From contig REAR01000063.1 of the NCBI GenBank assembly GCA_004295245.1, positions 1 through 55,468 on the forward strand: DNA of 55,468 nucleotides, in the 5' to 3' direction. The position numbers and the translations under genes are program-made. The notes under the pieces were generated by a model. That model was not told where the DNA came from and ran no database searches. It saw only the letters and a program-made list of their open reading frames with translations. Position 1 is the stretch's first letter; each line of letters starts with the position of its first letter. This stretch comes from Sphingobacteriales bacterium (GTDB taxonomy: Bacteria; Bacteroidota; Bacteroidia; Chitinophagales; Chitinophagaceae). Positions 1-55,468 of the stretch are shown here, one piece after another.

Positions 1-368
1 ATTTTTTTTACACCCCGCAGGAAGCCATTGAAAAACGCGGCCCACACAATGTATTACTCATTAATTGTGTGTTGCCCTATATAGAAAAACCGTACGAGCT
101 ATTGCAGCAGTTAAAGCAATACAGCTTTGATTATATCATTATAGAAAGCACCTATTTTAATTATCAACCCATCGATAGAATATGTATACAAAAAGTACCC
201 CCCACGGTATACGATGCATCGTACCCATGCTGGTTACTTAACTACCAAAAAGTAAAAGAACAGTTTACAGATGTATACACTGTAGCCGCAGAATATGAAA
301 CCGGCATTTATATTTATGTAGATGGTGAAAAAGTAAACTACAAAAGCGTAGTTTTAAAAAGAAAATAA
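1..368 (+). CDS. TIGR04325-family methyltransferase-like protein, C-terminal part (5' end outside window)
   Basis: The frame is open from base 3 to the TAA at 366-368, so this is the last ~121 codons of a gene starting upstream. The order of motifs (a loop ending LPYIEKPYELLQQL, then DYIIIEST, DRICIQKVPP and ASYPCWLL) matches my memory of the C-terminal half of the TIGR04325 'putative methyltransferase' family found in O-antigen clusters. The SAM-binding motifs would lie in the missing part, so activity cannot be judged. The stop is 4 bases before the next start, so it is probably co-transcribed with the acetyltransferase and the sugar genes that follow. Family assignment is from recall of motifs, not a search. 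Confidence 0.65.
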   Translation, partial: FFYTPQEAIEKRGPHNVLLINCVLPYIEKPYELLQQLKQYSFDYIIIESTYFNYQPIDRICIQKVPPTVYDASYPCWLLNYQKVKEQFTDVYTVAAEYETGIYIYVDGEKVNYKSVVLKRK

Positions 369-372
369 ACAC

Positions 373-945
373 ATGCATTACACCGCACACCCCACCGCTG
401 TAATAGATGAGGGCTGCCAGATAGGCGAAGGCACCACCATCTGGCATTTCAGCCATGTAATGCCGGGCAGTGTTATTGGCAAGCAGTGCAATCTTGGGCA
501 AAATGTGGTGGTGTCTCCGAAGGTGGTGTTGGGCAATAATGTAAAAGTGCAAAACAATGTATCTATCTACACCGGTGTGATTTGCGAGGATGATGTATTT
601 CTTGGCCCCTCCATGGTGTTTACCAATGTAATTAACCCTCGCAGTGCCATTGTAAGAAAGCACCAGTATCAAACAACACTGGTAAAAAAAGGAGCCAGCA
701 TTGGTGCCAACGCTACCGTTATTTGTGGCAATACCATTGGCCAGTATGCCCTTATTGGCGCAGGTGCAGTTATTACAAAAGATATAGCCCCGTATGCACT
801 GGTGGTGGGTAACCCTGCAAAGCAAATTGGCTGGGTAAGTCAATATGGCCACCGCTTGCAATTTAATAAAAATGGGTTGGCCCAATGCCCCGAAAGCGGA
901 CAACAATACCAATTGCAAAATAACAGCGTGCAGTTAATAGCTTAA
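373..945 (+). CDS. Left-handed beta-helix (hexapeptide) N-acetyltransferase, WlbB/WbpD/FdtC-like
   Basis: 190 residues, the usual length of WlbB/WbpD-type sugar N-acetyltransferases. Imperfect hexapeptide repeats (I-G-x-x-x-x spacing) run through most of the protein: AVIDEGCQIGEGTTIWH near the start, then VVLGNNVKVQNNVSIY, then GASIGANATVICGNTIG. The FTNVINPRSA segment and LVKKGASIGANATV are typical of enzymes acetylating the amino group of nucleotide-linked 3-amino sugars with acetyl-CoA. Because an FdtA/QdtA-like isomerase and an FdtB/QdtB-like aminotransferase lie downstream, the likely substrate is a dTDP-3-amino-3,6-dideoxyhexose; that is inference from neighbours. A WbpD-like role on a UDP-3-amino-glucuronate is the alternative. 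Active probably as a cytoplasmic trimer. Confidence 0.85.
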   Translation: MHYTAHPTAVIDEGCQIGEGTTIWHFSHVMPGSVIGKQCNLGQNVVVSPKVVLGNNVKVQNNVSIYTGVICEDDVFLGPSMVFTNVINPRSAIVRKHQYQTTLVKKGASIGANATVICGNTIGQYALIGAGAVITKDIAPYALVVGNPAKQIGWVSQYGHRLQFNKNGLAQCPESGQQYQLQNNSVQLIA

Positions 946-954
946 TATTTTTTT

Positions 955-1160
955 GTTACCAGCAGCAGTACACTGCGCAGCATCGTTGCGTCGCACAATT
1001 CAGCAGTTGAACATAAGTCAGCAAGTCCGTTGTTGGAAAGTCCGGAAGAATTTTACATTAATTGTAACCCACTTTCATACTTTCGGTCTTGCCAACTTTC
1101 CAACTCCCTGCTCAAGTGTGCGACGCAACGATGCTTAATAGTAATACAAAAGCCGGTTAC
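955..1160. repeat. Interspersed palindromic element, copy 1 (long form)
   Basis: Inner arms GCATCGTTGCGTCGCAC (980-996) and GTGCGACGCAACGATGC (1118-1134) are a perfect 17-bp inverted repeat around a 121-bp spacer. Outer motifs are GTTACCAGCAGCAGTAC at 955-971 and GGTTAC at 1155-1160. It fills most of the 295-bp gap between the acetyltransferase and the FkbM-like gene. A short open frame across it looks like an artefact of the repeat. Confidence 0.85.
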
Positions 1161-1240
1161 CCAATAACTATTTTGCTATTAGAAGCCGCCAGCAGTATGG
1201 GCAAAATTTCGTTTCTTCGTGCCCTTAATTATAGCGCAGT

Positions 1241-2203
1241 ATGGCCTCTATTATAGCTACCATTTTAAACAGCGAACATTTTAGTAACCGCCCGCCGGTA
1301 TTAATAGATATTGGTGCCAGCGGCGAAATAAATGCCAAGTGGAAAGCCATTGCACCGCATGCTATTTGTATTGCGTTTGATGCAGACGACCGCGAGTTTA
1401 ATGTAACCGCCAGCACCAGCAGCGGCTATAAAAAATTAATTACTATTAACCGTATAGTGAGTGCCACACCGGTGTCACAAGCTGCTTTTTATTTAACAGC
1501 GTCACCATTTTGCTCCAGCTTATTGCAACCGGCTTTTGATAAACTCAGTCCCTGGAGTTTTCAATCACTCTTTATTACTAATAAAAAAATTGATTTACCT
1601 GCCACCACCCTTGCAGCCGCATTGCAAGAAGCCGGCATTGATTATATAGATTGGTTTAAGACAGATACCCAAGGCACCGACCTGCGCCTGTTTTTAAGTG
1701 TGCCCGATGCTATAAAAAATAATATACTGGCAGCAGAATTAGAGCCGGGTATTTTAGATGCCTATGAGGACGAAGACAAACTGTATCGCATTTTAGAAGT
1801 GTTGCCGCAGCATCAATTCTGGCTATCGTCTATGGAAGTAAAGGGCACGCAGCGTTTAAAAGAAACCTATGTGCCGCAGGCCGGTAAATTAACTTCAAGC
1901 CGTGGGCTGCGTAAATCTCCGGGCTGGGCCGAGCTGTGTTTTTTAAAACAGCCTTTGTTTAAAAGTAAAAGAGAACTGCTTTTACTGTATGTTTTTGCCT
2001 TAATAGAAAAACAATATGGCTTTGCTATAGAAGTAATGGATGCTGCTTTACAACAATACGATGATGCTATTTTTAAGCAATGCCGTAAAGAGGCATTTGT
2101 GCTGTTAAAAAAGCAACAATGGAAAATACCATTGGTAATGGTAAAAAAACAATTGCAAAAATTATATAACAAGCTGGGTATAGCAGACTATAGTGCTGGT
2201 TAG
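1241..2203 (+). CDS. FkbM-like SAM-dependent methyltransferase
   Basis: 320 residues. VLIDIGASGE at residues 20-29 is a SAM-binding motif I, and DWFKTDTQGTDLRLF at 136-150 is the second hallmark of the FkbM family. Family members O-methylate sugars or other polar groups and are common in capsule and O-antigen clusters. The tail beyond residue ~230 is rich in Lys, Leu and Gln and may be a separate helical region. It follows the first palindromic element and precedes a glycosyltransferase by 24 bases, so it probably heads the second part of the polysaccharide operon. The exact substrate cannot be deduced. The ATG at 1241 is chosen because motif I begins 20 residues later, as usual. Confidence 0.75.
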   Translation: MASIIATILNSEHFSNRPPVLIDIGASGEINAKWKAIAPHAICIAFDADDREFNVTASTSSGYKKLITINRIVSATPVSQAAFYLTASPFCSSLLQPAFDKLSPWSFQSLFITNKKIDLPATTLAAALQEAGIDYIDWFKTDTQGTDLRLFLSVPDAIKNNILAAELEPGILDAYEDEDKLYRILEVLPQHQFWLSSMEVKGTQRLKETYVPQAGKLTSSRGLRKSPGWAELCFLKQPLFKSKRELLLLYVFALIEKQYGFAIEVMDAALQQYDDAIFKQCRKEAFVLLKKQQWKIPLVMVKKQLQKLYNKLGIADYSAG

Positions 2204-2227
2204 TACCGCACCGTAAACAATATTTAC

Positions 2228-3256
2228 ATGCTTAATTTTTGTACACTTTTTGATAGTAATTATTTATCCCGCGGGTTGGCCCTGTACCACTCGCTAGAAA
2301 AAGTGTGTCCACAATTTCACCTCTACATTTTTGCGTTTGATGAAGAGTGCCTGCATTATTTTACACAAGAAGCAGCTGCTTATCCGCATTGCACTGTTAT
2401 TTCTTTAAAAGAATTTGAAGACGAGGCTTTATTAGCCATAAAGCCGCAGCGCAGTATTGCAGAATATTGCTGGACCTGTACTTCCTCTACCATACTTTAC
2501 TGCATACAGCAATTTCAATTGGCACATTGCACCTATATAGATGCAGATATAATTTTTTACAGCAACCCGCAGGTATTAATAGATGAAATGGGCAGCAAAG
2601 ATGTATTGATTAGCGAGCACCGTTATACACCAGCCTACAACCAAACCGATTACAGTGGTATTTACTGTGTGCAGTTTATGTGTTTTAAAAATACAGCCAA
2701 TGGCCTGCATATTTTAAACTGGTGGAGAGAGCGATGTTTGGAATGGTGCTTTGCCCGCTTAGAAAATGGCAAGTTTGGTGATCAGAAATATTTAGACGAT
2801 TGGACCACCCGTTTTACCAATGTGCATGTAATGCAGCACCGCGGTGGTGGTGTGGCACCCTGGAATGTGCAGCAATACACCATCAGCAGCGGGCCCACAC
2901 TCAAGCATCAGGGCATTCTAACTGCGCTCATTTTTTTTCATTTTCATGGCGTAAAATTTTATACCAATAAGCAGGTTTCTTACTGCGGGCCTTTGTATGA
3001 ATTAAGTGAAGCGGTTAAAGACAATCTCTACCAACCTTATGTGCAACAATTATTGCAGCAACAAATTTATTTACACAAAAAAGGCTTTTTAAATAATAGT
3101 GGTGCCTGTCAAATAGCGCCTTCAAAATTTTCTGTTTGGCTGCAGTTTATTAAGAGCAGTCTGCAGCAAATAAAAAAAGGCAAGGCCAATCCTTTACAGA
3201 TTAAATGGTTTAATTTTAGCCGGCATAACCATTTTAACACCACCGACAAATTTTAG
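2228..3256 (+). CDS. GT8-like glycosyltransferase
   Basis: 342 residues. The N-terminus (LFDSNYLSRGLALYHSLEK) is the first strand-helix of a GT-A fold, and D105-A-D107 in THCTYIDADI-type context is the DxD motif that binds Mn2+ and the sugar nucleotide. A later GxxGDQKYLDDW stretch resembles the conserved acidic motif of GT8-like enzymes. It probably adds one sugar to a lipid-linked glycan at the inner face of the cytoplasmic membrane. Starts 24 bases after the methyltransferase and ends 9 bases before the ketoisomerase, so same operon. Donor and acceptor are unknown. Confidence 0.75.
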   Translation: MLNFCTLFDSNYLSRGLALYHSLEKVCPQFHLYIFAFDEECLHYFTQEAAAYPHCTVISLKEFEDEALLAIKPQRSIAEYCWTCTSSTILYCIQQFQLAHCTYIDADIIFYSNPQVLIDEMGSKDVLISEHRYTPAYNQTDYSGIYCVQFMCFKNTANGLHILNWWRERCLEWCFARLENGKFGDQKYLDDWTTRFTNVHVMQHRGGGVAPWNVQQYTISSGPTLKHQGILTALIFFHFHGVKFYTNKQVSYCGPLYELSEAVKDNLYQPYVQQLLQQQIYLHKKGFLNNSGACQIAPSKFSVWLQFIKSSLQQIKKGKANPLQIKWFNFSRHNHFNTTDKF

Positions 3257-3265
3257 CTAACCCAC

Positions 3266-3637
3266 ATGGCATACCTTATCGATTTAAAGACTTTTACCGA
3301 TAAAAGAGGCAATCTTACTGTAATAGAAAAAACAGTCCCCTTCGATATTAAGCGCATTTTTTACATATATGGTGTGGACGATTCTGCAAGAGGCGGCCAC
3401 CGCCATAAAAAAACCTTGCAAGCGGCTATTTGCATACAAGGCACCTGCCACATAAATAATAATGATGGCAGTAAAATAAAAGAATTTGTACTGGACCAAC
3501 CTAATAAATGCCTGATACTAGAGCCCCAGGACTGGCATACTATGGATAATTTTTCTCCAGATGCAATATTGATGGTACTGGCTTCTGAATATTTTGACGC
3601 CAATGATTATATCTTTGAACCCTATGGCAATAATTGA
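3266..3637 (+). CDS. FdtA/QdtA-like dTDP-4-keto-6-deoxyhexose 3,4-ketoisomerase
   Basis: 123 residues, a single cupin. RGGHRHK at residues 42-48 supplies the paired histidines (H45, H47) of the FdtA/QdtA/WxcM-C family, and the second half ([13 protein letters not shown]) matches the family. The enzyme shifts the keto group of dTDP-4-keto-6-deoxyglucose from C4 to C3, giving the substrate for a 3-aminotransferase. FdtA makes the galacto and QdtA the gluco product; I cannot tell which from these residues. It overlaps the aminotransferase gene by 14 bases, which supports a joint pathway. rmlA/rmlB, needed to make the precursor, are not in this window. Confidence 0.88.
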
Positions 3638-4715
3638 TTACGAAAACCTGGGCAAAACGAACCAGCCTTTTTTTGATGAATACCGCCACGCCTTTGATAA
3701 GGTAATGACCAGTGGCTGGTATATTTTAGGCAATGCCGTAAAAGAGTTTGAAAAGGAGTATGCTTCATACTGCGGCAGCAATCATTGCATTGGCACCGCA
3801 AACGGTTTAGATGCTTTAATACTTTCACTAAAGGCATTTAATTTTCCGGCAGGCAGCGAGGTGATTGTTCCATCCAATACATATATAGCTACCATTTTAG
3901 CCATTGTACACAATGGGCTAAAACCTGTTTTGGTTGAGCCCGACATTAACACCTACAATATTGACCCCACAAAAATAGAAGCTGCAATTACACCTGCCAC
4001 AAAAGCAATTATGGTAGTGCATTTGTATGGCAAGCTTTGCCAGATGGATGCCATTACTACCATTGCACAAAAACACGACCTGAAAGTAATTGAAGACTGT
4101 GCCCAGGCACATGGCGCCCACCTTAATGGTATTAAAGCCGGCAACTGGGGGCATTTGGGAGCACATAGCTTTTACCCCACAAAGAACTTAGGGGCTCTAG
4201 CCGATGCAGGTGCCGTTACCTGCAATGATTTTTCTTTACAGCAAGCTATTACCACCCTGCGCAACTATGGCTCTCAGGTAAAATATTATAATGAAGTGGT
4301 AGGCTATAACAGCCGCTTAGATGAAGTGCAGGCCGCTTTTTTATCTATTAAATTAAAAAAGCTGGATGCAATTAATGACCATAAAAGAACGCTGGCGGCT
4401 ATTTATCAGCAATATCTGAAAGCCGATTTTATAAAGCCCGTGGAGCAGCCCGGCTTTTACGATGTGTTTCATATTTACAATGTGCGCCACCCAAAACGCG
4501 ATACGTTAAAAGAATACATGCTTAAAAACGATATTAAAACCGAAATTCATTACCCCGTTGCGCCTAACCAGCAAAAAGCAATGGCCGGTATTTTAGATGG
4601 TACTGCAACCCCGATTGCTGAATTAATTCATCAAACTACTTTAAGTTTACCCATTTCATACTGCCATACCAAAGCAGATGTAGAAAGGGTAATAGAAGTA
4701 ATGAATAAATTTTAA
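3624..4715 (+). CDS. FdtB/QdtB-like PLP-dependent sugar 3-aminotransferase (DegT/DnrJ/EryC1 family)
   Basis: 363 residues from the ATG at 3624; an in-frame upstream start at 3594 would add ten residues of poor fit. The enzyme moves an amino group from glutamate to C3 of a dTDP-3-keto-6-deoxyhexose. K187 in [11 protein letters not shown] is the expected PLP Schiff-base lysine; EDCAQAHGA supplies the aspartate that contacts the PLP ring nitrogen; [11 protein letters not shown] is the other family signature. The start lies inside the end of the ketoisomerase gene, and the flippase starts 2 bases after its stop, so translation is likely coupled along the operon. Confidence 0.9.
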
Positions 4716-4717
4716 CC

Positions 4718-6129
4718 ATGGGAGAAATAAGAAAGCAAACCATACAATCTTCTTTTCTTTCTTATATTGGTTTTTTTATTGGCGCCATTAATACCTGGCT
4801 TTTTACCAAAGACGGGCTTTTTACCACTGAGCAATATGGGCTTACACAGGTCATTATTTCAATAGCGCAAATTTTAGCGCCACTGGCTACTTTAGGCACC
4901 ACAGCTTTTATCAGCCGCTTCTTTCCCTACTATTTTGAAAAACTCAGCAACAAAGAAAACGATATGTTGGGCATGGCTGTGCTGGTAACCGGCGTGGGGG
5001 CTTTGTTGGTATTTTCTGGCTGTATAATTTTTGAACCTTTTGTTGTACGTAAGTTCTCAGAAAAATCGAAACTGGTGGTGGATTACTATTACTGGACCCT
5101 CGTGTTTTCATTTTTCTTTCTCTGCTTCATCCTGCTGGAAAGTTATATGGGCGCCCTTAAAAAAACCGTGCTGCCCAATTTTATGAAAGAAACCGGTTAC
5201 CGGCTATTGGTACTACTTTTAGTTGCAGCCTACCTGTTTCGGTGGATTAATTTCAGCCAGTTTGTAATTGGGTTTTGTTGTACATATTTTATTATTAGCA
5301 CCGCCATAATTATTTATTTAAAGCGCAGTGCACAATTTTATCTCAATTTTAAAAGAAGGCCAAACAAATGGATAATCTTGCCCTTGCAGGCAACAAAGGC
5401 CTGGCCACTTCTGGCATTTATACTTTTAACCAGTTTCTGGCAGCTATTATACAAGTTCCTTATCGCGGCTTACAAGCCATTGCGGGTGCACTCATTGCAG
5501 AACATTGGAAAAATAATAACCGTGCAGAAATCAGCCGCATATACAGTCGCTCATCTATCAACATGCTTTTAATTGGTTGCTTTTTGTTTTTAAATATCTG
5601 GCTGAATTATAATGAGGGGCTGGATTGGCTGGGGCTGGACCCTAAATACAAATTAGGCAGGTCGGCCTTTATCATACTTTCTGTATTTAATATTGTAGAG
5701 CTGGGCACTGGTGTAAATTATCCGGTATTATGGTATTCTGAGAAATGGCGTTTTGAGTTTTGGGGAGGTATTTTTTTACTGGCACTTTCAGTACCACTCA
5801 ATATTTATATGGCCCGCTGGAAAGGCATGGAAGGGGTAGCTTATGCGCAACTGATTACCTATACCCTTTACAATGCCGTGCGTTTGGTGTATATAAAAAT
5901 TCAGTTTAACATGTGGCCGTTTAGTATAAAAACAATTTATGCGTTGCTGGTGGCAGCCATATGCTATCTCATAGTATTTTATACCACGCAATCGCTGCAA
6001 GGTTTTTTAAGTATGGTAATACGCACCGTCTTTTTCTCAGGCATATTTATTGGCAGCGTAATTGCACTACAATTAACCCCCGATGCAAATCAGTTAATAA
6101 CTTTATTAAAAAAGAAACTAAATAAATAA
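4718..6129 (+). pseudogene. Wzx-type polysaccharide flippase, frame broken near 5365
   Basis: Two overlapping frames together cover one oligosaccharide flippase. The first (from 4718) gives about 217 family-like residues with six membrane segments, ending near FYLNFKRRPNK; it then continues out of frame to a stop at 5572. The second frame resumes with LALAGNKGLATSGIYTF at about 5371 and runs through six more membrane segments to 6129, including the family-typical IYSRSSIN and WRFEF. The join lacks the segment I would expect between membrane helices 6 and 8 (roughly 30-40 residues, including helix 7), so this looks like a deletion that also shifted frame rather than a single-base slip. Either the gene is dead or the assembly lost about 100 bases. 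Last gene of the polysaccharide operon. Confidence 0.75.
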
Positions 6130-6150
6130 TAGTACTGCTGTTGAAGTGAT

Positions 6151-6310
6151 TGCGACGCAACGATGCTGACCGGAGTACCAATAGCTGGTATAAAAAAACA
6201 CTAAATCCATCTTATAAAAGACTGCGCCCTGCCCACTATGGTCGGCGGGGTATTTTTTTTGTACCCATCCTTAAATCGTTGTGCAGCAACTGTTGCGTCG
6301 CACCCTTCAG
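6151..6310. repeat. Interspersed palindromic element, copy 2 (two half elements, outward order)
   Basis: A right half (TGCGACGCAACGATGCTGA, from 6151, followed by AATAGCTGGTA) lies before a left half (GTACCC near 6261 and GTTGCGTCGCACCC at 6292-6305). The order of arms is thus reversed relative to copies 1, 3, 7 and 10. Occupies the gap between the flippase and nusB. Confidence 0.75.
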
Positions 6311-6331
6311 CCACATCACCTCATGCGCCGC

Positions 6332-6359
6332 TTTTCAAAGCAAAACTTTCCTATATTTG
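6332..6359 (+). promoter_or_regulatory. Putative Bacteroidetes-type promoter of nusB
   Basis: TATATTTG at 6352-6359 is a perfect -7 box (TAnnTTTG); a TTTTC at 6332-6336 is an imperfect -33 box. The nusB start follows 24 bases after the -7 box, and no terminator-like hairpin lies between. Confidence 0.55.
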
Positions 6360-6383
6360 CGGCTTAAATAAGTTCTTGGCAAC

Positions 6384-7313
6384 ATGATTAGTAGAAGAAA
6401 CATCCGGGTTAAAGTAATGCAAAGTTTATACACCTTAGATACCTTGGAAGGAGATATAAAACCCGGAGAGCCTAAAAGAATACTGCAAAAACATTTTGAC
6501 CTTACACAACAGCTGGCTACCTACCTTATACATTGTATTTTACAAATTGCCCGATACGCCGAAAATGATGCCCGCCAAAAAGCCAGCAAGCATTTGCCCA
6601 CCGCAGAAGATTTAAACGTAAATATTAAAATTGCCGGCAACGAACTACTTTGGAAAATACTGGAAGAAAATTCTTACATAAAAGCTGTAGAAGCTTACAA
6701 GCCAGCGCATAAAGAAGACACAGAATTAACACGAAAAATTTATTTTGCTTTACAAGAAACGCCAGAATATAAAGAATATATAAACACCAGCGGCCGCACC
6801 CCACAAGCCGAGAAAAAGATGCTGGAGTTTATTTTTACTAACCTGATGTTGCCCAATGAAGATTTTACCAACTATACAGAAGATATTTTTACCAATTGGG
6901 ATGATGACTGCGAAATGATGGAACTGCTGGTTATGCATTACCTGCAAAAGCCAGGAAGCCTGAATTTTCTTGCCCTTATTAGTAAGGATAAGCTAAAATT
7001 TGCAGAAGATCTTTTACAAGCCGTGTTAGAGCGCAAAGAAGTAACGATGGATTTGATTAAACCCCGCCTTAAAAACTGGGACCCCGAACGTATTGCCGTT
7101 TTAGACATGGTGTTGATGGAAATGGGGGTTTGCGAATTTCTATATTTTGAAACCATTCCGCCCAAGGTTACTATTAACGAATATATTGATCTGGCAAAAG
7201 CTTACAGCACCCCACAAAGCGGGCAATTTGTAAACGGCATACTAGATAATATTCATAAAGACCTGCTAAAAGAAAACAAGTTGATTAAAACCGACTTTAA
7301 AAAAGGTAATTAA
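6384..7313 (+). CDS. nusB: Transcription antitermination factor NusB (long Bacteroidetes form)
   Basis: 309 residues, about twice the E. coli length but usual for Bacteroidetes. The start (MISRRNIRVKVMQSLYTLD) is the first NusB helix; a lineage-specific middle region follows; the C-terminal part from about residue 205 (PRLKNWDPERIAVLDMVLMEMGVCEF, then PPKVTINEYIDLAKAYS and GQFVNGILD) is the conserved NusB core. NusB with NusE binds boxA in rRNA leader transcripts and keeps polymerase processive. It is the first gene of a housekeeping run with DUF1573, yajC and coaE, an order seen in many Bacteroidetes; the YbbR-like gene often found there is absent. Confidence 0.95.
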   Translation: MISRRNIRVKVMQSLYTLDTLEGDIKPGEPKRILQKHFDLTQQLATYLIHCILQIARYAENDARQKASKHLPTAEDLNVNIKIAGNELLWKILEENSYIKAVEAYKPAHKEDTELTRKIYFALQETPEYKEYINTSGRTPQAEKKMLEFIFTNLMLPNEDFTNYTEDIFTNWDDDCEMMELLVMHYLQKPGSLNFLALISKDKLKFAEDLLQAVLERKEVTMDLIKPRLKNWDPERIAVLDMVLMEMGVCEFLYFETIPPKVTINEYIDLAKAYSTPQSGQFVNGILDNIHKDLLKENKLIKTDFKKGN

Positions 7314-7362
7314 GCCGCCCATTCTTATACCGGCTATTATTACATTTGTAAAAAAAGACACT

Positions 7363-7830
7363 ATGCGCTTTGTGCTTATTTTGCTTGGCTGCCTCAGCCT
7401 TATTGCTTGCAGAGACTTTAACAAAAAAGCAGAACCCACTGCAGCAGGCCCTTTGCAGCCCTTTCAGCCAATGCCTATTGCTACTGAAGTAAGAGACACC
7501 ACAAACCTTAGCATTGCCCAGTGGGAAACCACCGATAAGGATTTTGGCAAAATAACCGAGGGCCAAAAACTGGAAGTAGTATTTAGATTTAAAAATATTG
7601 GCAACAAACCATTGGTTATTTCAAGCGTACGCCCAAGCTGTGGTTGCACTGCTGCTGAGCCGCCAAAAGAACCCATTATGCCCGGCCAGGAAGGCGAAAT
7701 TAAAGGTAGCTTTGATAGTAATGGCCGCGTTGGCGTGCAAAATAAAACCATGGTGGTAATGGGCAATTTTAAAGCACAGGAAAGTGAAGAATTACATTTT
7801 CATGTAGAAGTGGTAAAAAAGAACGGATAA
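7363..7830 (+). CDS. DUF1573 lipoprotein
   Basis: 155 residues. The leader MRFVLILLGCLSLIAC ends in a lipobox with Cys16, so a lipoprotein. The rest is one DUF1573 domain: DFGKITEGQKLEVVFRFKNIGNKPLVI, then the signature SSVRPSCGCTAAEPPKEPI and a PGQEGEIKGSFDS strand, an immunoglobulin-like fold. Function of the family is unknown. A TACATTTG box at 7341-7348, 15 bases before the start, could give it its own promoter. It sits 49 bases after nusB and 30 before yajC. Confidence 0.88.
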   Translation: MRFVLILLGCLSLIACRDFNKKAEPTAAGPLQPFQPMPIATEVRDTTNLSIAQWETTDKDFGKITEGQKLEVVFRFKNIGNKPLVISSVRPSCGCTAAEPPKEPIMPGQEGEIKGSFDSNGRVGVQNKTMVVMGNFKAQESEELHFHVEVVKKNG

Positions 7831-7860
7831 ACTTTTTATAATAGCAATACAAACTAAACA

Positions 7861-8199
7861 ATGACAACAATTATGATTCTCTTACAAGCAGCAGCAGGTG
7901 GCGGTGGTACATTCCAACTGCTTTTATTAGGCGGTATGATTTTAGTTTTCTGGTTATTTATGATTCGCCCTCAGGCACAAAAAGCAAAAAAAGCAAAAGC
8001 TTTTCAGGCAAACCTGGCCAAAGGAGATAAAATTGTAACTATTGCCGGCATACATGGCACCGTTAATAAAGTTAACGATGATAATACATTGATGATGGAA
8101 ACCAGCCCCGGCAGCTACATGAAAATTGAAAGAAGCGCCATTAGTATGGAGTGGAGTGATACCGCCAATAAAGGTACTTTGGTAGCAGACAAAAAATAA
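7861..8199 (+). CDS. yajC: Preprotein translocase accessory subunit YajC
   Basis: 112 residues. A single membrane helix (residues ~18-36, FQLLLLGGMILVFWLFMI) is followed at once by the family signature RPQAQKAKKAKAF and a small cytoplasmic domain, KGDKIVTIAGIHGTVNKVNDD. YajC associates with SecDF and assists Sec-dependent export at the inner membrane. The gene ends 22 bases before a strong intrinsic terminator, so the nusB-DUF1573-yajC unit stops here. Confidence 0.95.
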   Translation: MTTIMILLQAAAGGGGTFQLLLLGGMILVFWLFMIRPQAQKAKKAKAFQANLAKGDKIVTIAGIHGTVNKVNDDNTLMMETSPGSYMKIERSAISMEWSDTANKGTLVADKK

Positions 8200-8221
8200 G
8201 CTGTATTACAATAAAATAACC

Positions 8222-8268
8222 ATCCGAAATTCTCAGAAACCCTTCTCAGAATTTCGGATTTTTTTTAT
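8222..8268 (+). terminator. Rho-independent terminator after yajC
   Basis: Perfect 12-bp stem ATCCGAAATTCT (8222-8233) with AGAATTTCGGAT (8248-8259), 14-base loop, then a run of T. It lies only 10 bases before coaE, so coaE must be served by read-through or a start site within this region. Confidence 0.9.
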
Positions 8269-8277
8269 TCTATTATC

Positions 8278-8871
8278 ATGTATAAAGTTGGTATAACTGG
8301 CGGTATTGGCAGCGGCAAAACAACCGTTGCAAAAATTTTTGAAGTGCTGGGCATACCTGTGTACTATGCAGATGATGCAGCCAAACGTTTAATGAACGAA
8401 GACCCTGTATTAAAAGCCGCCATCATTAAAGCCTTTGGCGAAAACGCCTATACAAACAACACGTTAAACAGAAGCTACCTTGCTGCCGCCGTATTTAATA
8501 ATACAGAAAAAACAGCGCTTTTAAATAGTTTGGTACATCCTGTTACTATTAAAGATGCAGCCAACTGGGTAAGCCGCCAAAACAGTGCTTATACACTTAA
8601 AGAAGCTGCTTTAATTTTTGAAAGCGGCACACAAGCGCAGTACGATTTTATTATTGGCGTAGCTGCCCCAAAAGCCTTGCGTTTGCACAGAGCTATGCAA
8701 CGTAATAACAGCACTAAAGAACAGGTTATGCAACGCATGCAAAACCAAATAGAAGAAAGCATTAAGCTAAAACTCTGCAATGTTATAATAACTAATAATG
8801 AGGTGGAGCCCCTGCTGCCACAGGTATTGCAATTGCACCAGCAATTGCTTAACAACGCACAAAAAATATAA
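8278..8871 (+). CDS. coaE: Dephospho-CoA kinase
   Basis: 197 residues. The P-loop GGIGSGKT lies at residues 8-15 (K14), followed by GIPVYYADDAAKRLM, the conserved Asp that acts on the dephospho-CoA 3'-hydroxyl. NSLVHP and EAALIFESG are further CoaE signatures. It performs the last step of coenzyme A synthesis, ATP-dependent phosphorylation of dephospho-CoA, in the cytoplasm. The start is fixed by the P-loop. The CPBP protease gene follows 2 bases after the stop. Confidence 0.95.
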   Translation: MYKVGITGGIGSGKTTVAKIFEVLGIPVYYADDAAKRLMNEDPVLKAAIIKAFGENAYTNNTLNRSYLAAAVFNNTEKTALLNSLVHPVTIKDAANWVSRQNSAYTLKEAALIFESGTQAQYDFIIGVAAPKALRLHRAMQRNNSTKEQVMQRMQNQIEESIKLKLCNVIITNNEVEPLLPQVLQLHQQLLNNAQKI

Positions 8872-8873
8872 GC

Positions 8874-9596
8874 ATGCCTCCATTTCCTTTTTGGCCCGAT
8901 CATTTGCTGGCAATTATTTTTGGCATCATACTTCCCTTGGTTACAGTTAGCCGCACACCCCAAAATTTTGAAGGCATTGTTTTTACCCCCCGCACCAAAA
9001 ACCGGTTATACTTAAGTAATAGTTTGGCACTGGCAGTAATGGCACTTGTAATAATAATAGTTTGGTTTTGGCAAAGCAGGCGTTTGGGGCAATTAGGTTT
9101 TCAATCCATGCAGCCCTCAGAAAATTTATGGATTGCGTGGGCAAGCATTGGCATTTTCATTTTTATTTATACCGCCGATGTATGGTATAATTTTTCTGCC
9201 ACCAAACTTATGAGTACTAAAGAACGCTTTGCATTGCGTACCCCTTTCCTACCCAATTCATTCAAAGAATTGCCAGTGTTTCTTATTATGTGTTTGAGTG
9301 CCGGCATTTTTGAAGAAATTATTTTTCGTGGCTTTTTAGTTACCTATATGCAGGCGCTATTACAACAAAGCCCACAAGCAAACGGCATTGCTATTGTATT
9401 GCCCGCACTTATTTTTAGTGTGGCGCATTATTACCAGGGCTGGCATGCTGTGTTAAAAATATTTGTAATGGCCGTGCTGTTTGGTATGATGTTTTTGCAC
9501 GCCCAATCTATTTATTTTGCCATATTACTGCATACGCTGGTAGATGTTGCTGGCGGACTGATGAGTATTTGGCTGTATAAAAAAACAAATGAATAA
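8874..9596 (+). CDS. CPBP-family intramembrane glutamic endopeptidase
   Basis: 240 residues with six to eight hydrophobic segments. The three catalytic motifs of the CPBP (CAAX protease/bacteriocin-processing) family are present: E147-E148-I-I-F-R152-G, then H185 in FSVAHYYQGW, then H220 and D224 in LLHTLVDVAGG. Members cleave within or near the membrane; in bacteria roles include bacteriocin self-immunity and processing, but no bacteriocin gene is nearby. Two bases after coaE, so probably co-transcribed. The stop is followed within 6 bases by a palindromic element. Confidence 0.88.
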   Translation: MPPFPFWPDHLLAIIFGIILPLVTVSRTPQNFEGIVFTPRTKNRLYLSNSLALAVMALVIIIVWFWQSRRLGQLGFQSMQPSENLWIAWASIGIFIFIYTADVWYNFSATKLMSTKERFALRTPFLPNSFKELPVFLIMCLSAGIFEEIIFRGFLVTYMQALLQQSPQANGIAIVLPALIFSVAHYYQGWHAVLKIFVMAVLFGMMFLHAQSIYFAILLHTLVDVAGGLMSIWLYKKTNE

Positions 9597-9602
9597 GTTT
9601 TT

Positions 9603-9725
9603 GTAACCAGCAGCAGTAACTCCGATTAAGCATTGTTGCGTCGCACACTTGGGCTTAAAATTCAAATCTCAACTGCACAAGTGTGCGACGCAACAATGAC
9701 GCCATGAAAAACAATAGCTGGTTAC
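9603..9725. repeat. Interspersed palindromic element, copy 3 (best preserved)
   Basis: Nested inverted repeats. Outer arms GTAACCAGC (9603-9611) and GCTGGTTAC (9717-9725) match perfectly. Inner arms, 21 bp each, at 9631-9651 and 9678-9698, pair perfectly around a 26-base loop; both contain GTTGCGTCGCAC or its complement. Compared with copy 1 the stem has T and A where copy 1 has C and G, on both arms. It lies between two convergent genes, 6 bases from one stop and 9 from the other. Confidence 0.92.
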
Positions 9726-9734
9726 CCAAAAAAA

Positions 9735-10685
9735 CTATTTAAATATTTTAAAGCAAAAGCGGCGCAGCTTGCCTTCAAAATCAAAAGGGGTGGTGGCTTT
9801 TGTAATGTCAGTAATGTTGGCAGCGGTTATAGCATCTTTGTCTAACACAAATTTGGTGTAGTTGGTACTAAAATAAATAACCCCTCCGGGTTTTAATATT
9901 AGCAGGCATTTATTAATAATGTTTACATGGTCTCTTTGTATATCCAGTATATCTTCCATGCGCTTACTATTGCTAAAGGTGGGTGGGTCCAGCACAATAA
10001 GATCGTAGCTGTTCATTTTAATTTCATCCAGGTATTGCAATACATCGGCATGCACAAATGTAAAGGCATCATTTACGGCAAGGTTATTAATTTTAAAATT
10101 TTCTGCGCCCCAGTTTAAATAGGTTTTTGATAAGTCTACCGAGGTAACCATTGCGGCACCAGCAGCAGCGGCATATACCGAGAAAGATGCCGTATAACAA
10201 AACAGGTTTAATACTTTTTTACCGGCACATTCTTTTTGCAGCATTTGCCGGGTAATACGATGGTCTAAAAACAAACCAGTATCCAGGTAATCGGTCAGGT
10301 TTACCAAAAAATTCAATCCACTTTCTGTAACAGTCATAAACTGCTGTTCTGCCCCCGTTTTTTGGTATTGATCCTGGCGGTCTTCTTTTCGTTTTCGTTC
10401 TTTTAAAAAAATTTTGTGGGCGGGTATTTGTAAAACGCTGGCAATTATTGCCATGCTTTGCTGCAACCATTGCTGGTGCTCCTCTTCGGTTAATTTATGC
10501 TGCGCCCGGTATTCATTTAAATAAACAGTATCCTTGTAAATATCTATAATTAACGGAAACTCAGGCAGGTCTTTATCATAAATGCGGTAACAGCTGATGC
10601 CCTGTCTTTTAGCCTGTTTGCTTAAATGTTTATACACTTTAGCCAAGCGGTTTTGAAACATAGTTAGTTTATCAGAAAGTGTCAT
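9735..10685 (-). CDS. RlmK-like 23S rRNA (guanine-N7) methyltransferase, stand-alone domain
   Basis: 316 residues aligning by motif to the C-terminal RlmK half of the E. coli fusion protein RlmKL, which makes m7G2069 in 23S rRNA. Seen: FQNRLAKVYKHLSKQAKRQGISCYRIYDKDLPEF-type start, NLTDYLDTGLFLDHR, the SAM motif VLNLFCYTASFSVYA, the acidic strand end TSVDLSKTYLNWGAEN, and the catalytic region VLDPPTFSNSKRMEDILDIQRDH. The RlmL half (THUMP plus m2G2445 methylase) is not attached or adjacent. Its own upstream region faces the divergent sigma gene. RlmI-type m5C activity is the alternative but the DPPTFSNSK motif favours RlmK. Confidence 0.85.
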   Translation of the reverse strand: MTLSDKLTMFQNRLAKVYKHLSKQAKRQGISCYRIYDKDLPEFPLIIDIYKDTVYLNEYRAQHKLTEEEHQQWLQQSMAIIASVLQIPAHKIFLKERKRKEDRQDQYQKTGAEQQFMTVTESGLNFLVNLTDYLDTGLFLDHRITRQMLQKECAGKKVLNLFCYTASFSVYAAAAGAAMVTSVDLSKTYLNWGAENFKINNLAVNDAFTFVHADVLQYLDEIKMNSYDLIVLDPPTFSNSKRMEDILDIQRDHVNIINKCLLILKPGGVIYFSTNYTKFVLDKDAITAANITDITKATTPFDFEGKLRRFCFKIFK

Positions 10686-10835
10686 GGGTTGTAAAAATAA
10701 AGACTAATCTATAACCAACCCTTTTTTGAACAGACTTATACTCCTTTGGCATTGAAAACTGTATTTTGGCAGGCAACCCCCGCTGGTAAAGCTGCGTATT
10801 TAGCTGTACCTTAGAATATCCATAAAGGCACAATT

Positions 10836-11423
10836 TTGACTGGCCAAAATGAAAAAATATTAAATATGCTTGATGGTTGCTGTAAAAACAACCGTCAAAG
10901 TCAGCAGGAATTATACAACTGGCTGTTTGGTTTTGCTATGAATATATGTTACCGCTATACCAGCCTGCCAGAAGAGGCCGAGGAATTAACGCATGAGTCG
11001 TTTATTAAACTATATAAAAACATAAACCAGTTTGAAACCACCCGGCAGCAGCCATTAGAGCCCCTGTTAAAAGCCTGGTTTAAAAAAATTACTATTAATA
11101 CCTGTATTGATTTTTTACGTCGTCGCCACTCTATGCTAAACGGCTATGCGTTACCTGCAGAAAGCCAGGAAATTGCTGGCAGTGATATTAGCGGATTTGA
11201 TAAACTTTCTTACAACGATATTATTGAGGTGGTAAGAAAATTATCGCCGGTGTACAGAACTGTATTTAATCTTTTTGTAATAGAAGGCTTTACCCACGAT
11301 GAAATAGCCCGTAAGCTGGGCATAAGCGTGGGCGCCTCAAAATCCAACCTATCAAAAGCAAGGCACAATTTGCAAAAGTTAATTGTGCAGCAAAATGAAG
11401 TAAAAGAATATGCAACCAACTGA
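10836..11423 (+). CDS. ECF-type RNA polymerase sigma factor
   Basis: 195 residues from a TTG start at 10836 preceded by AAAGG at 10824-10828; an ATG at 10866 would give a protein ten residues shorter. Region 2 is seen in EEAEELTHESFIKLYKNINQFE and in FKKITINTCIDFLRRRH (promoter melting and -10 binding). Region 4 is the helix-turn-helix in SPVYRTVFNLFVIEGFTHDEIARKLGISVGASKSNLSKAR. The stop overlaps the next gene by 14 bases; that gene has the layout expected of its membrane-bound partner. Target promoters are unknown. Confidence 0.9.
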   Translation: MTGQNEKILNMLDGCCKNNRQSQQELYNWLFGFAMNICYRYTSLPEEAEELTHESFIKLYKNINQFETTRQQPLEPLLKAWFKKITINTCIDFLRRRHSMLNGYALPAESQEIAGSDISGFDKLSYNDIIEVVRKLSPVYRTVFNLFVIEGFTHDEIARKLGISVGASKSNLSKARHNLQKLIVQQNEVKEYATN

Positions 11424-12849
11424 AAACAATAGAATGGATCAGCTTGGCCGTGAAGCGGCTGAAAATTACCAGGCGCCTGTAGCACCTGCCTGGGATAATT
11501 TTTTACCGCAGCTGGAAGCAGCGTTGCCCGTGAAAGAAAAAAAGCGCCGCCGCTTTTTCATTTTCTGGCTATTGCTAGGCCTTACTGTGGGTGGTACAGG
11601 TATCTATTTTTTATTACAACCAGCCACTACCAATAAAGCCATTGCAAAACCTGCTGCTGCGCCTATTGAAACTATTATGCCAGTAAGCCAATCAAACGGG
11701 TTAACAGAAAAAATAACCACTGAAAAAGCAAAACAAGCAGCTAATAAAAAAGCAACTATCTATATAAAAGAAAATACAATTACAGATACACGAACCACCA
11801 AAAAAAATACGCCAAAAAATAATTACAACAATAACACTATAAAGACTATCCAAAAATTTATTGATGCCACGGCAGCAACAAATACGCAACAACAAAACAA
11901 AAAAAATGAAGCCAAGCCTTATACATCTGAACCCAAAAAAGCTATAGCAAACAACGCAGTTACTTTAGATAAAAAAACCACGGAAAAAAATATTACCATA
12001 ATTAATAACCAAAAGACTACAGAAACTGTAGCAACTAAAACTGCCAGTTCATTACTACCTGAAGCTGATAAAAACAATAACGCCAGTAATGATCCATTGG
12101 TTAATAATGCAATTTCAGATTCGGCCACTACCACAATGCCCACAGTAGCAGTAGCCGTACCTGCACCAGTTACCACGCCTGCCGCAGATAGCAATAAAGC
12201 AATAACCAGCAATAAAAAGCCGGCACCAAAAGCTAAAGAAAAAAACATATTTAGTTTGGCAGTTGCTACCGGGTTTGATTGGAGTACTGTAAAATATGAT
12301 TATGCAGAGCCGCTCGGTATTAACATTGGCATAATAGGCGGATATCATTTAAATAAACGCTGGTCTTTACACAGCGGTTTAATATATACTCATAAAAGAT
12401 ATGAAGCCAAAGGGCAGAATTTTTCGCCAAAAGACAAAAACCCCTGGTACAATACTATTAAAATGATGCATGTGGATGGCTATTGTAATATGTGGGAATG
12501 GCCTGTTTATGCCCGTTATGTATTTAACCCATTAAAAAAACAGACTTACTTTATAAGTACCGGCATTGCATCATACAAGATTAATAAAGAAAACTATAAT
12601 TACACATACACTTACAATACCGGTACTACAGTTTACAACAAACAGTCTGTTAGAAATGATAAAGATATTTACCTGGCCAGTATACTGCATCTATCTGCAG
12701 GCGCCAGCTTTACTGCCGGTAAAAAAATAAATATACTTGCAGAGCCATATGCCAAATTACCCCTGCGTAAAATGGGTTATGGTAGTTTGATGCTTTCCAG
12801 CTTTGGTATTAACTTTTCTTTGCAGCTAAAGCAACCACAAAAAAAATAG
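11410..12849 (+). CDS. Sigma-partner membrane protein with predicted C-terminal outer-membrane beta-barrel
   Basis: 479 residues in four parts. Residues 1-48: short cytoplasmic segment ending in KEKKRRR (positive-inside). Residues 49-69: one strong membrane helix (FFIFWLLLGLTVGGTGIYFLL). Residues ~70-278: a low-complexity linker rich in Thr, Asn, Lys, Ala and Gln. Residues ~279-475: alternating strands (ATGFDWSTVKYDY, WSLHSGLIYTHKRYE, YFISTGIASYK) ending in SSFGINFSLQL, like an OmpA/porin-family barrel. Coupled to the sigma gene by a 14-base overlap, so the N-terminus may hold the sigma factor as an anti-sigma. If both membrane parts are real, one chain would link inner and outer membranes. 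Function is inferred from layout only. Confidence 0.7.
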   Translation: MQPTENNRMDQLGREAAENYQAPVAPAWDNFLPQLEAALPVKEKKRRRFFIFWLLLGLTVGGTGIYFLLQPATTNKAIAKPAAAPIETIMPVSQSNGLTEKITTEKAKQAANKKATIYIKENTITDTRTTKKNTPKNNYNNNTIKTIQKFIDATAATNTQQQNKKNEAKPYTSEPKKAIANNAVTLDKKTTEKNITIINNQKTTETVATKTASSLLPEADKNNNASNDPLVNNAISDSATTTMPTVAVAVPAPVTTPAADSNKAITSNKKPAPKAKEKNIFSLAVATGFDWSTVKYDYAEPLGINIGIIGGYHLNKRWSLHSGLIYTHKRYEAKGQNFSPKDKNPWYNTIKMMHVDGYCNMWEWPVYARYVFNPLKKQTYFISTGIASYKINKENYNYTYTYNTGTTVYNKQSVRNDKDIYLASILHLSAGASFTAGKKINILAEPYAKLPLRKMGYGSLMLSSFGINFSLQLKQPQKK

Positions 12850-12890
12850 TTGCGTAATCCTCATATCCCATTCACCAAAACAAGTTTTAC

Positions 12891-13715
12891 ATGAAGAAGC
12901 ACCAACTATTAACTGCATTAAGCCTCATTATACTTATTGCAATAGGCATTTATGGTTGTAGTAAAGGTGGCGGCACCACTACCCCAGCCAACCCTTGTGC
13001 CAGCAAAACCATTACCGTAACAGCTACTACCACTAATAGTAATGCCGGGGCAAGCACCGGTTCCATCAGTGCAACAGCAACGGGCAGCAGCAATTTTACA
13101 TTTAGTATTAATGGCGGTGCTTTTCAGGCAAGTGGTAATTTCAGCAATCTTGCAAAAGGCACTTATACTGTTACTGCAAAAGACAATGAAGGTTGTACCG
13201 GCTCTGCACAGTTTACCGTAAATGAAAATGATGCATGTCTTGGAAAAACCATTACAATCAGCGGTGCTGTTACAGAAAACTCAGACCCCTGTACCAACAC
13301 CGGCAAATTAACCATTACAGCAGGTGGCAGTACTAATTTTACATACAATATTAATGGCGGCACTTTTCAAGCGTCTGCTTCTTTTAGCAATGTAGCTGCA
13401 GGCACTGTAACTATTGGTTGTAAAGATGGTGATGGTTGCACTAAAACAACCACCGTTACTGTGGGCACTTTAGCTGCTGGTTCATTGTTTGCCGATGTTA
13501 AGGCAATCATTCAGACCAAGTGTGCAATTAGTGGATGCCACAACGGATCTCAGGCACCCAACTTTACACAAGATTGTAATATTTCTGCAAACGCGGCCCG
13601 TATTAAAGTAAGAGCCGTTGACCAGGGAGATATGCCGCCAACAGGCCCCTTAACACAAGCTGAAAAAAATAAAATTACAGCATGGGTTACGGCCGGCGGT
13701 CGTGTAAGTAATTAA
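12891..13715 (+). CDS. Lipoprotein with two SprB-like repeats and a cytochrome-c-like C-terminal domain
   Basis: 274 residues. Signal sequence with lipobox Cys23 (GIYGCSKGGG). Two internal repeats of about 75 residues follow (near 38-110 and 117-190), each with the pattern T-G-x-I/L...F-x-x-INGG-x-FQAS-x-x-F-x-NLA/VAAGT, like SprB-type repeats of gliding and adhesion proteins. The C-terminal domain has IIQTKCAISGCHNG with C211, C216 and H217, then M248-P-P and an AEKNKITAWVTAGG helix, as in cytochrome c domains of Planctomycete/Bacteroidetes type. The haem motif is CX4CH, not CX2CH. It starts 41 bases after the barrel gene and may share its operon. Confidence 0.75.
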   Translation: MKKHQLLTALSLIILIAIGIYGCSKGGGTTTPANPCASKTITVTATTTNSNAGASTGSISATATGSSNFTFSINGGAFQASGNFSNLAKGTYTVTAKDNEGCTGSAQFTVNENDACLGKTITISGAVTENSDPCTNTGKLTITAGGSTNFTYNINGGTFQASASFSNVAAGTVTIGCKDGDGCTKTTTVTVGTLAAGSLFADVKAIIQTKCAISGCHNGSQAPNFTQDCNISANAARIKVRAVDQGDMPPTGPLTQAEKNKITAWVTAGGRVSN

Positions 13716-13754
13716 TTGAGTTTTTTTTGTTACAAGCAGTTGAATAATTATTAA

Positions 13755-13811
13755 GCATTGTTGCTACGCTCAGTTCATCTACTAGTTAGTAATTGAACTG
13801 GGCGTTTTTTA
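13755..13811 (+). repeat. Interspersed palindromic element, copy 4 (variant core) doubling as terminator
   Basis: GCATTGTTGCTACGCTCAG begins at 13755; CGCTCAGTTCA (13767-13777) pairs with TGAACTGGGCG (13794-13804, one G-T pair) and is followed by TTTTTTATTT. A decayed outer motif GTTACAAGCAGT lies near 13729. Located between convergent genes; on the plus strand it has the form of an intrinsic terminator. Confidence 0.7.
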
Positions 13812-13812
13812 T

Positions 13813-14196
13813 TTATACAGCATCAAACCAAACGGGCTTGTTATCGTTCCAGGTGCCGTTATAATTAATACACAGCTCTGCACCGGCAACAATATCACAC
13901 ATCGTTTTTATTGTAATGGTATCAGTCTCATAGTCCATTTCATAATCGCAATTGCTATTGTAAGCATGGTTGTAAATGGGCACATAACCTAATGCCATAC
14001 AGCAATAAGAGCTGTCGGTACCCCATTCAAAAATATAATCGTGCAGCAGGGTTTGGTCTAGTATGGGCCTGTCTTTGGGCGGCATTACAATTACCGGTGC
14101 AATTTCTATAACAGTGCCTGCTGCAATGGATTCTTGTGTAAAAACGCCTCGGCCTTTTTTGCTGGTGGGTGCTATAAACAAATAAGGAAGTATCAT
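13813..14196 (-). CDS. SET-domain protein (putative protein-lysine methyltransferase)
   Basis: 127 residues from the ATG at 14196. The whole chain is a small SET domain: TSKKGRGVFTQESIAAGTVIEIAPV is the N-terminal SET strand pair, LGYVPIYNHAYNSNCDYEM holds the NHxxxxN-type SAM-binding and active-site motif, and CINYNG is the last conserved Tyr motif. Such proteins methylate lysine with SAM. A frame-compatible ATG at 14286 would add 30 hydrophobic residues not typical of the family, so the shorter form is preferred. A TATATTTG box (14202-14209, minus strand) lies 5 bases before this ATG, implying almost no leader. Substrate unknown. Confidence 0.78.
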   Translation of the reverse strand: MILPYLFIAPTSKKGRGVFTQESIAAGTVIEIAPVIVMPPKDRPILDQTLLHDYIFEWGTDSSYCCMALGYVPIYNHAYNSNCDYEMDYETDTITIKTMCDIVAGAELCINYNGTWNDNKPVWFDAV

Positions 14197-14299
14197 AGAT
14201 ACAAATATAAATAAGGCGATCTCTAAGTAATTTTCTTTTCTAATAAATGCTGCCACAAGCAATGCCGCTGGTATTTGCCAAAACAAACCCTGTGGTATA

Positions 14300-14329
14300 A
14301 TTGCTGCAACAGCAAATGCCTTAAATTTG
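14300..14329 (+). promoter_or_regulatory. Putative promoter of mgtE abutting the start codon
   Basis: ATTG at 14300-14303, 18 bases, then TAAATTTG at 14322-14329. The mgtE ATG is at 14334, only 4 bases after the -7 box. If this promoter is used, the transcript would begin at or very near the start codon. Confidence 0.5.
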
Positions 14330-14333
14330 GCAT

Positions 14334-15722
14334 ATGAGTCTTGAATTGGAACAACCCGGATTACAGGAGTTATTTCTGGAAATGATACAGAGCGATGACA
14401 AGTTGCGTATCCGTGATTTTTTGAATGACCAGAACATTAGCGATGTGGCCGACCTGATAAATGAATACCCAGAATATGAAAGCCAGATAATTGCCAATAT
14501 GAGTATTCACCGGGCTTCAAAAGTTTTTAAGATACTGGACCTGCCCACTCAAAAAAATATCATACAAGAGTTGCCGCCCTTTACCACGGCAGAATTATTA
14601 AATGAACTGCCTGCCGATGACCGTACAGCCTTTTTAGAAGAATTACCCAGCCGCGTAGTAAAGGAGTTAATTAAAACTTTAGACCCTGAAGAACGTAAAG
14701 TAACCCTATCGCTATTGGGCTACCCCGAAGGAAGTGTGGGCCGCCTGATGACACCAGATTATATTGCTGTGCAAATAGACTGGACGGTTGAAGAAGTGAT
14801 ACAGGAAATACGTGAAAACGGGAAAGACAGCGAAACTATTGATGTTATTTACGTGGTGGATGATGAAGGAAAATTTATTGATGATATTAGAATACGTGAA
14901 ATTATTTTAGCCAGCCCCGATAAGAAAATTGGAGATATTATAGATTACCGTTTTATTGCCTTGCATGTAAACGAAGACCAAGAAGTAGCCAACCAGACTT
15001 TTAAAATGAATAACCGCGTGGCGCTGCCTGTGGTGGATGGCAACAATTTGTTATTGGGTATTGTTACTATTGATGATGTGCTTTGGGTAGCCAATGAAGA
15101 GTTTAGTGAAGACATGCAGAAGATGGGAGGTACAGAAGCGTTAGATGAGCCATATCTTGAAATACCCATACTAAAACTATTTAAGAAACGTGTGGTATGG
15201 TTAATACTTTTATTTTTTGGTGAGCTGATGACTATTTCTGCCATGCAGCAGTTTCAGGATGAAATTGCCAAAGTAGTAATATTAGCCACCTTCATTCCAT
15301 TAATTATTTCCAGTGGGGGTAACAGCGGTTCGCAAGCCTCAACACTTATTATACAGGCTATGGCTTTAGGAGAAATTACAATGGCCGATTGGTGGCGCAT
15401 TATACGCAGAGAAATTATATCTGGTATCTTATTAGGAGGTACGCTTTGCTTGCTGGGTTTTGGCATTATTTACACCTGGCATTTTTTTAGCGATACGTTT
15501 GGCCTGCATTACCTGCGTATTGGTTTAACGGTAGGTTGCTCCTTAATTGGTATTGTTTTGTGGGGTACATTAGTAGGCTCTACCTTGCCGCTGATTTTAA
15601 AACGGGCAGGCGCCGACCCTGCAGCATCATCCACACCTTTTGTAGCAACCTTGGTAGATGTAACCGGCCTGCTTATTTACTTTAGTGTGGCTTTTGCTTT
15701 TTTAAAAGGAATCCTTTTATAA
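14334..15722 (+). CDS. mgtE: Magnesium transporter MgtE
   Basis: 462 residues with the full MgtE order. Residues ~1-125 form the helical N domain (repeated LPxxxxAELLNELPADDR pattern). Two CBS domains follow (~130-255; SVGRLMTPDYIAVQ and RVALPVVDGNNLLLGIVTIDDV). Five membrane helices begin near residue 280, with pore motifs GGNSGSQASTLIIQAMALGEI and AGADPAASSTPFVATLVDVTG. It is a Mg2+ channel gated by cytoplasmic Mg2+ binding to the N and CBS domains. It stands alone, divergent from the SET gene with 137 bases between starts. Confidence 0.95.
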   Translation: MSLELEQPGLQELFLEMIQSDDKLRIRDFLNDQNISDVADLINEYPEYESQIIANMSIHRASKVFKILDLPTQKNIIQELPPFTTAELLNELPADDRTAFLEELPSRVVKELIKTLDPEERKVTLSLLGYPEGSVGRLMTPDYIAVQIDWTVEEVIQEIRENGKDSETIDVIYVVDDEGKFIDDIRIREIILASPDKKIGDIIDYRFIALHVNEDQEVANQTFKMNNRVALPVVDGNNLLLGIVTIDDVLWVANEEFSEDMQKMGGTEALDEPYLEIPILKLFKKRVVWLILLFFGELMTISAMQQFQDEIAKVVILATFIPLIISSGGNSGSQASTLIIQAMALGEITMADWWRIIRREIISGILLGGTLCLLGFGIIYTWHFFSDTFGLHYLRIGLTVGCSLIGIVLWGTLVGSTLPLILKRAGADPAASSTPFVATLVDVTGLLIYFSVAFAFLKGILL

Positions 15723-15749
15723 AGGCTACAGTTGCCCATTGATAAAAAA

Positions 15750-15801
15750 ATTGCAGTGCACCCCCCGATAGCTTTACACAAGCCAACTCGGGGTTTGCAA
15801 T
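15750..15801. other. GC-rich hairpin downstream of mgtE
   Basis: ATTGCA near 15750 and CCCCGA around 15763-15768 can pair with TCGGGG and GCAAT in 15788-15801. There is no T run after it, so it is a poor intrinsic terminator; it may protect the mRNA end. Confidence 0.4.
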
Positions 15802-15869
15802 AAGTAACAATGGCTGATTGAAAAACTACAGTCCATTCAAAAAAAATATTTTTCTAAAAAATACATAGT

Positions 15870-17768
15870 ATGAAAAAGCAGTTATTAGTTGTTGCATTTA
15901 TTTTAGTGTGTGCATTTATAAGTGTAGCACAACAAACACAAAAGCCGCCATTGCATGGAAAAAACTGGATGGCCATTACCGGCAAACCGTTGGCAGCAAC
16001 AGCTGGCGCAATAACTTTTCAAAAAGGTGGCAATGCTGTAGATGCGGCCTGTGCTATGTTAGCTGCCACCTGCACTATGTGGGATGTATTAAGCTGGGGC
16101 GGAGAAACCCAAGCACTGATCTATAACCCAAAAACAAAAAAAGTAATTGCCATAAATGCCATGGGCGTAGCACCCACAGGCGCCACTGCTGATTTTTTTA
16201 AAGGCAAGGGATATAATTTTCCGCCAGAGTATGGACCTCTGGCAGCCACTACACCGGGCACACCGGGCGGTATCTGTTATATGCTGGCAGAATATGGTAC
16301 ACTTAGTTTAAAAGAAGTGCTGGCACCTGCCATGCAATTAGCAGCCGGCTACCCTATGGAAGCACAAACGGCCAACAGCATTGAAAGAGGAAAAGCACGC
16401 ATTAAAGAATGGCCATATAGTGCCAAAGTTTTTTTAACGCATGCCGGAGAAAAAAGAGAAGCCCCGGAAGCAGGCGAAATTTTTGTACAAAAAGATTTAC
16501 TGACCACTTTGCAAAAAATGGTACAAGCCGAACAAGAAGCTTTAAAAAATGGCCGTACCCGCAAGCAGGCTATAATGGCTGCATATGATCGGTTTTATAA
16601 AGGAGATATAGCCCGTGAGTTTGTACGCGGTTGCCAGGAGCAAGGCGGCTTAATTACCCTGCAAGATTTAGCTGCATGGAAGCCCATAGAAGAAGCACCC
16701 TTACACGTAAACTACAAAGGCATTGAAGTGTATAAAATGCAGCAATGGACGCAAGGCCCCATGCTCTTACAATCGCTGAACATTTTAGAAAACTTTGATG
16801 CTAAAGCAATGGGCTACAATAGCACCAAATATATTAACACGCTTTACCAAACTATGAGCCTGAGCTTTGCAGATAGAGATTTTTATTACGGAGATCCTTA
16901 CAAATTACCCGCAGAACCAATACAGGGTTTATTAAGTAAAGCGTATGCAAAACAAAGAGCCACATTAATTAATCCGCTAAAAAATGAGCCGTTGGTTGGT
17001 CCCGGAGATCCATATCCATTTGAAGGAAAAACAAATCCGTATACATCTATTTTAAAACAACGCGGCTTTGATATTAATAACAACAGCAACCGCGGTTTTG
17101 TACCAGCACACGATTCTGCCATTGCGTACAATAACCTGCCGGTTAATGAAGAATATATAGATCGTTTAACCCGCGGCACTACTAGTGTAGAAGCTGCAGA
17201 TAAAGAAGGTTGGGTGGTTTCTATTACACCCAGTGGTGGTTGGTTACCTGCATGCATTGCCGGTAACACCGGTTTAGGCATGAGTCAGCGCATGCAGAGT
17301 TTTGTATTAGATGAAACGCTCAATCCTTTTAATGTTGTAGAACCCGGTAAAAGGCCAAGAGTTACGCTTACACCTTCGTTGGCTTTAAAAGACGGCAAAC
17401 CCTTTTTAAGTTTTGCGGTGCAAGGTGGCGATACACAAGACCAAAACCTGTTACAATTTTTTTTGAACATGGTAGAGTTTGGAATGACGGTGCAACAAGC
17501 CTGCGAGGCTGCAAATATCAATAGCAACCAGCTTTGGTTATCGTTAGGCGGCACTAAAACCGACGATAGAAAACCCCGTGCCGGCAGCATACTATTGCAT
17601 AACAATACAACAGAAGCTATACGTAATGAACTTAAAAAGATGGGCTACCAGTTAAGTTTTGGAGATCGTACCAGTGGCCCCATTAATGCCATTTATTTTG
17701 ATTGGAAGCATGGCAGTTTTTGGGGCGGCAGTAGTAATAATGGAGAGGATTATGGCATTGCATGGTAA
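15870..17768 (+). CDS. Gamma-glutamyltransferase family protein (secreted)
   Basis: 632 residues. Signal peptide MKKQLLVVAFILVCAFISVAQ, so periplasmic or exported. The large subunit is recognised from FQKGGNAVDAACAMLAAT, WGGETQALIYNP and TTPGTPGGI. The cleavage and nucleophile site is R-G-T437-T438-S-V-E: the first Thr should become the N-terminal nucleophile after self-cleavage. The histidine and serine following the TT pair in E. coli GGT (TTHxSVVD) are replaced here by S and E. GGT enzymes hydrolyse or transfer the gamma-glutamyl group of glutathione; this subfamily may act on other gamma-glutamyl or cephalosporin-like amides. Single-gene unit. Confidence 0.88.
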   Translation: MKKQLLVVAFILVCAFISVAQQTQKPPLHGKNWMAITGKPLAATAGAITFQKGGNAVDAACAMLAATCTMWDVLSWGGETQALIYNPKTKKVIAINAMGVAPTGATADFFKGKGYNFPPEYGPLAATTPGTPGGICYMLAEYGTLSLKEVLAPAMQLAAGYPMEAQTANSIERGKARIKEWPYSAKVFLTHAGEKREAPEAGEIFVQKDLLTTLQKMVQAEQEALKNGRTRKQAIMAAYDRFYKGDIAREFVRGCQEQGGLITLQDLAAWKPIEEAPLHVNYKGIEVYKMQQWTQGPMLLQSLNILENFDAKAMGYNSTKYINTLYQTMSLSFADRDFYYGDPYKLPAEPIQGLLSKAYAKQRATLINPLKNEPLVGPGDPYPFEGKTNPYTSILKQRGFDINNNSNRGFVPAHDSAIAYNNLPVNEEYIDRLTRGTTSVEAADKEGWVVSITPSGGWLPACIAGNTGLGMSQRMQSFVLDETLNPFNVVEPGKRPRVTLTPSLALKDGKPFLSFAVQGGDTQDQNLLQFFLNMVEFGMTVQQACEAANINSNQLWLSLGGTKTDDRKPRAGSILLHNNTTEAIRNELKKMGYQLSFGDRTSGPINAIYFDWKHGSFWGGSSNNGEDYGIAW

Positions 17769-17796
17769 TACTATTAATGTTGTATAAATTATGAAG

Positions 17797-17845
17797 CCAG
17801 CAGTTGTTTGCTAATTAAACATCGTTGTGTCGCACCCTTCAACAG
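17797..17845. repeat. Interspersed palindromic element, copy 5 (left half)
   Basis: CCAGCAGT near 17798 followed by ACATCGTTGTGTCGCACCC (17819-17837) and TTCAACAGC. One base differs from the usual core (GTTGTGTCGCAC). No right half follows. The remainder of the gap to 18041 shows a small GTTGT/ACAAC hairpin near 17887 and no other clear signal. Confidence 0.65.
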
Positions 17846-18040
17846 CATCTCATTTTAGGGCTAAACTTGTCTTTGCTCAATAATCGTTGTCCAAACAACA
17901 AATTTGGTCAAAGTAAAAAACTAAGGTGTTTCTATTATGGTGGTTTACTTAAAAACATAGTATCTTTAGTATAGACAGGCTTTACATTTAATTGGCTCAC
18001 GGTTAAGGCATTTATTTGTAGACATCCGTAATCTTGTTTG

Positions 18041-19246
18041 ATGGCAAACTCAAAAGTGACCACTTTTTTGCGCTCTAATATTTCGCTAACTGGCTTCGAG
18101 AGATTTATCCATATTTCATTCATTGCAATCATTATAAATGTTGCAGACAGTTTGATGGGTAAATACATAGACCTTTTGGGGGCATATATATTATTAGCAA
18201 CCATACCCCCTCTTATCGTCTCCCTTTATTTGTACAAAAAAAATAAAAAGCTGGCTGCTAAAACCATTGCAGCCATAACTTATAATCTTGTATTTTACTT
18301 TATTTCAATAAACGTTGGCTTGGGTGGAGGCACCTACTTCTATTACTTCCCTTTTATGATCAGTTTTATTTACATGTTTCAGGCAGAGGAAGATGATAAG
18401 TATGCACTTGTTTTTGTTATTGCAAGTCTTGTATGTTTAATTTTTATTCTAATCACTGTACCGTATCCACCTGTGTATTTTCAAGCGCCTCCGGAACGAA
18501 TAAGAGAAGTTATGTTTTTGTCTTTTATTACCTCTTTTATATTAACAATGTATTATTTCTATGTAATTTATAAATACCAGCAATCGCTCAGCATTAAAAT
18601 TTATGAAACAGAACAGCTAAATAAAAGAAAAGAACTAAGATCTATTATTGAAATACAGGAAACAGAAAGAGAAAGTATAGTAAATGAATTGCGCAATAAT
18701 ATCAACCAAACATTGGCCACCTCCAAATTCTTGTTAGATAAAGCAAAGGAAGAACATACCAATAACACACTGATAGAAAAGAGTTACAACCTTACACAAG
18801 AAGCTATTGAACAATTATCTTTATTATGTGTAACATTAAATCCCAGTATTATAACAGACATTGGATTTATAGATGGCACCAAAGAATACATTAACAACCT
18901 GCGCCGTTTTTCAAGTGTAGCTATTAGTTTCAATTGTTGTCAAACAGCTATTGAAGACATTGATCCAAAAGATAAAGTATCTCTGTTCCGTATCATTCAG
19001 GATTATATCAGTATTGTATTGAGAAATCCAAATTCCAAAAACATTACAATCACAATTAATTACGCGGCACCTAACATCAGCCTTTCTCTGAGTCAGGATG
19101 ATGAGAGCTTTAACTTTATGCAAACGCCATTGCAAAACAGCCTTTCTGATATTAAAAACCGTATCAACTATTTTAATGGCACTATCCGGCAGGCACAATC
19201 TGGCGATTTAAGAACGGCACTGCTGGAGCTTTCTCTTACTGAATAA
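18041..19246 (+). CDS. Histidine-kinase-like membrane protein with degenerate catalytic motifs (predicted pseudokinase)
   Basis: 401 residues from the ATG at 18041. Five or six membrane helices cover residues ~25-180. A coiled linker then leads into a HisKA_3-type helix, EIQETERESIVNELRNNINQ: where active relatives have L-H-D, this has L-R218-N, so the phospho-acceptor His is missing. The ATPase-like domain follows (~residues 290-400), but the N-box Asn is replaced by Ser (near 324) and the DxGxG of the G1 box reads DDESF (near 353-357). Overall alignment to NarL-class kinases is otherwise good. It may act as a signal-binding or scaffold partner. No response regulator is adjacent; an ECF sigma cluster follows. 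Confidence 0.75.
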   Translation: MANSKVTTFLRSNISLTGFERFIHISFIAIIINVADSLMGKYIDLLGAYILLATIPPLIVSLYLYKKNKKLAAKTIAAITYNLVFYFISINVGLGGGTYFYYFPFMISFIYMFQAEEDDKYALVFVIASLVCLIFILITVPYPPVYFQAPPERIREVMFLSFITSFILTMYYFYVIYKYQQSLSIKIYETEQLNKRKELRSIIEIQETERESIVNELRNNINQTLATSKFLLDKAKEEHTNNTLIEKSYNLTQEAIEQLSLLCVTLNPSIITDIGFIDGTKEYINNLRRFSSVAISFNCCQTAIEDIDPKDKVSLFRIIQDYISIVLRNPNSKNITITINYAAPNISLSLSQDDESFNFMQTPLQNSLSDIKNRINYFNGTIRQAQSGDLRTALLELSLTE

Positions 19247-19337
19247 TTTTTTTAAACCCACCACAAGTTTGGTTACAGGCATACGTCTAACTCTTTAATA
19301 AAAATACACTTGAAGGAGGCATACTTTAGCCAGGTAC

Positions 19338-19883
19338 ATGAGTAAACTACAATTGAAGGCAGCAGATTTGGGTGCTTTTATGCAAAAGCATCAGGGCAGA
19401 ATATACAACGCGGCTTTAAACCTTTTGCAAAACCAGCTAGAGGCAGAAGAAGTTACGCAGGATGTATTTCTGGAGGCTTATAACAAACAGCAAAGCTTTA
19501 AAGGCGATGCTAGCATCAGCACCTGGTTGTACCGTATTGCAATAAATAAATGCATAGATATTTTAAGAAAAAAACAAAGGCGGCTAAAATGGACAAATCC
19601 GTTAAAATGGATGGCCGCCGAAGCGTTACTACCAGTAGAACCAACAGATTTTGTGCACCCTGGCATTGTAACAGAAAATAAAGAAAAAGCAGCCATTTTG
19701 TACAACGCATTATTGCATTTACCGGTTAACCAACGCACTGCTTATTTACTGCACGATACTGAGCATCTTTCATACAAAGAAATAAGCGAAGTATTAAAAA
19801 CCAGCATTCCAGCAGTAGAATCCCTGTTGTTTAGGGCCAGGCAAAACCTTAGAAAAAGTATTGAAAAATATTATAAAGATTAA
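19338..19883 (+). CDS. ECF-type RNA polymerase sigma factor
   Basis: 181 residues. Region 2: LEAEEVTQDVFLEAYNKQQSFKGDASISTWLYRIAINKCIDILRKK. Region 4: LPVNQRTAYLLHDTEHLSYKEISEVLKTSIPAVESLLFRARQNL, the -35-binding helix-turn-helix. It begins a compact cluster (short membrane protein, Spy-like protein, di-haem peroxidase) with gaps of 4, 1 and 24 bases. The arrangement resembles cnr-type systems in which a membrane anti-sigma and a periplasmic sensor control an ECF factor. A GGAGG at 19316-19320 lies about 18 bases before the start. Confidence 0.92.
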   Translation: MSKLQLKAADLGAFMQKHQGRIYNAALNLLQNQLEAEEVTQDVFLEAYNKQQSFKGDASISTWLYRIAINKCIDILRKKQRRLKWTNPLKWMAAEALLPVEPTDFVHPGIVTENKEKAAILYNALLHLPVNQRTAYLLHDTEHLSYKEISEVLKTSIPAVESLLFRARQNLRKSIEKYYKD

Positions 19884-19887
19884 CTGT

Positions 19888-20196
19888 ATGAAAAAAGAAC
19901 ATTGGGTGGATGCAGTAATAAACAGCACCCATCAGATAAAACCCGCCGGCACCAACCCTTTTTGGGTAATTAGAGTGCAGCAAAAAATAAAAAACCAACA
20001 AGAAAACAGGCACGCTGTAATAGCAGCTAAATGGGTGTACAGTGCTGCTGCTTGCTTTGCAGCGCTACTGGTATTAAATATTTTAACCTTCAGCAATACT
20101 GCCGCCAAAAGCAGTAAGAATAATATACAGTCTGTTATACAGCAATATGGTTTTATGCAAACAGATTATTATTTCTTAGACCCATCAACAAGGTAA
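19888..20196 (+). CDS. Short membrane protein, probable anti-sigma factor
   Basis: 102 residues from the ATG at 19888 (an in-frame start at 19861 would overlap the sigma gene and add nine residues). About 45 cytoplasmic residues (DAVINSTHQIKPAGTNPFWVIRVQQKI) precede one membrane helix (~49-68, YSAAACFAALLVLNILTF), leaving ~35 periplasmic residues. No zinc-binding HxxxCxxC motif is present. Position right after an ECF sigma gene and before a Spy-like periplasmic gene suggests it sequesters the sigma factor at the inner membrane. That is inferred from layout; the sequence alone is not diagnostic. Confidence 0.65.
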   Translation: MKKEHWVDAVINSTHQIKPAGTNPFWVIRVQQKIKNQQENRHAVIAAKWVYSAAACFAALLVLNILTFSNTAAKSSKNNIQSVIQQYGFMQTDYYFLDPSTR

Positions 20197-20197
20197 T

Positions 20198-20674
20198 ATG
20201 AATAAGCAACGCTTTTTAATTATTAGTGTAATTTTATTGCTGGTGTTAAATACAGCTACACTGATGTTCCTGTTTTTTAACCAGCGGCAACAGCAATTAG
20301 CACCGCCCCCCCAAAGTAGTGCCAATAGTTTTATTATAAAAGAGTTGTCGTTAACACCACAGCAACAGCAACAATATGCACAACTATGGCAACAGTTTCA
20401 GCAACAGCTGCGGCAACTTAGGGCAGCAGACAAACAATTGCATCATCAGTATTTTGATTTATTAAAACAAGCCCCACAAGATACCACTGTTATTGATTCT
20501 GTTATAAATAAGATCAGCCTGCAACGCCGCCAAATGGAGATGGCCTTATACAATCATTTTAAACAACTACGCCAGCTATGCACCGCAGAACAACAACAAA
20601 AATTTAACCAGTTGATTGACGAAATAATGCATCGCATGAACCCAAGACCACCCGGCCCGCCCCCTCATCATTAA
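20198..20674 (+). CDS. Spy/CpxP-like periplasmic sensor, membrane-anchored, Gln-rich
   Basis: 158 residues. N-terminal membrane anchor (residues 6-27). The periplasmic part is helical and very rich in Gln (PQQQQQYAQLWQQFQQQL). Two LTxxQ-like motifs occur: L52-T-P-Q-Q and C128-T-A-E-Q-Q, the signature spacing of the Spy/CpxP/CnrX/ZraP group. The tail NPRPPGPPPHH ends in two His and could bind metal. CnrX and ZraP sense metals or envelope stress; here the likely partner is the membrane protein encoded one base upstream. Ligand unknown. Confidence 0.75.
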   Translation: MNKQRFLIISVILLLVLNTATLMFLFFNQRQQQLAPPPQSSANSFIIKELSLTPQQQQQYAQLWQQFQQQLRQLRAADKQLHHQYFDLLKQAPQDTTVIDSVINKISLQRRQMEMALYNHFKQLRQLCTAEQQQKFNQLIDEIMHRMNPRPPGPPPHH

Positions 20675-20698
20675 ATAACTACCTAAACACACAACCAT

Positions 20699-21865
20699 AT
20701 GAAATATAAAAACGCATTACTAATAACAAGTTGCTTTTGCAGTATGCTGGTAACCGGTACGGCAATTATTAGTTGTAATAAAAGCAACAGTAATTCTTCA
20801 CCGTCAGATCCGTTGGCGGCACTCAACCTGCCCGCCACTCCATTTGCATATGCCAGCCAGCCGCTGCCCCTTTATTTTAATAGCCCGCCCATACAAGCGC
20901 AAATAAATACACCGGTAGATAACGCAGTAACCGATTGGGGTGCCACGCTGGGCCGTGTATTGTTTTACGACAAAAAACTATCCATCAATAACAGTATATC
21001 TTGCGCTAGCTGTCATGCACAGGCCAATGGATTTTCTGATACTGCAGTGCTTAGTAAAGGCTTTGCCGGCGGTTTAACAGGCAGGCATTCCATGTCGCTT
21101 ATTAACGCAAAATATTATCCCAATGGCCGCTTCTTTTGGGATGAAAGAGCCACTACATTAGAACAACAGGTATTAACCCCCGTGCAAGATGCTGTTGAAA
21201 TGGGGATGCGGTTAGACACCTTAAATAATCGCTTACAAAAAACAACACACTACCCTTATCTCTTTAATAAAGCTTTTGGCTCAGAAACCATCACTTCAGA
21301 CCGTATTGCAAAAGCCATGGCGCAATTCATTCGTTCTATGATTTCTTACCAATCTAAGTTTGATGCTGGCCGTGCCGCCGTTACACCGGGGCAAGACCCC
21401 GTACTTACTCCCTATAGCAATTTTACCGCACAAGAAAACGAAGGAAAGCAATTGTTTTTTAGTGCCACCACAACCTGCAATACCTGCCATGGTACTGAAA
21501 CCTTTACTGCACCAGCAGATAGAAATAATGGATTGGAAAACCCATCAGTTGACCGGGGTAAAGGGGGCGTAACCAATATACCCGTGCAAATAGGCAATTT
21601 TAAAGTGCCCTCTTTAAAAAACATTGCATTAACGGCGCCCTATATGCACGATGGACGGTTTAAAACTTTAGAAGAAGTAGTGGAACATTATAACAGCGGT
21701 ATTAAATCCAACCCCAACCTGGCACCGCAATTAAAAAATAACGATGGTACCCCTAAACGAATGAACTTAACAACACAACAAAAAAATTCGCTGGTGGCAT
21801 TTTTAAAAACGCTTACAGATACTGTAATTACAACCGATACTAAATTCAGTAACCCTTTTCGTTAA
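20699..21865 (+). CDS. Di-haem cytochrome c peroxidase family lipoprotein
   Basis: 388 residues. Lipobox Cys26 (TGTAIISC). Two standard CxxCH haem sites: C102-A-S-C-H106 and C260-N-T-C-H264. Other family signatures: LGRVLFYDKKLSINNSISC, GRHSMSLINAKYY, FFWDERATTLEQQ, FKVPSLKNIALTAPYMHDGR (methionine ligand region) and LEEVVEHYNSG. The family reduces H2O2 in the periplasm using electrons from small c-type cytochromes, or acts on other substrates (MauG-like). It ends the ECF sigma cluster, suggesting control by envelope or redox stress. Confidence 0.9.
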   Translation: MKYKNALLITSCFCSMLVTGTAIISCNKSNSNSSPSDPLAALNLPATPFAYASQPLPLYFNSPPIQAQINTPVDNAVTDWGATLGRVLFYDKKLSINNSISCASCHAQANGFSDTAVLSKGFAGGLTGRHSMSLINAKYYPNGRFFWDERATTLEQQVLTPVQDAVEMGMRLDTLNNRLQKTTHYPYLFNKAFGSETITSDRIAKAMAQFIRSMISYQSKFDAGRAAVTPGQDPVLTPYSNFTAQENEGKQLFFSATTTCNTCHGTETFTAPADRNNGLENPSVDRGKGGVTNIPVQIGNFKVPSLKNIALTAPYMHDGRFKTLEEVVEHYNSGIKSNPNLAPQLKNNDGTPKRMNLTTQQKNSLVAFLKTLTDTVITTDTKFSNPFR

Positions 21866-21931
21866 CAGGTACTTTAGGCATATAGTTGGCAGGCGCCACT
21901 ATGGTGGTACTTTTTTATTTAGGTTACCAGC

Positions 21932-22090
21932 TGTAGTCCCGAACGTTTAGGATCATCGCATCATCCGTTACGTAACACACTTGTATGTAAGAATAGATAT
22001 AAACAAAAATATAGGGCCTACGACCTAAACCTTAAGCCCCAAACTCCTTTCCGCGGCTGAAGTGTGCGACGCAACTGCTGCCGGGTATTG
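21932..22090. repeat. Interspersed palindromic element, copy 6 (left arm decayed); rest of 21866-22221
   Basis: GGTTACCAGCTGTAGT near 21932 is the outer left motif; the left inner arm survives only as GCATCATCCGTTACGTAAC; the right inner arm is intact as AGTGTGCGACGCAAC (22061-22075). Before it, a weak hairpin GCCAC/GTGGT with a T run (21895-21917) may end the peroxidase transcript. The last 130 bases are AT-rich promoter-like DNA (TATTATTTG at 22164-22172). Confidence 0.65.
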
Positions 22091-22192
22091 CTTTAAAGCT
22101 TGTTCCCTAATCTTTTCTTGTAAAAAGAAAAAAAGCTTTTCCTGTTTTTTGCAAGAATTAAAATATTATTTGCGGTTTTATGCGGGTTTTTT

Positions 22193-22212
22193 GGTTACTT
22201 TGGAGAGTAACC
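22193..22212. promoter_or_regulatory. Inverted repeat before the DeoR gene, possible operator
   Basis: GGTTACT (22193-22199) and AGTAACC (22206-22212) are perfect arms with a 6-base spacer, ending 9 bases before the ATG of the DeoR-family gene. A self-binding operator is plausible; the arms also resemble the outer arm of the dispersed repeat, so chance or kinship with it is possible. Confidence 0.35.
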
Positions 22213-22221
22213 AAAACTACC

Positions 22222-22971
22222 ATGCTTAAAAAAGAGCGTCAGGCCTATATTTTGCACCAGGTAAACCTGCACAACAAAGTACTGTCGTCTACCTTAAGTG
22301 AAGAGATTAGTGTTTCTGAAGACACCATTCGCAGAGACCTGCAAGAACTGTCTGATGAAGGCAAGATAATTAAAGTGCATGGCGGTGCCTTATCGCATTC
22401 TTTTAACTATGTTAATTATCCTTCCAGCAAAATTTACTCGCACAGCAACAAACGTATTATAGCAGAAAAAGTAGTGAAGTTGATTAGTGATGGTATGTTT
22501 TTATTAACTACCGGCGGAACTACTATTTTAGAAATTGCCAGAGTGTTACCACCTCAATTAAGAGCTACATTTATTTCGGGTAGTATACCGGTGGTATTAG
22601 AATACCTGCACCACCCCAACATAGATGTAATTGTAATTGGAGATAAGGTTTCAAAAAATTCTAAAATTACGGTGGGCGGCGATGCTATATCCAGCATCAA
22701 AAAAATTAAAGCCGATTTGTGTTTATTAGGCATTAACTCTATAGACACCACACATGGTATAACAGATAATGATTGGGATGTGGTGCATATAAAAAAAGCC
22801 ATGATTGAAAGCAGTAAGCAAACAGTATGCGTAAGTATTTCTGAAAAGCTGGATACCTGCCAGCCTTTTCAGGTTTGTGAACTGAATAAAATTGATATAC
22901 TGATTACAGAATTAGACCCTATGGATGAAAAGCTGGAACCTTACAGAGAGGCCGGCATTACTATTTTATAA
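22222..22971 (+). CDS. DeoR/GlpR-family transcriptional regulator
   Basis: 249 residues from the ATG at 22222; the 14 codons of open frame before it are not family-like. N-terminal DeoR helix-turn-helix: ERQAYILHQVNLHNKVLSSTLSEEISVSEDTIRRDLQELSDEGKIIKVHGGAL, with the family signature SEDTIRRDLQEL. The C-terminal DeoRC sensor domain is related to sugar-phosphate isomerases: LLTTGGTTILEIARVLP, TFISGSIPVVLEYL, DLCLLGINSIDTTHGITDND. Such repressors respond to phosphorylated sugars. It lies 118 bases before a SusC/SusD locus in the same direction, which it may control; that link is inference. Confidence 0.92.
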   Translation: MLKKERQAYILHQVNLHNKVLSSTLSEEISVSEDTIRRDLQELSDEGKIIKVHGGALSHSFNYVNYPSSKIYSHSNKRIIAEKVVKLISDGMFLLTTGGTTILEIARVLPPQLRATFISGSIPVVLEYLHHPNIDVIVIGDKVSKNSKITVGGDAISSIKKIKADLCLLGINSIDTTHGITDNDWDVVHIKKAMIESSKQTVCVSISEKLDTCQPFQVCELNKIDILITELDPMDEKLEPYREAGITIL

Positions 22972-23089
22972 ATCCATTGATCCCCCTTACTACCAACAAC
23001 GATTGTATTGCCAATTAAAATGGTGCTAAAAATTTATGCCCCATAAGTTAAAAACAAACGTTTGAATATTGAATATTAAACCAACAGTT

Positions 23090-26000
23090 ATGCGAAAAAT
23101 TGTCTTTCTATTGTTTCTCCTGGTATGTGGAACTTTTGTACATGCACAGGAAAAGACTATCAGTGGTAACATTACATCTGCCGATGATAATGTGCCGCTT
23201 CAAAGTGTTACCATTACCAACACTAAAACAAACAAACGAACTCAAACAGATGGCCAGGGTTATTTTCAAATTAAGGCATCTGTGGGTGACAAGCTGTTGT
23301 TTTCTGCTGTTGGTTATTCAAAAAAAGAAGTTACAGTAAGTAGCAATGCTGTTATTGATCTTAGCCTTGCCGTAGTTAATAAAGAGTTGGGAGAAGTTGT
23401 GGTAACTGCATTGGGTATTAAAAGAGATAAACGAGGGCTTGGGTTTGCCTCTCAGGAAATTAAAGGAGAAGAAGTTGCACAAACCCAACGAGAAAATTTT
23501 TTTAACTCTTTACAAGGTCGTGTGGCTGGAGCCACCTTGGTACAAACCAGTGGTGCCCCCGGCGCTTCTTCAAACATTGTACTAAGAGGGTTTAACTCGC
23601 TATCGGGTAATAACTCGCCGCTGATAGTGGTAGATGGCTTACCCATTAGTAACAATACATTTAACCAGGGTTTGCTGGCATCAGATCTTCCTAACCGTAA
23701 TAACGACTATACCAACAGGGCCGCAGATATTAACCCGGATGATATAGAGTCTATCAACATTTTAAAAGGGCCTGAAGCAACCGCACTTTATGGTATTGAA
23801 GCAGGCAGTGGTGCCATTATTATTACCACCAAAAAAGCAAAAGCAGGAAAGCTTAAAATAAGTTATGATAATAATTTCCGGGTTACGCACTTGTACCGTT
23901 TTCCTGAAATACAAACAACTTATGGAACAGGTTTAAATGGAGTAAGTTCTAAAGACCGCAGATTATTTGGTCCTAAAAACGATCCTTCCACTCCGTTTTA
24001 TGATAATATCAGAAACTTCTTTCGCGACGGTTTTCAGCATAAACATAATTTAACGTTGGAAGGTGGTAAGAAAAATACCGCATTACGAGGCAATCTTACT
24101 TACAGAGATGAAGCTGGTGTGGTACCTAATACGGGATTAACGCAGCTACAGGCAAGGGTTACTGTTAACCAAAAAGTAACCAAAAAGTTGGATCTTAATT
24201 TTTCTGGGGCATACATCAATACAAAGAACGATAAGTCGCTGAGAGGTTCTGGCGGTTTCTTACAAAACTTAATGTTATGGCCAACCTCTGATGATGCAAG
24301 AGATTACTTAAACCCGGATGGCACCCGTAAATTCTTTTTTGAACCCGATGCGTCTGGCAACCAACCCAACGAAGCAGATAACCCCTTCTTTGAAACAGCC
24401 AGAAATATTTCTTATGATAAAACAAACAGGGCTCTTTTAAATCTAACAGCCAATTATCGGCCTACAACCTGGTGGGATATTGTGGTAAGAGTAGGTTCTG
24501 ATATTTATGATCAGGAAGGACTTACTTATTATCATCCGGAATCTAATCAGGCCCGTACCGTACGCGGACAAGTAGAAGACTATACAGAAAAATTTCGCAG
24601 CATAAATAGTGTATTGATAAATACGTTTAAGAAAAGTTTTGGCAAATTTAATGGTACGGTAAGAGTTGGTATTGCCAACGATGATTGGGTTAGAAAAAAC
24701 TTTAGCCGAAGAGGACAAACATTAAAAGATTCTGTTACCAAAGACATTAGTGCAGCAACGGCCCTGGTAACCAGCCGCGAAACTGGCCGAGATACACTTA
24801 CTAAAAAAAGACTACAGGGGGTTTTTGGAGAAATTAGTGTTAACTACGATGAGTTAATTTACCTGACACTAACTGGTAGAAACGACTGGACATCTACCCT
24901 GCCGACTGCATCACGTTCTTTCTTTTATCCCGCAGTAAGCCTTTCATTTATAATGAGCGATCTGTTGTTTAAAGATGCAAAATCAGCACCCTATTGGAAG
25001 CTGAGAGCATCCTATGCACAAACAGCAAAAGATATTCTGCCTTATGGCTCTCAAAGTTGGTATACCAATGCACCTGGTACTACCAATGCTTATGGTTTTG
25101 CTTATGACTTTTTTAATCAAAACCCAAAGATTGTTCCTGAAACACAAAAGACCTTTGAGTTAGGAACAGAACTGAAGTTGTTTAATAACCGTGTATCGTT
25201 AGACTATACTTATTACAACACACGCAACCTCGATCAGATTGTGCGGTTGGTTCGTTTGAGTTATGGTACTGGTTTTATTTTAAACACCAGCAATATAAGC
25301 GATACTAAAAACACAGGGCATGAAATTATGCTGGGCCTAACGCCTGTAAAAAACAAAATAATAACATGGAAGCTGAACCTCAACTTCAACACCATGACTA
25401 ATAAAATTACACGTATACCAGAAAATATTCCGGAGTTTTACAACTCAGATACCTGGTTGGGTAATTTTAGAGCTGGCTTAACAAAAAATGGAACCATTAC
25501 ACAGTTAACAGGCCAAAACTACCTGAAGAATAATGCAGGACAAATATTAATTGACCCCTCAACTGGCTATCCTTTACCAGACCCTAACTATACAAAAATT
25601 GCCGATAGAAACCCAGACTTTCAATTAGGCATTGGCAATACCATTACTTATAAAAAAATATCACTTTCCTTCTTATTAGATATTAAGAAAGGTGGCGACA
25701 TTTTAAATGGTAATGAAATTTGGATGACACAAAATGGTATTAGCAAAAGAACACTTGACCGTGAACAAGCCAGAGTATATGGCGGCGTACTGAGAGATGG
25801 TTTAGAAAACACCGCAACGCCAACCAAAAATGCCATTTCTGTTTTACCAATGTATCAAAGTGCTGTTTATACTGACAGAACCTATGCTATTGATTATGTA
25901 GAGCATGATGTAAACTGGGTACGCCTGCGTGATATTACCTTACGCTTTAGTGCAGGCAATAAACTGCTCAATAAACTAAAACTCTTTAGTGCAGCAGATG

Positions 26001-26176
26001 CATTTGTAACAGCCACTGATGTTTTCATTATAACCAACTACACGGGCGTTGACCCTTCTGCTGCTGGTAACTCTGCAGCCACATTGGGTAATGGTTCTTT
26101 TGGTATCGACTTTGGCTCTCTCTCTATTCCAAGAGGTATCAACTTTGGGCTTCGTGTTCAATTCAAAAACAAATAA
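23090..26176 (+). CDS. SusC/RagA-type TonB-dependent outer-membrane transporter
   Basis: 1028 residues from the ATG at 23090 (MRKIVFLLFLLVCGTFVHAQ signal peptide; an upstream in-frame start at 23069 would mask it). Carboxypeptidase-D-like N-terminal domain (ISGNITSADDNVPLQSVTI), TonB-box-like GEVVVTALG, plug domain with SGAPGASSNIVLRGFNSLSG and LIVVDGLPISNN, then the barrel. SusC proteins import glycans or other ligands bound by the SusD lid, driven by TonB. The matching SusD starts 6 bases after the stop. No glycoside hydrolase gene is nearby, so the ligand is unknown. Confidence 0.95.
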   Translation: MRKIVFLLFLLVCGTFVHAQEKTISGNITSADDNVPLQSVTITNTKTNKRTQTDGQGYFQIKASVGDKLLFSAVGYSKKEVTVSSNAVIDLSLAVVNKELGEVVVTALGIKRDKRGLGFASQEIKGEEVAQTQRENFFNSLQGRVAGATLVQTSGAPGASSNIVLRGFNSLSGNNSPLIVVDGLPISNNTFNQGLLASDLPNRNNDYTNRAADINPDDIESINILKGPEATALYGIEAGSGAIIITTKKAKAGKLKISYDNNFRVTHLYRFPEIQTTYGTGLNGVSSKDRRLFGPKNDPSTPFYDNIRNFFRDGFQHKHNLTLEGGKKNTALRGNLTYRDEAGVVPNTGLTQLQARVTVNQKVTKKLDLNFSGAYINTKNDKSLRGSGGFLQNLMLWPTSDDARDYLNPDGTRKFFFEPDASGNQPNEADNPFFETARNISYDKTNRALLNLTANYRPTTWWDIVVRVGSDIYDQEGLTYYHPESNQARTVRGQVEDYTEKFRSINSVLINTFKKSFGKFNGTVRVGIANDDWVRKNFSRRGQTLKDSVTKDISAATALVTSRETGRDTLTKKRLQGVFGEISVNYDELIYLTLTGRNDWTSTLPTASRSFFYPAVSLSFIMSDLLFKDAKSAPYWKLRASYAQTAKDILPYGSQSWYTNAPGTTNAYGFAYDFFNQNPKIVPETQKTFELGTELKLFNNRVSLDYTYYNTRNLDQIVRLVRLSYGTGFILNTSNISDTKNTGHEIMLGLTPVKNKIITWKLNLNFNTMTNKITRIPENIPEFYNSDTWLGNFRAGLTKNGTITQLTGQNYLKNNAGQILIDPSTGYPLPDPNYTKIADRNPDFQLGIGNTITYKKISLSFLLDIKKGGDILNGNEIWMTQNGISKRTLDREQARVYGGVLRDGLENTATPTKNAISVLPMYQSAVYTDRTYAIDYVEHDVNWVRLRDITLRFSAGNKLLNKLKLFSAADAFVTATDVFIITNYTGVDPSAAGNSAATLGNGSFGIDFGSLSIPRGINFGLRVQFKNK

Positions 26177-26182
26177 GCAATT

Positions 26183-27739
26183 ATGAAAACAACAAATAAA
26201 TTAAAATACATACTGGTAAGCTGCTTATTATTATCCGGCTTACTATCCTGCAAAAAGTATATTGACGATGCTTTTGCCAACCCTAATAAACCGGTTGTGG
26301 TAGACCCCGATGCGGTGTTGCCTTCAGTAATTTCTAACTATGCCCGTGGTTTAATGTTTGATGCCCGTGGTGTAGGCAACTATGCTTCTTACTGGCACAG
26401 AACTGCATCTGGCGATAATTGGGATAGAATGGGCTATACACCCGGTAGTGATTTTGGCGGCGAGAAATGGAGAAGCCATTACTGGAGTTTAGGAGTAAAC
26501 CTTTTAAACATTATCAGAGATGGAAGAAACTCAAACAGACCGGCATACGCAGGTGCAGGCTATGCACTATTTGCACTTAGTTGGACACAGCTTACCGATT
26601 TTCACGGAGAAGTTATATTAGACGAAGCCTTCAAATCAGAACAGCTTACGTTTAAATACAATACGCAAGACAAAGTGTATGAGCATGCTTTGCAGCAATG
26701 CGATTCTGCCATTTTTTATTTTAACCAGGCCACAGCAGGCAGCAGCTTTGCTACCGGCGATAAATATTTTTATAATGGTGATATTGATAAGTGGAAGAAA
26801 TTTACTTATGGCGTTAAAGCATTAATCTATCACAGGTATTTTAATAAATCAACCTACGCTGCAGATTCTGTAATTAAATATGTAAACCTTTCTTTTGGTT
26901 CTGCGGCTGATGATGCATTGATTAAATTTGATGCCAGCTTAGCAGCCATTAGTACTGCAGCATTAAATTTTTACGGGCCAATACGTGCTAACCTGGGTGG
27001 TTATCGCCCTTCTAAATACTTAATAGATTTAATGAAAGGCGCTACTTTCTTTACAGGTGTAACAGACCCACGGCTTGCTTATATTTTTAAACCAGCAACC
27101 GATGGGCAGTTTCGAGGTTTACCTGCTAATAATGGTTTTACCGGTTTTACCACTACCACACAACCTTGGAATTTTTGGGGCTTTAATACCACTACTGCAC
27201 CTGCAGGTGGTGTTGATACAGCAGCCCGTACTTATTTTAAAAACGCCGCCCCCTTTCCTATTCTTACCTATAGTATGCTGCAGTTTACAAAAGCTGAAGC
27301 TGCTTTAAAGAAAGGAGACCTCGGAACGGCTAAAACAGCTTATGAAGCAGGCCTCGCCGGCAGCTTTAGTCATTTAACCACTCATTACACAGGTTATACT
27401 GCCATAACAGAAACGGCTAAAAATAATTTTATAGCTAACCCCGCTGTTAACCCAGCTACGGTTACACTAAACCATATCATGCTGCAAAAATTTGTTTCGT
27501 TATGGCCTTATGGTATGGAAGAAACCTGGGTAGATATGAGAAGGTATAATTATGATACTGTTGTTTATAAAGGTTATACTCCGGTAGGTACTCTTTACCC
27601 CGATAATGGCGGTAAACTGGCATACCGTGTAAGACCCCGTTACAACTCAGAATATATCTGGAATGTAAACGAACTACAAGCAATTGGCGCTTTAAATTTT
27701 GATTACCACACCGTACCGGTTTGGTTTACTAAACCTTAA
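26183..27739 (+). CDS. SusD/RagB-family nutrient-binding outer-membrane lipoprotein
   Basis: 518 residues. Lipobox in LLLSGLLSCKKY. SusD-like_2 type features: DAVLPSVISNYARG, ALFALSWTQLTDFHGEVILDEAF, a TPR-like helical core, LTYSMLQFTKAEAALKKG and the C-terminal WPYGMEETWVDMRRYNYD. It should form the lid over the upstream SusC barrel and bind its ligand at the cell surface. Gap to the next gene is 12 bases, so one operon of three genes. Confidence 0.93.
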   Translation: MKTTNKLKYILVSCLLLSGLLSCKKYIDDAFANPNKPVVVDPDAVLPSVISNYARGLMFDARGVGNYASYWHRTASGDNWDRMGYTPGSDFGGEKWRSHYWSLGVNLLNIIRDGRNSNRPAYAGAGYALFALSWTQLTDFHGEVILDEAFKSEQLTFKYNTQDKVYEHALQQCDSAIFYFNQATAGSSFATGDKYFYNGDIDKWKKFTYGVKALIYHRYFNKSTYAADSVIKYVNLSFGSAADDALIKFDASLAAISTAALNFYGPIRANLGGYRPSKYLIDLMKGATFFTGVTDPRLAYIFKPATDGQFRGLPANNGFTGFTTTTQPWNFWGFNTTTAPAGGVDTAARTYFKNAAPFPILTYSMLQFTKAEAALKKGDLGTAKTAYEAGLAGSFSHLTTHYTGYTAITETAKNNFIANPAVNPATVTLNHIMLQKFVSLWPYGMEETWVDMRRYNYDTVVYKGYTPVGTLYPDNGGKLAYRVRPRYNSEYIWNVNELQAIGALNFDYHTVPVWFTKP

Positions 27740-27751
27740 AACAACAATAAG

Positions 27752-28555
27752 ATGAAAAATAAAATATTTATAATAATAGCTTTAATGGCACTCTGCTGCT
27801 GGGCTTGTAAAAAAGACAGTAAACTGCTGGATGAAAACAATAAATACCTGCTTATTGATAATACAGTAAGCCAGGTTAAGTTTACCCATGTTTTACCGGC
27901 ACTTACACCAAATGCCAGCACAACAGCCCCCAGTGGGCCACGTTTCAGAATTTTTATTAATGGCAATAAAATCGATGGCACCGTTAATACATCTGCTTTA
28001 ACCAATGCAATCTCCTTTGGCAGCACGTTTCCTTTTACGCCCTACCTTTCATTACAACCGGGTAGTAATAAAATAGAATGCATCGTAAACCGGGTATCTA
28101 CCACAGGCACATTTGCCCCCATTGCCGGAGACACAGTTGTTAATACCACCATTAATTTTGAAGCAGGTAAACGTTACTCAGTGTTTTTAGCCGATAGCCC
28201 CGACCCCGGAGTACTTACACTAGAAAATAATTTTACCATACCTGCAGAGAAAAAATTTTCTGTCAGGTTAGTAAACCTGTGTGCAGATATTGCTGATAAA
28301 TACGATATACTTTCTAAACGTTATGGCACGGTGTTTACCAATGTGGGCTACAAAGAAGTAAAAGATTATATGATGTTTGATCAGACAGAACTATCTGATA
28401 CACTTACCTTGGTTAAAACCGGCACCACAACAGCGCTTGCTACTGTAAATACTTTTAGCGGCACCGCACAACAGGTGTACACGTTTTATATTTATGGCAA
28501 AACAAGTGTGGGCACAACCCGTAAGCCTGCACTTAACTTTTTTCCAATGAGGTAA
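27752..28555 (+). CDS. DUF4397-like surface lipoprotein of the SusCD operon
   Basis: 267 residues. Lipobox Cys19 or Cys20 (ALCCWACKKD). The chain has two beta-sandwich-like parts: VKFTHVLPALTPNAS...FRIFINGNKIDG, then SVRLVNLCADIADKYDILSKRYGTVFTNVGYKEV. The 'VNLCAD...YDI' and 'GKRYSVFLAD' segments are typical of DUF4397 lipoproteins that often follow SusCD pairs. It probably sits on the outer membrane with the SusCD complex as an auxiliary binding protein; no direct evidence of ligand. A strong terminator follows 25 bases after the stop. Confidence 0.7.
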   Translation: MKNKIFIIIALMALCCWACKKDSKLLDENNKYLLIDNTVSQVKFTHVLPALTPNASTTAPSGPRFRIFINGNKIDGTVNTSALTNAISFGSTFPFTPYLSLQPGSNKIECIVNRVSTTGTFAPIAGDTVVNTTINFEAGKRYSVFLADSPDPGVLTLENNFTIPAEKKFSVRLVNLCADIADKYDILSKRYGTVFTNVGYKEVKDYMMFDQTELSDTLTLVKTGTTTALATVNTFSGTAQQVYTFYIYGKTSVGTTRKPALNFFPMR

Positions 28556-28580
28556 TAAACGCCCCTATATTCTAAAACAG

Positions 28581-28608
28581 AGGCCGCATTTATTGCGGCC
28601 TTTTTTTG
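28581..28608 (+). terminator. Rho-independent terminator of the first SusCD operon
   Basis: AGGCCGCA (28581-28588) pairs with TGCGGCCT (28594-28601) around a 5-base loop, followed by seven T. Confidence 0.92.
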
Positions 28609-28611
28609 TGG

Positions 28612-28763
28612 GTAACCAGCAGCGGTACTTTTAGCAACAGTTGTTGCGTCGCACACTTGTACAGCAAATTAAAAAATGGGCAACACCACCAGCGTATTTA
28701 TATTCAACTGCACAAGGGTGCGACGCAACGGCCGTTGCCATGAAAACCACTGCCCGTAACCCC
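28612..28763. repeat. Interspersed palindromic element, copy 7 (complete)
   Basis: Outer left GTAACCAGCAGCGGTAC at 28612-28628; inner GTTGCGTCGCAC (28643-28654) and GTGCGACGCAAC (28718-28729); the flanks CACTTG / CAAGG extend the stem, and outer bases CAACAG / GCCGTTG pair partly with G-T wobbles. The right outer arm is decayed (CCGTAACCCC near 28754). Begins directly after the terminator of the SusCD operon. Confidence 0.85.
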
Positions 28764-28815
28764 AAAATATGGCGTTAAAAACAGGGGCAGGTGCAATAAT
28801 TAAAAGCCTATCCGT

Positions 28816-28823
28816 TATATTTG
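28816..28823 (+). promoter_or_regulatory. -7 box of the GT117 gene
   Basis: TATATTTG at 28816-28823, 25 bases before the ATG, matches the Bacteroidetes -7 consensus. A convincing -33 TTTG at the right distance is not visible. Confidence 0.45.
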
Positions 28824-28848
28824 CCACACCTTTATAAATTAACGCAAT

Positions 28849-31800
28849 ATGAGTTTTAAAAGAGTGAACAATATTACCGGCTGGCTGATTGGTTTAATAG
28901 CCTGTACCGTGTATGTTATGACGATGGAAGCCACCGGCAGCTTGTGGGATTGTGGCGAGTTTATTAGCAGTGCCGCTAAAATGCAGGTACCACATCCGCC
29001 GGGTGCGCCACTGTTTATTATTTTAGGCCGCATTTTTATTGCAGTTTTTTACGAAACCCTGCATGTAGTTAACAGCCCATCTGTTGCCGTTAACTTAATG
29101 AGTGCTTTAAGTAGTGGTGTAACTATTCTTTTCTTGTTTTGGACCATTACGCATTTTGCCCGCAAACTGGTAAGTGGTGCTGCTGAGCCCGATGGCAAAC
29201 AGCTAATAAGCATTATGGGTGCCGGTGTGGTTGGAGCATTGGCCTATACCTTTAGCGATTCTTTTTGGTTCAGTGCTGTTGAAGGCGAAGTATATGCTAT
29301 GTCTTCCTTATTTACAGCACTGGTGTTTTGGGCCATGCTGAAATGGGAACATAATTTTGATAAGCCCGGTGCCGATAAATGGATACTGTTTATTTTTTTA
29401 ATGATGGGTTTATCTATTGGCGTACACTTATTAAACCTGTTAACCATACCCGCCATTGTAATGATTTATTATTTTAAAAAGTACAAAGCCACACCGTGGG
29501 GTACTTTTTGGGCGTTTATGATTGGGTGTTTAATTACAGGCTTTATACAGGTGGTGGTTATACAATGGACGGTTAAGGCCGCCGGTTGGATGGATGTGAA
29601 ATTTGTGAATAGTTTGGGCTTACCTTTCTTTACTGGTTTTATATGCTTCTTCATTTTCCTTTCGGCTTTACTATATGTTCTTTTAAAAGTAGCCAATAAA
29701 AACAATTGGTCTTTCTTGCGCTTGGGTATCTGGAGCAGCATCTTTATGTTACTGGGTTACTCAACCTATGTAACTACCATGATACGTTCTAATGCCAACC
29801 CAGCGGTGGATATGTACAATGTAGACAATCCAAACTCATTGGTGGGTTATCTGGGCCGCGATCAGTATGGAGATTTTCCAATACTATATGGCCAGGTATT
29901 TAGTGCACAACCGGTAGATTATAAAGAAACCGGTATGAAGTACAGTAAGGGCACTGTAAAAGATGAAAGCGGTAAAGAGAAAGATGCATACATAGAAATT
30001 GGTAAAGATGTTAAGGCTGTGTACAACAGTGATGATATGATGCTGTTTCCGCGTGTTTGGGATGCCAGCAACGACCAGGGCCATGCTAATTTTTACAAAA
30101 GCTGGCTAAACCTGAGTGATGGAGAGAAACCTAATTTTGGAGACAACCTCAACTTCTTCTTTGGCTACCAACTAAACTGGATGTATTGGCGCTACTTTAT
30201 GTGGAATTTTGCCGGCAAGCAAAATGATGTTCAAGGTTTTGCCCCAGGTAATGTAAGAGATGGTAACTGGGTAAGTGGTATCTCTTTAATAGACAATGCC
30301 CGCCTAGGCAACCAGGATGCCATGCCGGATAGCATTAAAAATAACAAAGCCAATAATAAATTTTATTTGTTACCTGCTTTACTAGGTTTACTGGGTTTTG
30401 TATATCAGTTTTTTAAAAACCGTAAAGACTTCTTAGTAACCTTTCTGTTATTTTTCTTTACCGGCTTAGCTATTGTATTGTACTTAAACCAGGCAGGTAA
30501 CCAACCCCGAGAACGGGATTATGCCTATGTAGGTTCTTTCTATGTATTTGCTATTTGGATTGGTTTGGGGGTGTTGCAAATAAAAGAATGGCTGCAAATA
30601 AAACTAAGCGAAAATATTGCCGGTATTATTGCAGTGGCCCTAAGCTTTATTGCCGTACCATTCTTAATGGCACAACAAGGTTGGGATGACCACGACAGAA
30701 GCAAAAAAGTATTAGCAAAAGATTTGGCAAGAGATTATTTAGAAAGCTGTGCCCCGAATGCTATTTTATTTACTTATGGCGATAATGATACCTATCCGCT
30801 GTGGTATGCACAGGAAGTTGAAGGCATACGCCCCGACATACGTGTAATTAATAACAGCCTGTTAGGTATAGATTGGTACATTAACCAGTTGCGCTATAAG
30901 GTAAACCAAAGTGATGCCATTGATGTTATTTGGGAAGCAGAAAAAATACAAGGCCGCACCCGCGACTATGTTTACATTAACCCCAATCAGGAGTTGAACC
31001 AGAATAATTATTACGACCTGTACCAGGTAATGAAAGACTTTGTGGGCAGCGATGACCCCAAAGTAAAAGTGCCTATGTCTCAGGGAGAGTATTTAAATTA
31101 TATACCAACCCGTAAATTAAAAGTGAGTGTAGATGAAGCATTGGTAAGAGGCAATGGAACGGTAAACGCTGCAGATAGTGTTACCGCAGAAATGCTGATT
31201 GATTTACCAGAAGGAAAGAATGTAATAATGAAAAACGATTTGGCTATTTTAAACATTATTGCTGCTAACAAATGGAAACGCCCAATTTACTTTACCGCAG
31301 CTTACACCGGTTCTGAACTGGGTTTTGAACGCTACCTGCGTAAAGATGGTTTAACCTATCGCCTGGTGCCTGTTAGAAATAACAAAGGCATTAATACAGA
31401 TTGGATGGTAGATAAACTGATGAACAAGTTTTCATTTGGTAGCGCCAACATAAAAGGTGTTTATTTTGATGAGCAAAACCGGCTTCACTTAAACAGTATT
31501 CGCAGTGCATATGCCGATGCAGGCGCCGCATTGGCAGATGAAAACAGAAAAGACGAAGCCATTAAAGTATTAAATAAGGCAGACCAGAACATATTAGAAG
31601 AAAGCAACCCTTATGCCATAGTAAGCACTCAAAACAGGCACAACTATATTAACATGCAGTTTTTAGAAGCATGTTATAAGGCTGGTCATGAGAAACTGGC
31701 AACAAAAGTATCTGCAGCATTGCATAAAGATTTTGATCAGCAGATAAAATACTACAATCAACTACCACAACGCTACCAGGAATCGATGGCTAACGATATA

Positions 31801-31926
31801 CAAGGTGCCCAACAATTAAAGCAAATGCTGGACATGATGGAAGCGCAGTATAAAAAAAGTACCTTAAAAGCAAACCCTGAAGGCGGACAGCTTTTAAACA
31901 ATCAAGCAACCGATACAAGTAAATAA
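28849..31926 (+). CDS. GT117 / DUF2723 membrane glycosyltransferase
   Basis: 1025 residues. The DUF2723 N-terminus is clear: ASGSLWDCGEFISSA-type sequence (here EATGSLWDCGEFISSAAKMQVPHPPGAPL, residues ~26-54), followed by about ten membrane helices and a second group around residues 500-610 with QAGNQPRERDYAYVGSF. The periplasmic C-terminal region contains LFTYGDNDTYPLWYAQEVEGIRPD. The family is a GT-C glycosyltransferase widespread in Bacteroidetes, related to TMEM260, thought to transfer mannose or another sugar from a lipid donor to proteins. Monocistronic, with its own terminator. Confidence 0.9.
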   Translation: MSFKRVNNITGWLIGLIACTVYVMTMEATGSLWDCGEFISSAAKMQVPHPPGAPLFIILGRIFIAVFYETLHVVNSPSVAVNLMSALSSGVTILFLFWTITHFARKLVSGAAEPDGKQLISIMGAGVVGALAYTFSDSFWFSAVEGEVYAMSSLFTALVFWAMLKWEHNFDKPGADKWILFIFLMMGLSIGVHLLNLLTIPAIVMIYYFKKYKATPWGTFWAFMIGCLITGFIQVVVIQWTVKAAGWMDVKFVNSLGLPFFTGFICFFIFLSALLYVLLKVANKNNWSFLRLGIWSSIFMLLGYSTYVTTMIRSNANPAVDMYNVDNPNSLVGYLGRDQYGDFPILYGQVFSAQPVDYKETGMKYSKGTVKDESGKEKDAYIEIGKDVKAVYNSDDMMLFPRVWDASNDQGHANFYKSWLNLSDGEKPNFGDNLNFFFGYQLNWMYWRYFMWNFAGKQNDVQGFAPGNVRDGNWVSGISLIDNARLGNQDAMPDSIKNNKANNKFYLLPALLGLLGFVYQFFKNRKDFLVTFLLFFFTGLAIVLYLNQAGNQPRERDYAYVGSFYVFAIWIGLGVLQIKEWLQIKLSENIAGIIAVALSFIAVPFLMAQQGWDDHDRSKKVLAKDLARDYLESCAPNAILFTYGDNDTYPLWYAQEVEGIRPDIRVINNSLLGIDWYINQLRYKVNQSDAIDVIWEAEKIQGRTRDYVYINPNQELNQNNYYDLYQVMKDFVGSDDPKVKVPMSQGEYLNYIPTRKLKVSVDEALVRGNGTVNAADSVTAEMLIDLPEGKNVIMKNDLAILNIIAANKWKRPIYFTAAYTGSELGFERYLRKDGLTYRLVPVRNNKGINTDWMVDKLMNKFSFGSANIKGVYFDEQNRLHLNSIRSAYADAGAALADENRKDEAIKVLNKADQNILEESNPYAIVSTQNRHNYINMQFLEACYKAGHEKLATKVSAALHKDFDQQIKYYNQLPQRYQESMANDIQGAQQLKQMLDMMEAQYKKSTLKANPEGGQLLNNQATDTSK

Positions 31927-31946
31927 AATAAACTTTATACTTACTG

Positions 31947-31978
31947 ATAACCCCCTGTTTGCAGGGGGTTATTTTTTT
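31947..31978 (+). terminator. Rho-independent terminator of the GT117 gene
   Basis: ATAACCCCCTG (31947-31957) pairs with CAGGGGGTTAT (31962-31972) around TTTG, followed by a T run. Confidence 0.93.
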
Positions 31979-32035
31979 GTTACCGGCAGTGGTAACACTG
32001 GGCAGCATTAGTTGCGTCGCACCCTTCAGCAGCAA
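31979..32035. repeat. Interspersed palindromic element, copy 8 (left half)
   Basis: GTTACCGGCAGTGGTAAC near 31979, then GTTGCGTCGCACCC (32011-32024) and TTCAGCAGC. No right inner arm follows. Starts at the T tract of the preceding terminator, as copy 7 does. The rest of the gap to 32185 shows nothing clear. Confidence 0.7.
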
Positions 32036-32184
32036 AACATTGCCAGGCAAAAAAGCAAAACTGCCAGACATCTATTTTAACCCTGACATTGCAACAGAAT
32101 GCCGCCAAATTTGTTATACTTTAATAAACCACTACCAGTAAAAACTTGTAAAGTTGTAACTTGTAGTATAAAAGCAAATGAGAT

Positions 32185-33282
32185 ATGAGGGGCTATTTAT
32201 TTAGCAAATACAATTCCGACGAAAACAATAAAACACCGTTTGAAAAACTGTTGGATTATTTTTTACAGTTGCTTACTTATACCAACGGAGATGCCAGTGA
32301 AGCACTGCAATGGATGAATGAGCTGGATCGTAATTATGAACTAACTGCTCCGCAATATGGCATGGGCGATTTTATTGATGAGTTAAAAGAAAAAGGCTAC
32401 CTGGATGAAAATGCCGCCACTGGTGAAATTAAAATAACCGGCAAAACAGAACAAAGCATCAGAAAAAGCAGTTTGGAAGAGATATTTGGCAAACTTAAAA
32501 AAACAAAACAGGGCGACCATAACACCCGCAGACCGGGGCAAGGCGATGAATTAAATGCAGAAACACGCCCTTTTCAGTTTGGAGATATGCTGGAGCAAAT
32601 AGACTTTACTGAATCTATACGCAATGCACAGATTAACCACGGGCTGGATAGTTTTACAATGCATGAAGACGATCTTAAAATTAAAGAAACCGATTTTAAG
32701 TCTCAAACGTCTACAGTATTGATGATTGATATTTCGCACTCAATGATTTTATATGGCGAGGACCGTATAACACCCGCTAAAAAAGTAGCCATGGCTTTAA
32801 GTGAATTGATTACTACCAAATACCCAAAAGACACATTGGATATTGTAGTATTTGGCAATGATGCCTGGCCAGTTGAAATAAAAGATTTGCCATATTTACA
32901 AGTGGGGCCTTACCATACCAATACAGTTGCCGGTTTAGAATTAGCCATGGATATTTTAAGAAGACGCCGCAACCCCAATAAACAAATTTTTATGATTACT
33001 GATGGAAAGCCCACCTGTTTAAAAGTGGGTAAACGGTATTATAAAAATAGTTTTGGCTTAGATAGAAAAATTACCAGTCGTTGTTTGAACCTTGCGGCAC
33101 AGTGTAAGAAAATAAAAGTACCCATTACAACTTTTATGATTGCCAGCGACCCCTACTTGCAGCGATTTGTAACTGAGTTTACAGAAACCAATAATGGCAA
33201 AGCCTTCTTTGCCTCTTTAGATCATTTAGGCGCATTTATATTCAGAGATTTTGAGAGTGGTAAACGAAAAACACTTTATTAA
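32185..33282 (+). CDS. VWA-domain protein paired with a MoxR-like ATPase
   Basis: 365 residues. The N-terminal ~140 residues are helical and charged. A von Willebrand A domain follows: VLMIDISHSMI carries the metal-binding DxSxS (D182, S184, S186), then KVAMALSELITTKYPKDTLDIVVFGND, the NTVAGLELAMDIL region with the MIDAS Thr, and IFMITDGKPT. With the AAA+ ATPase encoded 191 bases downstream it should form a MoxR/VWA chaperone-like system, related in layout to magnesium-chelatase I and D subunits. The target protein or metal centre is unknown. A palindromic half element separates the two genes. Confidence 0.85.
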   Translation: MRGYLFSKYNSDENNKTPFEKLLDYFLQLLTYTNGDASEALQWMNELDRNYELTAPQYGMGDFIDELKEKGYLDENAATGEIKITGKTEQSIRKSSLEEIFGKLKKTKQGDHNTRRPGQGDELNAETRPFQFGDMLEQIDFTESIRNAQINHGLDSFTMHEDDLKIKETDFKSQTSTVLMIDISHSMILYGEDRITPAKKVAMALSELITTKYPKDTLDIVVFGNDAWPVEIKDLPYLQVGPYHTNTVAGLELAMDILRRRRNPNKQIFMITDGKPTCLKVGKRYYKNSFGLDRKITSRCLNLAAQCKKIKVPITTFMIASDPYLQRFVTEFTETNNGKAFFASLDHLGAFIFRDFESGKRKTLY

Positions 33283-33412
33283 CCGGTAATACCGAAAGAA
33301 AGCAGGTTTTATTATAAATTTCAATGTTCCTTTAACTAGAGATGGAATTAGACGTTTTTGTGTAAATACTATATACTGCTTACTTCTTTACCGGCTATTT
33401 ATAAACTTTAGT

Positions 33413-33436
33413 ACAAGTGTGCGACGCAACGATGTT
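33413..33436. repeat. Interspersed palindromic element, copy 9 (right half)
   Basis: CAAGTGTGCGACGCAACGATG, with the core GTGTGCGACGCAAC at 33417-33430, preceded by TAGTA. No left inner arm precedes it in the 190-bp gap between the VWA and MoxR-like genes. Confidence 0.7.
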
Positions 33437-33473
33437 GAGTAAAGATTAAATGTTGACAATATAAAAAACATAC

Positions 33474-35006
33474 ATGGATATTAAGAAGATTAAAACTGTT
33501 GGAGCACTTAAAAAAAGTGGCTATCAACCAAAAACAGTAAAAGAAGAATTAAGAGCCAACTTAATAAAAAAACTGCAGCAAAAAGAAACCACCTTTCCAG
33601 GGATATTGGGTTACGAAGAATCTGTAGTGCCCGATGTGGAAAGAGCCTTATTGAGTAAACACAATATTCTTTTTTTAGGTTTACGGGGGCAGGCAAAAAC
33701 AAGAATGGCTCGTTTAATGACAGAGCTTTTGGATGAATATATACCCTGCATCAGTGGCAGTGAGATTAATGATGATCCGTTGCAGCCAGTTTCTCGTTAT
33801 GCATTAGATTTGTTGGCAACGCAGGGAGATGATACTCCCATACATTGGATACACCGTAGTGAACGCTATGGTGAAAAACTGGCTACACCAGATGTAAGTG
33901 TGGCTGATTTGATTGGAGATGTTGACCCCATTAAAGCAGCTAACCTGCGTTTAACTTTTGCAGACGAAAGAGTCATTCATTACGGTATTATACCTAAAAG
34001 CAACCGTGGAATTTTCGTTATTAATGAAATACCCGATTTACAGGCCAGAATACAGGTGGCCCTGTTTAATATATTAGAAGAAGGCGACATTCAGATACGT
34101 GGGTTTAAATTACGTTTACCATTAGATATGTTATTTGTATTTACAGCCAACCCTGAAGATTATACCAATCGTGGTTCTATAGTAACGCCGTTAAAAGACA
34201 GAATAGAAAGTCAGATTTTAACGCACTACCCCAAAACATTAGAAACATCATTAGCCATTACTGCACAAGAAGCTGAAATTGATGCTGCGCAAAAAGCAAT
34301 GATTAATACTAGTGATCTTATTAAACGACTGATAGAACAAGTTGCTTTTGAAGCAAGAAGCAATGAGTATGTTGATAAAAAAAGTGGCGTAAGTGCACGC
34401 TTAACGATTGCCGCATTAGAGAATGCAGTAAGTGCTGCTGAGCGGCGTGCTATTATTAATCAGGAAAAAAATACACAGGTTTGGATAAGTGATCTTGCAG
34501 GCATCATTCCATCTATTACCGGTAAAATTGAATTGGTATATGAGGGTGAACAGGAAGGCCCATACCAAGTGGCATTGAACCTGATGGACAAGGCCATTCG
34601 TACGCAATTCATTCAATACTTTCCAAACCCGGAAAGTTTTAAGAAAAAAAGAAACACTGGTAAAGAAAGTAGCCGTGAAGAAGAAAACCCGTTTAAGGCC
34701 GTGATACGTTGGTTTGATAATGGCAATAGCGTAGACACTCCATTTGGTTTAACTGATAAAGAAAAAATAGTACAGCTATATGCGGTGAATGGCTTGCATC
34801 CATTGGTAAAAAAATATTTCAGCAAGGCTAATGAAATGGAAACGGCTCTATTAATGGAGTTTGTTTTACATGGGCTTGCCTCCTACTCACTCATTAGTAA
34901 AAAAATGGTAGACAACCGCATTGAGTTTAAAGATTTAATTGGCAGCATGGTAAATTTGGGTGGTTTAACTTCTGGTGCCGAAGATTTTGATGAAGAAGAA
35001 AGCTGA
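33474..35006 (+). CDS. MoxR/ChlI-like AAA+ ATPase
   Basis: 510 residues. FPGILGYEESVVPDVERALL begins the AAA+ core; the P-loop reads G69-L-R-G-Q-A-K75-T76 (an A replaces the usual G before K), and Walker B is IFVINEIPDL (N replaces the usual D). An HxSERYGEKLATPDVSVADLIGDVDP segment and FTANPEDYTNRGSIVTPLKDRIESQI (sensor-1 and arginine-finger region) are magnesium-chelatase-like. The C-terminal ~130 residues are helical and family-specific. I believe the GLRGQAKT and NEIP variants are normal for this subgroup. Works with the upstream VWA protein. Terminated by a hairpin shared with the convergent DUF3467 gene. Confidence 0.85.
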   Translation: MDIKKIKTVGALKKSGYQPKTVKEELRANLIKKLQQKETTFPGILGYEESVVPDVERALLSKHNILFLGLRGQAKTRMARLMTELLDEYIPCISGSEINDDPLQPVSRYALDLLATQGDDTPIHWIHRSERYGEKLATPDVSVADLIGDVDPIKAANLRLTFADERVIHYGIIPKSNRGIFVINEIPDLQARIQVALFNILEEGDIQIRGFKLRLPLDMLFVFTANPEDYTNRGSIVTPLKDRIESQILTHYPKTLETSLAITAQEAEIDAAQKAMINTSDLIKRLIEQVAFEARSNEYVDKKSGVSARLTIAALENAVSAAERRAIINQEKNTQVWISDLAGIIPSITGKIELVYEGEQEGPYQVALNLMDKAIRTQFIQYFPNPESFKKKRNTGKESSREEENPFKAVIRWFDNGNSVDTPFGLTDKEKIVQLYAVNGLHPLVKKYFSKANEMETALLMEFVLHGLASYSLISKKMVDNRIEFKDLIGSMVNLGGLTSGAEDFDEEES

Positions 35007-35029
35007 TAGCGGAATAGTTATTTAAAAGA

Positions 35030-35080
35030 TAATGGATAATTGACATGCTATATTGGTTATCAATTATCCATTATTATTTA
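35030..35080. terminator. Bidirectional hairpin between convergent genes
   Basis: TAATGGATAATTGA (35030-35043) and TCAATTATCCATTA (35060-35073) are perfect 14-bp arms with a 16-base loop and AT-rich flanks; it can end both the MoxR-like and the DUF3467 transcripts. Confidence 0.75.
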
Positions 35081-35092
35081 TTAATTTTTATA

Positions 35093-35407
35093 TCAGGCTT
35101 GTGCGGTTGGGCCGCCAAAATTCATTGGAAACTCTATCATTTCCTGATCTTTTATTGCACCGTGTGCTTCTTCAAAGCGATGAATATTATCATCTAGCGC
35201 TTTTAAAAAACGCTTGGCATGCTGGGGTGTTAATATAATACGGCTTTTAACTTTGCTTTTTGGCACACCGGGCATAACGTTTACAAAATCTACAATAAAC
35301 TCTGCATGTGAGTGTGTAATAATTACAAGGTTAGAATAAGTACCTTCTGCCACTTCTTCTGTAATTTCAATATTTAACTGGCTGTTGTTTTGTGGAGTGT
35401 TTTCCAT
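35093..35407 (-). CDS. DUF3467-family protein
   Basis: 104 residues, soluble, no signal peptide. The whole chain fits DUF3467: NIEITEEVAEGTYSNLVIITHSHAEFIVDFVNVMPGVPKSKVKSRIILTPQHAKRFLKALDDNI. The family is small, widespread in Bacteria, of unknown function; its signature is the 'YSNLxxIxHSxxEFxxDF' strand pair followed by 'RIxLxPxHAKxLLxxL'. It lies downstream of a secreted-protein gene on the same strand, separated by a perfect palindrome likely to be a terminator, so it probably has its own promoter. Confidence 0.85.
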   Translation of the reverse strand: MENTPQNNSQLNIEITEEVAEGTYSNLVIITHSHAEFIVDFVNVMPGVPKSKVKSRIILTPQHAKRFLKALDDNIHRFEEAHGAIKDQEMIEFPMNFGGPTAQA

Positions 35408-35425
35408 AATTTATATTTAAATAAA

Positions 35426-35451
35426 CAGGAGATTGAATATTCAATCTCCTG
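35426..35451 (-). terminator. Perfect 26-bp palindrome, probable terminator
   Basis: A 26-base perfect palindrome with centre at 35438/35439 and arms CAGGAGATTGAAT and its complement. Read on the minus strand it follows the secreted-protein gene by 29 bases and precedes AT-rich DNA. There is no loop, so a protein-binding site is an alternative. Confidence 0.6.
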
Positions 35452-35480
35452 CGGCAAATTTATTAAACAAATAGTAGCTG

Positions 35481-36209
35481 TTATAATTTTCTTTCACGCA
35501 AAAGTTGGTTCAATAAATTTTCTGTGGGTTTGTCTTTTATCTGAACCACAAAAGAATTTTTCTCTTCGTCGTTCAACGGCAGATAAGGGCCAATAGCGGT
35601 AAAATCGCCTTTAACCATTGCAATTTTTTTGCTGGCCTTATCATAATAATAGTAATCCCAGTAAGTGTCGAAAAACTTATTATCTGCCGTGCCGGGCAAT
35701 GCAGAAGAAGTTGTTTTAATTTCTTTACGATAGGCTTTTAACACGCTTATGCTGGCCCCATCATAAACAACCTGATAGTAGCCTTTTACATTTTTAACTT
35801 TGGGGTAATTGGCAACCGGTAAAAACAACAATTTTTTTACTTTTTTATCTTCCGGGTCTGTAACTGTAAGTACAAACTCTCCAATTTTTTCATCTATCTC
35901 GCTGGAATCGTTACCATTTTTAAAATGCACAGTACCATCGTAGGGGCTGTATTTAAAAGTATACTGATTATACTCTCTGCCATCCGGGGTTTTTACATAG
36001 CCATCGGCCCAGTCTTCAAACAAAAAAGGTGAGCCTGCCACTCTTTCATTGTTTATTAATACAAAATTGCCATTGCCTAAAGAAGGCGACCAGCTTCCGT
36101 TTAATTCTAACCGGTCTCTAAACATACCTTGTGTATAGCTAACACTTTGTGCAGTAACAGCAGCGTTAATGCATAAAAGCAATAGAAAACCGACGTACTT
36201 TTTTTTCAT
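35481..36209 (-). CDS. Secreted protein of unknown function
   Basis: 242 residues from the ATG at 36209 (signal peptide MKKKYVGFLLLLCINAAVTAQ). A longer in-frame start at 36266 would begin inside the dispersed repeat and hide the signal peptide, so it is rejected. The mature chain is rich in Tyr, Lys and Asp with beta-strand character (GNGNFVLINNERVAGSPFLFEDWADGYVKT, DTYWDYYYYDKASKKIAMVKGDF). No lipobox, no T9SS tail. I do not recognise the family. Probably periplasmic or surface-exposed. Confidence 0.7.
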   Translation of the reverse strand: MKKKYVGFLLLLCINAAVTAQSVSYTQGMFRDRLELNGSWSPSLGNGNFVLINNERVAGSPFLFEDWADGYVKTPDGREYNQYTFKYSPYDGTVHFKNGNDSSEIDEKIGEFVLTVTDPEDKKVKKLLFLPVANYPKVKNVKGYYQVVYDGASISVLKAYRKEIKTTSSALPGTADNKFFDTYWDYYYYDKASKKIAMVKGDFTAIGPYLPLNDEEKNSFVVQIKDKPTENLLNQLLRERKL

Positions 36210-36244
36210 ATTTTTAAAAGGTGTTTGTGAGCTTAAGAATAAAT

Positions 36245-36384
36245 AGCAGCTATTGTTGCGTCGCACACTTGTACTGTAACAACAACTGCAGCATTCACTA
36301 AAGTTACAAAATATTAATTGTGTTCTTACTCTAGCTGTTAAAAATTGATATGCTGTTGAAGGGTGCGACGCAACGATGCTGCTA
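36245..36384. repeat. Interspersed palindromic element, copy 10 (complete inner arms)
   Basis: GCAGCTATTGTTGCGTCGCAC (core 36255-36266) and GGGTGCGACGCAACGATGCTGC (core 36363-36374), separated by 96 bases. Stem bases outside the core pair with one G-T wobble. Lies upstream of the secreted-protein gene and beyond the end of the DUF1735 gene. Confidence 0.82.
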
Positions 36385-36406
36385 TACTATTTACTGCATG
36401 GCCAAT

Positions 36407-36439
36407 AAAAAAAGCTACAATAAAATTGTAGCTTTTTTT
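36407..36439. terminator. Terminator of the second SusCD operon
   Basis: AAAAAAAGCTACAA (36407-36420) pairs with TTGTAGCTTTTTT (36426-36438) around TAAAA. It lies 20 bases after the DUF1735 stop on the minus strand and works in either direction by sequence. Confidence 0.85.
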
Positions 36440-36459
36440 ATTATAGCAAAGGTCCAAAA

Positions 36460-37419
36460 TTATGGTCTTGGTCCTTTGTAGATTAAAGTATCATATAAAG
36501 GCAGCGGCTGGAAGCTTGGTTGCGTCATAAAATAACCAGCGTATACTGTTTTACTACCAGCTACATAGCGATTAGTAGTAATAGCCGGGTTTGCAATAAA
36601 TGCACGTCCATTGGTTGGATTGGGATAAATATTTGCAACAGAAACTAATTTGTCTGCATTATCAAACACATATTCTGGACGTGTAGAACCAAAACCACTG
36701 ATACCACCGTTGTTAATTAAAGGATGAAATCCCTCTAAACCAAATGCTGGATTTCTCATTTTAACAGAGCTGGCACCAGAAGTAATCAATTCAATATCTA
36801 CCGGATAAGTAAATGGCTGATTTAAGAAAGAAGCAGGACGGTCGCCAGGTACTTCTGTAGCAATTCTACCCTTAAAAGTATAAACACCATCATACTTATT
36901 TTTAACACCAATAATAATTACAATTTTATTGGCGTTTGGGTTGATAACGGCACCGCTTGCATCAGCAATTTGTAAGCCCAGTGCATAGCTTGAAGAAAGA
37001 TCAATTTTTGTTTTATCTAATGTAATAGGTAAATCTACCACATTAGTGCCTGCCTTTACAGTTACATCAAAGCTTCCGGTATATGCATTGGCAGGAAGTT
37101 CAATATAACCCGTGCTATTGGCGGTATTATAATCAGCTATCAAACCTGCATTTTTAGAAACTTTAATCAGGTAATCTTTCTTAGCCAACCCCTGATCTCC
37201 CAGAAAAATACGGATAGCATCAAATTTTTCCTGTAAAGGAGTAGAGTTGAGTGCAAAGGATTTAGAATCTTCGCTGGCAGCATCTGCAATCATTACTGCA
37301 GCAGCGGGGTTATCAGTTAAAGCATCTTCATATCCCGTGTTTTTTAAGCACGATGACAGCGATACTGTAGCAGCTAAAGCCAGTGCCAGTACTTTTGTAT
37401 GTTTACTATTTATAATCAT
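36460..37419 (-). CDS. DUF1735 (BT_3987-like) lipoprotein of the second SusCD operon
   Basis: 319 residues. Lipobox in AATVSLSSCLKN. The N-terminal half fits DUF1735: ITLDKTKIDLSSSYALGLQIADASGAVINPNANKIVIIIGVKNKYDG. The C-terminal half has strands such as YPVDIELITSGASSVKMRN and a final SFQPLPLYDTLIYKGPRP. Such proteins follow SusCD genes and are thought to be surface glycan- or protein-binding accessory lipoproteins. Gap to the upstream susD is 25 bases. Confidence 0.82.
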   Translation of the reverse strand: MIINSKHTKVLALALAATVSLSSCLKNTGYEDALTDNPAAAVMIADAASEDSKSFALNSTPLQEKFDAIRIFLGDQGLAKKDYLIKVSKNAGLIADYNTANSTGYIELPANAYTGSFDVTVKAGTNVVDLPITLDKTKIDLSSSYALGLQIADASGAVINPNANKIVIIIGVKNKYDGVYTFKGRIATEVPGDRPASFLNQPFTYPVDIELITSGASSVKMRNPAFGLEGFHPLINNGGISGFGSTRPEYVFDNADKLVSVANIYPNPTNGRAFIANPAITTNRYVAGSKTVYAGYFMTQPSFQPLPLYDTLIYKGPRP

Positions 37420-37444
37420 ATCATTCGTTTTTTCAGATTAACTA

Positions 37445-38962
37445 TTAATTGTCCCAGAAAATTTTTGAAGTAAAAATGTTTATCCCTTTAGGTACATTAG
37501 GAGTATTAGAAGACTCCTCTACTAATGGATAAGGCAATCTTATTGGTTGAGATGTAGTAGAAGCCTGAGCAGATAATGGCACCACAGGGAAACCACTCTT
37601 ACGATTTTCACTCCATGCTTCTAAACCATTTATGTTAGCTAAAGAAATCCATTTTTGCAGCGCAATAGCATTTAGCTTGTTAGTTGATGCTGCAAAATCT
37701 GCATTGTTAATACCACTGCTTAACAATGTTGTAGCATTACTAACCGCAGTACCCGTTAAACGAAATGACTCCCTTACGCCGTTTTTGTAATAATCTTCTG
37801 CGCTTAAAGGCAATGTAACAGAAGGCCATCTTTGTTTAGCTTCAGCCATTAAGAACTGCGCTTCAGAAGAGGTCATTATTATTTGGCGCTTTATCTGGTT
37901 GTAAGCTTCAATCTGGAAGGGTCCTATCGGAGAACAAACAGCTTCCAGGTAAGCAGTGCCTTGCGCTCCTAATGGAACACCTACATAGCGTGAAGCGGCA
38001 AATGTTTCTGCTGTGGCTTGCGTAACAATACCACCGTTTGAAGCATCCGGTCTTGGAGAGCAAACATGCTTCATTCTGAAAGTATCATTGGTAGCCTTAA
38101 AATTATCTACTAATAATTTGCTCATGCGAATAAACTTGTTTGAACCAGCAGGAGCATTGTTAGCATCAAACCCATAAGTAGCATAGAATGGATTGATTTT
38201 ACCCACCACACCAGACTGGTAGCCCGGAGAGGCGGTTACATCTTCACCCAATGCTAATAAGCCAGAACCTTCAGCAACAATTTTATTAATCTCTGCAGTG
38301 ATATAAGCATCACGGCCTGCCATAGCACTTTGACGCATTAAGATGCGCATCTTAAGTGTATTTGCAAAACGAACCCACTGCTGTTTGTTTCCGGCAAATA
38401 CAATATCTGCCGGGTCTGAAGCTGCTGTGGCTGCTTTTATTTCTGCAATAGCAGCATCCAATTGCTTGATTAAATCCTCATAAACTGTTTTAGCATCATC
38501 ATATTTAGGTTGTAATACTGTAGTACCTTTTAATGCATCTGAATAAGGAATATTACCGTACAGATCGATCAGATTTTGATAAACCATGCACTTCATTACT
38601 CTTGCAAAGCCGGCCAGATTTGGGCGACCATCTGTTTTACCATTATTGATTACAAATTCATAATCATAAAGGTTGTTGTAATAACCTGTCCAGAAGTTAA
38701 AATCTGTGTTAGTTACAACGTAAGTCATTTGGGCCTGACCACCAATAAAGCTGGTAGACTGCGACCAATGACCACCCCAAAAACCGCCAAGTTGATTAGC
38801 GCCTAGAGTACCAATAGTGGTATTAAGTGCATTAGTAAAAACTAAATCAGAAGTGGTAGCTGTGGGTGAGTTGGGGTTATTATTCACATCCAGCCAGCCT
38901 TTTTTACAGCTGCCAAATGCCACCCCCATCATAATTAATAAAATACCTATTTTAAGTTTCAT
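37445..38962 (-). CDS. SusD/RagB-family outer-membrane lipoprotein (SusD-like_2 type)
   Basis: 505 residues. Lipobox in MMGVAFGSCKKGWLDVNNNPNSPT, the typical SusD-like_2 opening. Middle: GFARVMKCMVYQNLIDLYGNIPYSDAL, a TPR-like core with WVRFANTLKMRILMRQSA, SSEAQFLMAEAKQRWP, and the C-terminal LQKWISLANINGLEAWSENRKSGFPV. Forms the lid of the SusC barrel encoded 43 bases upstream. No sigma/anti-sigma or hybrid two-component regulator lies nearby. Confidence 0.93.
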   Translation of the reverse strand: MKLKIGILLIMMGVAFGSCKKGWLDVNNNPNSPTATTSDLVFTNALNTTIGTLGANQLGGFWGGHWSQSTSFIGGQAQMTYVVTNTDFNFWTGYYNNLYDYEFVINNGKTDGRPNLAGFARVMKCMVYQNLIDLYGNIPYSDALKGTTVLQPKYDDAKTVYEDLIKQLDAAIAEIKAATAASDPADIVFAGNKQQWVRFANTLKMRILMRQSAMAGRDAYITAEINKIVAEGSGLLALGEDVTASPGYQSGVVGKINPFYATYGFDANNAPAGSNKFIRMSKLLVDNFKATNDTFRMKHVCSPRPDASNGGIVTQATAETFAASRYVGVPLGAQGTAYLEAVCSPIGPFQIEAYNQIKRQIIMTSSEAQFLMAEAKQRWPSVTLPLSAEDYYKNGVRESFRLTGTAVSNATTLLSSGINNADFAASTNKLNAIALQKWISLANINGLEAWSENRKSGFPVVPLSAQASTTSQPIRLPYPLVEESSNTPNVPKGINIFTSKIFWDN

Positions 38963-39005
38963 AATTCAAATTTTGTGTTTCTGATAAATATTACTCCAGT
39001 TTCAA

Positions 39006-42000
39006 TTAAAATGTAATTGATAAGTTAGCACCATAAGCTCTTACAGGTGGTGTAATACCAATACTGTTAATACCTAAACCGTTACCAGTTGTGGTACTAA
39101 ACTCTGGATCTGTATACCAGTTATTGCTGGGTAATAAAGTCAGTAAGTTTCTACCATATACGCCTATTGTAGCACGTTTCATGAACTTAACTTTATCCAA
39201 AACAGATTTAGGAAGGTCATAGCTCAAAGAAACGTCACGTAATTTCCAAAATGCACCAGAAGTAATAAAGTTCTCTGCAATCTGACGATAATAAGTTACC
39301 CAAACTGTGTAGTGACCATTTTGTACGGGAATTTTATCGTTAATAACAGTTTTTCCAGTTGAAGATTCTACATAAGCAGAATTAGGATAAATGAATGGCG
39401 CACGACCATATTGGGTGGTAACTTTTGCTGAACCAGTAAAAGTCATTTGGCGACCAATATCGTGATACACCACATTACCACCACGATACTCAGCATTTGC
39501 GCTAAAGTTGAATCCTTTGTAGCGTAATGTTGTACCTAGCCCTAATTGATGCTTCGGTAAGCTATTACCAAAGCCTACTAAAGAAGATGCTGTTTGTGGA
39601 TAGCCGTCAGCTTCATTTACTAATACTCTGCCGGTAGCTGAATCACGAGCATAGGCAGATGCTCTCAGGTAAGGGAAAGGCAACCCAATTTCCGCAGTGG
39701 TTTGCGCATATGTAAAACCACCACCATATGGAGTTAAACGCTGTAGATCCTGGAAGAGGCTTACTACTTTGTTATTGTTGAAAGAATATCTAGCACTGAT
39801 TTCCCAGGTAAGATTTTTGTTTTTTATCACCTGTGCTTTTATATCAGCTTCATAACCCCAGTTTTTGGTTTCACCAATATTAACTGTTGCAGAAGCAAAC
39901 CCTGTTGAAGGAGTTAAGGTAATAGGAAGAATCTGCTTTTTAGAACTTTGATTGTACGCTGTAAAGTCTACGTTCACTCTGTTTTTGAAAAAAGCAGCTT
40001 CAAATCCAAATTCTCTTGAAGTTACAAACTCGGGTCCAAGTAATGCATCGGGAAAGTTATCACCCACAGTAGTACCAACTGTATTACCGTAAGGGAAGCC
40101 ACCACCTACACCATATGTTAACGCAAGTCCATATGCTCCTAAATTATCGTTACCATTCTTATTTAATGCGCCTCTTAGTTTTAAGTAATCAAGTACATCA
40201 TTTTTAAGTGATGGAACTGCTTCAGTAACAATAAAAGAAACATCTCCTCCATAATAAGCATATTGATATAAGCCCTTATCTCTGCCTTTTGCATAAAAAA
40301 CAGATGAACCATCATAACGGCCTGTACCATGTACAAATAAGAAATCTTTGTAGTTTAAAGTTAAGTCGCCGTAAACACCATACTTTCTGATTTCAGATTC
40401 AGAACCACCGCCAGTTAATTCACCGGTTCTGAATGCTACGTTATACAATTCTGGAATTAATACAGAACTGGAACCTACAGATACAGACTGAGATTTTCTG
40501 ATTTGTATGTTAGAACCCAGTATTGCTGTTGCTTCAATTTTGCCAAACTTCTTTTTTGCAGTTGCAAAAAGGTCGTTATTAATTCTTCTTCCATAAGAAG
40601 AGAAATCGTTCACACCACCTAAAATATTAGTGGTAGCTCTGTTAATACCATCATAATCGTTGGGGAATGGGGCTGGCACCTGCGCAAGACGTGCAGCATA
40701 GTCTGTAAACAAGAATTTACCTTGCCAAGACTTACCAAACTGATTGGTTAAGGCAATACCTACTCTTTCAGTAACAGTTACCCAACTAACCGGGCGAAAA
40801 TCTAACTGAACGTTACCGTTAAAATAGTTGTTATTTACACGTTGACGCTCATTGTCTAATTCAAAGAAAGGATTTTCATAATAATCGTTGAAATATCCGT
40901 TAGGGTTTGCAAACTTATTATTTTTCCAGTCTGTTAATTGAGATAAAGGAATATGAGCAGCTGTATTGATAATATTAAAGTAGAAATCAGAAGTGGTTTG
41001 ATTAAGACGCTCCTGAATATAATTACCTACAAAAGAAGCTGTGAATTTTCCAAACTCTTTGGTAGCACTCATTCTTACACTGTTTCTGCGATTTTCATCT
41101 TTAGGAACAATACCTGTAATTTTTGCATCCTGAAAAGACAAGAAGAAACGGCTGTTTTGGTCTCCACCACTTACAGATACATCATTTGTAAATGTGGTAC
41201 CCTTTTGCCATACTTTTTTTCTTTCATTCGGAATTGCAGAGTAAGGCAATTCTAAAACACTGCCATCTTCTAAACGACGGCCTAAAGGACGGATACTTCC
41301 ATCAAAACGGTCGCCATATTGCTGATTCTCATAACTTCTATAGTTACCAGAAGGATCAATACCACCATAATCTGAACCAGAACCAAACTCGTCCTGAAAC
41401 TTTGGAAGGAAAGAAAGTTCTTCTACGTTAACAGCACTTGAAAAAGTAACCGTTGGTTTTGATTTAGAACCTCTTTTAGTATTGATCAATAAGGCACCAT
41501 TAACACCATCAGAACCATATAAAGTAGCGGCTTGACCACCCTTTAAAACAGTTACATTATCAATATCATTAGGGTTTAAATAAGCAATAGCATTTTGAGG
41601 AACGGGAACACCATCCAAAACAATCAATGCTTCATTATTACCAGTCATTGAACGATAACCACGTAAAACAATCTTTACTGCAGGGTTTACACTGTTATTA
41701 GCGTTTACTACTGTTAAACCAGATACTTTACCTGATAAAGCCTGTGCTAATTGAGGCGATTTACCGTTCGTAAGGTCTTTCTCGTTTACAGTAGATTGGG
41801 CAACCCCAATTTCTTTGGGTCTTTTTTTAACACCTAAGCCAGAAGTAATAACTACTTCTTTCAGGTCTTCATTTTTGGTGGTCAGGGTTACATTTACATT
41901 TTTACCCGCGGCTACAACAGTTCTTTCTGAGTAACCAACGGCAGTAATTAATAACTCTGCGTTTTCTTTTACTTTGATTGTGAAAATACCGTTTGCGTCT

Positions 42001-42158
42001 GCTTTAACGGTGTTTTTTGTACCGGCTTCAGTAACAGTAGCAAAACCTACTGCTTCGCCTTTTTCGTCCTTTACCAGACCTGTAATGATCTTGGTTTGCG
42101 CCACTGCCATAATTGAAAATAGCATTAGCACTGAGAACAGTGATAGAAGTTTTCTCAT
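39006..42158 (-). CDS. SusC/RagA-type TonB-dependent outer-membrane transporter
   Basis: 1050 residues from the ATG at 42158 (signal peptide MRKLLSLFSVLMLFSIMAVAQ; a start 20 codons earlier would hide it). Carboxypeptidase-D-like domain (ITGLVKDEKGEAVGFATV), TonB-box-like KEVVITSGLG, plug with VKIVLRGYRSMTGNNEALIVLDGVP and DIDNVTVLKGGQAATLYGSDGVNGALLI, then the barrel ending in a final Phe (GANLSITF). First gene of a SusC-SusD-DUF1735 operon with a well-formed promoter. Confidence 0.95.
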   Translation of the reverse strand: MRKLLSLFSVLMLFSIMAVAQTKIITGLVKDEKGEAVGFATVTEAGTKNTVKADANGIFTIKVKENAELLITAVGYSERTVVAAGKNVNVTLTTKNEDLKEVVITSGLGVKKRPKEIGVAQSTVNEKDLTNGKSPQLAQALSGKVSGLTVVNANNSVNPAVKIVLRGYRSMTGNNEALIVLDGVPVPQNAIAYLNPNDIDNVTVLKGGQAATLYGSDGVNGALLINTKRGSKSKPTVTFSSAVNVEELSFLPKFQDEFGSGSDYGGIDPSGNYRSYENQQYGDRFDGSIRPLGRRLEDGSVLELPYSAIPNERKKVWQKGTTFTNDVSVSGGDQNSRFFLSFQDAKITGIVPKDENRRNSVRMSATKEFGKFTASFVGNYIQERLNQTTSDFYFNIINTAAHIPLSQLTDWKNNKFANPNGYFNDYYENPFFELDNERQRVNNNYFNGNVQLDFRPVSWVTVTERVGIALTNQFGKSWQGKFLFTDYAARLAQVPAPFPNDYDGINRATTNILGGVNDFSSYGRRINNDLFATAKKKFGKIEATAILGSNIQIRKSQSVSVGSSSVLIPELYNVAFRTGELTGGGSESEIRKYGVYGDLTLNYKDFLFVHGTGRYDGSSVFYAKGRDKGLYQYAYYGGDVSFIVTEAVPSLKNDVLDYLKLRGALNKNGNDNLGAYGLALTYGVGGGFPYGNTVGTTVGDNFPDALLGPEFVTSREFGFEAAFFKNRVNVDFTAYNQSSKKQILPITLTPSTGFASATVNIGETKNWGYEADIKAQVIKNKNLTWEISARYSFNNNKVVSLFQDLQRLTPYGGGFTYAQTTAEIGLPFPYLRASAYARDSATGRVLVNEADGYPQTASSLVGFGNSLPKHQLGLGTTLRYKGFNFSANAEYRGGNVVYHDIGRQMTFTGSAKVTTQYGRAPFIYPNSAYVESSTGKTVINDKIPVQNGHYTVWVTYYRQIAENFITSGAFWKLRDVSLSYDLPKSVLDKVKFMKRATIGVYGRNLLTLLPSNNWYTDPEFSTTTGNGLGINSIGITPPVRAYGANLSITF

Positions 42159-42188
42159 TGTTATGTTAGTTTTAGTTATCGAGAGATT

Positions 42189-42220
42189 GTAAATATAGGA
42201 AGATTTCGCCTTCGCCAAAA
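42189..42220 (-). promoter_or_regulatory. Promoter of the second SusCD operon
   Basis: On the minus strand TTTTG (42220-42216), 18 bases, then TATATTTAC (42197-42189): a near-consensus Bacteroidetes promoter 30 bases before the susC ATG. Confidence 0.7.
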
Positions 42221-42288
42221 ACTTGTTAAAGTTCGTAATTTCCTATACAATTTGACAGACAAACAAGCTTATAGGAACGCTGCAACCG

Positions 42289-44376
42289 TTAAAAACTAAA
42301 AATCGTTTGTATCCTAAGTTCCGTTCTTCTGTTTCCTTTAATTTCATCTAGGCCTGAGCCTATAGCAGCTTTACCTTTGTAAATAGTTTGCGCCCATTTA
42401 AACCAAAACGTCCATTCATAATTTGCTTTTTTTATGGGATTCCGAAAAAATTTAAGATCTTTTATATTGAAATTCAAGTAATAACGAAGCCCCTGGTCAT
42501 AAAATGCCGGTATAGAAAATCCATAAAGAACATCAGTTTCATAGGCATAGATCCTAGAGTTGTAGCTGGCTGTTTCAAAAAATTGAAGCCTGAAATTTGC
42601 CGCCCAGTTCTTTATCCCCGATTTATAGAACGCATCGGCAAATATCAAATAGCCATCTTCTGATGCCTTAGCTCCTTTATTGTACCATAGCATCTCGGCT
42701 CGGCTTCTTAAAATAACCCTTGAATTGATGTTTATACTGTTTTGCCATCTTAAGCTTTGTTTGGGTAAAAAGGCAACAACCGGGTTAACCTGAGTATTTT
42801 CAAACGTATTCTGCTGCCTTGCTTCATTTCTGTACCGTACATAAATTTCTGTTTGCTTTGAGGGCATATAGGTTAGCTGTACTAAAAAATCTTTTCCACT
42901 TGAAGGACCATCAATTCTATACTTAAGCCATGGAAACTGGTAAAAATCTGCATAGGCGTCTATTTTTATGCTGTGTAATGGATGTAGGCTGATTGCTGTA
43001 TAGAACCCTTTTTCATTTGTTGGAAAACTACTCTCAGTAAATGCATCTCCGTTTAGCGATTGGTATGCCTTATTGATATTTCTGTATAAAAAACTCATAT
43101 CTGCTTTTGCGTCTAAACTTATAAGCACTCCATTTATGGTAGCAATAGACTTATTATGATCAATAGCTGTCTCTCCAAAAAAATGCAAGTTTTTAAAAGT
43201 ATAATTATAGTCCACGCTATAATTATGAAGGCGTTGGCCATTAAATGCATATAAATTGTAGGGAACAAGCTCTTTTATAAAAGGGTTTGAGAACCCATGA
43301 TGAATAGTATTAAAGCTGAAAAGTGCGTTTCCGGATTGATAACGCAATACCCCTCCCGCAGCTACTTGTGTTATACTGTTTCTATCTGCAAGTTCAGATG
43401 ATGTTCTATGATAACCACCGGTTAATAAAGAACTAACCCAATCATTACCAGAAAGGCTATCGATATTTAGATTGGCACTTATTTTTTTATACGAGCCGAA
43501 AACACTCCACTCCCATTTTTTAAACCCAGCCGTTATAGCTACTCCCCTATGAAAATTATACTCTGCCGGTGAATTGTATGGCCTGAAAACTGCAGCTTGT
43601 CGTTTGATAGCCAATACGGCTGCACTCTTTTTAAATGCAAGACTTTGCCATTGTAGTAAGCCCTGCCCCATGTTTACGCTAAAATCTCCAATAGCAAGTG
43701 TCTTTATCTTACCCAAGTTTCTGGCATAAAAGTGAAACGAATAAAAATCGAACCCTTTGGTATTTTTATTCCTAAAAAATGATTCACCGGCATCTTTATC
43801 TGCTACAAAGCCCCACGTTAATACATTTTTATAGTTATAGTTGAATCGAAAAAAATGACGGTCTCTTTCGCCCAAATAAAAATTTGTGCCGAGTAATTTG
43901 GGTACCTGATATCCTTTTGCTTTTTCTAAAACCTGGCTATATCTGTACAAAAAATTATAAGTACCACCACGCAGCCGTTGCCTGAGTGTTACAGGTAAAT
44001 CAATAGCGTTGCTAATTGTAACAAAGGCAATTATTTTTTTTATTGTAGCAACATCCCAACCGGGTACAGCCTGTAATTCATACACAGTTTTGAATGGCCC
44101 AAGCAGGCTACGGTAGTTAATAAACTGTATTATCTGGTAATCGGAAAGAACCAACAATTCCTTTAACTCTTCAGTCTTTATGGTGTTTAAATTTAGCGGT
44201 TGCTTTTTGTAACGTTGCAGTTGCTGCAGGTAAGAATCGTCTTCTGTTTCATTATTGTCATTGGCAGCTGCCAGGTTCTCTAATTGCTGTTCGGTAGCAG
44301 ACAATGCAGGTTCTTGTGCCACTACAAAGAGTGGCAGTAGCATTATTGAAAACAATAAATATATTTTGCCCGGCAC
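42289..44376 (-). CDS. Helix-hairpin-helix outer-membrane-associated protein
   Basis: 695 residues. Signal peptide MPGKIYLLFSIMLLPLFVVAQ. Residues ~56-125 form a ComEA-like helix-hairpin-helix: LNLNTIKTEELKELLVLSDYQIIQFINYRSLLGPFKTVYELQAVPGWDVATIKKI. The remaining ~560 residues are Tyr/Phe-rich beta-strands ending in Phe (RIQTIFSF), suggesting a barrel. Similar exported HhH-barrel proteins occur across Bacteroidetes next to a PorV/PorQ-like gene, as here; a DNA-uptake or surface role has been guessed for the HhH part but I know of no proof. It lies 38 bases downstream of the next gene on the same strand. Confidence 0.75.
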   Translation of the reverse strand: MPGKIYLLFSIMLLPLFVVAQEPALSATEQQLENLAAANDNNETEDDSYLQQLQRYKKQPLNLNTIKTEELKELLVLSDYQIIQFINYRSLLGPFKTVYELQAVPGWDVATIKKIIAFVTISNAIDLPVTLRQRLRGGTYNFLYRYSQVLEKAKGYQVPKLLGTNFYLGERDRHFFRFNYNYKNVLTWGFVADKDAGESFFRNKNTKGFDFYSFHFYARNLGKIKTLAIGDFSVNMGQGLLQWQSLAFKKSAAVLAIKRQAAVFRPYNSPAEYNFHRGVAITAGFKKWEWSVFGSYKKISANLNIDSLSGNDWVSSLLTGGYHRTSSELADRNSITQVAAGGVLRYQSGNALFSFNTIHHGFSNPFIKELVPYNLYAFNGQRLHNYSVDYNYTFKNLHFFGETAIDHNKSIATINGVLISLDAKADMSFLYRNINKAYQSLNGDAFTESSFPTNEKGFYTAISLHPLHSIKIDAYADFYQFPWLKYRIDGPSSGKDFLVQLTYMPSKQTEIYVRYRNEARQQNTFENTQVNPVVAFLPKQSLRWQNSININSRVILRSRAEMLWYNKGAKASEDGYLIFADAFYKSGIKNWAANFRLQFFETASYNSRIYAYETDVLYGFSIPAFYDQGLRYYLNFNIKDLKFFRNPIKKANYEWTFWFKWAQTIYKGKAAIGSGLDEIKGNRRTELRIQTIFSF

Positions 44377-44414
44377 TTTTATTTATACATTACGATTTAT
44401 AAAAAGCGCTGCTA

Positions 44415-45368
44415 TCAGAGTTCTTCTTTGAGTGGCTCGTTTTTGTTTTTGGCCTTGAATAATAATAACAATCCGGGGGTAAACCCTAGCTGATTATGAA
44501 AACTTCCTACTACATCAATTCTCAGTTGCTTCCATTGCCAACCTGCGCCAATATAATATTGATTGTACGCTGTAACCACACCAGCTCTTCCAAAAAACTG
44601 GTCATTCCATTGATATTGTACCCCCGCGTTTATAGTAATTGGCTCAGCTTCTTCTTTCACCATTTCTGTAGTTAGTACTACTTTATCATTTACAGTATAC
44701 CCTAACCCCAATTTATAAATAGAAGGAAGTTTCTCTGTGCTCCCTTTTCCAAACTTTCCACCAACTGGGTTGTAAAGATGAATTGCGGTTACCAATTGTT
44801 TTGTTAACTGCCAGCTACTGCCTATTTCAAAATTTATGGCACTACTACTGCCATAAACTGGTATTCGTACAGTGTTATAATTAATTTGTGCCCCTATACT
44901 TACTGTTGAACCTAATTTTCTGCCATACGCCAACCCCATTTGTGTATTATTATAATCTGCACCGCCACCATAATTAAGATGTAGGCCAAACCCGCCCCAT
45001 TTAGATGGCAGCACAATACTGGCCTGGTAAATACTGAATGCTTCTAGCTGAAAGCGCCTTTCTGAAAATATGCCAGCATGTATTTGTTGTACATTGGCAA
45101 GGTTGGCCTGGTTAGCGGTGCCCGCAAAAGCATCTGCAAAACTACTGGTATACGCACCGTTACTGGTATAACGGCTGCTTACAGTGCTGCGGGTAATTTG
45201 AGCAACTGTTTTGTGGTGTATAAAATGAATGCATACAACCCAACAGCCTATAAGCTTAAAAAGCCGATAGCTGCGTTGCCGATGAAAGGACTGCGACGCA
45301 ACGATGCTGAATAAGGTTATTTGGCTGGAGTTATTACCCAAAAAAAGAAATGGTGCCTTTTTTCTCAT
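44415..45368 (-). CDS. PorV/PorQ-like outer-membrane barrel protein, 5' end altered by a repeat
   Basis: About 317 residues from an ATG at 45368. From residue ~40 onward it is a clear outer-membrane protein: a hydrophobic leader-like stretch (LFKLIGCWVVCIHFI), then SSFADAFAGTANQANLANVQQIHAGIFSERRFQLEAFSIYQ, GGFGLHLNYGG, MGLAYGRKLGSTVSIGAQINYN and NPVGGKFGKGSTEKLPSIYKLGLGY. Just before the leader, the frame runs through a copy of the dispersed repeat (45292-45338). There is no ATG, GTG or TTG in frame between the repeat and the leader, so the natural start seems to have been displaced; the ATG at 45368 (MRKKAPFLF) or one further upstream may now be used, or the gene is silent. Confidence 0.65.
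   Translation of the reverse strand: MRKKAPFLFLGNNSSQITLFSIVASQSFHRQRSYRLFKLIGCWVVCIHFIHHKTVAQITRSTVSSRYTSNGAYTSSFADAFAGTANQANLANVQQIHAGIFSERRFQLEAFSIYQASIVLPSKWGGFGLHLNYGGGADYNNTQMGLAYGRKLGSTVSIGAQINYNTVRIPVYGSSSAINFEIGSSWQLTKQLVTAIHLYNPVGGKFGKGSTEKLPSIYKLGLGYTVNDKVVLTTEMVKEEAEPITINAGVQYQWNDQFFGRAGVVTAYNQYYIGAGWQWKQLRIDVVGSFHNQLGFTPGLLLLFKAKNKNEPLKEEL
45292..45338. repeat. Interspersed palindromic element, copy 11, inside a gene's 5' end
   Basis: TGCGACGCAACGATGCTGA from 45292, followed by GGCTGGAGTTATTACC at 45323-45338, is the right half of the element on the plus strand (left half on minus). It lies within the open frame of the outer-membrane protein gene. All other copies are intergenic. 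Confidence 0.75.
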
Positions 45369-45464
45369 GCCCTTGTTTTGGTATTTGAAAACTAAGTACA
45401 ATTTGTGGCAAAAAAAATTTTTATTGCCGCAGCACCGATGCAAGCTGCACCCTACCTTTGCGCC

Positions 45465-46340
45465 ATGCAAATACTGGACGGGTTATTGGTTAGCAAAGCC
45501 ACCAAAGAAGACTTAAAAATAAAAGTGGCGCAATTAAATATTGAGGGTAAAAAAACACCTCATTTGGCGGCTATTTTAATTGGTAGTAACGGGGCCAGCG
45601 AAACCTATGTTGGCGCTAAAGTAAAAGCCTGTAGCGAAATTGGCTATAAAAGTACACTCATACGCATGGAAGCAGAGGTGAGTGAACATAAACTGCTGGA
45701 AGTTATTGAAGACCTGAATGCAGACCTGGATATTGATGGTATATTGGTGCAATTGCCACTACCCAAACAGATTTCAGAAGAAAATGTAATCAATGCAATT
45801 CATCCTTCAAAAGATGTTGATGGATTTCATCCGGTTAATGTAGGTAAAATGGTGCAGGGCCTTGATACGTTTGTGCCGGCCACCCCTTACGGTATTATGC
45901 TAATGCTGGAACATTATAAAATTAACATCAAAGGAATGCATGCTGTGGTAGTGGGCAGAAGTAATATTGTGGGCCGGCCTATGAGCATTTTATTAAGCAA
46001 TAATACCACCCCTGGCAATTGTACAGTAACTATTACCCACTCTCATACCCACAACATAAAAAAACTTTGCGCCAGTGCAGATATTATTGTGGCTGCATTG
46101 GGCAAACCCAATTTTATTACGGCCGATATGGTAAAAGAGGGTGCTATTGTAATTGATGTGGGTATTACCCGAGTTGCAGATAGCAGCAAAAAAAGTGGTT
46201 TTGCATTAAAAGGCGATGTGGACTTTGAAGCAGTAGCGCCTAAATGCAGCTATATTACCCCAGTGCCCGGCGGCGTTGGCCCCATGACCATTGCAGCACT
46301 TATGAAAAACACGTTTTTGGCCTGCCAGCAAAAAAATTAA
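45465..46340 (+). CDS. folD: Methylenetetrahydrofolate dehydrogenase / cyclohydrolase FolD
   Basis: 291 residues from the ATG at 45465; an earlier in-frame ATG at 45405 would add a non-conserved 20-residue leader. Signatures: [23 protein letters not shown] (catalytic Y and K), [42 protein letters not shown] (NADP site) and [14 protein letters not shown]. It interconverts 5,10-methylene-, methenyl- and 10-formyl-tetrahydrofolate in the cytoplasm. TACCTTTG ends 4 bases before the ATG, and a second possible promoter has TACAATTTG at 45397-45405. Its stop is only 2 bases from the convergent gene. Confidence 0.96.
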
Positions 46341-46342
46341 AA

Positions 46343-46609
46343 TTATTCGTTTACTGCTTCTTCAATCAACTGATGAAAAGTAGGTTCCAGTTGCGTAAGC
46401 CATGCTGGCAATACCTGCGGCATAATCGTCCATAAATTGGCAGGTTTGTGCATGCGTATCATAATACGATTGCCCCTATCATCACTTACATCGATAGTAA
46501 ACACCAACTCTGCGCTGCTGTTAATTTTTCTAAAGTTAAATTCTCTCAATCTACCCTCTGCCTTAATCAATTTGGTAAACTGAACGTTTTTTATAAAATG
46601 AATTTGCAT
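46343..46609 (-). CDS. Small conserved-looking protein of unknown function
   Basis: 88 residues, soluble, no signal peptide: strands FTKLIKAEGRLREFNFRKI, ELVFTIDVSDDRGNRIMIRMHK and a helix WLTQLEPTFHQLIEEAVNE. I recall similar short proteins in Chitinophagaceae but no named family. It converges with folD with only 2 bases between the stops and no terminator between them, so the transcripts must overlap. Reading-frame quality and start (ATG at 46609) support a real gene. Confidence 0.6.
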   Translation of the reverse strand: MQIHFIKNVQFTKLIKAEGRLREFNFRKINSSAELVFTIDVSDDRGNRIMIRMHKPANLWTIMPQVLPAWLTQLEPTFHQLIEEAVNE

Positions 46610-46721
46610 AGTACCCCTTTATATCTTTCTTACTGCAATCATCGTGCAAATTTCCGTTACTGCCATACAATATTATCAACACAGCCACTTTACAACAAAA
46701 TTTTAAAGTTTGCTTTTTTTA

Positions 46722-46795
46722 TGTTACCAGCAGCACCAATAAAGCAACATTTGTTGCCACGCTCGTTTTAGCAGCAGTGCAGGTGGCAACAAGCA
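46722..46795. repeat. Interspersed palindromic element, copy 12 (variant core)
   Basis: GTTACCAGCAGCACCA from 46723, then GTTGCCACGCTCG (46755 region) and GGTGGCAACAAGC; arms GTTGCCAC and GTGGCAAC pair perfectly. The core GCGTCGCAC is replaced by CCACGCTCG, as in copies 4 and 13. Located in the gap between two divergent small genes, where no other signal is clear. Confidence 0.6.
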
Positions 46796-46876
46796 CTTAC
46801 CAATAAAAACCTTAACAAAAAAACTGTGGCGCATTTAAAGCCAACCCTTATTTTTATAGCCAACAATACATTTTAT

Positions 46877-47374
46877 ATGAAGCATTGGTTCTTTATCTGT
46901 TTATTACTACCTGCTGCAATAAAGGCACAGGATTGCAATCTTAAAAAAGATCAGGACCTCTTAACCAACAAACCCAAACTATCCACCGGTTTTATTGAAT
47001 TAGATAATGCTATACTAAACATAGAAGTCTCTGGTAAAGACATTGACTTTTTTTTTGTAATAAAAAACAAAGCCGCCAATTGCTTTAACGATGAAAGTGA
47101 AGTGCTGGTAACCTACGAAGGAGGCAAACTAAAAAATGAATACCGCAATAGCACGGGCTATACTAATTGTGAAGGTGTTTTTCACCTGGTATTTAGAAAC
47201 TCTGCTACCTACACGCCCAGTGGTTTACAAAAACTAATTGCCAAAAAAGCAATTAGCTTTTTATTTACAGCCAGTAATAGCAAAACCACTTTGGTTGCAC
47301 TAAATGATGCCCAACAAAAAATAATTGTGCAATTAGCCACCTGCATTGCCAAAGATGCCAAAACTGTTTTATAA
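46877..47374 (+). CDS. Secreted protein of unknown function
   Basis: 165 residues from the ATG at 46877 (signal peptide MKHWFFICLLLPAAIKAQ). A start at 46826 would place 17 residues before the signal peptide and is rejected. The mature chain (~147 residues) looks like a beta-sandwich: STGFIELDNAILNIEVSGKDIDFFFVIKN, EVLVTYEGGKLKNEYRNSTGYTNCEGVFHLVFRN, AISFLFTASNSKTTLVALND. Four Cys in the mature part (in DCNL, NCFND, NCEG, TCIA) could form two disulfides. No family recognised. Ended by a strong bidirectional terminator. Confidence 0.65.
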   Translation: MKHWFFICLLLPAAIKAQDCNLKKDQDLLTNKPKLSTGFIELDNAILNIEVSGKDIDFFFVIKNKAANCFNDESEVLVTYEGGKLKNEYRNSTGYTNCEGVFHLVFRNSATYTPSGLQKLIAKKAISFLFTASNSKTTLVALNDAQQKIIVQLATCIAKDAKTVL

Positions 47375-47375
47375 T

Positions 47376-47404
47376 AAAAAGGCCTGCATTATGCAGGCCT
47401 TTTT
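47376..47404. terminator. Bidirectional rho-independent terminator
   Basis: AAAAAGGCCTGCAT (47376-47389) and ATGCAGGCCTTTTT (47391-47404) form a perfect stem with a one-base centre, between convergent genes. Confidence 0.93.
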
Positions 47405-47426
47405 ATTATAAATTAAGCAACACGCC

Positions 47427-49460
47427 CTACTCAATTAAAATTGTTTTACGGTAAGTTTGGCTGCTATTACCAGCAGCTACCTGCACCAGCATTAAGCCCT
47501 TAACTGTTGATGGTACAGAAACCTGTAATTGATTGGTAACAGCTGCTAATTGTTGCACTGCTACTTTTTTACCAGCCAAATTGATTATGGTTACTGTAAG
47601 TTGTTTGCCTTGCAACGCTTCTGGCAACACTACTGTAAACTGTTGCGCAGCCGGGTTGGGGTAAATACTAATATCAATTTTGTTATGCAACGCTTCTTTA
47701 TACAACAACACTTTTGAATAAGCAAAGCGACCATCTCTATCAACAATCTTCAGCCGGTAATAAGCAGTACCTGCAGAAATAATATCAGCAGCTTGATAGC
47801 TTTTAACATTTTCGTTATTGCTACTGGCATTAATAGCAGCTAAGTAATAGAAGTTATTACCATTTGCTGATTTCTCCACCACATACTCCTTTACATTTAT
47901 TTCATTGCTAACCTTCCATTGCAATTGCAATACCTGGTTTTGCCTGGTATAAGACAAAGAAAGTAATTGTGCCGGCAAAAACAAGCAAGTATTAAAATTA
48001 GAAGGAAACTGTATAACGGTACTGTTTTGTGTAATTACGCCGTTTGCGCCATTAGCTGCACCAAAATTAATTCCACCGGCTGTGGTGCCTGCACTACCTG
48101 CAGTAACCGTACTGCCAGCATTTAAAGTGCCGTTAGAATAAATAACGCCGCCGCCGCCGCCGCCACCGGGTCCATGAGAAGCGCCACCACCAGTGTTAGT
48201 GCCACCAGTACCCCCATTAGCCGTAATCGTTACGTTAGAATGACCAGAGCCAGCAAATACCAATACACTTCCACCACCACCACCACCACCGCTACCGTCA
48301 TTGGTTACCGTATTATTAGCATCGCTTCCATTAACATTTATAGTACCTGCGCTAGTAATATTTCTTACAGACAAAATAATAATGCCACCACCAGCTGCAC
48401 CACTTGATGCAAAACCACTACCGGGTGTACCCGTACCATTATTGGTACTGCCACCACCACCGCCGCCGCCCATTACAATTCTGTTAGCCGCACGTTGAGC
48501 AAAAGTTGCTGCAGGTTCGCCGCCACTGGTTGCTCCGCTATTCCATGCGTTACCACCTTTACCACCAGTACCGCCATTGGCGCCGCCGCCGCCGCCAGAG
48601 TTTTGGTCGTTTGAGCCGGGGTTACCATCGGTGCCGCCGCCACCGGCATTACCCGGTGATCCTTTACCATTGCTTCCGTTTGGATAACCTTCAACTGCAG
48701 CACCATTATCTAATAAACTTCCTGCATTGTTTAAAAAACGGGGCATGCCAGCCGTACCTTCTCCCTTTGCAGCATTATTGTTTACAGATGCCAGTGTACT
48801 AAAATCTGTATTAGCACCCGCACCACCACCTAGTTGTTGAGAAGCACCACCCCTGAAACCCAGACCTGCCGCGTTCATAGAAAACCCTGCAAAGCTAAAA
48901 TCGTTTAAAGTATGAATAGCCATAACGCCGCCTACTGTGCCTGTCCATGCTGGTGCAGCAATATTTGCACCTAATGTGGCATTAAAATACACAGGCACCC
49001 TAATAACTTGAAAACGGTATTGACCGAAACTGCCATAATCAGAATTTCTATATTCTCGGTTGGTACCGCTGCTAATGTTTAATGTGCCACCCGCAAGTGA
49101 TACACTATTTGTTGCCACGGCATATTCTAAATTACCAGCAATATGATTGCTATTATTTAGATAACCACTGCCGGTACCGCCACTAACACCATCTCCATAG
49201 GTGTCGCCGTTGGTTACATTAATTTCGGCCCCTTGCATTTGAATAATTAATACCAAATCTCCGGAGCTGATAGCTGTAGTACCAATAGTAGCTGCACCTA
49301 ATGTTATAGATGTGCTGCCTGCAGCTACCGTAGCTTGTGTGCCGGGATAATATGTATTTGGATTGGTTGAGATAGTGGTGTTACCACTGGTTGGACATGT
49401 TTGTGATTTTACCAAAATCACAGAAAAAATCATCATCATTGCTAGTAAAAAGTGCCTCAT
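47427..49460 (-). CDS. Glycine-rich secreted protein with type IX secretion sorting domain
   Basis: 677 residues. Signal peptide MRHFLLAMMMIFSVILVKSQ. Residues ~20-215 form a beta-rich domain (GDLVLIIQMQGAEINV, VTVGGVMAIHTLNDFSF-like strands). Residues ~215-480 are low-complexity, very rich in Gly, Asn, Ser and Thr, with runs of six or seven Gly. Then a fibronectin-like segment (LLSLSYTRQNQVLQLQWKVSNEINVKEYVVEKS) and, in the last ~75 residues, a T9SS type A sorting domain: ISIYPNPAAQQFTVVLPEAL, then VTIINLAGKKVAV and a final KTILIE. It should cross the outer membrane by T9SS and attach to the surface, perhaps as an adhesin. Confidence 0.88.
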   Translation of the reverse strand: MRHFLLAMMMIFSVILVKSQTCPTSGNTTISTNPNTYYPGTQATVAAGSTSITLGAATIGTTAISSGDLVLIIQMQGAEINVTNGDTYGDGVSGGTGSGYLNNSNHIAGNLEYAVATNSVSLAGGTLNISSGTNREYRNSDYGSFGQYRFQVIRVPVYFNATLGANIAAPAWTGTVGGVMAIHTLNDFSFAGFSMNAAGLGFRGGASQQLGGGAGANTDFSTLASVNNNAAKGEGTAGMPRFLNNAGSLLDNGAAVEGYPNGSNGKGSPGNAGGGGTDGNPGSNDQNSGGGGGANGGTGGKGGNAWNSGATSGGEPAATFAQRAANRIVMGGGGGGGSTNNGTGTPGSGFASSGAAGGGIIILSVRNITSAGTINVNGSDANNTVTNDGSGGGGGGGSVLVFAGSGHSNVTITANGGTGGTNTGGGASHGPGGGGGGGVIYSNGTLNAGSTVTAGSAGTTAGGINFGAANGANGVITQNSTVIQFPSNFNTCLFLPAQLLSLSYTRQNQVLQLQWKVSNEINVKEYVVEKSANGNNFYYLAAINASSNNENVKSYQAADIISAGTAYYRLKIVDRDGRFAYSKVLLYKEALHNKIDISIYPNPAAQQFTVVLPEALQGKQLTVTIINLAGKKVAVQQLAAVTNQLQVSVPSTVKGLMLVQVAAGNSSQTYRKTILIE

Positions 49461-49589
49461 AAATTTGGATTTGTTAGTTTTAAGAGTAAACTCTTAGATT
49501 CAAAATTACCGCAAATAGTTGCAATAAAGTTTATTTAAATCAACTTTTTATTAAACAAAGCCTGCAATGGTGTTGTTGCCCAATGGACC

Positions 49590-49624
49590 GGAAGTTGAAC
49601 TGAGCGTAGCAAGGATGCTGCTAT
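49590..49624. repeat. Interspersed palindromic element, copy 13 (variant core, right half)
   Basis: GTTGAACTGAGCGTAGCAAG from 49593, then GATGCTGC. This is the reverse complement of the variant core in copy 4 (TTGCTACGCTCAGTTC). An ACTGCTGGT follows at 49632. Lies between the glycine-rich gene start and the ahcY terminator. Confidence 0.6.
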
Positions 49625-49647
49625 ATAAAACAACTGCTGGTGACAAA

Positions 49648-49673
49648 TAAAAAAGCCCCGCAATTGCGGGGCT
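49648..49673 (-). terminator. Rho-independent terminator of ahcY
   Basis: AGCCCCGCAATTGCGGGGCT at 49654-49673 is a perfect 20-bp palindrome; on the minus strand it is followed by TTTTTTATTTG. It lies 21 bases past the ahcY stop. Confidence 0.92.
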
Positions 49674-49694
49674 GTATTGTAAAACCAGTTACTA

Positions 49695-51020
49695 TTAATA
49701 ACGGTAATGTTCTGGCTTAAACGGACCAACCTTTGGTATACCCAGGTAAGCCGCTTGCTCATCTGATAACTCGTCTAACTCAACGCCAATTTTAGCAAGG
49801 TGTAAACGGGCTACCTTTTCATCTAAATGCTTTGGCAGCACATATACTTCGTTTTTGTAATTGCTGTGATTAGTCCACAACTCAATTTGTGCCAGTGTTT
49901 GATTACTGAAAGAGTTACTCATTACAAATGATGGATGACCTGTTGCACAACCCAAGTTAACCAGGCGGCCTTCTGCTAATACAATTACATCTTTACCATC
50001 AATATTGTATAAATCAACTTGTGGCTTAATGGTATCTTTTGTATGACCGTAGTTTTTATTTAACCAAGCCATATCAATTTCAATATCAAAGTGGCCAATA
50101 TTACAAACAATAGCTTTGTCTTTCATTGCACGGAAGTGCTTTTCAGTAATCAGATCGCGGCAACCAGAAGCAGTTACAATAATATCAGCTTCAGGAACAG
50201 CTTTTATCATTGGCTTCACTTCAAATCCGTCCATGGCTGCTTGTAATGCACAGATTGGATCTATTTCTGTAACAATTACGCGGCAACCTGCACCTTGTAA
50301 TGAATGAGCAGAACCTTTACCCACATCTCCGTAGCTACCTACAACGGCTACTTTACCAGCCATCATTACGTCTGTTGCTCTTCTGATAGAGTCAACCAAA
50401 CTTTCTTTACAACCATATTTGTTATCAAACTTAGATTTGGTAACACTGTCGTTTACGTTAATAGCAGGAATTGGTAAAGTACCTTTTGCCATTCTTTCAT
50501 ATAAACGATGTACGCCAGTTGTTGTTTCTTCAGATAAACCTTTAATGCCTTTTACAAATTCAGGATATACATCAAACACCATATTCGTCAGATCACCTCC
50601 ATCATCCAGAATCATATTCAACGGACGATCTGCACCGCCAAAGAATAATGTTTGCTCAATACACCAATCTGCTTCTTCTTGAGATTGACCTTTCCAGGCA
50701 AATACACCAATACCTGCTGCAGCAATAGCAGCCGCTGCATGATCTTGCGTAGAAAATATATTACAAGAACTCCATTTTACTTCAGCACCTAAAGCCACCA
50801 GCGTTTCAATTAAAACCGCGGTCTGAATGGTCATGTGTAAGCAACCAGCAATACGGGCATTTTTTAATGGTTGAGATGGACCATACTCTGCACGGATTGA
50901 CATTAAACCGGGCATCTCTGCCTCAGCCAAACGTATTTCTTTACGACCCCATTCAGCCAGGCTCATATCTTTTACTTTGTAAGGCAGGCTGAAGTCAATA
51001 GATTTCAAACTTGTAGACAT
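49695..51020 (-). CDS. ahcY: Adenosylhomocysteinase
   Basis: 441 residues from the ATG at 51020 (a start 14 codons upstream adds an unrelated leader). Seen: [27 protein letters not shown] at the N-terminus, [32 protein letters not shown], the NAD-binding [35 protein letters not shown] and the C-terminal KPEHYRY that reaches into the partner's NAD site. It hydrolyses S-adenosylhomocysteine to adenosine and homocysteine, relieving product inhibition of the methyltransferases. Divergent from an Lrp-type regulator. Confidence 0.97.
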
Positions 51021-51040
51021 AATGATTGTTTTGTTTAAAT

Positions 51041-51073
51041 TAAATTTAATGGATACTATCAAACAGGTGCAAA
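51041..51073 (-). promoter_or_regulatory. Putative ahcY promoter
   Basis: On the minus strand TTTG (51073-51070), 21 bases, then TAAATTTA (51048-51041), 20 bases before the ahcY ATG. Confidence 0.5.
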
Positions 51074-51113
51074 GCTAATTTCAGGGAACAAAATATCATA
51101 GAAATTTGGGAAA

Positions 51114-51146
51114 TTTGGAACAAACTGACTTAAAATGTAAATTTAC
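51114..51146 (+). promoter_or_regulatory. Putative promoter of the Lrp-family gene
   Basis: TTTG at 51114-51117, 20 bases, then TAAATTTAC at 51138-51146, 22 bases before the ATG. AAATTTGG occurs twice in tandem at 51102-51118, overlapping the -33 box; it could be a regulator site. Confidence 0.55.
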
Positions 51147-51168
51147 CAGAACAAATTCCTTTAATCGT

Positions 51169-51663
51169 ATGGAAAAGCAACCCGAAAAAGAAAAAAACGC
51201 CCAGCCCGTAAATATTGATGATAAAGACTTATTGATATTAAGACTCTTGCAGCAGAACGCTAAAATTACAGTGCGAGAAATTGCAGCCAAAATACACCTT
51301 AGCACCACTCCGGTACACGAACGTATAAAAAGACTGGAAGATGGAGGTGTTATTACCCAATATGCTGCCCTTATCAATCCCGTAAAAGTAAAAAAAGGGC
51401 TTATGGTTATTTGCTATGTATCGCTTAAAGAGCATAGTAAAAAAACAGGGGCCCGGTTTATAAAAACGATTCATGAACTGAATGAAGTATTAGAATGCTA
51501 TAATATCTCCGGCGAGTTTGATTTTATGCTGAAAGTAGTTGCAGAAAGTATGGATGCTTACTACGATTTTCATGTAAACAAATTAGGACAGCTTGAAAAC
51601 ATTGGCCACATGCAAAGCACTTTTGTAATGGGTACTATTAAGCAAACACACGTTATAGTATAG
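51169..51663 (+). CDS. Lrp/AsnC-family transcriptional regulator
   Basis: 164 residues from the ATG at 51169; the 21 codons of open frame before it contain the promoter and are rejected. Helix-turn-helix: IDDKDLLILRLLQQNAKITVREIAAKIHLSTTPVHERIKRLEDGGVITQYAAL. The C-terminal RAM/AsnC domain follows: VICYVSLKEHSKKTGARFIKTIHELNEVLECYNISGEFDFMLKVVAESMDAYYDFHVNKLGQLENI. Lrp/AsnC proteins bind DNA as octamers and respond to amino acids. Its position opposite ahcY and upstream of arginase makes amino-acid metabolism a likely target; inference only. Confidence 0.93.
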   Translation: MEKQPEKEKNAQPVNIDDKDLLILRLLQQNAKITVREIAAKIHLSTTPVHERIKRLEDGGVITQYAALINPVKVKKGLMVICYVSLKEHSKKTGARFIKTIHELNEVLECYNISGEFDFMLKVVAESMDAYYDFHVNKLGQLENIGHMQSTFVMGTIKQTHVIV

Positions 51664-51701
51664 ATAAATATTTTTATTGGCCATCTGTAAAATAGAGCCC
51701 G

Positions 51702-51731
51702 GCAGCCGTTGCGTCGCACCCTTCAGCTATG
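51702..51731. repeat. Interspersed palindromic element, copy 14 (left half)
   Basis: GCAGCCGTTGCGTCGCACCC with the core GTTGCGTCGCAC at 51708-51719, then TTCAGCTATGGTACC. No right inner arm follows. Sits between the Lrp-family gene and the arginase promoter. Confidence 0.7.
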
Positions 51732-51763
51732 GTACCAGTCTCGGCAACCTTAAGGCACACCAC

Positions 51764-51793
51764 TTTGCCATGCGGTTAAATACCCTATCTTTA
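51764..51793 (+). promoter_or_regulatory. Putative arginase promoter
   Basis: TTTG (51764-51767), 18 bases, then TATCTTTA (51786-51793). It would leave a leader of about 150 bases before the arginase ATG, which contains a 27-codon open frame (51810-51893). Confidence 0.55.
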
Positions 51794-51948
51794 CAAACTA
51801 ATTTGCTATATGCAGCTTGCCAAACAACATCCTTACTTTACACTTTCTACAGCAGTACACATACTGCCGGCTAATTACTATATACCAGACTGATTTCTCT
51901 TCAAAAGGTATCGCCAGGCTTTGCTGTGTGTTTCACTAAAAACATTAT

Positions 51949-52896
51949 ATGAAAAATATTAAGCTGATAGAAGTTCCATCAGAAATTGGTGCTGGTACCC
52001 GTGGTGCCAGCTTGGGTATAGAAGCTATAAAAATAGCGGCGCTTGATTTTATGAGTAATTTCTTTATTCATTTCCCCAGCGAACGCATTCCTACAGAAAA
52101 CAAATTACTCTACGAACCCATCGAATCTCCTTACGCTAAAAGAGGCAAGGGTATTCTTACCATGTATGAAAGAGTAAGTAAAGCCGTAAGCGATACTATG
52201 CGTAATAATTTCTTCCCGGTAGTTATCAGCGGCGACCATAGTATGGCGGGGGCTACCATTGCTGGTATTAAAATGGCAAAACCCAAAAGTAAACTGGGCG
52301 TAATTTGGATTGATGCACATGCTGATTTACATACCCCTTACACCACCCCATCGGGCAATATGCACGGTATGCCACTGGCTGCCACTATTAATGAAGACAA
52401 TGATGATTATGCGGTACATGAAGTAGACCCAGATACTGCCAAACTCTGGAACCAGTTAAAGACTATTGGAAAAATTGCCCCGAAAGTATTACCAGAAGAT
52501 GTAGTATTTATTTCTTTAAGAGATTATGAAAAAGAAGAAAGGGGCCTAATAGAAAAACACGGCATGAAAGTTATAACAACCAGTGAAGTAAGACGAAAAG
52601 GGCCAGAAAATGTAGTACGTAGTGTAATTCGTTATCTGAGTGATTGTACCGACATATATATATCCTTTGATGTAGATAGCCTTGACGCATCCATTTCTAA
52701 AGGCACAGGCACACCTGTTAGTAATGGTTTAAAAGAGCGTGAAGCAGAAGATTTAATTAGCAAGTTTATGCAAAACCGCAAAGTTTGTTGTTTTGAAATT
52801 ACCGAGGTAAACCCAACGCTTGACAAAGAAAACCTGATGGCAGAAATAGCCTTTAATATTTTGCAGCGCAGCGTTAATATTTTAATGATGAACTAA
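51949..52896 (+). CDS. Arginase (ureohydrolase family)
   Basis: 315 residues. The binuclear manganese site is complete: G95-D-H97-S, D122-A-H124-A-D126 and F240-D241-V-D243-S. IEVPSEIGAGTRGASLGIEAIK at the start, SGNMHGMPLA and the C-terminal ITEVNPTLD are arginase-like (agmatinase and formimidoylglutamase differ here). It hydrolyses arginine to ornithine and urea. No urease or ornithine-utilisation genes are in the window. Monocistronic by spacing; possibly controlled by the Lrp-type regulator upstream. Confidence 0.88.
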   Translation: MKNIKLIEVPSEIGAGTRGASLGIEAIKIAALDFMSNFFIHFPSERIPTENKLLYEPIESPYAKRGKGILTMYERVSKAVSDTMRNNFFPVVISGDHSMAGATIAGIKMAKPKSKLGVIWIDAHADLHTPYTTPSGNMHGMPLAATINEDNDDYAVHEVDPDTAKLWNQLKTIGKIAPKVLPEDVVFISLRDYEKEERGLIEKHGMKVITTSEVRRKGPENVVRSVIRYLSDCTDIYISFDVDSLDASISKGTGTPVSNGLKEREAEDLISKFMQNRKVCCFEITEVNPTLDKENLMAEIAFNILQRSVNILMMN

Positions 52897-52997
52897 CCAC
52901 GCATTAGACTGAGGCGCAGGAAGCCAGTATTAATATTTTTTTTAAATTAGTGCAACGGTATTAATGCCAGCTTTGTCAACCGGCTAATAACAGCTAT

Positions 52998-53390
52998 ATG
53001 AAAAAACATACGTTTACTTTCTTTTACCTGCTTCTATTAATTATAGCCACGCAAATACAAGGTTGCAAAAAAAACAATAACAATATTACTGTTAGTACCG
53101 GAATGGTAATAAAAGAAATGACCACATCTATTAGCCCGGGTTCATACTATATTTTGTTAGACAATCCCAATGCCCAAACCCAGCCATTTGTATGTAAAGA
53201 AAGTACTGTCTTTATAAGACCAGAATCCTGCATAGAAGGTGTTTGTATTACCAATCTACCTGCTTCTTTAAAAGTTACAGGAAAACGCATCCGCTTCAGC
53301 CAGTATAAAGACCTCGGTCTACACTATGTATATTCTTCTTTGTACGTGCCGCATTTTATAGAAGTGTATGATGCTACAGCGGTTAATTAG
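52998..53390 (+). CDS. Small lipoprotein of unknown function
   Basis: 130 residues. Signal sequence with lipobox Cys23 (IIATQIQGCKKN). The mature part (~107 residues) is beta-rich: ITVSTGMVIKEMTTSISPGSYYILLDN, FVCKESTVFIRPESCIEGVCITNLPASLKVTGKRIRFSQYKDLG, HYVYSSLYVPHFIEVYDAT. Three further Cys. No family recognised. Its last 8 bases overlap the end of the convergent reductase gene. Confidence 0.7.
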   Translation: MKKHTFTFFYLLLLIIATQIQGCKKNNNNITVSTGMVIKEMTTSISPGSYYILLDNPNAQTQPFVCKESTVFIRPESCIEGVCITNLPASLKVTGKRIRFSQYKDLGLHYVYSSLYVPHFIEVYDATAVN

Positions 53391-54282
53391 CTTCAAACAT
53401 TTTAGCAATTCCTTCTTCAAATGAAAGCGGCTGATACCCCAATTGCGTTACGGCTTTATTAATATTGAAACCGGTTTTAAGTGGCCGTTTACCGGGTTGT
53501 GTAAACGTGCTGGCATCTACTGGTTGCAGTAAATTTCTATCCAGTTTAAAATAAGAAGCCACTGCTTCTGCCATTTGGAATGGCGTTAGCACATCTTTAC
53601 CAGAAACATGAAAAACACCTGTGGCATTTTTTTCAATTATCAAAACAATCCCTTTGGCAAGATCTGCTACATAAGTAGGTGTTCTTACCTGATCGGTTAC
53701 TACTTTAATTGATTGCTGTGCTTCTAAATTTTGTTTTACCCATGTAACAATATTACTACGGGTACCACTTAGGGTATTGCCATAAACCAAACAGGTTCGT
53801 ATAATTGTCCACGAAATTTCAGATAACTCTGTTATGCTTTCTGCCTGTACTTTGGTAAACCCATACCAACTGATTGGGTTTAAATGATCGTCTTCGGCAT
53901 AATTACCTTTTTCGCCATCAAAAACAAAATCAGTACTAATATATATGAAATGGCTGCTGTGCGCTTCTGCATTCAGCAATACCGTTGCAGTCCCTTTCAC
54001 GTTAATAGCCTCCGCTTTTTCCTGTTGCAACTCACAATCATCTACCTGCGTCATAGCAGCCGCATGTACTACTATTGCAGGTTGTTCTTTCTCAAATATA
54101 TTATACACAGCAATTTCATCTGTAATATCACAATCGTAATAAATAAAATTGGTATTACTGACAAATGGTAACCGGCAAGGCCCTTTACTACAACCTATGA
54201 CAGTATAGCTTTCTTTTAAAAGTATATTAATTAAATGTTGCCCCAGCAACCCATTGGCGCCTGTTACTAAAACTGTTTTCAT
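53383..54282 (-). CDS. RmlD-like NAD(P)-dependent sugar-nucleotide reductase
   Basis: 299 residues from the ATG at 54282 (12 upstream codons rejected: the GxxGxxG should lie near the start). MKTVLVTGANGLLGQHLINI is the Rossmann site; YISTDFVFDGEKGNYAEDD, then WYGFTKVQAE with the catalytic YxxxK, then RTCLVYG and FHVSGKDVLTPFQMAE are features of dTDP-4-dehydrorhamnose reductase. Family members reduce the 4-keto group of dTDP-6-deoxy-4-keto-hexoses; no rmlA/B/C lie beside it, so another 4-keto-sugar substrate is possible. Convergent overlap of 8 bases with the lipoprotein gene. Confidence 0.85.
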   Translation of the reverse strand: MKTVLVTGANGLLGQHLINILLKESYTVIGCSKGPCRLPFVSNTNFIYYDCDITDEIAVYNIFEKEQPAIVVHAAAMTQVDDCELQQEKAEAINVKGTATVLLNAEAHSSHFIYISTDFVFDGEKGNYAEDDHLNPISWYGFTKVQAESITELSEISWTIIRTCLVYGNTLSGTRSNIVTWVKQNLEAQQSIKVVTDQVRTPTYVADLAKGIVLIIEKNATGVFHVSGKDVLTPFQMAEAVASYFKLDRNLLQPVDASTFTQPGKRPLKTGFNINKAVTQLGYQPLSFEEGIAKMFEAN

Positions 54283-54691
54283 TATTGCATTTAAAAGGTT
54301 GTTACAATTGTTTTGCAAAATAACAGCATGCTACTTAATAATATTGCTTTTATAATAAATCAATAACACAGTCCGCTGCAATGCCGTTAAAGGGAGTCGC
54401 GAATGGCCGGTATAAAAGACATCAAAGCACTCCACAGTTCCAATGCTAAAAAAACAAACCCCTCGTTTTTCAAAACAACCAAAAGCAATGGCATTTTATA
54501 CAAAACCATTTTCCTAACAAACGTTTCATTTGTAAAAAACCAACACTTTATTAAAATATGAATATGTGTGTTTGCCGTTCATGTATCGTTTCATTTGCTT
54601 ATTTTTGATGCTTCGTGTATTCCCAACATCAATTTATCAATTGATTGTGATGGTTGGGGATGGTTTTTTAACTAAACTGTTTGCAGACTAA
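54283..54691. other. Intergenic region between the RmlD-like gene and pfkA
   Basis: No gene and no copy of the dispersed repeat. It holds two copies of CGTTTCATTTG (54522-54532 and 54587-54597), a TTTG at 54571-54574 that may be part of a promoter, and a bulged hairpin just before pfkA: CCCAAC-ATCAATT (54622-54634) with AATTGAT (54639-54645) and GTTGGG (54653-54658), leaving a 7-base bulge. Confidence 0.5.
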
Positions 54692-55468
54692 ATGACTGAT
54701 TTTAAAAAAGTAACAAAAATTGGCGTCCTCACTTCCGGCGGCGACTCGCCGGGTATGAATGCTGCAGTAAGAGCAGTCGTTCGCACAGGTTTATATCATG
54801 GTTTAGAAATGTTTGGCGTTACCCGCGGTTACAGTGGTATGATTGATAACGATATTCAGAAAATGGAATCTCGTTCTGTTGCAAACATTATACAACGCGG
54901 CGGCACCATCTTAAAAACGGCCCGCAGCAAAGCCTTTCTAGAGCCTGCCGGCAGAGAAAAAGCATACAACAATTTAAAGCAACACGGCATTGATGGCCTG
55001 GTTATTATTGGTGGCGACGGCTCTTTTCGCGGCGCACTAAAGTTTAGCCAGGAGTTTGATATACCCTGTATTGGTTTACCCGGTACTATTGATAAAGATA
55101 TTGCAGGTACCGATTTTACAATTGGCTTTGACACCGCAGTAAACACTGCCGTAGAAGCAATAGATAAAATAAGAGATACTGCCGATGCACATGATCGCCT
55201 TTTTATTATTGAAGTAATGGGCCGCGATGCAGGCTATATTGCACTGCACAGTGGTATTGCTACCGGCGCCGAGCATATTTTAATACCAGAAAGCAAAACA
55301 GATATAGAATATATAATTCGTAACCTGCAGGAAAAAGAAAAGCGCCGCAAATTAGTTAATATGATTGTAGTAGCCGAAGGAGATGAATTTGGCGGTGCAG
55401 AAAAAGTAAGCAAAGTAATAAAAGAACGCATGCCTCAGGTAGATACCCGCGTTTGCATTTTAGGTCAT
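54692..55468 (+). CDS. pfkA: ATP-dependent 6-phosphofructokinase, N-terminal 259 residues (runs off the window)
   Basis: Open from the ATG at 54692 to the window end. GVLTSGGDSPGMNAAVRAVVR is the nucleotide-binding start; GGDGSFRGA has Gly where PPi-dependent enzymes have Asp, favouring ATP use; GLPGTIDKDIAGTDFTIGFDTA holds the catalytic Thr and Asp of the TIDKD motif; EVMGRDAGYIAL holds the fructose-6-phosphate-binding MGR. It catalyses the committed step of glycolysis in the cytoplasm. Length so far and motif order fit a ~320-330-residue enzyme, so about 65-70 residues are missing. Confidence 0.96.
   Translation, partial: MTDFKKVTKIGVLTSGGDSPGMNAAVRAVVRTGLYHGLEMFGVTRGYSGMIDNDIQKMESRSVANIIQRGGTILKTARSKAFLEPAGREKAYNNLKQHGIDGLVIIGGDGSFRGALKFSQEFDIPCIGLPGTIDKDIAGTDFTIGFDTAVNTAVEAIDKIRDTADAHDRLFIIEVMGRDAGYIALHSGIATGAEHILIPESKTDIEYIIRNLQEKEKRRKLVNMIVVAEGDEFGGAEKVSKVIKERMPQVDTRVCILGH

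Follow-up and report, generated by a model that had tools for sequence, protein, structure and literature searches.

The window, a stretch of 55,468 nucleotides from a Sphingobacteriales bacterium (Chitinophagaceae), encodes next to an ECF sigma factor gene a 479-aa protein that by its layout is a Dma/Reo-type anti-sigma factor, an assignment made by comparison with published descriptions of this class. Very probably, the N-terminal ~47 residues of this protein hold the sigma factor, a single helix anchors the chain, a tether of ~212 residues crosses the periplasm and a C-terminal barrel resides in the outer membrane, and disturbance frees the sigma factor. A one-chain connection from the outer membrane to the sigma factor had been put forward in a preliminary description of the sequence, and it is the best reading of the conserved N-terminus and the predicted barrel described below. 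The idea as such is not novel, as it has already been published for Dma/Reo proteins of the same layout.

The positions of all features are compiled in Table 1. The anti-sigma reading frame starts before the sigma gene has ended, with an overlap of 14 nt, and both sigma regions were clearly matched by Pfam (region 2, 1.5e-11; region 4, 7.4e-15). Upstream, the gene pair is flanked by a 316-aa minus-strand ORF and downstream by a gene for a lipoprotein, neither of which is a TonB receptor. Hydropathy, the AlphaFold2 model and the gene overlap confirmed that the helix and the predicted barrel belong to one chain encoded beside an ECF sigma gene.

Table 1 Features of the sigma/anti-sigma locus and their coordinates in the window.
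Feature	Position	Strand	Basis
Predicted ECF promoter of the sigma/anti-sigma operon	10772..10798	+	GGCAACC-N16-CGTA
ECF sigma factor	10836..11423	+	195 aa, TTG start; Pfam Sigma70_r2 and Sigma70_r4_2; clade alignment; tree
Putative anti-sigma factor	11410..12849	+	479 aa, ATG start; layout, conservation, structure model, overlap with sigma stop
Predicted cytoplasmic anti-sigma domain, residues 1-47	11410..11550	+	conservation, structure model, N-terminal profile
Single inner-membrane helix (predicted), residues 48-68, positive-inside	11551..11613	+	hydropathy, structure model
Disordered Thr/Ala/Lys/Asn-rich periplasmic tether (predicted), residues 69-280	11614..12249	+	pLDDT, composition
8-stranded outer-membrane barrel (predicted), residues 281-473	12250..12828	+	model pLDDT >90, structural alignment
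Second promoter-motif copy	12830..12856	+	AGCAACC-N16-CGTA; partly within the last anti-sigma codons
Lipoprotein with repeats and C-terminal c-type haem motif	12891..13715	+	CAISGCH; possible distal Met in GDMPP

This arrangement is not peculiar to the window. A protein search returned 27 full-length copies in other genomes and, together with that of the window, all 28 are encoded immediately after a related sigma gene and overlap with it, which is above chance. Vice versa, starting from the sigma factor, a reduced sigma alignment was used to survey 80 loci across Bacteroidota. At 79 of these, the adjoining protein possesses an N-terminal single helix; at the sole exception, L089, the N-terminal motif is readable before the frame breaks. 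The partner proteins were full length in 74 cases (the other five being cut, masked or short) and comprised 44 of the same barrel type, 18 with a type-B sorting domain and 12 with other C-termini, of which no more than six have Pfam support for a barrel, one of them being of the PorP/SprF type. Two more sigma/anti-sigma pairs of the same layout (L131:865-2932 and L132:867-2910) occur in the genome of the window itself, with sigma factors that branch elsewhere in the sigma tree.

In the structure model, residues 1-47 form two short helices (8-18 and 28-37). This part of the protein is conserved across the family and includes an invariant tryptophan (W28), which suggests that it is the sigma-binding domain. 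No cysteine or histidine is present in residues 1-47, and an anti-sigma factor of the class I zinc (ZAS) type was rejected, as the domain is without a His/Cys zinc motif. A positive-inside single helix had been claimed at residues 49-69 and was found: the best 19-residue hydrophobic window spans 51-69 (mean Kyte-Doolittle value 1.92) and is preceded by the basic stretch KEKKRRR, and the AlphaFold2 model places the helix at 48-68. Hydropathy analysis gave no second hydrophobic peak along the 479-aa chain. The helix starts between residues 42 and 61 in 40 of 43 barrel-type proteins. When a profile was built from the N-termini of barrel-type proteins only, all 30 relatives with other C-termini outranked all 468 decoys, and 25 of the 30 were matched at an E value of 1e-3 or better. 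At four loci (L090, L101, L106 and L091), the N-terminal domain apparently occurs in two to three tandem copies before the helix.

The helix is followed by a tether of about 211-212 residues, which agrees with the earlier claim of a Thr/Asn/Lys linker of ~200 residues; it consists of 17% Thr, 14% Lys and 13% Asn and additionally of 15% Ala, and residues 69-280 are devoid of Phe, Trp and Cys. As its pLDDT values mostly remained below 50, the tether is predicted to be disordered. Across the 43 barrel-type proteins, tether length ranges from 124 to 389 aa with a median of 195.

Structure prediction of the full chain yielded eight strands between residues 281 and 473 at a pLDDT of more than 90. 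Structural alignment matched this part of the model to OmpA, OprF, NspA and OmpW at Z scores of 14-17 (OmpA 1qjp: VIA Z 14.9, rmsd 2.7 over 135 residues; OprF 4rlc: VIA Z 15.6, rmsd 2.2 over 133 of 135 residues). As in OmpA-type barrels, only short turns link strands 2-3, 4-5 and 6-7, and, because the number of strands is even, both ends of the barrel would face the periplasm. Pfam gave matches to OMP_b-brl_2 (4.8e-05) and OMP_b-brl (2.6e-04), both under the curated cut-offs. The hydrophobic alternation within the strands exceeded that in 2000 of 2000 column shuffles over the 43 proteins, and the last strand, SSFGINFSL, would be compatible with the general BAM beta-signal pattern. The C-terminal domain is thus predicted to be an eight-stranded, OmpA-like outer-membrane barrel, and a soluble periplasmic sandwich, the fold that the preliminary description had named as speaking against a bridge, was rejected.

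We also asked which genes the sigma factor may control. A position matrix of the regions before the sigma genes gave the consensus AGGCAACC-N15-17-CGTAT. The GCAAC element is present in 76 of 88 upstream regions of barrel-type loci and in 16 of 18 of type-B-type loci, and the dyad GCAAC..CGTA at promoter spacing occurs in 32 of the 88 barrel-type regions compared to 0.1 in shuffles. Within the window, the copy before the sigma gene is the sole exact match to the motif, where 0.08 are expected. The conservation of the motif before the sigma genes leads us to predict autoregulation.

The second copy of the motif coincides in part with the last codons of the anti-sigma gene. It recurs at the identical place and spacing in three close relatives that also possess the lipoprotein (L002, L005 and L053), where it is encoded by Gln-Pro codons of the anti-sigma tail; spacer and stop codon differ from those of the window. 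An element at this position is rare across all 96 loci (5 vs 1.0 expected), so the second site is confined to close relatives of the window. This copy gives the best clue to an output, and the lipoprotein gene behind it is the likely output gene of the sigma factor. At 7 of the 27 other loci that have a full-length relative, the gene immediately downstream encodes a homologue of the lipoprotein. The window protein combines SprB-like repeats with an unusual Cx4CH haem-type motif, and its family bears CxxCH or Cx4CH together with a distal Met-Pro motif. These motifs suggest a c-type haem domain, which may bind haem. In more distant Chitinophagaceae, sigma factor, anti-sigma factor, a tRNA_anti-like protein, a small cytochrome-like lipoprotein, YceI and DUF5777 are encoded in one gene run. 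Elsewhere in the window, a second ECF-type sigma gene (19338-19883) has a gene for a MauG-type di-haem peroxidase nearby (20699-21865).

A whole-genome promoter scan that allowed one mismatch gave a count below that of the reversed control. As there is no genome-wide enrichment, a large regulon is not supported, and none of the other strong matches that were examined in the genome had a convincing gene downstream. One exact match (L134:1501-1527, minus strand) lies shortly behind a gene for a PQQ-dehydrogenase-like protein with a cytochrome c motif; on the strand of this match, the ORF that comes next encodes only 82 aa.

The computed results, namely the arrangement of the genes, the layout of the domains, the predicted fold of the barrel and the conserved promoter copies, can be combined into the following mechanism. 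The N-terminal ~47 residues would bind the ECF sigma factor encoded with them and keep it at the inner membrane for as long as the barrel is properly placed in the outer membrane. Disturbance of the outer membrane or of barrel insertion, or a surface ligand on the barrel, would result in the chain being cleaved or changed and the sigma factor being freed. The latter would then drive its own operon through GGCAACC-N16-CGTA as well as, through the second motif copy, the gene of the c-type haem lipoprotein. That a properly placed barrel keeps the sigma factor bound is modelled on the published relatives, and the motif copies support the promoter step; binding of the sigma factor and of haem, insertion of the chain into both membranes, the nature of the signal and the release of the sigma factor we infer.

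The closest published counterparts are the Dma1/Dma2 proteins with their sigma factors Das1/Das2. In the description of Dma2, an anti-sigma domain at the N-terminus is followed by a helix, a long disordered tether and, at the C-terminus, a barrel, and the gene adjoins an ECF21 sigma gene; in Bacteroides thetaiotaomicron, loss of dma2 results in a phenotype that depends on das2, and the layout was found in Bacteroidota only (PMC13088901). The pair of the window shares the anti-sigma domain, helix, disordered tether, barrel and adjoining ECF sigma gene. It differs in its neighbour, which is the haem-type lipoprotein, and no NigD was found in the genome of the window. The Reo/EcfO systems of Bacteroides fragilis and Phocaeicola vulgatus are alike in their cytoplasm-to-surface placement and in autoinduction. 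Reo has been assigned to all compartments from the cytoplasm to the surface, the Phocaeicola pair is induced by an envelope-stressing toxin (the sigma gene being up 33-fold) and its regulon takes in NigD surface lipoproteins (PMC9308784, PMC13114119). A regulon rich in surface lipoproteins is a further point of likeness, but the predicted output of the window is a c-type haem lipoprotein and not NigD. Applied to a NigD-bearing genome family, the sigma profile found 7 genomes in which a sigma gene lies within ~0.6 kb of nigD and precedes a gene for a protein with a like N-terminus, a helix and a long C-terminal part. At L201, L206, L207, L208 and L209, the sigma domain is fused into frames of 547-584 aa, similar to published Dma3. 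In contrast to the loci related to the window, a search upstream of the two-gene sigma genes in these NigD-bearing relatives did not find the motif GGCAACC..CGTA.

The state of the outer membrane is likewise relayed to an ECF sigma factor by FecI/FecR/FecA, which are however three separate proteins, whereas the window encodes a single chain. Signalling of this type through a separate outer-membrane receptor encoded at another place in the genome would not be unexpected, as such systems are common in Bacteroidota and TonB-dependent receptors are encoded elsewhere in the window. We nevertheless regard it as hardly probable at all: Pfam gave no FecR domain in the anti-sigma protein, no TonB receptor gene is located within or beside the operon, and the chain itself includes a predicted barrel. 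A FecR-type anti-sigma factor was rejected accordingly. It is also very improbable that the helix is a signal peptide or anchor of an ordinary outer-membrane barrel and that the adjoining sigma factor is regulated otherwise, even though annotation of the C-terminal domain by itself would give an OmpA-like barrel. The preliminary description had recognized that a cleaved signal peptide would speak against a bridge. A signal peptide is contradicted by the 47 conserved residues with the invariant tryptophan that precede the helix; the near-constant position of the helix start, the retention of the N-terminal domain where the C-terminal domain is replaced and the overlap with the sigma gene in every full-length copy argue against this explanation as well.

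The nature of the signal is a separate matter. Dma2 has been proposed to sense an unidentified glycan, and in our model the long strands flanking two loops (350-371 and 378-402) would leave space for a binding surface. The barrel of the window protein may therefore be a receptor for a ligand such as a glycan, with the surface ligand and not membrane damage as the signal. We consider this unlikely, since the recurrent neighbours in relatives are cytochrome-like lipoproteins, tRNA_anti-like proteins, YceI and DUF5777, with no carbohydrate genes among them, and since the Phocaeicola pair responds to an envelope-active toxin (PMC9308784, PMC13114119).

Unlike the N-terminal domain, the far end of the anti-sigma protein is exchangeable. 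A Flavobacteriales-rich sigma clade (23 sequences, SH-aLRT 98) contains 18 members in which the C-terminus of the anti-sigma factor is a PKD-type region followed by a CHU_C/type-B sorting domain for type IX secretion (L077, L079, L092, L095, L097, L100, L103, L104, L107, L111, L112, L114, L115, L116, L119, L122, L129 and L130). Their genes are located directly after the sigma gene, and N-terminal domain and inner-membrane helix are as in the barrel type. A further anti-sigma factor of this clade (L106:5283-7127) ends in a PorP/SprF-type barrel; TIGR03519 matches this locus at 1.6e-23, below the curated cut-off, and PF11751 matches one member of the set with other C-termini at 1.5e-21. Where this anti-sigma gene stops, a gene for a lipoprotein-like protein with a type-B domain starts (L106:7127-7762), and PorP-like barrels have been reported to anchor type-B cargo. 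One anti-sigma family thus ends in a barrel, in a secretion cargo signal or in a cargo-holding barrel. SprA was present in all 40 genomes tested, including those of the barrel type and all 18 of the type-B type, so the presence of type IX secretion does not discriminate between the variants. In the part of the literature that we covered, no report of such secretion-linked anti-sigma factors was found, and they may perhaps be new; they are more surprising than the protein of the window itself.

Studies of the Dma/Reo class have so far dealt only with a small number of gut Bacteroides and Phocaeicola; the window extends it to environmental Chitinophagaceae. Here, a readable promoter and a specific predicted output gene render autoregulation and regulon testable. 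Tentatively, and with some doubt on our side, the Dma/Reo family may be seen as a general client-mimic sensor, in which the shared N-terminus, helix and tether carry at their end a substrate of an outer-membrane machine, or a partner of it, and the sigma factor reads how the machine handles this client. The client would mostly be a barrel, as a BAM substrate, in the Flavobacteriales-rich clade a type-B domain, and once a PorP/SprF barrel with a type-B lipoprotein next door. The exchange of the barrel for a type IX sorting domain suggests that the sensors may monitor the very machinery by which proteins are exported across or inserted into the outer membrane.
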